Shown one piece after another: positions 1 through 64,000 of a stretch of DNA of 64,000 nt. Under the pieces are notes generated by a model, which worked only from the letters and a program-made list of their open reading frames with translations, ran no database searches and had not been told where the DNA came from. The DNA comes from Calliopsis andreniformis (lineage: Eukaryota > Arthropoda > Insecta > Hymenoptera > Andrenidae): assembly GCF_051401765.1 (NCBI RefSeq), contig NC_135073.1, positions 310,001-374,000 on the forward strand, given 5' to 3'. The position numbers and the translations under genes are program-made. The number at the start of each line of letters is the position of its first letter. The first letter of the stretch is position 1.

Positions 1-465
1 CTCGTAACGTTTGAATTATTTAATCGCAAGATGACTTGCTATAAATAACGCTCTGATCTGTTAAATAGAACTGGAAAAAATGCGTTAGATTATTGTTTAT
101 AATAATAATAAACAATTTTAGAATTTAGATATGGTCCTCTGATTCAATTCGTTTGGATAAATTTGTAAGAAATTGTATTGAAATTTATTTAATTATTTAA
201 GTTGGAATTTGTTTTTCATGGTCTTCTTAATAAGTTAGTTTATTATTTTTATGTAAAAGAACATATTATACTTTCATGGTAAAGTAATGATCATAATAAT
301 AATATATATATTATTTATATTTACATTTATATTTATATTTATATTTATACTTATATTTATATTCATATATAATGTGGTGACAAAAATAAGGACATGACTA
401 TATGTATAAGTATGCAAAATAACATTTTTTTACAATGTTTTAATTCGTAACACATAGAACGTGAG
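1..465. other. AT-rich DNA with an (ATTTAT)n microsatellite
   Basis: No coding region is visible. A hexamer-like ATTTAT microsatellite lies at about 312-370. The rest is plain AT-rich sequence. Confidence 0.7.
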
Positions 466-930
466 CTAAAGCATGGGTGGCCAAAGCTCCTTTTCTATAT
501 TGAATGAACTGTCAAATTCGACTTTATTCTGAGAAGTCACACGTATGTAAGCACACACACTATTCGATATTTCACCCCAGGTTGGAGTAGTTCTCCACGT
601 AAACGTTATTCGTGAGTAGAGGTCGCCTAATTCAGTCCGCAAACTATGCATCGGTAAGGCAGTTTGACCTGAGACACAAAACCCCATTGAATGTTAGGTC
701 TATCATTATCTGGTCGGTGGTACTGCTCTCCCCTACACATAGGCTCGTCATCAAAGCCTGGAGTCGGGAAGACTCGGTATAGCGTGAAAGCAATACGCTC
801 GCTTACCTGTGCGGTTCCATCGCTGTTTTCTTTTTCCAGACGCCAGCGTCGCTGACCGGCGTCCAAGAGAGGCGAAGGGTTCTTCTCGCCCGGCGGAACC
901 GACGGCCACCAAGGACCAAAGGAGGCCGCC
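466..930 (-). CDS. Possible broken two-exon coding fragment, function unknown
   Basis: I do not recognise this protein. On the minus strand a GC-richer open stretch begins near 930, next to the end of a mobile repeat, and runs to a good splice donor (CAG/GTAAGC, boundary at 807/806). A pyrimidine-rich acceptor ending TCAG lies at 669. The 138-nt interval between them is open in the same frame, so either splicing or read-through is possible. A second frame (687 to 466) encodes 73 residues after the acceptor. The upstream part is missing, so this could be an exon cut off by the repeat, or chance. Both the splice model and coding status are inference. Confidence 0.25.
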
Positions 931-1031
931 GTCCCAGAGTTAAAATCAATAAACGTCGTACTTAAGGGCCTAGGATCAGATATGTCAGGGCGGTGACATT
1001 ACCGACAAAATTAGGCAAAAACAGAGGTTTA

Positions 1032-1343
1032 CGCGCTGACGCTTTACGTCCTTATATTGAAAGATTTTGAGATGGAAAAGGACTCATTCGATAGAGGAAG
1101 GTTCAATCTAGCCCGCTCTGGTCATTATTTAATCAGCTTCTGCTGATGTTCAGTAATATGAGTGTTCAAAGTAAAGCAAAAATCGACAAATTCACAGTCA
1201 TGAAATCTAAGCATTTTTAGCTAATTTAGGGCTTGTTCTGAGCGAAATCATGACCAGCGCGGGCTAGATTGAACCTTCCTCTATCGAATGAGCCCTTTTC
1301 CAGCTCAAAACCTTCCAATATAAGGACGTAAAGCGTCAGCGCG
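1032..1343. repeat. Long hairpin inside family A
   Basis: Two arms of about 95 bp (1032-1127 and 1248-1343) are inverted copies of each other around a 120-bp spacer. The arms begin and end with the motif GCTGACGCTTTACGTCC and its complement. The same hairpin occurs at about 17140-17455 and 59215-59530, and a diverged version at 59664-59972. Confidence 0.9.
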
Positions 1344-1429
1344 ATTTTGCAGTGCTTTTTGCGAGGTTAGAGATAAAACAGAGTAAAAAAGTGACAGGTT
1401 TAGTTCCACTTGAACAGACCAGGCGGCGC

Positions 1430-1783
1430 CTAATCAGGAGGCCCGTGCTGCCCTGAGTTGGCACGCGAGTTTCGAGAATTTGACGTACCACTACACATGC
1501 AACTATACGAGCTGCGTGTTTCGTTCATGTCCCACAAGAAGTCCCATGAAAACTCATTCCGAGTGACATTGTAAGGTTCGAACAGAAAGTGAGCTCGGCG
1601 GTTCGGACCGCTTCGGACGGCTTCGGAAAGATTCGGAAAGAAGCTTGAAACGCTTAGGTCCAAGTCACCGGCAAGCGCAATCTTTTTGATATAGATATTT
1701 TCACGTTTCGACTCGAATGGAGTTTCTTCGGTCAGATCTCCAAAAATTTTTATGAAATTTTGAGGGATGAGTTTAAAGATCAA
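1430..1783 (-). other. Open frame kept in three copies of family A, probably not a gene
   Basis: An open frame of 117 codons matches frames at 16740-17057 and 58867-59127 in the sister copies. All three end with the same roughly 60 residues. The copies are also nearly identical as DNA, so an open frame is weak evidence for coding. The segment resembles the noncoding repeats at 57250-57600 and 62795-63141. I treat it as repeat sequence. Confidence 0.35.
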
Positions 1784-1929
1784 ACGATGACATTCTCTGT
1801 GTATTTTGTATGAAAAATTAAATTAAAACAAGTTGATATACAAGCTGATACAATCGAGAAAGAGCGATTCTACATGCAATAATAAACTAAAAATAAAGAA
1901 TATAAATTGTTTATAATATTTATATGTTC

Positions 1930-1962
1930 TTAGGTCTGGGTTAGGTCTGGGTTAGGTCTGGG
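1930..1962 (+). repeat. Telomere-like tract, three TTAGGTCTGGG units
   Basis: Three perfect copies of the 11-mer TTAGGTCTGGG lie head to tail. Related tracts occur at 3376-3406, 16522-16553, 57844-57875, 58579-58610 and, as a single degenerate unit, 61974-61986. The unit contains TTAGG, the common insect telomere repeat, extended to 11 bp. In family A the tract lies 3' of the small gene. Confidence 0.9.
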
Positions 1963-2020
1963 TATATACAAAATGAAAGGAGACATTAGTAGAAATACAT
2001 TAATTTGATGAATTTATTGT

Positions 2021-2468
2021 TTAGTTATAATAATTTATAATCAGATTTTTGCCTCCCCCTCGTCCACCCCGGCCAGGGCCTCGATTGCCGCCGCGACCCC
2101 GCCGACCACGGCTTCTCCCATATGTAATTTTTCTGAACCTTTTTTTTAACTCTCGGAACTGTAACATGAAAAATAGATACATGTTATTCTCGAAGTTTAC
2201 TTCGTTTTTGAACAAAAAATGAATAGATAAATTACTCAGCGGTTTAGCATAAGATCGCCTATGATCTACGTACCTTTTTCCTAAAAGTTTCTTCCAAAGC
2301 CACCAACGACTCCAGCGATGGTGGCTGCGTCGTTGCCGACGTCGTCGGCGTCGGCGTCGGCGTCGGCATCGGCATCGGCGTCTGTGCCTGCGGCTGCATC
2401 GGTGTCGGCGTCGGCGTCGTTGCCACCGCCGTCGTTGCAGCCGACGTCTCTGTTTGCTTACTTTCCAT
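2021..2468 (-). CDS. Small two-exon gene for a Thr/Pro-rich, RGG-type protein
   Basis: Exon 1 (2468-2274) starts at ATG and encodes 65 residues: a threonine/proline/glutamine-rich stretch made of imperfect PTPTP repeats, then a short charged helix-like segment ending FRKK. The intron (2273-2159, 115 nt) has GT and a CATGTTACAG acceptor, and both exons are in phase 0. Exon 2 (2158-2021) adds 45 residues: a basic start, then an arginine/glycine-rich part of RGR and GRGG type, then a stop. The predicted protein is 110 residues. RGG-rich tails often bind RNA, so an RNA-binding role is inference only. Sister copies have the same exon 2 layout (57844-58190) or a lost acceptor (58190-58500). I do not recognise the family. 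Confidence 0.55.
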
Positions 2469-2474
2469 CTAAAA

Positions 2475-3375
2475 ATAAATACAAGATATAATGAATATTA
2501 TTATTATGAATATTAATATTGACATACTAATTAAAGTATGTCAAAGAAATGTATGCAAAGGAACCCATGTAACGCAGACCCAAACGTACTTTCTTTAGGC
2601 ATATTTTGAGAGAATTATAACATTACTTTGTTATTGAATCTGCTAATGAAGGGATGAATTATTGAGCGCGCGTAAAACGGACATCCAACACATCTTGGCT
2701 GGCACAGCAGATTTTGCACAACAAATCGAAAAAATACAATAGCAGTAATGCTAGTTCACACGAAATATGCCTAAATACAATGTACCTTTGACCATAAAAT
2801 TTAAAACTTGTATATAGTGGAAAAGATAGAGATAGTAAACGTAGAGGTACTTACAGTGTTTTCTGCTGCGTGGTCACTTTTCTTCTGTCGCTCAGAACCT
2901 TGCCACGCAAGGTTGTTGGCGAATTTCCTCGCGCGAGGTGGAGGAAAGTAGTGGGGAAAGAAATAAGGGGTGTCCTATTGTAATGTATTGCTAAGTTCTC
3001 TCGGGTACCCAAGGTATACCGAAATATAATGAGACACTCGGTATATCTTCCCTCACTTTCCAATTTCCCCACACACATACATACCTACCTAAGGAGAGAA
3101 TTCGCTGGACAACCCTTGATTCTTACTTTCCCCATAAGATTCTAGGATTCAAAGCGCCTTTTTCACTCACTCACTATTTTATATCTCACTTGCACCATGG
3201 CCCGAGCGATACGTCATCGGTACACGTAAAGGTTTGCATACGCGACAATTTGAAAATTTATGATATTTTCAAGCATGAATATGGAGTCTCTTTCCATTCC
3301 GAGGCAAGTGGAGAAGAATCACTTTACCTTCCTTATTGTTATATTTATAATATAACAGAGGGGAAAATATTGATG
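2475..3375. other. No recognised gene
   Basis: This stretch lies upstream of the RGG-type gene and may hold its promoter. An open frame at 2851-3078 (minus) has no recognisable domain and I do not call it. I see no RNA gene or strong repeat here. Confidence 0.5.
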
Positions 3376-3406
3376 TTGGTCTGGGTTAGGTCTGGGTTAG
3401 GTCTAG
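3376..3406 (+). repeat. Telomere-like tract outside family A
   Basis: TTGGTCTGGG, TTAGGTCTGGG and TTAGGTCTAG lie in tandem. Unlike the other strong tracts, the surrounding sequence is not recognisably family A, so this may be an independent interstitial tract or a very diverged copy. Confidence 0.8.
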
Positions 3407-3583
3407 ATTGATGAAGCGAGATGAAATGTGGGGATATGGGGTACAATATGTCAAAGGATGTAGAGATCACCTACAAACCAAGTACCGAAAAACAAAATTG
3501 GTCGTATGCATATGCATGGGATAATAAAACAATTCTTTCCTATGCGTATTTCCGTCCGAAACGTATTTTCGTACATATGTATT

Positions 3584-3593
3584 CTATATAAAT
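3584..3593 (+). promoter_or_regulatory. Possible TATA box upstream of the Mutator/YqaJ gene
   Basis: CTATATAAAT lies about 280 bp before the first recognisable exon of the gene that follows. The position is plausible for a 5' leader, but nothing else confirms it. Confidence 0.3.
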
Positions 3594-3864
3594 GTGTCAT
3601 TGTACACTGATACTAATGCAACAGAGAGACGCGTGTGTCTGTGCTCTTGAACACGCTCTTGTGTTCTTCCTTTCAGTATCTTAGCGATCTGTAATATAAA
3701 CAAATCCGTGAAAGCATTGGGCATTGGAGGAACAGCTCAGTTCTTTGCTTTATGCATTACAGAAAAGTCGTACAAAGCATTCGAGCTTTGAAATACGAAT
3801 AGCGTATGAATTGTTACATACGCTGCTTTCGTGTTAATCGCGTGTGAATAGTTATATAGTGTGA

Positions 3865-6800
3865 TTGTGTGTGATTGTGGACAAAATTAATGTGGAAGTA
3901 ACACAGGAAAGCGAAGAAGGAAGACAAGGCAAGCGCTATGTGAAAGGAAAGAGAAAAGGCCGTCAACCTACAACGAATACGAAGCGTTTGTCTAAGAAGA
4001 AAAGGTGGAGAGAAAGGTAAATTACGTTTTAATTACAGATTCGCATGAGAGCAGTAGTTTGTAATGCAGTAATAGCATGATACTCTTTATTGTTGAATAT
4101 TGTAATATTTATATTGTTGGAATATATCAAGAACTATCCCGGACGTTTTACACAGATATTGCATGCTATGCGTAGCACAACACGTGTCGTCACTTCATCC
4201 CTATTGTGCCGTCCATCTCTTTTCCATCTGTACTTTGGTTGTGTTCTCTTTCTATAGCAGAAAGACCAGAAACGTATCGAACAATTCCTTCTAATATGTA
4301 TCTCGCATTTTTTAAAGATAAAGAAGCAAGAAAATCAAGTAAATTCGTAATTATATTTTAAAACTGGTAAATTAAACTTTTACTACCATTTGTACTTCAT
4401 TATACATAGTGAATGGCTCATAGTACCTGCACTATTCTAGAAATGAAAACTTTTTTCTGTTTTGCAATGTCCAATAAGTGATCCTTGGAGAGTTTTGTTT
4501 CGAAACAATCGGATTTTTCGAAGTCCAGGGTTTATTATACTGTTCAAGTCGTCATTTAGTCCATACCATACTAGCTTGCCTTCTAATTATGCGCTCTCTC
4601 TCTGTCTCTCTCTCTCTCTCTCCCTACCATTACACAGCCTATACTGCCCTATGCTACGTCGCGTCGCCTGCGTGTCAATGTGCGTCTGGGTTTAAGATAG
4701 GTCGTTCGAACCGTTTTATTATCCTGACTTTTCTCTAGCCATAAATATATTGACGGACCTGCCCGTGACCTGAGCATGGACCTTCAGCTACAAATTGCAA
4801 AAATAATCCCTTGAACAGGCTGACTGTTTTAGCTTAACAGGAATCAAGCGAAACTGTTTGCTTTTCGTTTGTACGCCACACCATTGAATGGTGACTATTG
4901 CCTTTATCCATTCATTTCAACGATATTTCTAATGTCTCGTATGCTTCATTCACAATGTAATGAGAGACAGCATGGGTGTATCGCATTTTACTATTCATCC
5001 GTCGCGCTTACTTCGAAACTTTTCCTCATGAAAGAACGATTTTTTCTAACCTGGGCCCAGTCTTCGGGACATTTTCCAGAGCTCACTCGTAACCTTGGTC
5101 CCAACAATATTTATGGCCCTTCAAATACCCTGCACTCCTTCACACTACTACAGTGAAGGCCAACGTTTTACTATCGCAAGGCATTCTCTGTTGACTTTCT
5201 CGTACGATATATACGATTTAAAATTGCTTATATACATATATTCTGCTATTTTCCTCATCCTTATAATCATTTACCTGGAGCTATTTTAATAACTCACCCT
5301 CGAATTACACTGCATGTGTATAGCATGTGATGACTATCATTTACACAGAATATTTAAACAGAATTATTTACTCTTTCTTTTCTGCTGCATATTTTATCTA
5401 TTTCTGTGTATGCACATATGGCTCATTAGCCAAACTTTATTTGCAGACAACGCCTCAGGAATGCAGCGTACCTTACGATGAATGAAAACGTAGATAATGG
5501 TACGCTAAATCTACCACTCGATCAGAGCGTATGCGGTATAGAAACAGGTGCTTCTACCGGTGCCTACGGCAAAGGCGAAGCATCTAGAGAAAATTCAAGA
5601 AATTCCAAAGATATCGAAATCATTGAAGAGATTATGGAAGTTGACTTCGATGTACGAGAAGAGCATCCCCTGAACATCAATAGGAGAGTTCAAGTAATTA
5701 CACCACTGCCGGATGAGTGTGAGCAGCCAGTCTATAATGAGATGCCAGAAACATCGATCCTGGACGAAGTGTTGGAAACCGAAGAAGAAATGAATGAAGA
5801 TGAAAATGATATTGATACAGAATGCAACTGGATGGTAGAAAGAGTAGAGAACCAGAACAGTTGGAACAACCAATTTCACAAGGCATAGACTTTGTTGATT
5901 TTGCATATGTTTTCGAACAGATAAAAAAACTTGCAAAACATTCAAATATCAGTTGCGGCATCGAACATTTTCAAATAGTTGGATTCCAACAAAACGGACT
6001 TGAGAAAGTCTACAACGTGCAGTGACAAATATGCAATCAGAACGAGCGCATATCATGTCTCCGAAAAAATGACAGCATTATGGACATCAATCGCAGCGCT
6101 GTTTCCACAACAATGGTAACAGGCGGCGGATATAATCAACTAGAAGAGATAATGTCTGGCATGAACGTGTCGTGTATGTCCAGAAGAATGTACGAGAAAT
6201 GTCAAGATGATATAATCGATGCCTTCGAACTGGCCGCACAGCGAGAAATGGAAGATGCTGGAAAAGAAGAGAGAGAACTGGCCATAGCAAGAGGCGACGT
6301 ACATCCAGAATCTAATATACCGTGGATCGCAGTTGTCGCAGATGGCAGCTGGATGAAGAGGTCGTATCGGGGTGGAGATTATAATTCTCCTTCCGGTGTA
6401 GGAGCCATCGTTGGATACCATACAAAAAAAGTATTATTTATCAGTGTAAAAAATAAATTCTGCATGATTTGCCACACAGCAGCTAAGAAGATGGAAGAAG
6501 CGCGCGAGCATCGCTGCTTCAAAAATTGGGGTCGCAATCAGACCTCAACAGGCATGGAAAGTGCTGCTATTGTGGAGGGATTCAAATGCAGCGTAGAAAT
6601 GCACGGCCTATTATACTCTATATTAGTTGCCGATGGCGACAGCAGCGTATATAAAAAGATACTGGATAATGATCCATATAAAGAATACATGGTGCATGTT
6701 CGGAAAATTGAATGCACTAATCACCTTCTACGTAATTTCGGTAGAAAAGTAAACGAAATCGTTTCAAAAGGTCGATACAAGGAACTGAGAGGCATTGTAA

Positions 6801-8206
6801 AACAGAATGCCCTCCGCCTGCGCACAGGCATACACAAAGGCGCAGAATATCGATTCAAGGAGAAAATAAGTCTCGTTGATCAAATGAAAAATTTGAAGGA
6901 AGATTTGAAAAATGTACCGAGCCACGTTTTCGGTGAACACAAGGAGTGTCAGAAGTTGGCATATATTTGCAACAAATATTCTGACCCCAACTAAATCAAT
7001 TACGTTCCGCAACTGAAAGAAGCGGGTATTTACCAAAGCATTGAGGAGGCGATGCAGCCGCTGTTCGCTCAAGCTGAAAGTTTGTTATATACATTAAACA
7101 ATAATGCTGTAGAAAGCTTCAACAACATTATTGCTAAATTCATCGGAGGCAAGAGGATTAACTTTGGACGAAAAGGTTCGTACCAGGGTAGAGTCTCCGC
7201 TGCTGTCGTCCAATTTAATTCAAAGCAGGCGATGAGCCGATTGAGTACCACAATGGGCAAGAAACCGACAACCATCGTAAAAAAACTAGAAGAACGACGT
7301 AAACATGCATCGCAGATGGCAATAAAATATGCACGAGAAGCGAAAGCATCCTCCTCGCGCTATGAAAAGCAGGCATGCGACAAGGATTACGGCCCTAGTG
7401 CGGAAAAGCCAGACATGGAAGAGACAGTGTACTCTTCTGAGTGTGAGAGACACATGGCAACACTCCGCGAATGGCAAAGGATGCGACACAAGATCGAAGA
7501 GGAAACTCGCGATCAGGCCAATAGTCAAAAATGGATGGCCTATAGAAAGAAATTATTAACTGCGTCTAATTTCGGCAAGATATGCCGATTACGAAGGGAC
7601 ACGCCGCGAACAAATACTTTGAAAAGTATAATGTATCCGCAAGTACAAAATTTACGTTCCCTGGAATACGGAAAAGAGAACGAGGTGAATGCCTTGAGGC
7701 AACTAGAAGTAGAATTGGGAATCCCTATTCTACCGTGTGGCCTCTTTATCGATGCCGTTGTGCCTTATTTGGGTGCGACGCCCGACGGTCTCATGGAAGA
7801 TGACACTATAATTGAAATTAAATGTCCAGAATCAGCAAAGGATTTATCGCCTACCGAAGCAATACAGCAGCTTCCTGCGATACGACGGATTTATCGGGGT
7901 GAAGAGATGAATAAAAATCATTATTATTATTATCAAGTGCAAGGACAATTGCACATAACGAATAAACAAGATGCTCTCTTCTGTTTATGGACCCCGAAAG
8001 GAATGAAAATCACAAAAGTACAAAGAGACGACAAATTCTGGGAAATAGAAATGGAAGAAAAATTGAAGAGGTTCTACGAAGACTGTATGCTAACAGAAAT
8101 TGTAGATAGTAGGTACAATAGAGGCCAGCCGATAAGAGAGCCTCTGTACGTAAAAGAACTAACTAGACGTACAACTGAAAAACAAAGTACATCTAATGAT
8201 GGATAA
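3865..8206 (+). pseudogene. Mutator-like transposase plus YqaJ-type nuclease gene, spliced and broken
   Basis: A short basic exon (open from 3865, no ATG found) ends at 4016 before GTAAAT. The acceptor TTTGCAG ends at 5446, and splicing joins the frame exactly to the reading frame at 5478 (intron 1430 nt). Exon 2 encodes an acidic segment, then a Mutator-like transposase region (about 5880-7300) with ADGSW and VADGD motifs that fit catalytic aspartates and several C-x2-C pairs. A YqaJ/lambda-exonuclease-like domain (about 7520-8060) follows, with YGKENE, ATPDG, EIKCP and YYYQVQG. The frame is broken by a shift between about 5825 and 5888, a TGA at 6023-6025 in a likely zinc-binding pair, and a TAA at 6992-6994. 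All else is continuous, so decay looks recent. Transposase plus nuclease combinations of this kind are known in arthropods; the role here is inferred. Confidence 0.75.
4593..4622. repeat. (CT)n microsatellite in the intron
   Basis: A nearly pure CT repeat lies in the 1.43-kb intron of the Mutator/YqaJ gene. The rest of the intron (4017-5446) shows no other gene. Confidence 0.9.
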
Positions 8207-8238
8207 GAAAAGGTAACAAAATATTATAATTAAAGGTC

Positions 8239-8516
8239 CATGTGGTATTGCGACTCCGCCTCCGGGTGAGTGAAAATCAGTACATATGAAGTACTGTCCA
8301 ATTGCAATCGAAAGTCGCAATTGCACAAACGAGTGCAAATCAGCACGCATGCAGTGCTGTTCCATGGTATACGTAAAAAAGTATGCCATGTGGTATTGCG
8401 ACTCCGCCTCCGAGCGAGTGAAAATCAGTACATATAAAGTGCTGTCCGATTGCAATTGAAAGTCGCAATCGCACTTGTCAGTGCGAATCAGCGCGTATGA
8501 AGTGCTGTTCCATGGC
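8239..8516. repeat. Tandem repeat, 148-bp unit, about 1.9 copies
   Basis: The block starting CATGTGGTATTGCGACTCC at 8239 repeats at 8387 and both copies end GCTGTTCCATGG. Each copy has short internal inverted words (GCAATTG, GCAATCG, AGTGCTG). It begins 32 bp after the stop of the nuclease gene and may be its 3' UTR or the element's end. Confidence 0.85.
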
Positions 8517-8639
8517 CTCAAGTTATAATTGTATATATTTGCAAATAAGTGTATATGGAGAGTGATGAGGACCGTCTTTGCCGGGGGTGGTGGAGGGTTT
8601 TTTCACACTCTCCTACTAATTTTTACTTCCAGGTGTTCC

Positions 8640-8930
8640 TTTCTTACTTTATCCGAAGGAAAACCGATTTGCAAATAATTCGCCACAGATACAAAAAGAT
8701 AAGTAAAATCCTTCTACTTTTATTGTTTGTACATGAATTAATAGGAAATCATTATAAACTTGTCTTAATTGTTTTTCACAGGCCAGTATCAAAAACGTAA
8801 ATCCTGCCGTAGAACGCGAAGAAAGGAGGCAATAATATTTGCAACACATTTAAAAAGATAAGTCAATTACGTATACTTTTCATCGAACATAAATTCATTG
8901 GAAATCGTTTTCACTATGCTTGAATTTTGA
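8640..8930. repeat. Family H repeat, diverged tandem pair
   Basis: Sequence at about 8650-8770 matches the reverse complement of 57725-57843, including AATAATTCGCCACA and ACAAAAAGATAA. A second, more diverged version follows at about 8835-8930. No coding content is seen. Confidence 0.65.
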
Positions 8931-8954
8931 TCATAGGTTTTTTGATCATAGGCG

Positions 8955-8973
8955 CCCAACTGTAATTCAACCC

Positions 8974-8974
<1 letters not shown>
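8955..8974. repeat. 20-bp target site duplication, left copy
   Basis: CCCAACTGTAATTCAACCCA lies directly before the oligo(T) end of the R1-type LINE and is repeated exactly at 15547-15566. This is the expected footprint of target-primed insertion of the first copy. Confidence 0.85.
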
Positions 8975-9004
<30 letters not shown>

Positions 9005-9493
9005 GTGGAGAAATGCCTAACGCACACCCCGGAATGGGGGAATCCCGGGGTAGTGTGGGGCTTGCACCCACTAAAACTCCACGGTGGCCATCTTCAGCGC
9101 ATGAGGGGGACTCCGGGAACTCTTTCGAAAACTACCGGAGTCCCCCGCGCTTCCCTCCGCCGCTACCAGCGCGGCGGAGTTCCTTCTTCTGTGGGGAGTG
9201 TAACCTCCCCACGTGGCCGCGGACGCCTCGCGCTACGCGCTCAGCGCCCGCGACCACTTATTATTCCCTGTTCGGGATTGGCGCCGCCGAGGGGCCACAC
9301 CCTCGACGACGCCCCTTCTGGGCCTTTGATAGGAGGCCACCGGGTCCCCAACCCGGTGACTTCAGGTCCTGGCGGTCCCGCGCGCGGCTGACGGGCTCAT
9401 GTAGCCGAGCCCGCCGCGGCATTATGCGCGGGAGCCGCCTGTTGGTGCCGGGCGGATAACGTTTCCGCCCGGCCGAGAGACGCGCGGACAGAG

Positions 9494-12400
9494 TCAGGGG
9501 GGACCAGCCCCACCTGTGGCTGGGGCGGCACGTAATCGCCGCCCCGCTGCCCGACGCGCCCCTCTTCTTTCTGCGCGAGCGGGGTCCGCGACCTCCCGCT
9601 CGCGCTCGTCCGCCTCCTTCCGGGTAATAATGTCCTCACAGAAGGAGGCGAACGCTTGCCAGGCGCCGCGATCGCCAGCGATCGCGGGTACCTCGGCTCG
9701 GAGGGAGAGGTCGCCACCCATCTCCCTCCGGAGCGCCCGCCTTTGAGCCGCAAAGGCGGGACACTCTTCCAGCGCGTGTTGCGCGGAGTCGTGCTCCGCG
9801 CCGCACTGGTGGCACATGGCCGTCGCCTCGGCACCTATTTTCGTCAGGTACTCCCCGAAGCATCCGTGCCCGGAGAGCACCTGTGTCATGCGGTAGGTGA
9901 GCCCACCATGCCTACGGTCCAGCCAGCTATCAAAGCTGGGCAGGACCGCCCCTACCGCCCGCTGTCGGTCGGCGCCGCTCCGCTGGAGCTGACGCCGCCA
10001 TATTTCGCGGGCGGATCTTTGGGACTGGCGCTTCATTTCTGTTTCGACCGTCGCGTCTGGCGGGGCGTATCCGTCCAGACGGAGGGCTTGCAGCCGCCGA
10101 TATAGATCGGCGTGTGCCTCCGCCTGGATGTCGAAGGGGACGACACCCGCCAGAACCGCCGCCGTTTCGTGGGGTAGGGTGCGGTAGCCACGCACGACCC
10201 GGATGGCCATTAGCCTCTGCACGCGGCGCAATTTGCGCCGCGCGCTCCGGCTGACCACCGGGCCGCGGGCCCACACGGGACATCCGTATAGGGCCATGGC
10301 CCGCACCACCCCAACATATAGGCGGCGTACCTTCTGGTTGGGTCCCCCTAGGTTGGGCAAGAGTCGGCCAAGCATGGTCGACGTCGCCACAACCCGGGGG
10401 ACCAGACGGTCGAAGTGTTCTTCGAAGCGCCAGCGGCTGTCGATTTCCAGGCCGAGGTACTTAAACCTTCCCCCGGCCTGGATGGGGGCATCACCCACCC
10501 AGACCCGAGCCTGAGGCGCACGCCGCGACAGAGGCAGCCCGTGAAACCAGACTACCTCCGTCTTTTGCGGCGAGATCCGGAGCCCCAAGGCTCGGATCCT
10601 GGCGACGACCAGTGCCACGGCCATCTCGGCCAGGCGGACAGTCCTCGTCCAATCCCTCCCCACGGCGACTATGAGCGTGTCGTCGGCGTAACAGACAACG
10701 CTCGCGCCGGTGGGGAGGGGCCCGCGGAGCACGGAGTCGTACCCCAGGTCCCATAGGAGTGGTCCTAACACAGAACCCTGAGGCACGCCCCGGCTGAGCA
10801 CCCTCCGCTGGGTGCCGTTCCGGCCCGGGAATTCGATTTCCCTGTCCCGCAGGTAATCCGACATCACGGCCTGGAGGTAGGGCGGCACCCCGTGTTCTCG
10901 GAGTGCCACCCTTATTGCCCCCCAGGGCAGGGAGTTAAATGCGTTGGCGATATCAAGACTGATCGCCAACGCAACCCCACCCTGGGAGACGGCCGTGTCC
11001 GTGAGGGATTTGACGTGATCGATCGCGTCGAGCGTCGATCTTCCCCCACGGAAGCCGAACTGACAGTCGGCTATGCCGGGACCGTCACGGGACACCGCCT
11101 CCTCGAGTCGGCGAGCGAGCACACGCTCGAACAATTTGCCGACTTCGTCGAGGAGGCATATGGGCCGGTACGCGGAGGATGAATCCGCGGGCTTGCCTTT
11201 CTTCGGGACGAGGACCATCCGCCCTCGCTTCCACAGAAGCGGTATCCGCCCCGACTGCAGACAGCCATTAAATAGGCTTAGCAGTCGGGGCCCGAGGACG
11301 CGCAGTCACCTTTTTAAGGCACGTCCGGGCACTCCGTCCGGGCCGGGGGCGGTGTCGCGCACCCCTAGGCGACGGACGGCGGCAGCGAGCTCCCCTTGCG
11401 TGACCTCCAATTCGGCGGACCAGGTGGTCGGGTCCGCCGGCTCCGGCGGCCGTGGCTCCTCCGGATCTACCGGAAAGAGTGTGTCCACGACACGCCGGAG
11501 AATAGGGGGGTCGAGACTCGCCGTGACCGGGGGCGCCGCAGGGCGTAATCGCCCTAAGACGATCCTATACGGTCGCCCCCATGGGTCACGGTCTAGCGAG
11601 TCTAGGAGCTCGCGCCAGGCCTCGGACTTGGCCTTTTTGATGGCCGCCTGGAGGGCCACCGTTGCCTCTCGGTAGCCCTCGTATAGCGTTTGTTCCCTCG
11701 CGACGTCGCGGTTGGCACGTCTGCGGGCCCTGGTGAAACGGCGTCGGGCCGCCACCCTTGCAGCACGCAAGGCGGCGATTTCGCCCGACCACCAGTACAC
11801 GGCCCGCTTGCGAGGCTTTCCGGTCCGGGGCATGGCGGCGTCGCAGACCGCCGCCAGAGACTCCCGGAACCATACTGCCTCGCTGTCGACGTCCGCGACG
11901 GGCCCAGCCGGCGGCTCCGGCCAGGCCATCGCGAGGGAGGCGGCCATCAGCGCGTCCTCGTCCATCTTCTTGGCGGCCCATCTGCAGGGTGGCTGTCCGC
12001 CCCTGGGGCGACGGGCTGGGTGGGGGTTTTCGGCGGAGATGTGCATCAGCACATGGAGGTGGTCGCTAAGCGTCTCCACCTCCTCCGCCACCCTCCACCC
12101 GGTGACACAGCGCGCGGCGCAGGGCGTCGCCCATGATAGGTCAACTATCGATTCGCCCTGCCACCGTACGCATGTGCTTGCAGAGCCCCTGTTGAGGAGT
12201 AGGAGCCCCGCGCCCGCCGCCCATTCCAGCACCGTTTGTCCCCTCGCGTCTGTCCCGGGACAACCCCAAGCCGTAGACTTGGCATTGAAGTCGCCCAGGA
12301 CTAAGGTGCGGCTGACTGGAGAGCGGGACACGACGTCCCTGACCTCGTCCAGCAGCCGCTCGAACGCCGCGAGGGGGGCACTGGGCGGGGCGTAAATGCC

Positions 12401-12659
12401 TACCACCGCTAGGCCGCCGTAAGTTGCCGCGACGTATCCGCGGCCGTGCGCAAACGCGCAGAGGGCCGCGGCGCCGTCGGTGATTATCGCGACGGAGCCA
12501 AGGTCGTCGCCCGCCCAATTTGGGCGGTCGAGGACGCGGTATGGCTCCGCCGCGACTGCCAACCCCACACCAAGCTCGGCCAACGTCTGCTGCAGAAGGT
12601 CCTGCGACGCGGCCGAGTGGTTGAGGTTGGCTTGCAGAATTTTGGGCCGTGGGGGTGAA
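9494..12659 (-). pseudogene. LINE ORF2: endonuclease and reverse transcriptase, one premature stop
   Basis: This ORF2 encodes the enzyme that nicks the target and copies the LINE RNA into DNA. The N-terminal half (12659-11309) has the endonuclease signature GDFNAKSTAWG and an SDH-type C-terminal motif. The reverse transcriptase (11218-9494) has YRPICLLDEVGKLFERVL, FGFRGGRSTLDAI, SLDIANAFNSLPW, GVPQGSVLGPLLW and the YADD catalytic box. A cysteine/histidine motif (CHQCG ... HALEEC) is near the C-terminus. The halves are in one frame and split only by TGA at 11306-11308, where the context suggests an Arg CGA changed to TGA. No ATG is present near the start. The frame is the same as ORF1, from which it is separated by the ORF1 stop, so translation may depend on reinitiation or readthrough. 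Confidence 0.88.
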
Positions 12660-12661
12660 CT

Positions 12662-15205
12662 TTAGGCCGTGTCCATGGCCTCCCCACGGCCGGATCCTGC
12701 TTCCTTCGTTTTGGGCTCATCTGCCCGGGTGTTCTCCGCTGGTTGCGGGTCCGTCTCCCTCGGTGCCGAGGCGGCCGGACCAACTTGGCCGGACGCCCCG
12801 GTTGTTGGGGGAGGTTTCCTCCCTCGTCGCGGCGGTGGCGGCGCGCAGGCTTTGGCGCCCAGCCGATGGTTGGCTGGGCGGCCCAGGTCAGTGCACACCG
12901 GGCACTTCGGCGGGGCCGAGCAGTGCCGCGCCATGTGCTCGGTGCTACCGCATGTGTAGCACCTGGCGCGGCGGTCTGCGTCGACTGGACACTTCTGCTG
13001 CACGTGCCCCAGCTCAAGACATTTATAGCACCGCTGGGGACGTGCAGCCAGTGCTTCGACCCTCGCCGAGGTCCAGCCGACCCTTATGCGCCCGGCGGCC
13101 ATGAGTTTGTTCATGGCCGCGACTGGACACCTAAGCCAAACGGTGCCTAGCCCGGACGCGGATCGGCGGACAATGCCGGTGCGCACTTCCTCTGTGCGGC
13201 AACCGGCTGTACCTGCGACGGCGGCCGCCACCGCCTCCGCGGTCACGGACTCGTCCAGGCCGCTTATGCGCGCTTCGGTGCATTTTACGGGCCTGGACAC
13301 TTTGACCTCCAGAATGGAGGACCCCGTGCGGCCCTTTCGGTATTTGATTTCGGATATACCGACGTCATGCAGGCGTACGCCCGCCACCGCGCGCGCCATG
13401 ACCTCAGCGTAGGTCATGGCGCTGTCAGGGGGCAGGGTCAGGCTGACCGCTGCCCGTTTTGGTGCGCGGGGCGGACGTACGCGCGGCGCCTTCTTGGGCG
13501 CATTGGCTTGTGGCGCGGGAGCAGCGCGCGCGCGCTCCGCGGCCGTCGCCCTCCGCCTCTCCTTCCTGCCGACAACCTTTGACCAGGTGTCGGCAGTAGT
13601 ACCGGAGGAGGCGGGAGCAGCCGGCTTTGGGCCGGGCTGAGGCGGATGTGCGGTCGCGGCGGCCTTGCCGCGGCGCTGGCTGCGGGTCCTCGGAGCTGTC
13701 GCAGTGGGCGGCTTTGAGTTCTTCGGTGCCGCCTTCTTCTTGGGTGCCGCCGGAGGTGCAACAGCGCGGGCGACAGGAGGGGCGGCGCGGCGTGTCGCAG
13801 CTGGAGGGACAGCGGCCTTATGGACCGCTGCCTCCCTTTCCTTTTTCCTCTGCCGCCTTGCCCGCCTCTTTTGTGTGGCGGTCATCCCGCCCGCAACGGG
13901 CGCGGCCGCAGGTGGACGCGGGGGCGCCGCAGGTGGTCGCGCGGGTGCCGCAGCTGGAACGGGGCACGGTTTGTTGCGCGGCGCCTGTGCAGGGCGTGCC
14001 CGCGAGACATCGGCGTAGGTCGCCGGTTTGCGTGCGGGATGTGGAGGAGGTGGAGGTGGCGGTGGCGCGCCCAAGCGGGCCGCAAGTCTCTCCTCCATCT
14101 CGCCGCAGAGGCGGCGTATCAGGCCCTCAACTCCGGCGAGCGGGTCCTGGCGAGGCGGGTCTGGTGGTGGTCCCGCTGAACCGCGGGTGACGGGCCGCTG
14201 CCTGTGGACCCTCGGCGATGGAGGCGCCGGAGGTGTTGGAGGCGTCGGAGGCCGCGATGGCGGCGGCGGAGGTAGCGGAGCCGGAGGAGCTTTTTCCGTC
14301 GGCGGCGACGACGAGCGGCGAGCTGGGGATGTGCGGCCCATAAGTCGGGCCTCCAGCTCGACGACGCGCGTATTGAGCCGCGCCACGGCACGCTCCAGCT
14401 CAGCCTCACGGTCGGAGACCTTGGCGCGCTTGGCTTGCTCCACCGCGGCCTGGCGGATGGTTAGTGCCGCGACGCGCAGCTGGCGCACCATCGACCCCTT
14501 CAGGTGGTTGGAGCACTTGGCCACCTTAAGGATGGTCTCCGACTCCTCGAAGATCCGAGCGCCCAGGTCGGTAGACGGGGCGTGCCGCATCTCTTCGGCG
14601 AGCTCGTCCTCGCGGATGGGCACGCAGGATTTCGAGATGGGCGGCGCCATGACCGTGGGGTCCTCGGCCTCCATTTCTTCCTTCAGCTGACGCTCCTGCA
14701 GCGTCAGCTGAATTAATTGGCGCTTTGCCTCCGCGAGACCCACATACTCCCCGGTGGTCGGGGGACGACCACGCTTTTTACCCGCTGGTTGTGGGGCTCG
14801 GGACAATCTGACCGAGCGGATGGAACCCGCCGAGCTGGCGGAATCCCACCCGTCATCGTCGGTCAGGCCCGCAGAGGCGGACCGCCACGTTGACTTTTTG
14901 CGGCTGCGGCCGGTGCTTGTTCCCGGCAGCCGCTCTAGACGCACCACAGGGCGCGCGAGGATCACCTCGCTAACGACCCTGGGTGCGTTGTGCGCCGAAG
15001 CAGACGCCGGGACAGACGATCTGCCTGACCCGGACGCCTCTTCACCAGTCGCGGTGCTGAACGCAGTGGCCCGGTGGTCCACCACTGCGTTCTCCCGGTA
15101 GTCGGTTAACGACGCGGGGGAGCCCGGTCGGCCACTCCCATCCGCGCCGGTACTGGGGGATCCGACGCCCCCTGCACCGTAAACGTTGTTTCCTGTCGTT
15201 GTCAT
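12662..15205 (-). CDS. LINE ORF1: Gag-like RNA-binding protein
   Basis: An intact 847-codon frame encodes the element's nucleic-acid-binding protein, which packages the LINE RNA. Residues about 140-270 are rich in charged heptads (for example QERQLKEEME and LNTRVVELEARL) and look like coiled coil. The middle is proline/alanine-rich with long Pro runs. The C-terminal quarter has three CCHC-type knuckles starting CYKCLELGH, CYTCGSTEH and CPVCTDLG. Three knuckles in tandem are usual for the R1 clade. It ends at TAA 12662-12664, directly before ORF2. Confidence 0.9.
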   Translation of the reverse strand: MTTTGNNVYGAGGVGSPSTGADGSGRPGSPASLTDYRENAVVDHRATAFSTATGEEASGSGRSSVPASASAHNAPRVVSEVILARPVVRLERLPGTSTGRSRKKSTWRSASAGLTDDDGWDSASSAGSIRSVRLSRAPQPAGKKRGRPPTTGEYVGLAEAKRQLIQLTLQERQLKEEMEAEDPTVMAPPISKSCVPIREDELAEEMRHAPSTDLGARIFEESETILKVAKCSNHLKGSMVRQLRVAALTIRQAAVEQAKRAKVSDREAELERAVARLNTRVVELEARLMGRTSPARRSSSPPTEKAPPAPLPPPPPSRPPTPPTPPAPPSPRVHRQRPVTRGSAGPPPDPPRQDPLAGVEGLIRRLCGEMEERLAARLGAPPPPPPPPHPARKPATYADVSRARPAQAPRNKPCPVPAAAPARPPAAPPRPPAAAPVAGGMTATQKRRARRQRKKEREAAVHKAAVPPAATRRAAPPVARAVAPPAAPKKKAAPKNSKPPTATAPRTRSQRRGKAAATAHPPQPGPKPAAPASSGTTADTWSKVVGRKERRRATAAERARAAPAPQANAPKKAPRVRPPRAPKRAAVSLTLPPDSAMTYAEVMARAVAGVRLHDVGISEIKYRKGRTGSSILEVKVSRPVKCTEARISGLDESVTAEAVAAAVAGTAGCRTEEVRTGIVRRSASGLGTVWLRCPVAAMNKLMAAGRIRVGWTSARVEALAARPQRCYKCLELGHVQQKCPVDADRRARCYTCGSTEHMARHCSAPPKCPVCTDLGRPANHRLGAKACAPPPPRRGRKPPPTTGASGQVGPAASAPRETDPQPAENTRADEPKTKEAGSGRGEAMDTA

Positions 15206-15546
15206 ACCGCATTACCGATACCCTCTTGCGGGTGGGCCCGTACCCTTAACGCCCGTCTAACGTGCCGAAGTCGTCATCGATTTTCCATCCCGTTGCCAGC
15301 TCACCGCGTTCGTCCTCCGCGTCCAGCAAATTGGCACTCGCAAGCGAGTACCAACTACTGGGGCGGAGGTCCAGGGACCCCACGTGGAGGTGCGGTGAGT
15401 GGTCTTGAGCCAGTCGGGCCCCCAACTTCGCCGAAATTCCCCTCAGCTGGCGAGCAAGCTCGTCAGGGTGTTGGTAGAACATCAGCTCCATCGGAGTTCT
15501 CGCCAAGGCAGACGTGCCCGGACGAGACCCTTCCAGCCCTCGTGTC

Positions 15547-15563
15547 CCCAACTGTAATTCAAC

Positions 15564-15566
<3 letters not shown>
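15547..15566. repeat. 20-bp target site duplication, right copy, abutting a second LINE end
   Basis: This exact copy of 8955-8974 closes the first LINE at its 5' end and is followed without a gap by the oligo(T) of a second, truncated copy. The same 20 bases therefore precede both poly(A) ends. Confidence 0.85.
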
Positions 15567-15598
<32 letters not shown>

Positions 15599-16390
15599 GT
15601 GGAGAAATGCCTAACGCACACCCCGGGATGGGGGAGTCCCGGGGTAGTGTGGGGCTTGCACCCACTAAAACTCCACGGTGGCCATCTTCAGCGCATTAGG
15701 GGGGACTCCGGGAACTCTTTCGAAAACTACCGGAGTCCCCCGCGCTTCCCTCCGCCGCTACCAGCGCGGCGGAGTTCCTTCTTCTGTGGGGAGTGTAACC
15801 TCCCCACGTGGCCGCGGACGCCTCGCGCAACGCGCCCAGCGCCCGCGACCACTTCGTTTTCCCTTTTGGGATTGGCGCCGCCGAGAGGGCCACACCCTCG
15901 ACGACGCCCCTTCTGGGCCTTTGACAGGAGGCCACCGGGTCCCCAACCCGGTGACCTCAGGCCCTGGCGGCCCCGCGCATGGCTTGCGGGCTCAGTGACC
16001 GAGCCCGCAGCCAAGACTTAGCGCGGGGGCCGCCTGTTGGTGCCGGGCGGATAACGTTTCCGCCCGGCCGAGAGACGCGCGGACAGAGTCAGGGGGGACC
16101 AGCCCCACCTGTGGCTGGGGCGGCACGTAATCGCCGCCCCGCTGCCCGACGCGCCCCTCTTCTTTCTGCGCGAGCGGGGTCCGCGACCTCCCGCTCGCGC
16201 TCGTCCGCCTCCTTCCGGGTAATAATGTCCTCACAGAAGGAGGCGAACGCTTGCCAGGCGCCGCGATCGCCAGCGATCGCGGGTACCTCGGCTCGGAGGG
16301 AGAGGTCGCCACCCATCTCCCTCCGGAGCGCCCGCCTTTGAGCCGCAAAGGCGGGACACTCTTCCAGCGCGTGTTGCGCGGAGTCCTGCT
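15567..16390 (-). mobile_element. 5'-truncated second copy of the R1-type LINE
   Basis: Oligo(T) (15567-15595) and the following sequence match 8975-9790 closely in the same orientation, covering the 3' UTR and the last part of ORF2. Similarity stops near 16390, followed by a G-rich junction. Differences from the first copy are few, so both insertions are recent. It encodes no complete protein. Confidence 0.9.
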
Positions 16391-16399
16391 CGGAGTCCT

Positions 16400-16436
16400 G
16401 GGGGGTGGTGGGGGGGGGGGGGGGGGGGGGGGGGGG
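16400..16436 (+). repeat. Poly(G) tract
   Basis: GGGGGTGGTG is followed by 27 uninterrupted G. It lies where the arginine/glycine-coding exon of family A would be, just before the conserved AATTATAAATTATTATAATT. It may be an expanded glycine-codon run. Tracts like this can form G-quadruplexes and are prone to length errors in assemblies. Confidence 0.85.
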
Positions 16437-17525
16437 ATTTAATTATAAATTATTATAATTAAAAAGTAAACATATTAAATTAATGTATTTTTAGCAATGT
16501 CTTCTTTTATTTTGTATATATCCAGACCTAACCCAGACCTAACCCAGACCTAAGAACATATAAATATTATAAACAATTTATATTCTTTATTTTTAGTTTA
16601 TTATTGCATGTAGAATCGCTCTTTCTCGATTGTATCAGCTTGTACATAAACTTGTTTTAATTTAATTTTTCATACAAAATACACAGAGAATGTCATCGTT
16701 TCATCTTTAAACTCATCCCTCAAAATTTCATAAGAAGTTTTGAAGATCTCACCGAATAATCTCCTTCCGAGTCGAAACGTGAAAATATCTATAATATCAA
16801 AAAGGCTGCTTGTGCCGTGTTGCGCTTGCCGAAGCGTTTCAAGCTTCTTTCCGAATCTTTCCGAAGCCGTCCGAAGCAGTCCGAACCGCCGAGCTCACTT
16901 TCTGTTCGAACCTTACAATGTCACTCGGAATGACTTTTCATGGGACTTCTTGTGGGACATGAACGAAACACGCAGCTCGTATAGTTGCATGTGTAGTAGT
17001 GCGTCAAATTCTGGAAACTCGCGTGCCAACTCAGGGCAGCACGGGCCTCCTGATTAGGCGCTGCCTGGTGTGTTCAAGTGGAACTAAACTTGTCAGTTTT
17101 TTACTCTGTTTTATCTCTAACCTGGCAAAAAGCACTGCCAAATCGCGCTGACGCTTTACGTCCTTATATTGGAAGGTTTTGAGCTGGAAAAGGGCTCATT
17201 CGATAGAGGAAGGATCAATCTAGCCCGCGCTGGTCATGATTTCGCTCAGAACAATCTCTAAATTAGCTAAAAATGCTTAGATTTCATGGCTGTGAATTTG
17301 TCGATTTTTGCTTTACTTTGAACACTCATATTACTGAACATCAGCAGAATCTGATTAAATAATGACCAGCGCGGGCTAGATTGAACCTTCCTCTATCGAA
17401 TGAGTCCTTTTCCATCTCAAAATCTTTCAATATAAGGACGTAAAGCGTCAGCGCGTAAACCTATGTTTTTGCCTAATTTTGTCGGTAATGTCACCGCCCT
17501 GACATATCTGATCCTAGGCCCTTAA
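16437..17525 (+). mobile_element. Family A repeat, copy 2 (5'-truncated)
   Basis: It matches the reverse complement of 962-2045 along its length: the 3' end of the RGG exon, the telomere-like tract, the CTTCGGA-type segment, the hairpin (about 17140-17455) and the end ATCCTAGGCCCTTAA at 17525. The gene part is missing because a truncated LINE and poly(G) replace it. Confidence 0.9.
16522..16553 (-). repeat. Telomere-like tract in family A copy 2
   Basis: Almost three units of the complement CCCAGACCTAA are found (CCAGACCTAA followed by two full units). Confidence 0.9.
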
Positions 17526-18774
17526 GCCCTTTTAAGGGCCGACTTAAATTTGATTAACTGTACAATTGTTTTTTGAAACCCTTCTCTTAGCCACCTAATC
17601 CGGACCCTGTTAGATCCCTGAATTCAGCGATTCTAACACATGATTTAATGGTTTTTGCACTCATAGCACAACAAAGCACCCTTCCTTGAATTAGCACAAT
17701 ATCGTGGAAATGCGATTTTCCTCAATTTAACACTTCTTGAAGGCGTAAAGTGTAATTTTCGTTGTGCACCCGTTTTGACACAAAAATAGTTCAATGATTT
17801 GCCGTTAGCAGCGTTGATGGTATATCTCAATCAATTTGGTCATATTACCATCAGCATCGATGAAAATACAGATCAGTCGGTAAATGTAATCTAGAATTTG
17901 ACAGCTGAATGGCGTATTCATCCAATACACGAAGGCAGACGCAAGAAAGGCTTAGTTGCCAAAACTATTGAAAGTTTGGTCACGCTGTTGCCACATATAT
18001 ATATATATATGTACATATTACAATTCTGCCCATTAGGAAAATCGAACGAATCCAACTCCAGCCGAGATTTTAATTCTTACTAATAAGGGAACATCGCGAG
18101 GTGAAAGTCTCCGATTTTGATGAAACTTTGTAGGATTGTAGAATAACCGAAAATATTCGAGACATATTTTTTTTATTGCTTCTAGTTCATCTACAGGGTG
18201 TGAAAACCACCCCCAAAGTTGGGGGTGGAAAACATATTTTGTTTAATATCTCCAAAACTAGTACGTGTAGCAAAATGATATACATGAGGCGATTGTGTAT
18301 TTTTGAACGACGAATCCACCTATTTAAACAGTTTTTAAAAACATCAGTTTGTTTAAAAAATAGTATATTGTCGTTGTTTTCACCGATTACATGCTGATCG
18401 ATCGTTTTGCAAATTTGTATGCAAATACTATGAACCAAAACACAAAATACGGCGAAAATAGAATTTTGAATGTTTACGTTATAAACAAAATAATAGAATT
18501 CGTAGTTAGACTACATTTTGTGCGAAATTGGGCCCTGAAACGAGTGGTTTTACGAAAAATATATACCCCTATAATGTTTTTGTTATTATATTATGATACA
18601 TGTCGTTTATTGTTCACTAAATGTATAAATAATAACATTGCTAATGAATACTCGCAACGTCTTGCACTCGTTGCAAACAGCACGAGAGGTTCACTGTGAG
18701 TGACCCTTGCATCGATGAAAATGTAACAAGTAAAGATGGTTTACAAATCATTATTCTTCAATAGTTATTATTTA
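17526..18774. other. No recognised gene; one short perfect palindrome
   Basis: The stretch is AT-rich. At 18207-18228 lies CCACCCCCAA-AG-TTGGGGGTGG, with ten-base arms that pair perfectly. Open frames at 18187-18699 show no domain I recognise. An (AT)n run lies at about 17996-18012. Confidence 0.5.
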
Positions 18775-19154
18775 CTATAAACCAGGCTTCGGAATTAACT
18801 GCTCTTTTCGGCCGATTTTCGAAAACGACGCCTCCTTTCTCCCTCGTACGTCACTTCTCTCCGCGGCGGCCCTAGTGCTCGGAAGGCCTCAGGCGCGTGC
18901 CACAAGAATCGCGCGTCAGGAGATACCACTGACAAAACAAAAACGCATCAACAATAGTACCTCACAGTACGTCTCGAACCACCGAGGTAGTCAGACGTGT
19001 CGCGTGTTGAGCGGTGTTTACAAACGTAGACCTACATATATAGTGATACACAGTGCTTACAATCATACGACCTCTTCGCATATAATACGCAAGCGTACAA
19101 GATCGCCTAAACTACAAATTCGCTGCTTACGCAGCGTATAAATAATATAGTAAG

Positions 19155-20477
19155 ATGGCTTCCTCTGAGTACAGGAGTAGCCAATTGAATGATAATACCA
19201 TCAACGTTTCTGCACAACCCAATCAAATGGACAAATCGTACGCAAATGCCACATCTTCAGTTGTATACCCGTCAAAAGACCAAGCAATAGTTATAGAATC
19301 AAAAGAAGGAATAACCATTAAGGAATATATCAGTAAAATAGCCACACTAACCAATGCTAATAACATTAGATTTGTCTCTCGAATATCAAACAATCGAATA
19401 TGTATCTTCTTTGCAACTAAACAAATAGCCGAACATATCACTACCAACCACAAAACTATAAACATCAAAGACATAACAGTGTCAATCAGATCACTCATCA
19501 ACAAATACAAACGTGTAATTATTTCAAACGTATGTCCCATTATTCCACACGAAACTGTTGAAGCTGAACTTAGGAAAAGAGACATTAAGATGACAACGAA
19601 ACTATCATATTTAAGAGCAGGTATGACAGAACCAGGTTTCTCACACATTATGAGTTTTCGCAGACAAGTGTACATTGACCCCGACGACGAACATAAACTT
19701 CCTGAATCGATCCCAATAAATTACGATAGTACAATGTATCGGATTTACATCTCTACTGATAATATGATATGTTTTACTTGCAAGCAAGAAGGACATATCG
19801 CTAGTCATTGTCCTAAAAACACACCTGTTGTGGCAGAAAAGACCATCGAAAATCCTAATGAAAAAGACACAGAATCATTAATGGATAAGGGACCACTCGA
19901 CCAAATGGAACTGGAGCCAATTCAGCCTACTCCCAGTACAAGTGAAGTTACTGCATATCATCAACTAACACGTACAGAAAACAAAAATGTTAATTCATTT
20001 AATAAAAGACCGTTATCCTCCGGTTCCAGCATCTCGTCAGTATCGACACATACATTAGCAACCGAGGTAAATGAATATTCCACGAATCAATATCAGCTAA
20101 AGAAAAAGAATAAAATTCGAAAAATAGATAATAACGAAACTAAATCCACACAAGAAGTAGCCAAAATTAAAACAGTAGAAGAGCTGATCTCCCCTATTGA
20201 AGATGAAATTGAATCATCTCCAGAAAAATTTGTACTGAATTACGATCAGTTTAAAAACTTTATTGAAAACTCTTTTGGCTCAAATGACCCAATTATCATA
20301 GCAAAAGATTATACAGATAACATACAAGCATTAATTGATATGATGAAGGATACATATAAAAATCTAACCGAAAGATCGATCAAAGGCAAGTTCACCCGAA
20401 TTATCAAGAAACTTAAAAATTCATTAACAGATATAAAGTCATACACTGAAGAATCGGAATTAGACACATCTGATTAA
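19155..20477 (+). CDS. I-type LINE ORF1: Gag-like protein
   Basis: An intact 440-residue frame starts at ATG 19155. It encodes the RNA-binding structural protein of the element. Residues about 55-190 resemble the RNA-recognition-like fold of LINE ORF1 proteins, and a CCHC knuckle, CFTCKQEGHIASHC, sits at about residue 207. The C-terminal part is charged and low in complexity. ORF2 follows after 45 bp. Confidence 0.85.
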   Translation: MASSEYRSSQLNDNTINVSAQPNQMDKSYANATSSVVYPSKDQAIVIESKEGITIKEYISKIATLTNANNIRFVSRISNNRICIFFATKQIAEHITTNHKTINIKDITVSIRSLINKYKRVIISNVCPIIPHETVEAELRKRDIKMTTKLSYLRAGMTEPGFSHIMSFRRQVYIDPDDEHKLPESIPINYDSTMYRIYISTDNMICFTCKQEGHIASHCPKNTPVVAEKTIENPNEKDTESLMDKGPLDQMELEPIQPTPSTSEVTAYHQLTRTENKNVNSFNKRPLSSGSSISSVSTHTLATEVNEYSTNQYQLKKKNKIRKIDNNETKSTQEVAKIKTVEELISPIEDEIESSPEKFVLNYDQFKNFIENSFGSNDPIIIAKDYTDNIQALIDMMKDTYKNLTERSIKGKFTRIIKKLKNSLTDIKSYTEESELDTSD

Positions 20478-20522
20478 TTATCGTAAACAACAAAATATTT
20501 ATACATAGATATTTAGCCTAAT

Positions 20523-23500
20523 ATGAATAATATACTCCAATGGAATACTAACGGTTTCTACCCCAGAATAGAGAGAATTCAATTATTAATAAAAAACTAC
20601 AAACCCACCATACTATGCTTCCAAGAAACCAATTTCAAGCATAAGACCATCCACCCGATCAAAGGCTATCAAGGATTCGCTAAAAACCGCAATAATAACA
20701 ATCACGCTAGTGGGGGCGTGGCAATCTATATTAAAAATAATACAATAACATCAGAAATTCATCTTCAAACAAATATTGAAGCAGTGACTGTTAATGTACA
20801 ATTACCTACAAAACTTTGCGTGTGTAACATCTATCTACCAAACAGCTACACGTTTGAAACAAGCGAAATCAACGACCTTCTGTCACAATTCCCTAAACCT
20901 TTTATAATATTAGGCGATTTTAACAGCCATAATACGTTGTGGGGATCAAACAATACTGACCAACGCGGAAGAAAAATTGGAACTATATTAGAAAACCCTA
21001 ACCTCAATCTACTTAATACTAACCAACCAACCCATTTCACTATTTCAAATGGATCTCTCAGCTCGATTGACTTAAGTATTTGCAACACAAATATCGCACA
21101 TCGATTGGACTGGACGGTTCTGGACGATTTGCACGACAGTGATCATTTTCCAATCCTAATACGTATGGGAAATCCCCCCTTCAATTCAAATTCCCACCAA
21201 TTTATTCTTAAATGGAAATTAAATAAAGCAAACTGGGTATTGTACAAAGAACTTATAACAAAATATTTAGAAGAAGCACAAATATTGGACCTGACAAATA
21301 CAGCAAATACAATGGTTAAAAAATTTTCCCAGATCATTATCAGAGCAGCCAATGAAGCCATAGGATTAACAACCGCACAAGAAGGAAGAAAATTGGTACC
21401 ATGGTGGAACGACCAGTGCAAAGAAACAATAAAACTAGCTAAACATGCTTTTAACCGATATAAAAAACATAAATCTGTAGAAAATATGATTAACTATAAA
21501 AGGACTCGAGCTATTGCTAGAAGAACCATCAAAGAAAGCAAGAGAGATAGCTGGAACAAATTTGTATCGACTTTAACCAAAGATTGCAATGTTAAAGAAA
21601 TCTGGAACAAAATAAATACAATTAAAGGACACCAAAAGGGTATACCACAATTTATTGAACGTGAAGACAAATCCTACACAAGTAATCCACAAGAAATTGC
21701 CAACATTTTAGCAGCCACTTTTGCGAAAAACTCTGATTCAAATAACTACTCAGAAATATTTAGGCAACATAAAGAAAACAAAGAAAAAGAAATAATACAG
21801 GATACTAACGAATGTCCATATCCATACCTTAATGATCCACTCTCAATGAAGGAACTAAATGACGCTATCACAAATTCTAAAAATTCCTCTCCTGGACCCG
21901 ACAACATTCTTGCTATCCTCTTAAAAAATATGGATCTAACAGGAAAAGAAACACTACTTCAGATATACAATAAGATATGGACGAGCAATTGCTTTCCTAA
22001 GAAGTGGAATGAAGCCATCGTCATTCCAATCCCAAAACCTGATAAAGATCAATCTAAAACATGTAACTATAGGCCCATATCTCTCACTTGTAACATGTGC
22101 AAAATCCTTGAAAAGATTGTAAATGCACGAATAAGGTGGTTCCTTGAACATCACAATATTTTAGCCGATAACCAATTTGGTTTTCGACCGGGTCACTCCA
22201 CCATTTCCCAGCTAATAAGTATAGAAACTAGCATACAAGAAGCTTTTGCAAATAACAACCATGTACTTGCTGTTAACCTCGATATAGAAAAAGCCTATGA
22301 CATGACTTGGAAACACCGAATATTAACCAAACTCCGTGATATAGGAATTACCGGAAACATAGGGCGATTCATCAACAATTTTATGCACAACAGAAGTATC
22401 TATGTCCGCTTCAATGGCTTTCTCTCAGAAAAAACTAATATTGAAAACGGAGTACCACAAGGGTCTGTACTCAGTGTAACGCTGTTTCTGATTGCTATAA
22501 ATGATGTCTGCAAACTCATTCAACCACCAATAATCACAAGAGTATATGCTGATGATATAACACTTCTATGCAAAGGTAAGAATATTGAATCCACCAAAAA
22601 ATGCGTAAATTCTGCCTTGGAAATACTTGATAGTTTCTGTAAACATACGGGATTTAAATTTTCGTCTACCAAAACAGAATGTATCTTATTTTCCAAGCAT
22701 AACGAACAAAATAAGCCTACAATTAATTTGGGAAACAATGCTCTTAAATTTGTTAATTTTACTAAAATACTTGGTGTTATTTTTGATACGAAACTTACAT
22801 GGAAAGAACATGTTAACACACTGAGTGATAATTGTAGGAAAAGAATAAATATTCTTAAATCAATAGCGTACAAAAGCCAAGGTGCAGATAAAATTGTAAT
22901 TTTGCTAGCATACAAAGCAATAATCAGATCTAAATTAGATTACGCATGTGTAGTATACAATTCAGCTAAATCCGTCATCCTAAAAAAACTTGACCCAATC
23001 CACAACACTAGCCTAAGAATGGCAGTGGGAGCCTTCCATACCACCTCAATTGGCAGTATTCTAATCGAAGCCAGAGAACCATCCTTAGCGCATAGAAGAA
23101 AATATTTATCCCTAAAATATGCAACAAAAGCTCTTAGTTCAACAAATCCTATTATTTCTTCCGACGTACACCCCAAATTCTACAGCTCATATGCACTAAG
23201 AGACCATATTAACACCTTTTACCAAAGAATAAATAAATATAGTAACGAAATAAAATACAAGATACCAAATATGGAAAAAAACAGAACCCACAAAGTTCCA
23301 CCATGGACACTAATTAAACCAAATATTGATACGTCACTCACATCCAACAATAAAAAAGAAGTATCCTCGGAAGCGTGGAGAAGTCTTTTTAAAAAATTAA
23401 CGCAGAAATATGATATTTTTCTCAGATCTTCATCGATGGCTCAAAAAATCAATATGGAACAGGAGCTAGTGTTATCACAAACAGCAAACACATTAAACAT

Positions 23501-24229
23501 ACACTTGACCCTATAAATAGTAGTAAAACTGCTGAAACCTTTTCGCTTATATTAGCACTTCAACACATACGCAACTCTAACGAAACCAAATTCTTAATCC
23601 TTTCCGACTCTCTTGTTACAATTAATAAAACTCAGGACACAAATACCAGCTCTGAAATGAACACATACGTTCAAGAATTATACCACAACCTATCAAGATC
23701 TGGAAAAGAAATTGTGATAGCATGGATCCCGTCTCACAAAAATATCTATGGAAATAAAATAGCTGACCTTACTGCAAAATTTGCAACTACAGATAAACCG
23801 GAAAATCAACCTATATGTAACACACCAGCTGATGTAAACAAATACATCCAACAATTACTCAAGGAAAGCTGGAACACAGCATGGAAAACCTTTAATATCA
23901 GTACTCTTCACAAGACAATACCAAATTTTTACGACTTGAAAACCAACCCAGACTTCAAACGCACCGAGCAAATTATAATTACCAGAATTAGATCTGGACA
24001 TACAAAGTTAACACATGTACACCTACTTGAAAACAAATCTCCTCCTATATGCGATATTTGCAACACAAGGTTAACAATAAACCATATAATCACAGAATGT
24101 CCCCACTACAACGAAGAACGAAGAAAACACGGTCTAAGTGATAACATAAACAATATTCATACATCACTACCCTTTCAACGAAGCATACTCAACTTCTGCA
24201 ATGACATCAAGATATCCAATAGATTATAA
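20523..24229 (+). pseudogene. I-type LINE ORF2: endonuclease, reverse transcriptase, RNase H, one frameshift
   Basis: The frame 20523-23516 (997 codons) carries the endonuclease (QETNFKHK near the start, GDFNSHNTLWGS, DSDHFPI) and the reverse transcriptase (YRPISLTCNMCKILEK, FGFRPGHST, NLDIEKAYDMTW, GVPQGSVLS, YADDITLLC). A frameshift at about 23405-23430 moves the reading to another frame, which continues through RNase H: FIDGS, then AETFS, then LSDS, then WIPSHKNIYGNKIADL. A final C-x2-C-x-H-C motif (CDICN ... HIITEC) lies near 24050-24100, and the stop is at 24229. The frameshift is the only break I see. Confidence 0.87.
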
Positions 24230-24520
24230 ACAGATTATTTACTGACAATTAATATAGTCGCTAATAACCTTGTAGTTGATGCGACTCTAAATACTATATA
24301 AAAAAAAAAAAAAAAAAAATAGTACCTCATGGGTGATGTGGAAATCTATGGATATAAGTGACGTCGTCCAAATGCGCTACGCGCGATTTTTGTGGCACGC
24401 ACCTGAAGCCTTCCGAGCACTAGGGCAGCCGCGGAGAGAAGTGACGTGCGAGGGAGAAAGGAGGCGTCGCCTTCGAAAATCGGCCGAAAAGAGCAGTTAA
24501 TTCCGAAGCCTGCTATAAAC

Positions 24521-25254
24521 AAACAATTGGAATTGTTCCATAAGTTATAGTTTAATCCACTAATTTTGCACGAAAGTACCTTAGTTGAGTGAGAATTAGG
24601 CATTCCCTCATAGTCTGCAGGTGCCGGGTTCGAATCTCGTGGTAGCTTTTAATTTTTGTTGTTTCGAATTTTTATTTAAAATGATTCTAATTTTCGTATA
24701 CCTTTTCACAGATTACAATTATACCACTCAACACAATTCACAAATTTATTAGTGGGACTAATTTTGTCAGTTCGAAGGTCATTTACTACCATGTAGTATA
24801 TTTTGAGTAAAAACATTATTCAAATTTGATAAAGGTAAATAAAAGTCGACATTATTACGTAACATAGTATTAGTCTTGATTAATGAAAATTTATTATAAA
24901 TGTGAAATTTTGTGTGAATCTCATACGAAAATCTTGTTTCTTAGACCACTTTCATAATTTTGGGCACATATGTATTGTTTCATTCGTGATACTCTTTGTT
25001 TCTCGCTCGCACCGTCCTTTTCTATATTCCGTATGAAGCAAAATATCGGCTCAAGGCGTATTCAGTAGAGATTTACTGATGCATAAAATTGTAATTGATG
25101 TGGCAACAGTGTGACAGAACTTTCCTACGATGCGATTTGGCAATTATACCTTCGCACTTCTCATTTGTAATTCAACAAGATAACGCTAGATGCCACATTA
25201 TCAAATCTCTCATGTATAAATTATGTAAGTAGTACTATGAAGTAGGCCCCGAAG
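24521..25254. other. No gene; contains a tRNA-like stretch
   Basis: The DNA flanking the hAT-type element is AT-rich and has no recognised coding region. Confidence 0.5.
24575..24647 (+). other. Degenerate tRNA-like sequence
   Basis: Seventy-three bases end with a B-box-like GGGTTCGAATCTC. The two ends pair over six positions with one bulge, and CTCATAG fits an anticodon loop with CAT. The anticodon stem and D arm pair poorly. It is probably a decayed tRNA or tRNA-derived SINE head, not a working gene. Confidence 0.3.
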
Positions 25255-26540
25255 GAGTCTGCCGCCTTAAACTGTAACGCGAGTTACCACCACCGTGAAG
25301 TTCTGTACTTCCTTATTCCTCGTTAGGGTCATAAAGATATTAAATTGTCAGAATACTATTATTAACTGCGAAATGTATATAATCTGAATTTCCTATAGTG
25401 TACAACTGTTTTTGTAGTTATGTGGCGTACTCGACCAGGGAGTTGGGTCGAGCGAACGCGCACGGCTGTTAGCCATTTAGGGCCTACGAATTGTTTAAGG
25501 AAAGGCCTTGGGCTTTGAAGTGCTTGCAGCCGTGTGCAAGGATGAGTCATGATGTTTGGGTGAAAATCGTTTCTCGGGTCTGGAAAGTCTCACTCTGGTT
25601 GACGACAGGGTTTTTCCTTACGGAGACAAGGATTGCGGACCAGAGTGGGCATTCCGTGGTTGCCTTTAGTGAAGCAAACATCGAAACGATTCGACTGCGC
25701 TGCCCTTAACGCAAGGGTCGATTCATGAAAAGGAACGTTACTTTTCATAGATTCTATTTGAATCAACTTGTATATAGTGTAAATAAATATTAGTGATAGG
25801 TACATAGTGTGTAATTATTAATCTCCACGTCATTCACCTCAGTTATGTTTGCGAAGCCCAGAAGGCTTCTTAGGCAGAATTTATTAGAACTCAAAACTGA
25901 GGACGATTTGTGAATTCAGCGATGCCTTTTACAGAATGATCCCGAATAATAACTTAACGAATACTCTGAAGTATCTTTTTAGAATGACTTCGCCTTTCTC
26001 CTTCCATATCAAAACCGTCAGCAAGAGCCGCAGAGCATAGTCCAGCGAGGGAGGCCTTGACCATAGTGACCAATTAGTAAACGTTTGGGGTTTATCTAAT
26101 GGAAATATACTGTATTGTTCAGCAAATCAGCTCGCTGGACATTTCCCATGTAGGCTAGCCGAAAAACCCAGCAGCTGTGGTGCACGTATGAGTCGCAAAC
26201 GTTGACGACTTCATCTCTCACGTTTGAACATGCCTTTTGAGTATTTGATCACAGCGAACCAGCAGTACCCCAGGCACGAGCCATGGTTGGCTCAGAAAAT
26301 ACTACGATGGGTTATATCTTTGAGATATGTGGTCATGGTGACCGGTGGTATCTGGGGTATGGTAACGTTAGATGGCTTAGAACCCCTGATGAGGTCTGGT
26401 TCTGAACTTTCAGATTCTTGCACCACATGAGGTTCTTTGATGACGTGGAGGAGAAAGTCATGATGGTGTACAGAGCCAATATAGCCGAGAAGGTTTGAAT
26501 TCTTATCCAAATCGGCTAGAAATATAATTAACGTTTCTGC

Positions 26541-27765
26541 TGTTACGTACGGAGAATATTTTCCGTCTACTCTCCCAAATATTCAAGTCTCTGCCTGTTA
26601 AGAGAAAACGCCCTAGCACTCTCGTTTTTTTCGTTATCTTAATGTAAGCGCGACTCCGAGCAGCTGGGTACCAACCACGACGCTGTACCAACCGTGAGAA
26701 ATTTCCTTATATGGAAATTTCTGACGAACCCCCACTCATTTTTCGGCCTATATAAACTCAGAAATTTTAGCCCTAACGGGTTCAGAACAGTACCGTCACA
26801 TTGATAGTCAAGTTTGTCAGAATTGGTTGCTATCCAGTTAGATCGGGCTAAAGTTCCCTTTCGAGTCTACAGTTAACCTCATAGAATCCGCGAGTCGGCA
26901 TAAATTCTATCTGGCAATTCCTACGACCACTCTGTAAGTCCCCGCATCGCCAGTGCGTTAACACCGTGCATTAATATCATACACTTTACGCGACAACACT
27001 ACACTGTACACTTGTACGTAAAGACTGATTTAGAATATATTTAAGTATTCATTGTAAATTTGCGTAGATTGCTTACAAACCTATAACTACCTTAAGCGAT
27101 CCCATTCGAAGTTGACAGATCCACCACGATACAGCTTAACCGCTCAAGTTGTATCAATTAATAATTTAAAAAGTTACGAGGCTCACTAACATCTCCTGCG
27201 GCTCTCTGATGTTACATCAGTTTCGTCCGCTTACCCTTACTTCCAAAGAAACTGCATTCAACCTAGTGGCTCTTCGATTTATTCGAGTTCATCCACGAAA
27301 GCTAACCTATCCTGTAGCTAACTGATTTTTACATCAGTTTCGTCTACTTCTTACAGCTACCTGATACCAGGTTCGTCTGTACATTATCCAACTTCCTTAC
27401 AGCTCCCTGATTTCGCATCAGGCTCGTCTGTTCGAATTCGCCAACCTCCTTAACAGCACCTCAATTTAATTTGAGTTCGTCTGTAAAACTGATCCTAGTG
27501 ACTCCCTGATTTCGCATCAGGTACGTTTACAAACTCACTCTCCTGCGGCTCACTGATCACCGATCAGTTTCGTCCGCAAGCACACCTATCCTCAGAGGCT
27601 ACCTGATTTTACGTCAGGTCCGTCCTCGTCTACAATAATCCTAACGGCTCACTGATCTGGCATCAGTTTCGTCCGTGTACCAACCAACACATCAACCACT
27701 ATATTCTTTGGAAATATACTTATCCTCGACGGTAACTCGCGCTGCTCGCCTCCCGTCTCGTAACA
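26541..27765 (-). mobile_element. Solo LTR, copy 1
   Basis: This 1225-bp sequence is the inverse of 40251-41477. Read on the minus strand it starts TGTTACGAGACGGG and ends CCGTACGTAACA, the TG...CA ends of an LTR. Flanking tetramers CTGC and CTAC differ by one base and may be a 4-bp target duplication. A TATA-like box lies at about 26749-26756. No internal retrotransposon genes are attached. Confidence 0.75.
27198..27676 (-). repeat. Array of ten structured inverted-repeat units in the LTR
   Basis: This is the inverse copy of the array at 40340-40818 and confirms each unit. Where the other copy has lost pairing (units 5 and 6), this copy keeps it: unit 5 has CTCAAATT/AATTTGAG-type arms and unit 6 has ACAG/CTGT outer arms. 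Confidence 0.9.
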
Positions 27766-28371
27766 CTACGTAATTTCGCGTCAGGTTTTCGATATCGCGA
27801 AACATACATTTTACATGATTGAATAAATTATTCAACGCTTTCAGATTGTAATATATGGGGATATTAGCTGAATTAAGTTTTATAAATTTCACGTCACGAA
27901 TTCTGGTAAATTCTATTATAAATTTCTCAATCCGTAATGGTGGGGAATGTGAACTTATGGATAAAATACATTCTTGAATTTCTGCACACTTCTTAATCAG
28001 TGCATCCCATACTGATGTTAGTAACAGAAGTTGAGTGCCCTGTTTGTCACCAAGGATAATTTCCATAGTTGATATGGATCCAACTGCGACTCCAATTACT
28101 AAATACTTATAGGATGTTGGTGTCAACGGGTATTTTCTCCTCAAAATACCAAGATAGCGTAGTGATTTGAAAGTTGAATTAAAACTAGAAGAAATGAATT
28201 TTACATATAAAATACATATAAATTGACAAGCATGCATAAATAATTATTTAAGTTTAAGATTAATACTTACTTCTCATATTTAATTTTCTTGGGAGGGTGC
28301 GAAACATTATCGATTGACTCATCGATTCGAGTATAAGACACAAATTCATCATTTTCTTTAGAATATTACGA
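27692..28371 (-). CDS. Spliced gene of unknown function in family D, 3' end replaced by LTR
   Basis: I do not recognise this protein. Exon a (up to 28271) encodes an acidic segment ending in the basic run PPKKIKYE, then a GTAAGT donor at 28270. The intron is 86 nt and ends TTCTTCTAG at 28185. Exon b begins at 28184, and the split codon (AA plus T) is restored correctly, which supports real splicing. Exon b encodes about 140 residues (YLGILRRKYPLTPTSYKYL onward) with mixed composition, then reads into the LTR at 27765 and stops at 27692, so about 24 residues are LTR-derived. The start codon was not found. The 3' part is repeated without the LTR at 30908. Confidence 0.5.
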
Positions 28372-28377
28372 ACTCAT

Positions 28378-29435
28378 TTTGATTTAATTGCGTTTATAAA
28401 AACCTTGTTTTAGTAAACATCTAACAGTAACTAATACAATTTCCTTATACGAAATGGTTTCAGTACAGTTAATTAACACTTGCGATGCAAATTTACCGGT
28501 TAAACTTATCTTAGTACTGCAACCAATGACTGCCTAATGTAATTCCCTGTAAGAAATGTTTTTAATCTAAAATGGCTTCCCACTATTGAGAATATGAATG
28601 CTTTTCTCCACTCACTTCTATTTCTTTGTCGCTATAAGCCATGAGAGTGGGTCGTCACATCAGTTGGGCATGTATGGCCTTCCTACTCTTACTTTATCAT
28701 CACCTATCATGCAAACGGTTCCGCACCACCAACCATTGAATTCAGCTTCTCCCTCCCTTCCTTTACTTTTATTTACCTTTATCAACTTCTCACTGTTTAT
28801 CTCTGTAAAGTATGTAAATAAGAATAACTCCATCTACCATCATTACTATTGATTAACATGATCTACATCAATTATAATTATACATTTTGCTAACCAATTA
28901 GCAACGCATCTTTATATCACTTGCAACCTCATAGCGTTATATATGAAAAAATGTATGGTTAGTATTTATACTTCTATAATAACATATATTTAAAAATGTT
29001 TTACAAATTGTATAATGAATGTCTGATTCAGTATTACAGTTTAGTAGTCATTCATCTGTAAGACATGTATAACCGTTATATAATGCATGAAAAAAATGTA
29101 TGAATGTACCTATATTCATGCAATAACTGTTGAATAATATCTAAAACTGCATTCGCAATATATCACATGATTTAGTCTCTGTGTAATTTAAATCCTCAAA
29201 GCCACAATTGAATTATGTGATACATTGACATAATACACATGATACATAAACGTAAAACGAAAAGCTTAAATACTAAAATGTGTGAACTATTTCACACATC
29301 GGAATTCGAAAAATGGTATGAGCCTATCAATCGAAATCATCATCGTACCACATAGTCGAATATACCATAACATTGTTGAAAGAATTTCAGGAACGCGATG
29401 GCGAATAGACATTGTCGTGAATACTCAATCTAATA
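28378..29435. other. AT-rich spacer, no gene recognised
   Basis: Open frames here are short and unrecognised. The stretch separates family D from the virus-like element and may include the element's unrecognised end. Confidence 0.5.
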
Positions 29436-30220
29436 GTGAATTTAAACAAGTATAATCCAATGCGCGTTGGATGCCATTTCAAGCTACCGCGAGAAATACT
29501 GTTACAAGAAACAGTGATTTGTGTAAAATCCAATGATGGTGCATGTTTCGCATGGGCTGTTGTAGCTGCTTTATATCCAGCTAAACAGCATCTATTTCAA
29601 AGAAGTTCATATCCACCTTATAGAACAGTGCTGAATTTTCAAAATATTGAATTTGCAATATCCATGAATAATATTAGAAAGTTTGAAGCAATGAACAATA
29701 TCTTAGTAAATGTACTCAGCATCGAAGAAAACATGAAGAAGAAAACAGATAAGGATTTGAAGCAAATCATCGTTCCATTACGTCTGACTGATCATAACAG
29801 AGATAGATACGTGAATTTGTTGTCTGTAGAGAATGATGACATAGGACACTTTGCATGGATAAAAAATTTGACTCTACTTATTGACATGCAACTAAGCAAA
29901 CATAAAGAAAAAAAGTTCATTTGTGATCGATATGTACAAAAATGTCTAAGAACATTGAGATTTAGCTTTTATGAACAATAGAGAAAGACTAAATATGTAT
30001 ATTTTACAGGTGTTCACACTTCTTCAATTCCCGTAAAGTGTTGGATGTTCATCCGGACGATTGCCGAAATATGAATGAATATGCCATTTTGCTACCCAGT
30101 GAGGATGATAAATGGCTCAGATTTAACAATTATTACAGAAAGAATCGGCTTCCGTATGTAGTTTATGCAGACTTCGAGTGTGTTTTAGAGAAAATTAAGG
30201 ATAGAGTGTTGGAAACCTAA

Positions 30221-30425
30221 CATTTCTTAGCTTAGTAATCCGTGTGACAACCTTGCTTTTCCTTACGAACACAACCATGGAAAAACCCATAACCGTATCT
30301 AAGGGGCCTACAGGGTTTCCACCACCACCTACCCTCTCAAGAGGGTCCGATGCTTGCCTGTTTTGAGGAAGATTTTGGTTGACTGTCGAACTGTATGCAG
30401 TGTTGTAATAAAGCAATCTTTTAGT
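30221..30425. other. Insertion of about 205 bp in the polymerase pseudogene
   Basis: Polymerase-like reading stops at 30220 and resumes at about 30430. The intervening sequence has no similarity to elements I recognise here and shows no clear target duplication. Confidence 0.5.
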
Positions 30426-30907
30426 TTTAGTTAACATACAAGTTAATTATTCCTGGGAATCCAACAAGAGTCGAAGAAGACGTATATCTTAATTTATATG
30501 TGCACTGTTCATATAATACATCACTATCATCATATCAATATCGTTGTGATACAGACTGCGTCTCTTGGTTTATTCAGGAATTAAAGAATTTCGCACAGAC
30601 TATTAAATTTATATGATCTAATAATGTCACTATGGTAAGTCTAACGAAAAAACAATGGGATGAATTTCACAATGCGATATATTGTCATATGTGTGAGAAA
30701 CCATTCAATACCAATGAAGTACGTGTGCGAGACCATGGTCATTTAATAGCGTGCTATAGAAGTCCAGCACATGTAGACTGTAATGTAAATTATAAAAATT
30801 CATTCTGCATCCCTATAATGTTTCACAATTTACCTGGATATAATTCGTATTTTATTATTATGGAATTAGCTAACGCATTTAAAGGCAGCATTGTTTTACT
30901 ACCTATG

Positions 30908-31575
30908 AAGAAATGTTTCGCATTTCGCATTTATCAAAAACCTGACGCGAAATTACGTAAAAACGTTAATTATATTTCTAGCCGATTTGAACAAGAATTC
31001 AAACCTTCACGGCTATATTGGCTCTGTATACTATCATGACTCCTCCACGTCATAAACGAACCTCATGTGGTGCGTGAATCTGGAAGATCAGAACCAAACC
31101 CCATCAGGGGTCCCAAGCCGTCTAATACGGTTCCAAGCCGTATATTTCCATTAGATAAACCCCAATGTTTACTAATTGATCAATTTGGTCAAGGCCTCCC
31201 TCACTGGACTATGCCCTGCGGCTCTTGCTGACGGTTTTGATATGGAAGGAGAAAGGCGAAGTTATTCTAAACAAATACTTCAGAGTATTCGTTCAGTTAT
31301 TATTCGGGATCATTCTGGGACAGACATCGTTGAATACACGAATCATCCTCGGATTTAAGTCATAATAAATTCTGCGTAATAAATCTTCTAAGCTTCGTGA
31401 ACATAAATACAGAAACATTAAACAGTTGTATATTACAGTTAATTCAGATTATATATTTCGTAATTAGTTTAATAACAGTGTCACAATTTAATATCCTTAT
31501 AACCATAAACGGGAATAAGGAAGTACGCAACTTCACGGTGGCAGTAAGTCGCGATACAGTTCAAACAACGTGAAA
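30908..31575 (+). mobile_element. Family D fragment inserted in the polymerase pseudogene
   Basis: The fragment is inverted relative to 25255-27810 and lacks both the LTR and a segment of the longer copy. Shared landmarks include ACGTTAATTATATTTCTAGC, the block around CAGCAAGAGCCGCAGAGC in complement, and ACTTCACGGTGG. It interrupts the polymerase frame. Confidence 0.75.
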
Positions 31576-32766
31576 TCCAAGGTGAAGATGTACTAAAAAA
31601 AAAAAACAGAAAAGTACCAAAGAAAAGTATATTTCGTTTACACAAAAATATAAAAAATATAACAGAGAAATCAGGCTGTCGAATTTATATAAAATTACGG
31701 TTTATCGATTCATATAAATTTTTAAATAATCGTCTCGTTAAAGTAGTACCTTTTCTCAACAAAGATAAGTTAAAACTTTTGTACTCTGAATTCCACATGT
31801 TATCTACTGAAAAACTTGATTTATTCACACGAAAGGGTGTCTTTCCATATAAATACATCGATTATTTGGGTAAATTAGAGAATTTGCGATTACTATCGCG
31901 TGAATATTTATCCAGTTCGTTGACTGATGAAACAGTATCCGAAAACGATTACGCGTACGCCGAGAACATATGGCGTTGTTTCGAGATTAAAACTTCAGGT
32001 GAATATGGCGACTTGCATTTAAAAACAGGTATTCTAGTATCAGCAGATATTCTACTATTAGTAGATATTTTTGAAAATTTCCATAAAAGTTGTATCAAGA
32101 GTTATGGTCCAAATTCTGCATACTATTACACATAACCACGTTTTACATGGGATATTATATTAAAACATACTAAAGCTAATTTTAAATTGTTCGCTAATAT
32201 CGATAAGATTTTGTTTATTGAGTGGGGTATACGTGGTGGTTTGAGTCAGCATTGCGGGAGATATACACTAACCAACAACAAGTAAATGCCGTCCTGTGAT
32301 CCATCGTACCTAATGTACATTTATATGGACGGGCAATGTGTCAATCATTGCCATCTGCAGGATTTCAATGAATCGATAATGTTGAAAATTTTGATATATC
32401 TTTAATTGCAATCGATTCACCTGTAGGTTACATTCTTGAAGTTGACATAGAATATCCGCAACATTTACATGACGATCATGCTGATCTACCGTTTTATCCA
32501 AAACGTGACAAACCCTCTGGCAAGAAACGTTAACGGTAAGAATACGTTATTGGCAACATTATATAATAAAGAGCATTACATTATTCATTATCGTAATTTA
32601 CAACAGTGTATACATCATACTCTTCCTATTACAAAGGTGCACTGCATTGTCCAATTTAGTCAATACCCATGGTCGGTGCTTATCATCGGTACTTAGAACA
32701 TTACAACTGTCTTTGGCAGTAATCGCATGTTAACGCTCCAGCATTACTGATTAAAAACTGTAGCGA

Positions 32767-33423
32767 ATGTCTTCGAAAAAAGTAAAAGCTGGTAGTAGGT
32801 TTTTAAATCGATCAATAAACGCTCTTCCTATCGAATTGTATGTCTCTGGATATCAAATTTGTGACGCAGGAACTCATCTCTCGAAACGATTATCGAGATG
32901 TGATTCAGGCATCTACCTCTTGTACACTGCGTGTCGTGAGCACGATATTGCATAATCACATAGCAGCAATATAGATGAAAAACATACCCCTGACAACATA
33001 CTGGCTAATAAAGCGCAAAAACATTTCAAAAGATTTGACTCTGAGTGAGAAAGCTGTAGCTACAGCGGTTTGTGCGAGCTATGAAAACTAAGACGAAACT
33101 TGAAATGGGGATAAAAACAAGAAATAAAATGAAAAATAAAAACAAAACTAGAGCAAAAAGGAAGCGGATACTTTCGATAGTAAAACGTGGTGGTTTCTTA
33201 CCCATTTTACCACTGTTAGATGTTCAGGATTCATTAGCTGGTGGTACGGTGGAAGTAGCAAAAGTGATAAATGATAAAAAGGCCGCGCAACGACAGCTGG
33301 AAGAAATGCAGCATCACAATCAAATTATGGAAGATCGCGGACATTATCTAGCTCCACATAAGCGTGATCGGAGCACGTTGAACAAGAAAGAAAATGTCAA
33401 AGGGGCACTAAATATGCCCACAG
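32767..33423 (+). pseudogene. Phospholipase A2-like virion protein of the virus-like element
   Basis: The first 63 codons (32767-32955) show a phospholipase A2-like core of the parvovirus VP1 type, including the HD pair in CREHDIA expected for the catalytic histidine. In parvoviruses such domains help virions leave the endosome; a similar role here is inference. A TAA follows at 32953-32955, an apparent stop at about 33046-33048 and a frameshift before 33072. The frame 33072-33536 then continues with a lysine/arginine-rich stretch and a hydrophobic KRGGFLPILPLL segment like those of small virion-core proteins. The 3' part of that frame belongs to the protease. Confidence 0.7.
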
Positions 33424-33745
33424 GTGTAACAACTGATACACAATTAAGGGAGCTTGCAGAATATATGCATATTACATTCTTTAGAGGTATCTATATGCCA
33501 TCAAGTGGGGTACATGGAATGAGACTTGTCTCATAAATTTGGACAATGCTGAAGGAACTGGAACTATATATTTTGATAGTTTTGGCAATCTTTGACCACC
33601 TGAACAATTATCAGATTTTCTTCAGAAAGATGTTGCGAAAATCGAATACATTTACACACCTTAACAACATTACAGTCAGCAGAATTGTGAACAATTATGT
33701 TTACTTACCATTTCTACAAACGGTTATAGGTAAATTTAAACGTTG
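33424..33745 (+). pseudogene. Adenain-like cysteine protease fragment
   Basis: The end of the 33072-33536 frame and a second frame after 33537 together resemble the maturation protease of adenoviruses and Polinton-type elements, which processes capsid proteins. The clearest block is YFDSFGNL at about 33571-33594, followed in another frame by a cysteine-containing part near 33670-33700. At least one stop (33534-33536) and a second after FGNL (about 33595) break it. The order protease before capsid protein is common in such elements. Confidence 0.55.
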
Positions 33746-34288
33746 AATTTTCATAATCATGATTCACTATGAATTGGACTGTTTCTTGGAATATGTCGAT
33801 AACATTTGCATTACGCGGTAAGAGTAGCACTCTAGCGGTAAAGTATTTTGCGCCTATAGATTTGAGTGATGATGCTTATGAATTTGGTCTAACAGCTTTT
33901 GAAACATATAATACGATACCGAATGTGAATTCTTTGAATAACAAACCTTACTTTGACCATGATGACAAAGCAATAGGGATTTCCGTTGGATCAGATGAGT
34001 GGTATGCAATAGGAAAGTATCTGAATCGCTCTATTATGCTGACTGTCCCTCGTTCCAATAAGTATGTAAAGACAGAGCTATCAAAAATGAATATTCACTT
34101 TGATATCGATGATAACAACGATGTCTATAATAATTTATTAATTGGGGCTAATAACAATACTATGAAGAGTGAAATAAAGTGCGCTTATTGAATAAATTTG
34201 ATCAAACTTAACACCATCGATTCATTGTTAGGATTATCATTCACTTGCCTTTTGGAATGGCATCAGTAGCATGAATCAGATAACCCAA

Positions 34289-34450
34289 TTAACACGTTCG
34301 TCGCCACGTCACCCATATCTGGGTGACGGGTATGCTTCCGTGGGGGCCCCGTCATCCAAATATGGGTGACGCTGTTCTTGTTGAAGTTCATAGGATTTTC
34401 AGTTGGGCCCGACGAGAAACTCAACCGAATCGCGCTGGGCGACGAGTTAA
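34289..34450. mobile_element. 154-bp TTAA-flanked miniature element
   Basis: TTAA at 34289-34292 and 34447-34450 flanks a short insert with an imperfect terminal inverted repeat (CACGTTCGTCGCC against CTCGTCGCCCAGCG) and an internal inverted pair around CACCCATATCTGGGTGACG. TTAA duplication fits piggyBac-type transposition. Capsid-like coding resumes after it. Confidence 0.75.
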
Positions 34451-34792
34451 TATCATGGACATAAACATTATTCGAGTAAAATGCAATATAACCACTGGTG
34501 TATACAACAATCATAAGTAAGGTTACACGTACAGCGACGTCGATAATACATACATTACATGTAAATGAGATGTTTGTATTGAACGAAACACAACATACCA
34601 AAAAACATTTTTCTTTTTTTCCAAAACAAAACTGCATACAACATTAAGGCTTCCCCTGAATATATTGAAAAAGAAAGAGAAGTTGAGTTTAGTGAATATC
34701 GCATTTTTGACATTCTTGGGGCTCATCGTGCGTAATCACTAGAAAAATAATGGATATTATAAATATTGTGGAACAACCTATGTTTAACAACC

Positions 34793-35425
34793 GTATATAG
34801 AGTGTCCCACATAAGGTGGCGGAGACGAAAAGGGGAGATTCCTGGAGTGATTCTAAACAACCTTTTCCCTTGTAAAAATGTTTTGTGAAACTTTGTTAAC
34901 GAGTTATTAACGAAAAACATTGACCAATCAGAGAGCGCGAATAGCGAGCGCTCGGCTGTCCAATGACAGGGCACAAGCTACACATAGTGTTTACTCTCAC
35001 TGTGCTCGAATCTTATACAAGAAACTCAAGATCTCTACGTTATTGCCCAATTTCTCTTAAACTATTAGATAAAAAATTATGAAAAAAATCAGGGACACCT
35101 TAGTTATTCTAACACATATTATGGAATTTTTTCAAATTTTGAAATTAATTATCCAAGTTGTAAAAAATGAAAAACGAGGAAAAGGAATTTAAAAATGCCG
35201 ATTTAATAAAGTAATGCCATAGTAAGAAAATAAAAAGCAATGTTTTCGTTGTTCCTACAGATTGTACATTATTTTACTGGGTATCAAAACATTGAAAATT
35301 GTACAAAAATACTTATTTCATAAGGAATGAATGAAAATTAGACGTATTAGTTGCTGTAATCGGTAAAAAGTACGCAAACATCAGTTTTTATTTTTTGAAT
35401 TATAACGGACCAAAGCAAAAAACGT
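34793..35425 (+). repeat. Family E repeat, copy 1
   Basis: Starting near GTGTCCCACATAAGGTGGCG, about 630 bp match the reverse complement of 54185-54882. It has no coding capacity and interrupts the capsid-like pseudogene. Confidence 0.85.
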
Positions 35426-36690
35426 TTAAATAAATTGAAGTTAATAATATGACTCCCAAATTCGATTGTACCCTTATTGGATGATGAGTAGGTAAACATG
35501 TAATTACTATCGGTAAAACTCACCCATTCGGAGGAATTCACCTGCTGCTTGTACACTTGCTCCACTGGGTCACTATGCCGATGTATACAGCGATGAGATA
35601 AGGATAGCTATACAACAACAAAATCCATACATGTTATCATTGTAGAGTTTCCTTTACGTGGAAGACAAAGTGGTGACAATTATAAAATTGGGAAATAATT
35701 GTATAGCGTTCATGTTTGATGAAATTTGACACGAACTGGATGGTGTGGAAATTGATCGCAATAGAAACGTTGGAGTAACTAGCACCCTTAAGAACTACAT
35801 ATATATCGTTAATATGTGATGGTGATAAAATTATGAGGAGTGCTAGATGGAACGCTTGATCGAATGATGAGAAGAATGTGAAATGTCCTTTCAATTTTTG
35901 CGTATTTAGTTTTATCATTAAAAATTTTTTTCACTAAAAATTTTATTTGGAATTTGCGAAGATTATAAACACATAGTAATTAACGCTCGTCACGAACTAA
36001 CTCTAATACGATCACGCAGCGATAACATTTATCTTGTAGGATCTTCGACATTAGAACCTGAAATTGAATTATGTAAAGTACAATGACGCATGCCACACAT
36101 GACATCGAATGATACTACTGAACTATCATTACTACGTGCTTTGGAAAGCGGACGAAACCTGAGTATGCGCTTTCGTTCGTGGAATCTGTATGAGTATCCT
36201 CTTCTACAAAACACGACTAAGTATTCTTGGTCTGTCAAGACGACGACGCGGTTGCAAACGCCACGGTATGTAATTTCTGCTTTGCAAAGTGGTAACAAAA
36301 TTATAATAAAAAAAAATGTTAAAGAGTTTCATAACTGTAAGCTATCCAATGTAAAGCTTTATCTGAGTTCGGAATTTTATCCATATGATGATTTAAACAC
36401 TGATTTTAACAAAAATAATATGTATACACACTTTTGTAAGTCATACTATGGATGTAGCAATAGGCAAACGTTTCTGACAATTGATGAGTTTTTACAATAT
36501 GGACCTCTTGTGGTGATTGATTGTTCAGATCAAAACGATTGTACATTTACTGTACAGCAGTGTGGATGTACGCATAGAATTTGATTGTGATGAAAGTATT
36601 CCAGTAAATACTACAGTTTACTGTCTTATTATACATGGTCGTGTAATCGAATACAATCCATTGACAAATATTCTACACAACATGAACTAA

Positions 36691-37495
36691 ATCCAGACTA
36701 TAAATAAGAGCAAAAATATATGTCTTTAAATTATGCAACTGTTGGTTTCAAATATATGAAGGTATTGTAAAATGTACATGTTCATTATATCAAAACATAT
36801 GTTTGTTTCCTCTTCCCCCACCCATTTACTTTAATGTGATAGCAATCATGATTGAATTACTTTCATTGTGATAGTAATGATAATTTAATTACTTTTAATG
36901 TGATAGTAATAATGATTTAATCGCTGTTCGATATGAACAGTATGTACATTAGTCATAGTACGATCATGGCACGATGTGGTTCAATTACGATTTGATATAG
37001 CTCTACAGTGCTTCGTAGGTCTATATAGTTACTTCATTTGTCTATATGGTTCAATCATGGTATGATACTTATTAATTATGGTTCGATCATGGTTCGACAT
37101 AATTCAATTGTGGTGCAATATGGTACCATCACGGTTTGATGTGGATTGATCGTGGTTCAATTGTGGTTCAATTGCGGATCAATTGTAGTTAACTGTGGCT
37201 CAAGTGTGGTATGATATGGATTGGTTAGGGTTCGATATGGTTAATTTGTGGTTCGATATGGTGCAATCATGGTTTGATGCGAATCGATCGTAGTTCGATG
37301 TGGTTCAATTGGGTACATTCACGGTTTGATGTGGATCAATCATGGTTCGATTCATGTATGATTCAATTATAGTTTGTTATGGTTCAATCATAGTTCGATT
37401 TGGTCAATCACTGCGCCAATGTGGTTTAATTATTGTTCAACATGATCCAACTGATGTTTGATCACAATTTGATTGCAGTCTAATAATGATACTGT
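36691..37495. repeat. Degenerate minisatellite (GTGATAGTAAT and GGTTCAATCATGG types)
   Basis: From about 36835 to 36930 a roughly 35-bp unit around GTGATAGTAATGATTTAATT repeats three times. From about 36940 to 37490 short words of the type TGGTTCGATATGG and TGGTTCAATTGTGG recur dozens of times with irregular spacing. No coding content is seen. Confidence 0.85.
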
Positions 37496-37619
37496 GGCAG
37501 CGACAAGCCGGCGCCACGTCCCTGTCAATTGTTTAGTTTAAGATTGGAATGCGTCTGAATGAATGAGCGACTGTTAGCGTGAGGCTGTGCTGCCAGACTG
37601 AGGACCTGTGCTGCCAGAC

Positions 37620-37860
37620 TGAGGACGCAAATCTTGAGAATTACCCCCTCCACTACGCATCTAACGCACGGGCCGCGTATCCGTGAGCTCGGCACTTCGG
37701 GCAGCTTCGAACAGCTTCGGACAACTTCGGGCAGCTTCGAGAGGTCGAGAGAGAAGGTGGATCATGATGCGCACTCTCTCATTCTTTGAAATGTTTAAAT
37801 CCCAATCGCTAGCAAGCGGCAAGCGGCACGCACCTTGCGCGAGCTTTTCGATTGCCTGGA
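37620..37860 (+). repeat. Family B repeat, copy near 37.7 kb
   Basis: It contains CCCCCTCCACTACG, GTGAGCTCGGCACTTCGGG, four successive CTTCGGACAGCTTCGA-like words, CTCTCTCATTCTTT and GCAAGCGGCA, in the same order as in 57250-57600 and 60140-60310. Confidence 0.8.
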
Positions 37861-38464
37861 TATTTTCAGTTTCCAACTTAGAAAAGTATTCTAATGAAAA
37901 AAAATTTCGAAAATTTTTTCTGCAGAAAAACTCATTTTAAGAACCCCTGATTACGTTTTAACTAATAAAAAAAGAGCTTTTTTTTAAAAACCGCATATGT
38001 TTATTAACCCAATTGCATTCAAACGACTGAATGAATGTCAATGAAACTTTATATCTAAATTTTATATTCACATCTCAAGATCTTATTAGATTTAGAGCAA
38101 AATCGATGCATGGATTATGATACTTACCTCTTACAATTATATTTATATTACACATATATTTTTTACTATTAGGTGGGAAGATAAAGATTTTCATTTGTAA
38201 AGTTAACGTAACGCGATTTAGTCTCGAAAACACTGCTCTTATCGAATTAATCCTTTCTAGTTCAGAATTAATTGCACTTCAAAATTCAAGATTATCACAA
38301 AATAAATACTCTGATTGTGAAAATTCGTCAAATGTATTAGACTAAAAGTCCACTCTTGACCAGTAACGTGCACGTTGTAAATTATCGGCGGTTCAGTTAT
38401 TATGATTACCATCAGTTGGTAAGGCCTGAGTGAAGAGCTCCAGTGGGTGTCCTCTCCCTTTTTG

Positions 38465-38495
38465 CCAATCAGCCCCGCCCGTCCCAGTGACGTCA
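38465..38495. promoter_or_regulatory. CCAAT, GC-box and CRE cluster
   Basis: Within 31 bp lie CCAAT (38465-38469), CCCCGCCC (38473-38480) and the palindromic CRE TGACGTCA (38488-38495). Surrounding DNA is locally GC-rich in an AT-rich setting. The cluster resembles an RNA polymerase II promoter, but no gene is recognised on either side. Confidence 0.35.
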
Positions 38496-38692
38496 GCCCC
38501 CCTCGGCGCACCATAGTCGGTGAAAACTCTCGTCTGCTTGTGAAAGCTAGCGTGTTATATCTCCGATCGCCGTTAGGATTATTTTGTCCTTGGTCAGGTT
38601 AAAGAATTGGAACACATCATGAACTTTACTAGTTTTTCTTCAAGCATTGATTAGCTCTGGTATTGTCGTGATCTATATCGTTAGACGGACTA

Positions 38693-39812
38693 CAGTAATG
38701 TTGCGGACGAGAGCCGCTCTCGGGTCTGGTCGCGACTCTCGTCCGCGACTGGTAGTCGATTCGGCTTCCTTTGCTCTCGGTCTCCGAGATAATTGGTACA
38801 CGACCGGAGAAGCAAAAAAAAGGGTCTCGCTCGAGCTCGATGCCCGAAATCAATGACGTCAGAAAAGACAAGGATAGCATTAGGGATTTAATAGGAAAAA
38901 TTGAAGTTCCTTATTTGCAAACAGATTTTCACGCAAGTAACACCAATCGATTCCTTGTGCTCTCCCGATAAAAATGATATCAAATACGACATGATTCCTA
39001 TTATTTATAATAAAGATATTTAAATAATAAAAGTTGGAACCCTGCGACGGTTACGGAGAATCGTCAAAGTTACTTTTTTATCAGTTCTTTACGAGCTAAA
39101 AATGACATAAACAGAATTTATGTATATTATATTTAATCGATGTCGGAAAGAAGATATTAAAAATAAAAAAATAAAAATTTCTAAACATTTAAAACGGAAC
39201 TTATATGCATACTTTTTGTATTACGCTTTCATTTTCTTAATAATTTCGGTCATTAAATAATTAAACACAAAAATATGAGGGAATAATAGGGAGTTAGCCC
39301 TACGACGAGAGCCGCGCTCGTCGAATCGACTACCACTCACGGACGAGAGTCGCGCTCGGGTTTAGTCGTGCCTTAGAATCGACTACCATTCACGGACGAG
39401 AGCAGCGCTCGGGACTGGTCGTGCTTAAAATCGACTACCACTCACGGACGAGAGTCGCGCCCGAGTCTGTTTACGAGCATGACCTTTCGTTCTACAAACC
39501 AAGTTTTATGTATCTTTGTTACAAATAATCGGAATCATGTCGTGTTTGACATCATTTTAATCGGGAGAGTACAAGGAATCGATTGGTGTTACTTGCGTGA
39601 AAATCCGTTTGCGAATAAGAAACTTCAATTTTTCCTATTTAAATCCCTAATGCTATCGTTGTTTTTTATGACGTCCTTGTTCTCGGGCGTCGAGCTCGAA
39701 CGCGATGGTTCCAAGAATTGGTTTCTCGGCGGCACGTATCAAACGAGGTAGTGGGGATAAACCACGGCTCTCGTCCGTGTAGACGAAACGGCTCTCGTCC
39801 GCAACATTACTG
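38693..39812. mobile_element. Family F TA-flanked nonautonomous element, copy 1
   Basis: TA (38691-38692 and 39813-39814) flanks inverted termini starting CAGTAATGTTGCGGACGAGA. Internal sequence is also largely inverted: about 38850-39000 mirrors 39490-39700. A second full copy is 61517-62537. TA duplication and CAGT ends fit pogo/Tigger-type Tc1-mariner elements. No transposase frame is present. Confidence 0.85.
39303..39470. repeat. Minisatellite of about 53 bp, three copies, inside family F
   Basis: GGACGAGAGTCGCGCTCGGG-type blocks start at 39341, 39394 and 39446, joined by AATCGACTACCA-type linkers, with a partial copy at 39303. Confidence 0.85.
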
Positions 39813-40339
39813 TATGCTTAATTGCGCTAAGCTGGCACGTTTTGCCAACTTTTCTGGAAGTCGCTAATGTCATGTGAACTCACACGGCTTGTGACGGCTG
39901 TGCATTGAGACACCTTTACTCAACGTGAGGTATAACAGTGGAAAGAAAAGCAATGGAGAAAGAAAGGCCTAATTAATATCAATAACAGAAATAGGAAATA
40001 AATTGAAGAAAAAATGTTCTTCGATTTTAGAGTAGAATATATAATACAGGTAGCCCTCCTACCACACGGCATCCTATAACACGGTTTCGCTATAACACGA
40101 TTCACAAATTGCGGGCACCCTCTTATAACACGGCATCCTATAACACGGTTTCGCTCTAATACGATAAGAAAATTGCAAAAACCTTTGTACAACACTGTAC
40201 TTTCTACAACCGCGACGAGGCTTGACGTCTTAAAGATACAGTGTTGCAGATGTTACGAGACGGGAGGCGAGCAGCGCGAGAGACCGTCGAAGATAGGTAT
40301 AATTCCAAAGAATATAGTGGTTGATGTGTTGGTTGGTAC

Positions 40340-40818
40340 ACGGACGAAACTGATGCGAGATCAGTGAGCCGTTAGGATTATTGTAGACGAGGACGGACCT
40401 GATGTAAAATCAGGTAGCCTCTGAGGATAGGTGTGTTTGCGGACGAAACTGATCGATGATCAGTGAGCCGCAGGAGAGTGAGTTTGTGAACGTACCTGAT
40501 GCGAAATCAGGGAGTCACTAGGATCAGTTTTACAGACGAACTCAAATTAAATTCAGGTGCTGTTAAGGAGGTTGGCGAGTTCGAAGAGACGAGCCTGATG
40601 CGAAATCAGGGTGCTGTAAGGAAGTTGGATAATGTACAGACGAACCTGGTATCAGGTAGCTGTAGGAAGTAGACGAAACTGATGTAAAAATCAGTTAGCT
40701 ACAGGATAGGTTAGCTTTCGTGGATGAACTCGAATAAATCGAGGAGCCACTAGGTTGAATGCAGTTTCTTTGGAAGTAAGGGTAAGCGGATGAAACTGAT
40801 GTAACATCAGAGAGCCGC
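40340..40818 (+). repeat. Array of ten structured units in the LTR U3
   Basis: Each unit of about 33 bp has an outer stem of four bases, a constant internal loop (ACGAA or ATGAA on one side, GAG or TAG on the other), an inner stem (mostly CCTGAT/ATCAGG or ACTGAT/ATCAGT) and a five-base loop. Unit starts: 40340, 40389, 40439, 40486, 40532, about 40586, 40636, 40669, 40720 and 40786. Outer stems differ but pair: ACGG/CCGT, GAGG/CCTC, GCGG/CCGC, GTGA/TCAC, ACAG/CTGT, GTAG/CTAC, GTGG/CCAC. Most units are followed by AGGA. The array lies 89 bp inside the LTR and upstream of its TATA box. Confidence 0.92.
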
Positions 40819-41260
40819 AGGAGATGTTAGTGAGCCTCGTAACTTTTTAAATTATTAATTGATACAACTTGAGCGGTTAAGCTGTATCGTGGTGGATCTG
40901 TCAACTTCGAATGGGATCGCTTAAGGTAGTTATAGGTTTGTAAGCAATCTACGCAAAATTACAATGAATACTTGAATATATTCTAAATCAGTCTTTACGT
41001 ACAAGTGTACAGTGTAGTGTTGTCGCGTAAAGTGTATGATTTTAATGCACGGTGTTAACGCACTGGCGATGCGGGGACTTACAGAGTGGTCGTAGGAATT
41101 GCCAGATAGAATTTATGCCGACTCGCGGATTCTATGAGGTTAACTGTAGACTCGAAAGGGAACTTTAGCCCGATCTAACTGGATAGCAACCAACTCTGAC
41201 GAACTTGACTATCAACATGACGGTACTGTTCTGAACCCGTTAGGGCTAAAATCTCTGAGT

Positions 41261-41267
41261 TTATATA
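41261..41267 (+). promoter_or_regulatory. TATA box of the LTR
   Basis: TTATATA lies about 210 bp before the LTR end, in the place expected for the LTR promoter. The same box is kept in the other copy at 26749-26756. Confidence 0.6.
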
Positions 41268-41851
41268 GGCCGAAAAATGAGTGGGGGTTCGTTAGAAATT
41301 TCCATATAAGGAAATTTCTCACGGTTGGTACAGCGTCGTGGTTGCTACCCAGCTGCTCGGAGTCGCGCTTACATTAAGATAACGGAAAAAAAACGAGAGT
41401 GCTAGGGCGTTTTCTCTTAACAGGCAGAGACTTGAATATTTGGGAGCGTAGACGGAAAATATTCTCCGTACGTAACACAGAAAATATTTCTTTTCATTTC
41501 CGTAGCCTGAAAACAAAAGTGCCTCACGCTGCTGGTCGGCAGTCTGCATCGAGCCACGGTGTGTTAAAGAATAACTTTTCCGTCTTTAAGACATTAGGTT
41601 TCAGTCCCAAGCCGTATCCGATAAAGAGAAAAAAACAACATTTAAGAGGAAATTTACTTCTTGAAAAGTAAAGATGCAAATTTTTGATCATCTTTTAAAA
41701 GCAGAAAAAACATCTCGCATTAGAAAAAGTCTTAATTTAAATGAAGCAACAGTCCGGACTATTAAAAAAAATGAAAAAAAATAAGAAGTGCAGTTGCTGC
41801 AGGATCTTCGACATCCGGAAAACGTACAGCTTGCGCCCAGGCGTCAATAAT

Positions 41852-44800
41852 ACTGTCCAACACGATTTTTCATCTGTAATATCCAGTGGGTGATCCTTGT
41901 AGAGTTCCCCATCCTAAATACGAATCCGACAGTGGAATTGCTCTATCATCCTCAGTTTTCGAAAAACACGCATTTTTGTAAAATAGCACAATTTTGGGTA
42001 AAAATGAGATATTACATAAATCTAGGAATGCTAGAAAGTTCGGACTGGTTTTAAAAAATAGAAGAGAGTTTCCTAAACAGACTAGTGTAGGTAGATTTAA
42101 TTTTCCTTATTTCAAGTGATTGTAAATAGCCATCAAAGTTCAAAAAAAAGCCATCGCGCGCACTTTCTTCGCTGTATTTTCGTAATTTTACAGAAAATTC
42201 GGCGTCTAGTACGAATTTACTACACAGCATCAGATTCTATGGACATTTCCGAAGAGAAAACCGTCCATTAAACGTGTCGAAACAGAATTAGATTCGAACA
42301 AATCGAGAAAATATCAATCGGTAACGCGTGCACGATGCTTCGCCGCCACGCGGCCATCGCTCGTCTGCCTCGTCTCGGCAATGCCGTAGCTACACGAAAT
42401 CCGAACCGATAGTATGGTCCAATTGGGCCCCCATTTTTTGTATGTATGATCTTTCAATTCTTTCACATATCTTTGCATACGAATCACTGAATTGGAAAGT
42501 ACCTTTCCCATCATCATACTTATTCTTAGTTATAAACAATTTCAATATTTATTGCCCGAATACGAATTTTTTGTTAAAATGGAACTGTTAAAGGCTGTTG
42601 CATTCGTGCATAAATTTTAAGATTTTTCTACGGTAGAAATTAAATATGTAAAATAAGGAATTACCTGATTCATCGTCCATACTAACAAACTTAAAAGTGC
42701 TTTCTTGCTGACTGTCGTTTATGTTGTGTGTCCTTGTTGTCCTTTATAAGGGTCCAACAGTAGTCTGCAAGCATTGCAGATATGTCTTTTCCTTGATATC
42801 TTTTCTCTATTCTGGATATATCTTGATGAAAACGTTCACCATGTTCATCGCTGACATCACCGAGGTTTGCGGGGAAAAAGTCCAGATGTGAATGTAAAAA
42901 GTGAATTTTGAGGGACAGGTTGCAGCCAAGGTCTTTACATGCGTTGAGTAGTTCATTTACTATGGAAACATAATTTTTGGATTTATGCTTTCCCAGGAAA
43001 TTCTGAGTGGTTTTTATAAAACACAGCCATACTTTTTTTTCTAAGTTGTTTAATTGTTTTGGAAAGTGGCTATCTGCCATCAATTCTTTAATTTGGGGGC
43101 CGACAAATATACCTTCTTTTATTTTGGCTTCAGAGATCGATGGAAATTTTGTCTTTAAATATGCAAATCCCGATCCGGATTTATCCATTGCCTTTACAAA
43201 GTTTTTCATGATGCCAAGCTTTATATGTAATGGTGGCAAATACACTTTTTGAGGATCAATGAGGTTTTTGTATTTAATATTTTTTTGTCCGGGGATTAAA
43301 TGTTGGCGTGGTGTCCATTCTTTTTTTATGTAATGTTGATTCCTTGCTCTGCTATCCCATTCGCAAAGGAAGCAACAATATTTCGTGTATCCTGCCTGGA
43401 GCCCAAGTAATATTGCGATTACCTTTAGGTCACCGCAGGCATTTCAATTATGTTTTTGGTATTGTAGCTTCTCTAAAATGATTTTTAGAGAATCATAACA
43501 CTCCTTCATTTGTGTCGTGTACGCAACTGGTATAGACGGATATACATTCCCGATGTGTAACAACACAGCTTTCAAACTAAGTTTTGACGAATCCACAAAT
43601 AGTCGCCATTCCATCGGATTATGTTCAAAACCCAAAGCTTTCATTAATGCGTCCACATCTATGCACACACAGAGGTCTTGAAACACGCAAAAATATTGTT
43701 GTAATTTGTATTGTCGTGTTCTGAAATATGTAATTTTTGTTTCACGTTGTAGTAAATTCCACTCTTGCAATCGAGATCCTAATAATTTAGCTTAATCTTT
43801 TGATAACTGTAAATCTCGTACAAGATCATTAAGGTCGGTTTGGGAAATAAGATGCGGCTGTTTCGATGTCGAGGGAATTTCCGTATCATAATTTTGGTTT
43901 TCATCAAATTCGATTTTTTCAGGTGTAATGTCTTGGTATGTACTCGGTGCATTTGACGGTGGTATTGGTACCGGTAGTTCCTTTGAATGTGGAATAGGAC
44001 GAATTGCGGAGGGTACATTTGGGTACTCGATGCTTTTCTTTCCCTTTTTGTTGCAGCCGGAGATTTTGCACAAACAAAAGTAACAGTCTGTGGTATGGTT
44101 ACTTGGTTCTCTCCATACCATCGGAACTGCAAATGGCATCTTTTTCCGATTTCCTCTCAACCAAGCTAAGAGGGTCAAAGCACAACGCTGGCAACACACA
44201 TGAGGAGCCCAATACTGTTCTTGATCCCCAAGTTTGCACCCAAAATATTGTTCATAAGCAAACTGTATTGGTGGAGTTATACTTCGACGCTGTGATTTCA
44301 AAACCACTTCCCCGCAAACGTAACAAAAAGAGTCTGGCTGATTCACGTAGTTACGCGACATTATGATACACGACACAAAATACAATAGTACAATATATAC
44401 AGACACTTAACACTAATGTAATATATGTCTATAGAATGGAAGGAATATTGAAGCACACACAAAACTATATATAACTACAACATAGACACACACTTAACAC
44501 TAATACATATGTCAATACAGTAAAAAAATTCAAGTTCGCTACAAAATTCTATATAATTCACAGCACACGGTTATGTGATGCAACGAATTTTCTATACTGC
44601 TTAGCACGACCGACTGAAACAGTTTCTGAAGCAATACTGAGCTCTACTTAAAACAACGAAAAGCGAACCATAGCATTTTAAGAGATGTTTATTTTTCCTC
44701 TGATTGTATCGAACGATTGAGAGAAACATCGAGCGATGTTTAGATTTCATAAGGGTGCGCGCGGCAAGAACTGCTTCTTCTCCGTCTTCACGAAATCTCA

Positions 44801-45769
44801 GAACCTCGATTAAGTGAACTAGATTTTCCATGATTTTTGTTATTTAGGATTTTGAATATTCGATATACTACCGATGAAACTACAGAAGAACCCCGTTCAA
44901 ACTTCGATCTCTTATTTAGTATTAGTTCATCAAAAATAAGTTTCACTTTAATGTCATTAGTTCATCTAAAACCAGAGTTAATTTGAATAAAATAAAAAGT
45001 CTACTGTATTACTTTTCTATTTGAAACTGCATTTCATAAGTGTCCAACAATGGATTTATTAAAAAAAGACGATTAAATGAACAACTATATAACTAACGAT
45101 TCAATAGACTTTACATTGCTTTCACGGGAACCTCCCGTTTAATAAGTGCATTGGATATTGAATTTTTTAAAATTAACAACAAATTCAGTGATCGGAAAGG
45201 TGCTTTCCAATTCAGTGATTCGTATGCAAAGATAGAAAGAAAGAATTGAAAGATCATACATACAAAAAATGGGGGCCAAATTGGACCATACTATCGGTTC
45301 GGATTTCGTGTAGCTACGGCATTGCCGAGACGAGGCAGACGAGCGATGGCCGCGTGGCGGCGAAGCATCGTGCACGCGTTACCGATTGATATTTTCTCGA
45401 TTTGTTCCCGAATTTTCTGTAAAATTACGAAAATACAGCGAAGAAAGTGCGCGCGATGGCTTTTTTTTGAACTTTGATGGCTATTTACAATCACTTGAAA
45501 TAAGGAAAATTAAATCTACCTACACTAGTCTGTTTAGGAAACTCTCTTCTATTTTTTAAGACCAGTCCGAACATTCTAGCATTCCAAGATTTTATGTAAT
45601 ATCTCATTTTTACCCAAAATTGTGCTATTTTACAAAAATGCGTGTTTTTCGAAAACTGAGGGTGATAGAGCAATTCCACTTTCGGATTCGTATTTAGGAT
45701 GGGGAATTCTACAAGGATCACCTACTGGATATTACAGATCCGAAAAAAAGTTTGTATTTGTTGGACAGT
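41852..45769 (-). mobile_element. Unclassified 3.9-kb element with 0.6-kb terminal inverted repeats
   Basis: ACTGTCCAAC at 41852 and its inverse at 45769 open long inverted repeats: about 41852-42515 mirrors about 45160-45769, with high identity. One gene (42691-44361) is encoded between them on the minus strand. No target duplication is clear. I do not recognise the superfamily. Confidence 0.8.
42691..44361 (-). pseudogene. Unknown zinc-binding protein of the long-TIR element, two in-frame stops
   Basis: From ATG 44361 one frame runs 556 codons to TAA 42691, with only two internal stops: TAA 43792-43794 and TGA 43444-43446. The N-terminal 130 residues have C-x2-C groups (CYVCGE, CCQRC, CYFCLCK) that look zinc-binding. 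The middle is acidic and proline-rich. After the second stop lies CCFLCEWDS, then a well-structured C-terminal part (LHIKLGIMKNFVKAMDK, HSHLDFFPANLGDVSDEHGE, ADYCWTL). I have the impression that similar proteins are scattered through arthropod genomes, but I know no assigned function. As the only gene in the element it could be a transposase-type recombinase; this is inference. An Asp/Glu/His-rich C-terminal half is compatible but not proof. Confidence 0.7.
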
Positions 45770-47428
45770 GTAATTGAGAATTTGAGAAGATGGAAGAGGC
45801 ACTTAGCATTTGGATTGATGATAACTGTCAAAAAAGAATTCCATTGGATGGTAATATCATTAAACAAAAAGCACTAAAAATTTACAAACACCTTAAAGAA
45901 TATTATTAACTTCGTTAGGAGGATCAATGGACACACACAGAAACTGAACCACTGTATTAACTTCGTTAGGAAAATAAATGGACATAGACTGAAACTGAGG
46001 TTTCCCCCACTTTCGCACTATGCCTTTATTAAGGTGTTGCCCGAAAGTTAAGAACATGGAGAATCCTCTGTCAACCTAGATCTTGTGACAAGTAAAGGTT
46101 GGTTCGAAAAATTCAAAAAGTGTTTTGCAATTCATAGCATAAGAATTCAAGGAGAATCTGCGTCGGCTGATCATGAAGCTGCTAGGGTGTTTCCAAAAAA
46201 GATTCAAAACATTATAGAAGAGCAAGGATACACAGCAAATCAAGTTTTCAATGCCGACGAAACTGGGCTTCGGTAGAAAAAAATGCCCAGTGTTCCGTTC
46301 GACGAAGCAATCATTGTTTCTTGTTGCCAGATGTAGGAATCCGAGATTCAAGATTTGAAGATTTGAATCATCCCGACGTCAAAATACTATTCCTATCACC
46401 TAACACTACTTCGTTACTCCAACCATTGGATCCAGGTATTATTTATACCTTTAAAACGTATTACATAAGAAGGGCATTACAGTGAATTTTAGATGTAACC
46501 AATTCAACATCAATTAATGTAATGGAAACTTGGACGACATTTGCAATCAAGCACTGTATCGACATCATATGTTTGTCGCTGAAAGAACTGAAAACATCAA
46601 CGTTAAATGCGCCTTAGAAGAAGGTATGATCCTCTTCAGTTGAAATAGAAAATGTGTGTGAATCGTCAGAAAATGAAATTGGTGGCATATTAGAACTTGC
46701 TAAATCAATCGGAGGCGAAGGTTTTGTGGATACGGCTAATGAGGACGTTCAAGATCTATTAGTAGAAGAAGCAGTTGACGAAGCGGATTTGATGGAAATG
46801 GCATCTAAAACTGTAAATCAAATCGATTCTGAGGACACTAGCACCGATGAAGATTCTGCAGTTAATAATTTAACATTAAAATAATTGTAAGAAGGCCTAA
46901 ACATAGCTGAAAATCTCGAGTCATTTTTCTTGAATGCAGACCCTTTCGCTGAAAGAAGCCGAAAATTCAAAAGGGAGCTGCAAAACTGTTTAGCTGCATA
47001 CCGAAAAATTTACAATGACCTCGTAAGAACCAGCAAGTAAAGTGAAATTACAGATTTTTTTAAGAGGGAACAAGATGCAAGAACTTTAAATGAAGAAAAA
47101 AGTTCTGAAAGTGAAGGCGATGTCATTCCACCGAAAAAATATTCTCGATTGATTATACAGAGCAGTGACGACGAAGAAATTTATTAAATTAAAGTTGCGT
47201 TAAATTAAAATAATATTTTTGTTTTTTTTTTGTTTTGTGTTGTACATACATCTATATGTTTCATAAAAATTAAGTTGTTTATGTAGAATTAAAAAAAATT
47301 TGTTTTTAATAAGTTTTCGGAACGTAAGCCCCTTTTTTGTACTGGCTCTGGGTCTCATACAACACTGTTTCACACAACACAGCATTTTCTAGGAACCTAT
47401 CTACCTTGTTATAGGAGGGTTACTTGTA

Positions 47429-47714
47429 CATAGAATCAGAAGACGCGACAGCGTCTCGCGACAAGTAGTTCAGTGGCACGAGACGCTAGCAATGTATCTT
47501 TTCTGCGATCAAAACGTTCAAAAACTTTGATAGTGATTTATTTTTTTGACGCAATGCATAACAGATGTCCACGATTGCCACTTCATTAAGTATCACCGTG
47601 CGCGTGAAATGGAGTCATTTAACATGCTCAATTTTGTCTGACAGGGATACTTTTTCCTGGGTTTCATATTTTTACTTCTCGATGACTTCAGCTACGCAGC
47701 TAGGCATATTGATA
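47429..47714. other. Flank between Tigger and foldback repeat
   Basis: No feature is recognised. Confidence 0.4.
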
Positions 47715-48640
47715 AACCCCCCCAAAATATCTTAAAAAAATATTAATTCACACAAATGAAACCCACACACATATTAAACTTTAAAAAAATATTTGATTCT
47801 AAAAAAGTACTGAAATTAAAACTAATTGTCCAATTTATACGGGTGTTTTAAGTTTCGGTAATTACGAAACCGCCAAAAAACATTAACCTATTTGACTTGA
47901 AGGCAGTACTGAAATCAAAAGTAGTTGCTCCCTTTTTATAGTATACTCCACAACACGTTAATTAGAACATCATTATAAAATATTAATACCTTAAATGGAT
48001 TCATAAATATTAGATACATATAAAAACCAGTGTACTTGGCGGGCCATTTTGATCAAAATCATATAAATGCGAAATTGGTATAATTTTTTTTAATTAAGCT
48101 CAAAAAATATGAAGCTTGCCAAAAAATATTAACCAATAAAAATGAACTTCAACAAGGATTAAACCTGAAAACGATATCAAAAGTATTTCAAACAATTATC
48201 CAAAAGATATTACATTCCAAAAACACGTAACCTTTACAAATAAAGTTTAAGGTCATAAAGTATATATTCAAATTGTGTCGTTTTTTGTATCCTACCGAAG
48301 ACACTATACATGACGCTGAGGCGGTTTTCCGATTTTGATAAAAGTGACCCTCCAAGTGCACCTAAAGTTCAATTTTTTTGGCTCTTATATGTATCCGTTA
48401 TTTGTGAATCCATTTAAGGTATTAATGTTTTATCGTGATTTTCTAATTAACGTGTTGGAGAGGATACGATACAAAGGGAGCAACTACTTTTGATTTCATT
48501 ACTTTTTTCTAATCACATGTTCTTTTTATTATATTTGTTTAAACTTTAATATGCTTGTGGATTTCATTTATATGAATTAATATTTTTTGAAAATATCTTT
48601 GAAGGGTTTATTAATATCTTTTAGATGCTTTCTTTGAGGG
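47715..48640. repeat. Foldback repeat of about 0.9 kb
   Basis: Left arm (about 47735-48060) and right arm (about 48290-48610) are inverted copies; landmarks are AAATCAAAAGTAGTTGCTCC and AATACCTTAAATGGATTCA with their complements. The arms are diverged and the ends are not sharp. No coding region is present. Confidence 0.8.
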
Positions 48641-50358
48641 ATTAATTTTTTTGTTAATTTTCTGTGGGATTAATATCTTTTAGATGCTTTGTTGGGTGGG
48701 TTAAGTTGTTTGGAAATTTTTTGTGGAATCTAAAGTGTAAATCTCTGTGTTTTTACATTTTTAATGTTTTTTTTTGCCTAGAGCATGTATGTACTAGGTA
48801 GAATAGATTTTATAATGTAGCAATATAAATATAGAATTAGAACACAGAAAGAATATTTGAAATGCATTATTTTTTATGAAAGGAAGAGGTGAGAGAGTGA
48901 TAGTGTGAGTGAAAATATTCTTGTGAAGCCAAGTTCCTTTTTTAAGCCGGTAAGGCTGAAAAATATGCTTCCGTAGTTACGTCTTAAACAACTCGTCTCC
49001 GAAAATCATTAATACAAGGAAAGACAATTTGTCGCTACGCAAGGTTTAGGCTCGCTAGGTGTTGCACTGAGGCGATCACATGTCTTATGTTACATTATCT
49101 TTAGAGAAATATTATTTGTATCGAAGTATAAAAACAGTATTTAATTGAAATCGAAATAAAACGATTTGTAAATAACTAAACGAACACAGGTGTATAATAT
49201 ATTTTAAACAACATAGTCTATTAATACTTGGTTACATACTTTGAAATTTCAAGAATTAATTGCAGCTTTTTTACAGTTAAACGTTAATAATATAAGAGAA
49301 ATACTTTCTATAAGACAATTATTCAATAAAAGGTTTGTTCATTATCAGATTTCAATACTAACAGCTTTAGATAATTTCTCAGAGAGACAGTAAGTAGAAT
49401 CTTTCTAAAATTCTTTACTGAAAAACGACTGTTTATTGTGTTTGTTAGGAATCTCAGAGAAATAATGGACCATCGTGGAGGTCGTCTGGGAATGGCAAAC
49501 AGTGGTTCGAGGGATGAATTTCCAACGTGGCTCATGATTAAAAAGTCATCGTGGCCGATGCACTCTTCACAGCACGTTGGTCATCGTTGGGGTGTAGTAT
49601 GAGGCACATTACATCGCGTTTCCACCAGGAAATAGGCGCAGTGAGACAACAGTCTGTATCTCGCTTCTGTACACCGCTAAAGAAGACATGCTTTGCGGAT
49701 AGCATGTACGAAGACAAGGAGATCGAGCAATAACAAGTCCAAGCAGGACAAAATAGTACAACGATAATACAGCGGAGCGAAGAAGGGAAGTTTTCACGGT
49801 GCTGAAACAGGTTCTCATTTCGAAGACAAATACAAAATCACTCCTGCGATTCTGTCTACAGGCACGAGAGGGTAAGCCCAGCAAAAAGAAAGGAATCAAT
49901 ACACAGTTTGTATTCTGCACGATAGAAACCATTCGTATATCTACAAACGTCCTCGCCGAAACTCGATGTTGGTACTGTCTACATACTCAGCTATGTCTTC
50001 ATTTTTCTACATGCTGTGCCTCTTTATATTTATAACGCTATCCCTATGTGACAAGTGCGACATTTCTGTTTACGTTTTAACGAAAGTCGTAATCAATTTT
50101 TGTCACTAATAAATCTTTGGTTGATTTGAAAATCGATTTCGCTATTATATAGAATGTAAATAAATATAGATAACAATATTTTAAGGGGTGGTAGACGGGC
50201 TTAAATGGAATACGAAGTGTCCAATGACATAACGTCCAATCTGCCTTCATTTTGCAATAATAATGCTTAAAAGTTAGAATACTCAAATGCTAAATTAACA
50301 ATCACAGGATTCCATAATTTTACAGACACATTAAAGAAGAATAAAGAAATAAAGTTTT
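48641..50358. other. No recognised gene
   Basis: A short direct repeat (TTAATATCTTTTAGATGCTT at about 48613 and 48669) overlaps the start. Open frames at 49551-50035 show no domain I recognise. The rest is AT-rich. Confidence 0.5.
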
Positions 50359-50674
50359 AGGCTCGCTGCAGATGAGCGTTTTTTGTCACCGCGGCAATTC
50401 ACCACCACGCGTTGTAGCAACAAGGATAATCTCCAATTTTCAATTGTGGAAAACAAGGAAAAAGATATGTACGCGACAAACACGCGACTCGTTTGCAGCA
50501 AACAAATTAGGATCTGCGTTCTTTTGAAAATACACAAATGTACCGCTAAGTTGCCGCCTTAGTATGTCTTTCCTTGATTTTCACAATTGAAAATTTGTTA
50601 TTTTCCTTCTTGCTACAACGCGCTGCGACAAATCGCCGCGGTGTCAAAATATCGCTCGTGTGCGTCGGACTTAA
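50359..50674. mobile_element. Hairpin miniature repeat
   Basis: Arms at about 50359-50463 and 50566-50674 are inverted copies, with the landmarks CACCGCGG, GCGTTGTAGCAA and CAATTTTCAATTGTG. A partial relative lies at about 52310-52400. Length and structure fit a miniature inverted-repeat element; target duplication is not clear. Confidence 0.7.
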
Positions 50675-51225
50675 TATGTTTTGTTACGATAAATAATACG
50701 TACGGTTCGATTTTAATAAATCTTTGAAAATCCGAAATCTATTTCCTACGAATATCTAGTATTTTGAAAACTGTACACAAATCGAATTGTAAGGGGCACA
50801 ACAAAATGTATTAAGACCTGTTTACTCTATTACTGCTCTTCAATGTGCATAGTTAATATTACGAAATACATACATTGTTAGTTTAGTATACAAGGTGGTT
50901 CGCTTAAATAAGGTCAAACATCTCCTCTAATTGTAGAGGTACAAAATATATTTTGTATGCTATTTAAATGGTTTGAAGGAATACTATATTGCAAAAAATA
51001 TTTTTGTTCAAAGGTCATTTTTTTCCGAGTTTACAACATCGAAAATTAAAGGGAAAAAGGAACATTTTTATCTACCGGAACTTTAAAGGCAAAGTTGATT
51101 TGCAGGGTCTTGTAAGTGTAAATGAACATGTTTACTATCACGCTACAAACAATAATGAATTAGTCTCTACGAAACCCTATAATGAATTTTGAATACATTT
51201 TTACGAATCTTTTTTTTCTGAATTG
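50675..51225. other. No recognised gene
   Basis: This stretch may include the 3' end of the mariner-like relic that follows. The frame at 50989-51192 is unrecognised. Confidence 0.4.
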
Positions 51226-51830
51226 TTAATGTAATAGATGTTCGAAATGGTGTTCCTCCCCATTGATACATTTTCTAAAACATCGAATAAGAAACTTTCT
51301 GACCCTATCAAATGTTGTAGGATTAATAGCAGCACAAGCTGTTAGTATTCTGTCTCTCAGGTTCTCTGGTGTTGATGGTGGTTCACCATAAACAACTTGT
51401 TTTAGATGTCTCCATAAGAAATAGTCCCTAGGCGTGATATCTGGTGAACACAGTGGCCACACTACACGTCCAGTACGTCCAGTCCAACAATTTGAGTATT
51501 TTGTACCTAAAACTTGTCTTGTAAGACATGTCGAATGGGCTGGACAACCGTCGAGCTGCTCTCACATACTTCCACGAATGTCTAATGGTACATCATGTTA
51601 AAGCATCTATAGCTCATCTTGCAGGAATGTTGTATTTTTTTGGTCTACTTAATGTACTCTTTTTAAAATAAGGACCAATTATTTGATCCTTCAAGATATC
51701 GCACCAGATATTTACAGTTCAAGGTCTCTGCTCATCCACCTACCTTAACCACTGTGGATTTTTCAGAGACCAATAATGCATGTTTTTCAAGTTCAATTGA
51801 CCCTAATTGGTGAATGAAACCGAAGTTGAA
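51226..51830 (-). pseudogene. Mariner-like transposase relic (C-terminal half)
   Basis: The frame 51462-51226 encodes WPLCSPDITPRDYFLWRHLK, the conserved block around the last catalytic acidic residue of Tc1/mariner-type transposases, followed by a typical helical tail ending at TAG. Upstream on the same strand to about 51830 weaker matches appear in shifting frames, including a GSNNWSLF-like strand. The N-terminal DNA-binding part is not seen. It is non-functional. Confidence 0.65.
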
Positions 51831-54184
51831 TCTTGAATTATATGGAGTCGGTCGAGGATCAGAGCGAATCTCTGATCACCTCCCACGCGAAAGCTGTAAC
51901 ATCGTAACAGCGAGGGTGTATTCTAGCATTTAGCATTAAACAGCGTAAGAGTAGAAGAGTATCGCGAGTGTACGCCATGACGTCCAAATCCGCCTCTTCA
52001 GACCGCATCGAGAGAATCTGCGAAATTCGAGAAAGAAAAATCGCGTCGAGAAGCGACCACAAATGATTAGCAACCAGCTAAACCTACAAGAACGACGTTA
52101 GGACTGTATAGACAGCAAGGAGGAATTGGTATATATTTTGCATCTTGTTAAATATATGAAACTTTTAAACCAAAGCATAATCTACCAGCTTACTTATCTT
52201 TTCTCTTTATTCATTTACTTCCAAAATAAGTTTAACCAAGGTGTGCTTTAGCACTTTCAAAAAGCAAGAACGCTTAAGGTCGATCTCTATCGCTCGAAAC
52301 GGCCGCCCGTCTAGTGAAGAAGTAACATTTTCAATTTTCGGTTGGGAAAACAAGGAAAGATATACGATTACGCAACATAAAATCGCTCATCAACATTGGG
52401 TCTAAAATAAAAATTAATCGATATCGTAATATTTTGCATCAAGAATGCGAGAAATAGAGTAAAATAACCTCAATTGCGAAACACTTCGCAGGCGTATTCT
52501 CAGAATTTCGAATATAAAAGGAGAGGCACAAGCGGCAGAGAACAGATTCAATTCATGGCAATCGTGGTATTAACACGAAGACCTTGGAGATAGCTGATAC
52601 ACCACTCCAGTGATAATAAGACCTCTCCTCTAGTAAATAGCGACTATTGTCCACCGACACAAGAGTAGTTGCAGTTCTTTTAGAGGTTGAGAGATCGCAT
52701 CACTAACCTGTCCGTTGTACGACATCCTAATCCTGGATTCTAAACATAACGCTGTGAAAACGAACACCTCGGAGGAAACTCCTCCAGGAATATGACCGCA
52801 ACTGGCAGCAACTGTTTTGAACAGATGAAAAAGGTAGTTGATTTGCAAGCTATCAACAAGCACCAAGAGACGATTCCATATCTCAAAGAGTTTTGAGACC
52901 GCTCTTGATATGTTATTTCCTAAAGGGTAGGGACCGAGACTCTGAAAGAGGTTACAATGAAAGCATCAAGAAAGCTTAGACAGAAAATCCAAATAATATT
53001 GTAACACATTACTTATGTGATACACAACGTTTAAATCAAGGATCCTCATACTGCATATTAGATTATAAATTCTAATTGTCATTATTATCTTAGATTCTTC
53101 TAATCATTCATTGTTATCTTACTTGTTATATGCATACAGCAAATCGTATTCTTGTTAATCAAACTTACTTAATTATATTATTACTATGAATAATTATCTA
53201 GTTGTTGTTAATTGAAGTTAAAAGTTGCTGTTCAAGTTGCCAGTAAAATCATTGCCTAATGAAATAGGATACATTGTTGAATAAACTATACTTGCAGGAA
53301 GATTTAAGCCTACAAATTTCAATCTTCAACCACACGGTCCCTTCCTTTTCGTTTCATGGAAAGCCATTCTTCCATGAGCTATGTAACTCCGCTCACTTAA
53401 GTCGTTCGGAACGTTACAATAGTAAAAACACTGTACTGTGTACACACAAATTGCCCAGAATTATAAAAAGAAACATCTTTCAGATAGCCTCAACATGAGC
53501 TAGTTGTATATTCCTCCCTTTCCAACGCTCTACCACCTCGACTAGTAACAACTCCCGTGTGACGAATAGATGTACACGTACGTGGTGGCCAAAGAATCGT
53601 AAAGTGCCGGTGAGATAAGCCGTCAATATCAGCCACCGGGACTAGCTCTGCTAGTAACCATGGTTCTCACCGCTTATGAACCACAGCTCTCGCTGTGCTT
53701 CGTTCCAGGCAATCCGTCGAAAAGAGCATTCAGTGCAGAGAAGACGTCAGAGACGTTAGGAAGGACACGCCGGACTATCATCTAAACAGGCTAGGAAAGG
53801 ACGTCCCCATGCAGGCCCCCCTCACCAAACACACCCCGAACAGAGTTATTATTCTTACATACACAATATTCAACACAAAATAATCCACAACCGTGAGGTT
53901 TTTAATTCTGTGTGTTCCGCGATTGTCGGTCGTTAAAAGTCACGTATTCGTTTGGTGAAGTAATTAATATTAGTGAACGCGAAGTCTTATAAATGCAAGG
54001 TGTCTTCCTGTGGTGTTGTATACCTGCGATCAACAGACTCTGTGCTGTACACAACCTGTGCATCATCCCGTAACGACCGGGATGGGCACAGTGAACCAGT
54101 GGTGCAAGCGTTCTAGTAGCAGGCGAATTCCTCTTCGAATGGGTGAGTTTTACTGATTGGTATTACAATAAAACGTACAACTGA
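51831..54184. other. No recognised gene
   Basis: Mixed AT-rich and GC-richer sequence with short frames and no recognised domain. A partial copy of the hairpin miniature repeat lies at about 52310-52400. The part from 53500 to 54150 is GC-richer and could be an old retroelement end, but I cannot support a call. Confidence 0.45.
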
Positions 54185-54882
54185 ATGAGCATTTTTTGCT
54201 TCCGTTTGTCATAGTTAAAAACATAAAAACCCATGTTTCCGTACATTTACCGATTATAGCAACTCATACGTCCAATTTTCGTCCATTCTTTATGAAATAA
54301 ATATTTTTGTACAATTTTCAATGCTTTGATACCCAGTAAAATAATGTACAATTCATAGAAACTACGAAAGCATTGCTTTTTATTTTCTTACTATGGCGTA
54401 TCAAATTAAAAAATGTGAAAAAAATGTTACACAATGGTATTAGTGATATTTATATACTAAATTAATATGAATTCGGCATTTTTAAATTGTTTTCTCTGGT
54501 TTTTTATTCTTTAAAATTTGGATAATTAATTTAAAAATCTGAAAAAATTCCATAATACGTATCGCGACAGCTAATGTATCCCTGATTTTTTTTATAATTT
54601 TGATTCCAATAGTTTAAGAGAAATTGGGCAATAACGTAAAGATCTTGAGTTTCTTGTACAAGGCTCGAGCACGGTGAGTAGTAAACGCTACAGGTAGCTT
54701 GTGCCCTGTCCCCGGACGCCTGTCTTCCGCTATAGACGCTCTCTGATTGGTCGATGATTTTCGTTAATAACTCGTTAACAAAGCTTCAAAGAACATTGTT
54801 GTAAAGGAAAAGGTTGTTTAGAATCACCACGGAAATCTCCCTTTTTTCGCTCCGCCACCTTATGTGGGACACCCTATATAGA
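54185..54882 (-). repeat. Family E repeat, copy 2
   Basis: The reverse complement matches 34793-35425, including GTGTCCCACATAAGGTGGCG at one end and the block around GTTGCTATAATCGGTAAA at the other. This copy extends slightly further. It has no coding capacity. Confidence 0.85.
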
Positions 54883-55360
54883 AGGCGAACACGCGCTCAA
54901 ATACATAAACCAGATACATAAATAGGACTACTCATGGTCACAACAGAGCAGTTTAGTTTATACCTAATTCTCATTTTGCTTAATGGTCATCATAAATAAC
55001 TAAGAGGAGGCCACAAAGGTTTCAGGAACTGAGTTCTGGTAATAAAGGACGTTTTCAGATATAGGTTCTTACATTTTCCAAACTATGCTTGACCTCATAA
55101 ACCCAACAAAGCAAGAAGTGTCCCCCCTCTCTTTGCCAACGATTAACTAATAGCAACCAACAGTTTTCAAGACAGTACTCAGCTAGCTGAAGACACGAGA
55201 GGTCAAGCGAGCGATAAGCCAGCGAGAAATTCTGTAAGACTTCTTTGTATCATTCCTAGATTACTGTAATAAAACAACTTAACTAAAGGATCAGTGAATT
55301 CTTGCGTGATATTAGTTTACCACGGAAGAAAGTTAAAGTGAATATAGGTATTTATCGATG
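54883..55360. other. No recognised gene
   Basis: Unique-looking sequence between family E and an LTR-like block. Confidence 0.4.
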
Positions 55361-56130
55361 TGTAACAACCAGTCGCGACCTCATCTGTGAGGAAGTCCGG
55401 TGTCGCAGGACATTTCCCCTTAATAATTAATAAATAACAAATGATAATCAAAATTCGAACAGTGGCAGTGGAAGAAAAACCCTAACCTCGAATCCTCAAT
55501 CTACACGCGCAAGCGCAATACGACGCTACCCGTACACCGAGGTCAGTCATTGGATCCAAAAGAGAGAGGCAATTTCCCTGTATAAATAGGGCAGCGCCAG
55601 CCCCAGTGGGGAGTCTTCTTCGAAATTAACAAGTGCTAAAAATTAATAAGTGTTAAAATAATAAGTGTTAAAAATCCTAGTCTTCCCCAAAACTCCGAAT
55701 CTCACTAAAGCAGCTTTAACCAGCTCCTTGGATCCTCTGAATTGAAGCAGCTTCGATTAGCTTCTCTATTACCGACCGAGACAGCTTCAACTAACTCTTT
55801 GGTCTTTCCTTGACACATATCATCACTGCCATCTGCTCAAATTAAGATTAATTACTATTCTATCTCTACTAAAATTTAGTGATAAGTATTAATTGTATAG
55901 TGATAAGAATCTACCACGCTGAGGACTAAAGGTAGTACCATTATAAGAATAAAATTAAGAAACTTAGTATTGTAGAACATTTAGCCAATAAATAGTTTCA
56001 TGTTATATTTCAAAAGAGAAATCATAGTCTATGGAACTCATTTCTTAACCGCACGCCACACGAATCCTACCCCCTTGTTCACGGGTAAACCGCTCTATCT
56101 GTGAACGTTTTATGTACGACACACGATCCG
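55361..56130 (+). mobile_element. LTR-like sequence of a Ty3/gypsy element
   Basis: A TGTAACAACC start, a strong TATAAATA box at 55581-55588, a following CAGT-CTTC-type start region and an AATAAA at about 55988 give an LTR layout of about 0.77 kb. A short tandem (AAGTGTTAAAAAT-type, 55628-55672) follows the start region. The 3' end is not certain. A gypsy-type pol fragment follows directly, without a primer-binding site or gag, so the element is rearranged or largely deleted. Confidence 0.5.
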
Positions 56131-56139
56131 TTATAGATG

Positions 56140-56400
56140 TAAAAACTTGTACTCGTCAACAACTATTGAAACAGTATTACTAACTATCGTATGGGCAACA
56201 CGTTTGCGAGTGTTCCTATACGGCACTAACAATAAGTTCACCATAGTAACCGACCATAGCCACTCACTTGACTTTTTAACCTGAAAGACCTAGGTTCTAG
56301 ATTAATAAGATGGAGATTAAAATTAGCGGAATACGACTATACCATAGAATACAAAAGCGGTAAGACGAATAGGAATGCAGACGCACTCATTCTGTTGCAT
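56140..56400 (+). pseudogene. Ty3/gypsy RNase H fragment
   Basis: Frames in this stretch encode the RNase H region that follows reverse transcriptase in Ty3/gypsy Pol: LYGTNNKFTIVTDHS-like at about 56218-56262 and LIRWRLKLAEYDYTIEYKSG-like at about 56303-56362, ending in NADAL. A stop or shift at about 56278 breaks it. Nothing of integrase follows. Confidence 0.75.
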
Positions 56401-56404
56401 ACGG

Positions 56405-57249
56405 AGAAACCGAGATACGTACTGTAAAAGTATTGACAAAGAACGCAAGAGAAAACGTGTTCGACGCCGAAAATGTAAACGTTATACTATAGTGGCTGAG
56501 GAGAAGAGAAAAAGATGTATTAATGCTGCGTTAAAAGCGATTTCTAACAAAAATTTTTAGACATAATTTTTAACATAATGTCAGAAATGATTAGTTATAA
56601 AATCTTTAAAAAAATGTGGTAGTGTCAAGCGTATAAAAAATTCTGTTTGTTTATAAAAATCAACAGAACATTATGTAAGAAACGTTACCAACAAATTTTT
56701 ATCATTTCAGAAAGATAAATTAGCTGTTGAATGTAGATCGCATGTAGAAAACATTATTAAAAGGTGCCTTTGCGCAAGAAATATGTCATTAATGCTCGTA
56801 AAAGTGTTGATACAAACGATAGATTGTGAAGTCTTTGTGGATTTTCCAAACACTAGTTCAACTGACAATGAGTCGCATTTTTTCGAAACTGCACATAGAA
56901 ACGGAAATTTGATTATTAATGATAAAGGACAAATAATAAATGTTCATCCGATACACGAGGATGCTAGAAATTTTAAGAATGTTATAAATCAGTGTTCAAA
57001 GCTTTCGCTAAACACTACATGGATACTCCTTTATTTGCTTGCATATCTTGTGGAAAACTGTGTTATAAATGAGAAATTCTAGAAATTAATCAAATGATAG
57101 CATTGAATTCAGGACAGCAAGGGGAAAGTTTAAAAAGAAAGAAAGCATCGATGTTCGATACATCTGTAACATCCCTAAAACGATGCTACACTGTCTATGG
57201 AAGAGTAGTTTTCCAATAGACGAAAGGCGGGAGTTCGTATAACGTGCGA
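56405..57249 (+). other. Possible Helitron-type N-terminal remnants
   Basis: A very basic stretch (KERKRKRVRRRKCKRY, frame 56375-56560), a segment with spaced cysteines at about 57020-57070 (CISCGKLCYK in one frame) and intervening shifted frames recall the N-terminal region of Helitron proteins. The match is from general appearance only and no helicase or Rep motif is visible. It could be another element. Confidence 0.25.
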
Positions 57250-57600
57250 TTAAGGGCTTAAGGTAGTCACGTGACTTTACGAGATTTCTTGGTCGGTATC
57301 TGCCGTTACAGTTTTCTTTACAGAAATAAAATTATCCACAGACATGTGGCTGCCTAATGAATGCGAGATGGAGCCACACTATGATTCCCCCTCCACTATA
57401 CACACTACTCCACGAGCCGTATGTACGTGAATCGGCCCTTCGGATCACTTCGGATAGCTTCGGAAAGACGAGAGAGAAGGCGAATGTCAAATCTTACTCT
57501 CGCGTTTCTAAAACGCTATTGTGGTTTGGTCCAAGTCGCCCGCAAGCGGCATTGAGCGGCACGAGTCACTCGTAAAATATTTCGAGTGGAAACTCTGGTT
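57250..57600 (+). repeat. Family B repeat with TTAAGGG end, copy at 57.3 kb
   Basis: It starts TTAAGGGCTTAAGGTAGTCACGTGAC and continues through the block around TTATCCACAGACATGTGGC, CCCCCTCCACTATACAC, paired CTTCGGAT words and CGCAAGCGGC. The inverse copy is 62795-63141. No coding content is seen. Confidence 0.85.
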
Positions 57601-57724
57601 TATCTGCAAAACTAAATCAGTTTAATAAAAATTACTTTTCGAGTTTATGTAACTTGAATGTAAAAGATGATATACTTACAAGTTTTACATTTTCTACGTT
57701 CTTAATACCAGCCTTTAAAAAACA

Positions 57725-57843
57725 ATTAAAACAAGTTCATGATGATTTCATATTAATTTACTTACAAACAATAACAGTAAACGAATTTTAGTTATCTTTT
57801 TGTATATGTGGCGAATTATTTCCAATTCGTTTCTCCTTCCGGT
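57725..57843 (-). repeat. Family H repeat, second copy
   Basis: Inverse of about 8650-8770. It joins the palindrome directly at the telomere-like tract. Confidence 0.65.
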
Positions 57844-58612
57844 TTGGTCTGGGTTAGGTCAGGGTTAGCTCTGGGTATATACAAAATAAGAGGAGACGTT
57901 GCTAAAAATACATTAATTTAATATATTTATAATAATCATCAGAATCTCGGTTGCCGCTGCGACCCCGACCGCGGCTTCTCCCATACTTCCATTTACGGAC
58001 TTTCTTTTTAAAATCCCAGAACTGTAATATGAAAAATAGACACGTTATTCACGAAATTTACTTCGTTCTTGAACAAAAAATGAATAGATAAATTACTTAG
58101 CGCTTTAGCATAAGATCGCCTATGATCTACGTACGTTTTGTCGTCATGCCTCCTCTAAAGCTAGCGCCGACGCCAACGCCGACGCCCGACGCCCACACCA
58201 ACGCCGACTCCAGCGTCGGCGTCGGAGTCGGTGCAAGCTTTAGAGGAGGCATGACGACAAAAGATACGTAGATCATAGGCGATCTTATGCTAAAGCGCTC
58301 AGTAATTTATCTATTCATTTTTTGTTCAAGAACGAAGTAAATTTCGTGAATAACATGTGTCTATTTTTCATATTATAATTTTGGGACTTTAAAAAGAAAA
58401 TCCGCAAGTGGAAGTATGGGAGAAGCCGCAGTCGGGGTCGCGGCAGCAACTGCGAACCTGGCCTGGGGGGAAGAGGCGGGAACGGGGGGAAAAATATAAT
58501 TATAAATTATTATAATTAAAAAGTAAACATATTAAATTAATGTATTTTTAGCAATGTCTCCTTTTATTTTGTATATATCCAGATCTAACCCAGACCTAAC
58601 CCAGACTTAAGA
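57844..58612. repeat. 0.77-kb palindrome made of two family A gene ends
   Basis: The left arm (57844 to about 58190) and the right arm (about 58200 to 58612) are inverted copies of the family A segment from exon 1 end to telomere-like tract. The centre lies at about 58195 in a GC-rich run of ACGCCGACGCC type. Each outer edge holds a telomere-like tract (57844-57875 and 58579-58610). The left-arm gene copy keeps the intron acceptor (TTACAG); the right-arm copy has lost it. Confidence 0.88.
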
Positions 58613-59595
58613 ACATATAAATATTATAAACAATTTATATTCTTTATTTTTAGTTTATTATTGCATGTAGAATCACTCTTTCTCGATTGTATCAGCTTGT
58701 ACATAAACTTGTTTTAATTTAATTTTTCATACAAAATACACAGAGAATGTCATCGTTTGATCTTTAAACTCATCCCTCAAAATTTCATAAAAATTTTTGA
58801 AGATCTCACCGAAGAATCTCCTTCCGAGTCGAAACGTGAAAATATCTATAATATCAAAAAGGCTGCTTGAGCCTTGTTGCGCTTGCCGGTGACTTGGACC
58901 TAAGCATTTCAAGGTTCTTTCCGAATCTTTCCGAAGTCGTCCGAAGAAGTCCGAACCGCCGAGCTCACTTTCTGTTCGAACCTTACAATGTCACTCGGAA
59001 TGACTTTTCATGGGACTTCTTGTGGGACATGAACGAAACACGCAGCTCGTATAGTTGCATGTGTAGTGGTGCGTCAAATTCTCGAAACTCGCGTGCCAAC
59101 TCAGGGCAGCACGGACCTCCTGATTAGGCGCTGCCTGGTGTGTTCAAGCGGAACTAAACTTGTGAGTTTTTTACTCTGTTTTATATCCAACCTGGCAAAA
59201 AGCACTGCCAAATCGCGCTGACTCTTTACGTCCTTATATTGGAAGGTTTTGAGCTGAAAAAGGGCTCATTCGATAGAGGAAGGTTCAATCTAGCCCGCGC
59301 TGGTCATGATTTCGCTCAGAACAATCTCTAAATTAGCTAAAAATGCTTAGATTTCATGGCTTTGAATTTGTCGATTTTTGTTTTACTTTGAACACTCATA
59401 TTACTGAACATCAGCAGAATCTGATTAAATAATGACCAGCGCGGGCTAGATTGAACCTTCCTCTATCGAATGAGTCCTTTTCCATCTCAAAATCTTTCAA
59501 TATAAGGACGTAAAGCGTCAGCGCGTAAACCTCTGTTTTTGCCTAATTTTGTCGGTAATGTCACCGCCCTGACATATCTGATCCTAGGCCCTTAA
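58190..59595 (+). mobile_element. Family A repeat, copy 3
   Basis: It runs from the exon 1 end through the intron, RGG-type exon, telomere-like tract (58579-58610), CTTCGGA-type segment and hairpin (about 59215-59530) to CCTAGGCCCTTAA at 59595. The intron acceptor is mutated and the exon 2 frame is changed, so its gene is dead. Confidence 0.88.
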
Positions 59596-60310
59596 GGGGG
59601 TACGATCAGATATGTCAGAGCGGCGACATTACCGACAAAATTAGGCAAAAACAGGGGTTTACAGCCTGACACTTTTCGTCCTTATATGAGATGATTTTAA
59701 ACTGGGAATGGGTTCATTCGAAAGAAAACAGTTCAATGCAGCGCAGTCAACTCGCGATTTAACGAAATTCTACTGATATTTAGTAATACGAGTGTTGTAA
59801 AGTAGAGCAAAAATCTACCATTGACAGGTATGGAAATTTAAGCATTTTTATGTAATTTAGAAAATGTTTTGATCGAAATCGCGAGTTGACTGCGCTGCGT
59901 TGTACTTTTTTCTATCGAATGAACCCTTTCCCAGTTCAAAATGTTCTCATATAAGGACGAAAAGTGTCAGGCCGTAAAACCATACAACAGTATTGCTTTT
60001 GGCTGGGTTATCGATAAAACAGAGCAAAAAATGTGACAAATTTAGTTGAGCATTTGCAAACCAGGCGACGCCTAATTTGAAAGACTGCCGATGTGGAATC
60101 GGAATCTGTGATACCCAAATTAACGATGCGAGTTACTGAAAATTTCCCCCTCCACTACACACACCACCTTAGGAGTCGCGTGTACGTGAGCTCGGCGCTT
60201 CGGGCCACTCCGGCCATATTCGAAAAGTCAAAAGAGAACGCAAGTGTAAAGTGAACCTTACTCTCTCGCTCTTTAAATACTGTCCAAGTTGCCGACAAAC
60301 GACACAAACC
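59592..60310 (-). repeat. Diverged TTAAGGG repeat with hairpin, joined head-to-head to family A
   Basis: It starts at the shared TTAA (59592-59595) with TTAAGGGGGTACGATCAG and has a hairpin (59664-59972) whose arms differ from family A's but use the same layout. Then CCAGGCGACGCC, CCCCCTCCACTACAC (about 60148) and GTGAGCTCGGCGCTTCGG follow. This links the hairpin-bearing family A with the hairpin-free family B as one superfamily. Confidence 0.8.
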
Positions 60311-61514
60311 GCGCGCGATATTTTCATTTGTCCAGACATATTTACGAAAGCCCGAGAAGACAAGAATACGGAGCCCGTCTTTTGCTATCATGCAAGTTCA
60401 AATCTGTGACTTTTTTATTTCATACATAATTTTTAGTAGCTTTTTAACTTTAGAATTCCTCGCTTCATATATTACTTCATTTATAAAATACTGTAGAAAA
60501 TATAATTCATATTTTAGCCACACAGATAGCCATAAAACACAGTTGCATCGTTCTCATTTTTTTACAACCAGTCTTTTATGGAATGAAATAATAATTTGAG
60601 TCATAATAATATAAAATTAAATTTATATAAAGATTGGAATTGTATATTAAAATTACTTGTAGAATAAAAAAAAAGTTGCAGGTTTGAACGGGATCCGAAC
60701 TCGATCAATGGTAAAGACATAGATGACAGGTATAGGATCCGTGCATCTTGACGTTCATCATTTCATTACGGTTACGAGGTGAGATTGTGAGATCCTATAC
60801 ACGTCTGATGTCACAGTTACATTGTGTATAATGAAGAAATAAATGCAGTAGATCACATGTATGTATATTCAAAACAGTCGTGTGCGTTTGGATACACCAC
60901 CAGACATGCATAGGGAATTGAAATATCTCAATACCGTCGATTAGCTGTTGCGATTTCGAGTAACACTCGGTCATGTTCGGCTCGTGTCGTATATCGCATC
61001 GCTCGCTCCTAACCTAGCGCGTTACCACTTATGTATACATACAGAGTGTCCCGCGTAACACACAAAAAAAAAACACACAAAATTAAAAAAGTGTTTACAT
61101 GTCATTTGCATGGTATAAGGGGGAAATAATCGATAATCAAGTTTAGTTTTTTAAATAGAACTATATACTTTTTTTCAAATCATTTCGTAGTGCGTTTCAA
61201 GATAAATTTAACGACATAGAAATTATGTATCTGTTTTCAAATGGTTTTCGAGATATTGGATACGAAAATTTAGTGTTTTTCAGTACAGGAAAATCTGCTC
61301 GAGTAGAGAGCATCGCAGGAAATCTCGCCTACGCGTCAAGTGCCACATGCCATACATTGTTCCTTCAAACCAATACGGGAGGGTCTGCTGCAGGAACAGT
61401 AGGCCCAAATTCTGGAAATGGTTTTCCTGTGAACCTGACTATCATATCTTTGAAAATAATAATTTGAAAGATAATTTCATCTAGCCGATAGATTTTTTCC
61501 TGTATATGTGTAGA
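60311..61514. other. No recognised gene
   Basis: The stretch is AT-rich, with a GTGTCCCGCG-type sequence at about 61046 that recalls the start of family E and an A-run. The frame 61225-61467 is unrecognised. Confidence 0.45.
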
Positions 61515-61516
61515 TA

Positions 61517-62537
61517 CAGTAATGTTGCCGACGAGAGCTGTTTCGTCTACACGGACGAGAGCCGCGGTCTATCCCCACTACCTCGTATGATGTGTGCCTC
61601 CGTGTAACCAATTCTTGGAACCATCGCGTACGAGCTCGATACCCCAGAACAAGGCGGCCATAAAAAACAAAGATAGCATTAAGGATTTAAATAGGAAAAG
61701 TTGAAGTTTCTTATTCGTAGACAGATTTTCACGCACGTAACAGCAGTAAATTCCTTGTGCTCTCCCGATGAAAATGATATTAAACACGAAAGGATTCCGA
61801 TTATTTGTAACATACATAAAACTTGATTTATAGAAAGAAAGGTCACGCTCATTTACGTATACAGTAATGTTACAGACGAGAGCCGTGCTCGGATCTCGTA
61901 ACGGCTCTTGTTCGTGTGAACGAAACGGCCCTCGATCGTATTATGACTGTATTTAGAATCCAACGATCCTAATCCAGACCTAACTCAAAATATACATACA
62001 CACATACATATATATATATATATTAATATTTCTATTTAAAATTGATTTGAGTTTCATTAGTATCTACTTATATATGTAAAATAATATATACTTCTGTATT
62101 ATATATTCTATGTATATATAAAAAGTATGAATAATATCTAGCGAAATAATAAATCGGAAAACGGACAAGTAAGCTCTTTCTACAAATTAAGTTATTAAGT
62201 ATCTTTATTATAAATAATCGGAATCATGTCGTATGTGATATCATTTTCTTCGGAAGAACACAAGGAATCGATTGGTGTTACGTGAAAATCCGTTTGCAAA
62301 TAAGAAACTTCAATTTTTCCTATTCTTAATCCCTAATGCTATACTTGTCTTTAGTAACGTCATTGATTTCGGGCATCGAGCTTGAGCATAGACGGTCGAG
62401 CGAAACCCTTTTTTTTGCTTCTTCGGTCGTGCATCAATTATCTTGGCGACCGAGAGTAAAGGAAGCCAAATCGACTACCAGTCACGGACAAGAGCCGCGA
62501 CCAGACCCAAGTGCGGTTCTCGTCCGTAACATTACTG
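61517..62537. mobile_element. Family F TA-flanked element, copy 2, with a nested mini-copy
   Basis: TA at 61515-61516 and 62538-62539 flanks inverted termini CAGTAATGTTGCCGACGAGA and its partner. The body matches 38693-39812, but the middle is AT-rich and microsatellite-like (about 61990-62110) and a CAGTAATGTTACAGACGAGA end with a facing partner marks a nested or duplicated terminus at 61861-61951. One degenerate telomere-like unit lies at 61974-61986. Confidence 0.82.
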
Positions 62538-62658
62538 TATATGTATACGTATACTTATGTACACGCACACATATGCGTGATCTTCATATTAATATAATAA
62601 CGATATTTGGAAAAAGTGTCTCGAGAAAGACATCGACGTGGGCAAACAATGAATAATA

Positions 62659-62746
62659 TGAATGTAGTGGTATTTAGAATGTGACACTTGTAAAAGTTAT
62701 ACACATACAAATAACATGTGTCGTTTGATAAATACCACTACATTCA
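62659..62746. repeat. 88-bp hairpin with perfect 18-bp arms
   Basis: TGAATGTAGTGGTATTTA (62659-62676) is exactly inverted at 62729-62746. It may be a very small miniature element or a structured site. Confidence 0.8.
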
Positions 62747-62794
62747 CACGATTCAGTGCTATATTGTATCACAGAAAATATCTTAGCAATCGGA

Positions 62795-63141
62795 AACATC
62801 GCGCGTGGCTCGTGCCGCTTGCAGGGATTTGAACAGTTGAATATGGCGTTTCAAGAGTGAGAGAGTAAGACTCATATTCGCACTCTCTCTACTTTCCGCA
62901 AATGTCCGAAGTCGGTCGCGAAGCGCCGAGTTCACGTACACATAGCTCGTATAGTAGTGTGTGCAGTAGAGGGGGAAATTTTCTAAGCTACCTCCCGAAT
63001 TCGAAATCATAGAAAGGCTCCATCTTGCGTTCATCAAGCAGCCACGTGTCTGTGGATAATACTATTTCTGTAACGAAAACTGTAATAGCAGATACCGACC
63101 TGGCAATTTCGAAATGTCACGTGACTACCGTACCCCCTTAA
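62795..63141 (-). repeat. Family B repeat, inverse copy at the right end
   Basis: This is the inverse of 57250-57600, ending TACCCCCTTAA at 63141. Shared blocks include the complement of CCCCCTCCAC, GCCACGTGTCTGTGGATAAT and GTCACGTGAC. The TTAA end is again present. Confidence 0.85.
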
Positions 63142-63410
63142 CTGTTATAGTTAATGGCATCAAATAGTTTGACTTTGATAATTGAAGAAATTATACAAAT
63201 TTTTTAATTGCAATTGTCTCGTTCTTTATTAATTGCTTCTACCGAATCATTATTGTACTTATGTATAATTTCAAGTTTTTTAAAATATTATAGCAAATTA
63301 GCAAAATTTAAGCAATTTACTTTATATAATAACAAATTACACTAAATAAATAAAAAAAATATAACTATCATTTCTTTTTTGGTTATAGATTCGAATGAAA
63401 TAAACCCATA

Positions 63411-64000
63411 ATGAGTGGAAAAAAGCAAAGGAATATTTCACATTTCTTTAGTCATACAAAAGATAATGTAATTAATGATAATAGTAACAGTAGCGATATG
63501 GGTACTTCACTTAACCATGAGCCGATCAATAAATCAGAGGCTCCACAGAATTTCTTAAAATATCAGGCATCGTTGGGAATAACATTCGAACTAAAGGCGG
63601 AGATAAGAAAAAACTCAATCTATCAAGAAAACATGATTCAAACTACTTGAAATTTGAATTTATTCAAGAACCTGATAGTGAGCTGGATCCACGGCCGCTT
63701 TGTGTTGTGTGTTTTGATAGTTTATCCAATGATGCCATGAAACCTTCGAAACTTGGAAGACACTTGCAATCAAAACACCTGGATTTAGCTAAGAAATCAC
63801 TTGAATATTTTCAAAAAATGCGTGAAAATGCGCAAAAGCAAGTAATTGCTTTAACAAAAATGACTGTTAAACATAAGTTCTTATTAAAGGCTTCTTATCT
63901 GATAGCACTTCGGATAGCGAAAAATAAAAAGCCGTATACCATTGGAGAAAAATTAATTAAGCCTTGTATGTTACAAATCTGTGAAGAGGTTTTGGAAAAG
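63411..64000 (+). pseudogene. BED-finger hAT-type transposase gene, 5' part, frameshifted
   Basis: ATG 63411 opens a frame starting MSGKKQRNISHFF. After a shift at the AAAAAA run near 63607-63613 the reading continues in a second frame with a BED-type zinc finger (CVVC at about 63700 and HLQSKH at about 63765-63780), followed by a helical region (QKQVIALTKMTVKHKFLLK). This layout is that of hAT-derived ZBED5/SCAND3-like proteins, in which the BED finger binds DNA. The catalytic RNase H-like part lies beyond the window. A homopolymer indel from sequencing is as likely as true decay. Confidence 0.7.

What the first reader, a model, noticed from the sequence alone, without database searches (positions are those of the whole stretch)
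40340..40818. Ten-unit array of covarying stem-internal loop-stem elements in an LTR U3
Seen: ten units at about 50-bp spacing. Each has a changing but complementary outer stem (ACGG/CCGT, GAGG/CCTC, GCGG/CCGC, GTGA/TCAC, ACAG/CTGT, GTAG/CTAC, GTGG/CCAC), a constant asymmetric internal loop (ACGAA against GAG) and an inner stem that also covaries (CCTGAT/ATCAGG, ACTGAT/ATCAGT, CTCGA/TCGAG). Compensating changes on both stems with a fixed loop are the signature of a selected structure, more likely RNA than a protein site. The array would be in the 3' end of the element's RNA (U3 comes before R). I know of no named motif with this layout. Roles such as packaging, export, or binding of a multivalent protein are inference.
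Basis: partly seen in the sequence, partly recalled or inferred. Interest (0 to 1): 0.88.

Follow-up and report, generated by a model that had tools for sequence, protein, structure and literature searches.

The report
Ten covarying hairpins in retroelement leader
A virus-like jumping element in this insect-type genome carries, in what is predicted to be the untranslated start of its RNA, a row of ten small hairpins whose two halves change in matched pairs from unit to unit; they likely form a many-handed grip for a protein, perhaps the element's own coat protein, to pick out that RNA.

Summary
The array is real, but its placement was read wrongly. It lies in a 1227-bp LTR (window 40251-41477, 4-bp target duplication) of an errantivirus-like Ty3/gypsy element. 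A full-length copy shows that the element reads along the window's minus strand, so the array sits in the predicted R/U5 leader near the primer-binding site, not in U3. Ten of 23 distinct fetched copies have all 96 stem pairs Watson-Crick; the window copy has three broken pairs. Relatives about 95% to 70% identical keep the array, the most distant with other stems. The top three of 465 column pairs for covariation are stem pairs (two significant). One pair of unit u10 shows T-A, T.T, A-T in steps. Stems and loops change less than their surroundings on internal tree branches, equally after insertion. The full-length copy's leader has no ATG in 1123 nt (10.2 expected). A unit is outer stem, C-G pair between a bulged U and an unpaired C, inner stem, preceded by CCT. 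No Rfam match. Likely role, inferred: multivalent protein-binding RNA, most probably for packaging by Gag. Which strand folds, and RNA versus single-stranded DNA, is not settled.

The parts
40251..41477 (-). Solo LTR of the element (TGTTACG...CGTAACA), 1227 bp; sense direction is the minus strand
   Evidence: Common ends in 19 of 20 fetched stretches; ends read; orientation from genes, purine tract and primer-binding-like site of a full-length copy
40247..40250 (.). Target-site duplication CAGA, left
41478..41481 (.). Target-site duplication CAGA, right
41260..41267 (-). TATA box TATATAAA (sense LTR 211-218), predicted promoter
   Evidence: exact in 10 of 16 aligned copies
41077..41082 (-). 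GTAAGT, candidate splice donor upstream of the array (sense 396); unproven
   Evidence: exact in 12 of 16 aligned copies, changed in L040, missing in L034, L042, L052b
41041..41046 (-). ATTAAA, candidate polyadenylation signal (R/U5 border); unproven
   Evidence: exact in 8 of 16 aligned copies
40340..40372 (-). Unit u1 (last in sense)
40389..40421 (-). Unit u2
40439..40471 (-). Unit u3
40486..40518 (-). Unit u4
40532..40563 (-). Unit u5 (one inner pair broken in this copy)
40585..40617 (-). Unit u6 (one outer pair broken in this copy)
40636..40663 (-). Unit u7 (shortest inner stem, 4 bp)
40669..40702 (-). Unit u8
40720..40750 (-). Unit u9 (inner stem CTCGA/TCGAG)
40786..40818 (-). Unit u10 (first in sense; T.T state in this copy)
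26541..27765 (+). Second copy of the LTR in the window, array at 27198-27676

Best explanation
Ten tandem hairpins in the LTR of an errantivirus-like element, whose stems vary between units but keep their pairing, lie in the predicted 5' leader of its genomic RNA and likely act as a multivalent protein-binding site, most probably the packaging signal that the element's own Gag would recognise. Shown: the array, its covariation, its presence in diverged relatives, its place between a TATA box and the primer-binding-like site on the gene-sense strand, and the ATG-free leader of the full-length copy. Each unit is an outer 4-bp stem, a C-G pair with a bulged U on one side and an unpaired C on the other, two weak positions, a 4-6 bp inner stem and a small loop, with CCT just upstream. 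Inferred: that the sense RNA folds so; that the C/CGU core is the contact; that repetition gives avidity; that the ligand is Gag, which here has a CCHC zinc knuckle and a basic stretch. A candidate splice donor upstream of the array would keep it in unspliced, packageable RNA only.
For: Pairing 96 of 96 in an observed copy, at most 87 in 20,000 shuffles. RNAalifold on 18 units of two subfamilies, no fold imposed: 8 of 9 predicted pairs have two-sided changes (the alignment misplaces u7). My own tree-based covariation test on 138 distinct units: stem pairs take ranks 1-3 of 465 column pairs, E 0 (none in 200 null sets), 0.005 and 0.38. Tree of 24 copies from non-array sites: internal branches 10 two-sided against 18 one-sided breaking changes, terminal 6 against 119, Fisher 3.5e-5; 0.014 if 5 two-sided events of uncertain orthology are dropped. 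Changes per site on internal branches 0.26 in stems and internal loops, 0.43 in spacers and R (p 2e-4); terminal 0.83 and 0.80 (p 0.68). First inner pair of u10: T-A in 13 of 16 relatives with letters there (T.T in L034 and L046), T.T in 12 of 21 main-family copies (2.2% apart), A-T in the other 9 (0.42% apart). C381 leader: 0 ATG in 1123 nt, expected 10.2, 0 of 2000 shuffles as low; antisense 18, expected 22.6. Gag: one CCHC knuckle, 21 R/K in 86 residues.
Against: No ligand, transcript or fold was measured. Sense and antisense G.U are about equally common (73 and 66; 10 and 7 new on internal branches); the antisense fold is the more stable for 9 of 10 window units. No G.U in the C381 copy is odd for RNA. 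In the predicted whole-array sense fold u10 pairs with u1 rather than with itself. 8 of 10 stem pairs are not significant one by one: one at E 0.38, seven at 5.6 or more, and the numbers of pair types, and of pairs with two-sided change, do not exceed shuffles. Packaging signals that I know are not tandem arrays of near-equal units. Start, donor and polyadenylation sites are guesses.
Confidence: 0.4

Rival explanations
1. The array is a binding platform for a host RNA-binding or export protein (works like the transport elements of some retroviruses), taking unspliced RNA out of the nucleus or holding it in a compartment.
For: Same covariation data as the best explanation; a bulged U and an unpaired C around a C-G pair resemble, from recall, the peptide-binding bulges of bovine lentivirus TAR; CCT before each unit.
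Against: Export elements that I recall lie near the 3' end and have purine-rich loops; no Rfam hit.
Confidence: 0.22
2. The array tunes translation of gag: scanning ribosomes meet ten moderate hairpins in an ATG-free leader, or are bound by the CCT-hairpin modules.
For: ATG depletion on the sense strand suggests that ribosomes scan the leader; single hairpins of the window copy are moderate, -5.6 to -12.3 kcal/mol in sense.
Against: ATG depletion covers the whole leader, not the array alone; mere hairpins would not need a constant C/CGU core.
Confidence: 0.14
3. The hairpins act in single-stranded DNA or as cruciforms (minus-strand strong-stop DNA holds R and U5, and DNA hairpins tolerate wobble poorly), or in an antisense transcript.
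For: 96 of 96 strict Watson-Crick pairs in the C381 copy; no strand bias in wobble states; antisense folds more stable for 9 of 10 units.
Against: No reason for ten copies is apparent; the region is depleted of ATG in sense as an mRNA leader would be.
Confidence: 0.14
4. Duplex-DNA binding sites (an insulator or enhancer array like the Su(Hw) sites of gypsy, recalled).
For: Position downstream of the predicted promoter; repeated sites at about 50 bp.
Against: Stem letters vary while pairing is kept; a duplex-DNA reader would keep letters.
Confidence: 0.05
5. No selection: one ancestral hairpin array plus template-switch repair of imperfect palindromes made the matched changes.
For: Between units of the window copy all pair changes that keep pairing are two-sided, without G.U intermediates.
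Against: The asymmetric loop inside each hairpin was not repaired away; u10 shows a broken intermediate T.T before A-T; fewer changes on internal branches in stems and loops only.
Confidence: 0.05

Closest known systems
Retroviral and Ty3/gypsy 5' leader packaging signals (psi; recalled)
   Same: Leader position between promoter and gag, near the primer-binding site; paired elements; a Gag with a zinc knuckle
   Different: Ten near-equal tandem units with a shared core; binding and packaging untested
Bovine lentivirus TAR (recalled)
   Same: Two single-nucleotide bulges either side of one G-C pair in a hairpin
   Different: One copy at the RNA 5' end there; ten here, on the 3' strand, other sequence; no Tat homolog was looked for
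gypsy insulator, Su(Hw) site array (recalled)
   Same: Repeated short sites in the leader of an errantivirus
   Different: Those are duplex-DNA sites with conserved letters; here letters vary and pairing is kept
Twister-sister-like minimal ribozymes (PMC11620745, passages seen)
   Same: Two stems around an asymmetric internal loop, 31-35 nt
   Different: The cleavage CA step and the opposite-strand residues are not conserved here (by eye); no Rfam hit
Errantiviruses / insect ERVs (PMC12992720, 12 passages seen)
   Same: Gag, pol and Baculo_F-type env; LTR and 5' UTR described there as the most divergent parts
   Different: No hairpin array in those passages; here also a Tudor-domain frame

Membership tests
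LTR of a Ty3/gypsy (Metaviridae) element | TG...CA ends, short target duplication, ends shared by copies | tested here: met
   (duplication checked for the window copy only)
LTR of a Ty3/gypsy (Metaviridae) element | pol with RT, RNase H, then integrase | tested here: met
   Pfam hits in this order in L029
Errantivirus | Baculovirus-F-like env | tested here: met
   PF12259 at E 4.4e-28; a second piece at 8.3e-4, below Pfam's cut-off; env split in this copy
Errantivirus | Placement in a phylogeny of RT or env | not tested
   The RT search of the genome did not complete
Selected nucleic-acid structure | Compensatory changes beyond phylogeny | tested here: met
   2 of 10 pairs significant one by one
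Selected nucleic-acid structure | Fold seen in the RNA | not testable with these tools
   No probing data
Any family of Rfam 15 | Match to a covariance model | tested here: not met
   No match up to E 10 in window 39500-41500, both strands
Packaging signal (psi) | In the transcribed leader upstream of gag | tested here: inconclusive
   Gene orientation, primer-binding-like site, TATA box and ATG-free leader agree; start site only predicted
Packaging signal (psi) | Bound by Gag and needed for encapsidation | not testable with these tools
   Bench work
Twister-sister-like ribozyme | Conserved cleavage CA and partner residues in the loop | tested here: not met
   Loop columns against passages of PMC11620745, by eye

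The most novel reading that the evidence does not exclude
A new kind of RNA element: a tandem 'ten-handed' aptamer array in which every unit presents the same double-bulge core on interchangeable stems, so that an element-encoded protein (Gag, or the Tudor-domain protein it also encodes) binds in register and nucleates assembly; the first covarying tandem-hairpin packaging array in an insect retroelement, kept across subfamilies some 30% diverged.
Probability: 0.32. Interest if true: 0.86.

Novelty: new variant of a known kind. Interest (0 to 1): 0.72.

Why it matters
How Ty3/gypsy and errantivirus genomes are told apart from other RNAs is, to my knowledge, poorly understood. A ten-fold repeated, covarying motif with a small constant core gives an unusually direct handle: one unit is about 33 nt, so ligand fishing, probing and dose (number of units) are easy to test. 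It also shows structure in LTRs that is constrained while elements replicate and decays after insertion.

Tried and rejected
Rfam: no match. Hammerhead: CTGATG and CGAAA letters occur in units but not in hammerhead order (by eye). Twister-sister-like ribozyme: rejected by eye. K-turn or tandem G.A core in the antisense strand: not constant across units (by eye). Coding repeat: spacings are not multiples of three throughout. IMG/VR: no relative of the RT part; 54 contigs hold one match each to a unit pattern; R1 found no array in them, 26 weak hits in all, three of them in L056, whose frames look by eye like those of a prokaryotic virus. Wobble test for strand: inconclusive. Relatives in other species: no insect genomes other than the window's own are held. 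Whether other errantivirus families of this genome bear the array: RT search did not complete. Paper searches in an open-access library: listings show nothing like the array; the listing and passages show nothing on a Tudor frame inside an insect ERV.

Full report
What is there. Window 40251-41477 is one LTR copy, TGTTACG...CGTAACA, with CAGA on both sides. The genome search with the array returned 40 scored matches of 277 candidates, all 97-100% identical. I fetched 20 stretches around such places; in 19 of 20 the LTR match runs to the same ends within about 25 bases, L026 is cut short at one. A second copy lies at window 26541-27765.

Which way it reads. Two LTR matches 12.2 kb apart on contig C381 bracket an element. 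A purine tract AAGGGGGGAGA precedes the 3' LTR, and a primer-binding-like TGGTGACAGCGG starts a few bases after the 5' LTR (the tRNA was not identified). So sense is the window's minus strand. In sense, a TATA box stands at 211, GTAAGT at 396, ATTAAA at 432 and the array at 660-1138 of 1227. They are exact in 10, 12 and 8 of 16 aligned copies. The array is therefore in predicted R/U5, in the 5' leader.

The leader looks scanned. In the C381 copy, whose two LTRs are identical, the 1123 nt from the predicted start to the gag ATG hold no ATG, against 10.2 expected (0 of 2000 dinucleotide shuffles as low); antisense shows no such loss (18, expected 22.6). The array alone has 0 against 3.9 (P 0.0065). 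Of the 16 aligned copies 3 have none (C381, L046, L034) and 13 have 1 to 10; the window copy has two past the predicted start, the 26541 copy one. Older insertions would gain them by decay.

The unit. In sense: CCT, 0-2 bases, outer stem of 4 bp, C(T/A)(C/A), inner stem of 4-6 bp, loop of 4-6, inner stem, NNCGT, outer stem. CCT stands before 10 of 10 units of the C381 copy and 88 of 150 units of relatives. RNAalifold, given 18 units of two subfamilies and no structure, draws the outer stem, a C-G pair with a bulged U on one side and unpaired bases including the constant C on the other, and the inner stem, with two-sided changes in 8 of 9 pairs. The likeness to bovine lentivirus TAR is recall, a lead only.

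Chance. 8 units of the window copy: 7 of 10 pairs change on both sides, none on one side only. 23 distinct copies: 2183 of 2208 cells Watson-Crick, 10 of 23 without a broken pair; 13 of the 25 exceptions are the u10 pair. C381 copy: 96 of 96. A unit pattern has 489 matches in the genome against 1 for the reversed control. From its capped list I chose by eye 20 stretches unlike the main family, all on contigs C1-C3. Model R1, from 8 window units, gave 168 matches there at E up to 5. In 19 of 20 stretches an LTR stretch about 95% to 70% identical was found; L047 has none. In 150 aligned units (137 distinct) 90.6% of cells pair, shuffled 77.0%, slid at most 42%; 233 cells change on both sides against 77; but the number of pairs with any two-sided change (9 against 8.3) and of pair types does not exceed shuffles. 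The pattern fixes CTGAT, ATCAG and TTCGTC in at least one unit per stretch, and R1 leans to its own fold. The two pairs significant one by one in my own tree-based test (8-24 and 2-32) lie outside the fixed letters; the third-ranked has E 0.38, the other seven 5.6 or more. That test follows the idea of R-scape, with a tree from the same 33 columns; it is not R-scape.

Living against dead branches. A tree of 24 LTR copies from non-array sites holds 11 main-family copies chosen from those fetched and 13 relatives; L033 and L045 were removed as partial, and L035, L036, L037, L044, L047 and L051 never entered. It gives 10 two-sided and 18 one-sided breaking changes on internal branches, 6 and 119 on terminal ones (Fisher 3.5e-5). 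Eight of the ten lie on the long branch to L042/L052b, where orthology of u8 and u10 is doubtful; without five such events p is 0.014. The 14 internal 'repairs' mostly reflect decay in those two copies. Internal changes per site: stems 0.28, internal loop 0.23, spacers 0.44, R 0.43; terminal 0.80 to 0.84 for all four. This fits constraint while the element replicates and none after insertion.

One change caught midway. The first inner pair of u10 is T-A in 13 of 16 relatives with letters there and T.T in L034 and L046, the nearest two. In the main family it is T.T in 12 of 21 copies and A-T in the other 9. The A-T copies differ by 0.42% outside the array, the T.T copies by 2.2%. The youngest burst carries the restored pair.

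Which molecule. Non-Watson-Crick states are as often G.U in sense as in antisense (73 and 66; new on internal branches 10 and 7). The C381 copy has none. So wobble pairs tell neither strand nor RNA from single-stranded DNA. The ATG-free leader and gene order argue for sense RNA; folding energy favours antisense in 9 of 10 window units. Whole-array folds beat all 100 shuffles on both strands, but in the sense fold u10 pairs with u1 rather than with itself.

How it likely works. Repetition with interchangeable stems and a constant core is what a multivalent ligand site would look like. Leader position near the primer-binding-like site, and a Gag with a CCHC knuckle and a basic stretch, make genomic-RNA packaging the best single guess. 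Export, translation control and single-stranded DNA remain open.

Noticed in passing
L030:4562-5149 (C381 full-length copy): 196-aa frame with a Tudor domain (PF00567, E 1.1e-16) inside the element, about 170 bp before the 3' LTR; no homolog among 135 word-sharing candidates, none among solved structures by sequence. A retroelement with a Tudor protein could bear on piRNA defence.
   Followed up: partly
L030:144-689 and 2996-4102: env matches Baculo_F in two pieces 2.3 kb apart without a frame of 120 aa or more on that strand between: env of this copy looks interrupted.
   Followed up: no
window 40054-40195: 64-bp tandem repeat of TATAACACGG type ending 55 bp from the LTR; resembles, from recall, pogo/Tigger-like ends.
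   Followed up: no
window 41872-42541 and 45161-45739: Long inverted repeats, 97-99% complementary in the three main arms, 2.6-3.6 kb apart: likely a young inverted-repeat element.
   Followed up: no
window 34794-35367 and 54246-54880: Inverted pairs, 85-91% complementary in the longer arms, about 19 kb apart.
   Followed up: no
window 1930-1963, 16522-16553, 57841-57876: Short arrays of TTAGGTCTGGG or its complement; two papers in the library hold the motif, one titled on hymenopteran chromosomes (listing).
   Followed up: partly
window 38704-39473: CGGACGAGAG...CTCGG repeats with inverted copies beside the LTR, another short array of unknown kind.
   Followed up: no
L042:1830-2156 and L052:3992-4366: Distant subfamily, about 70% identical, with 7 and 8 units found; 11 of the 15 have the loop TTCGC.
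   Followed up: partly
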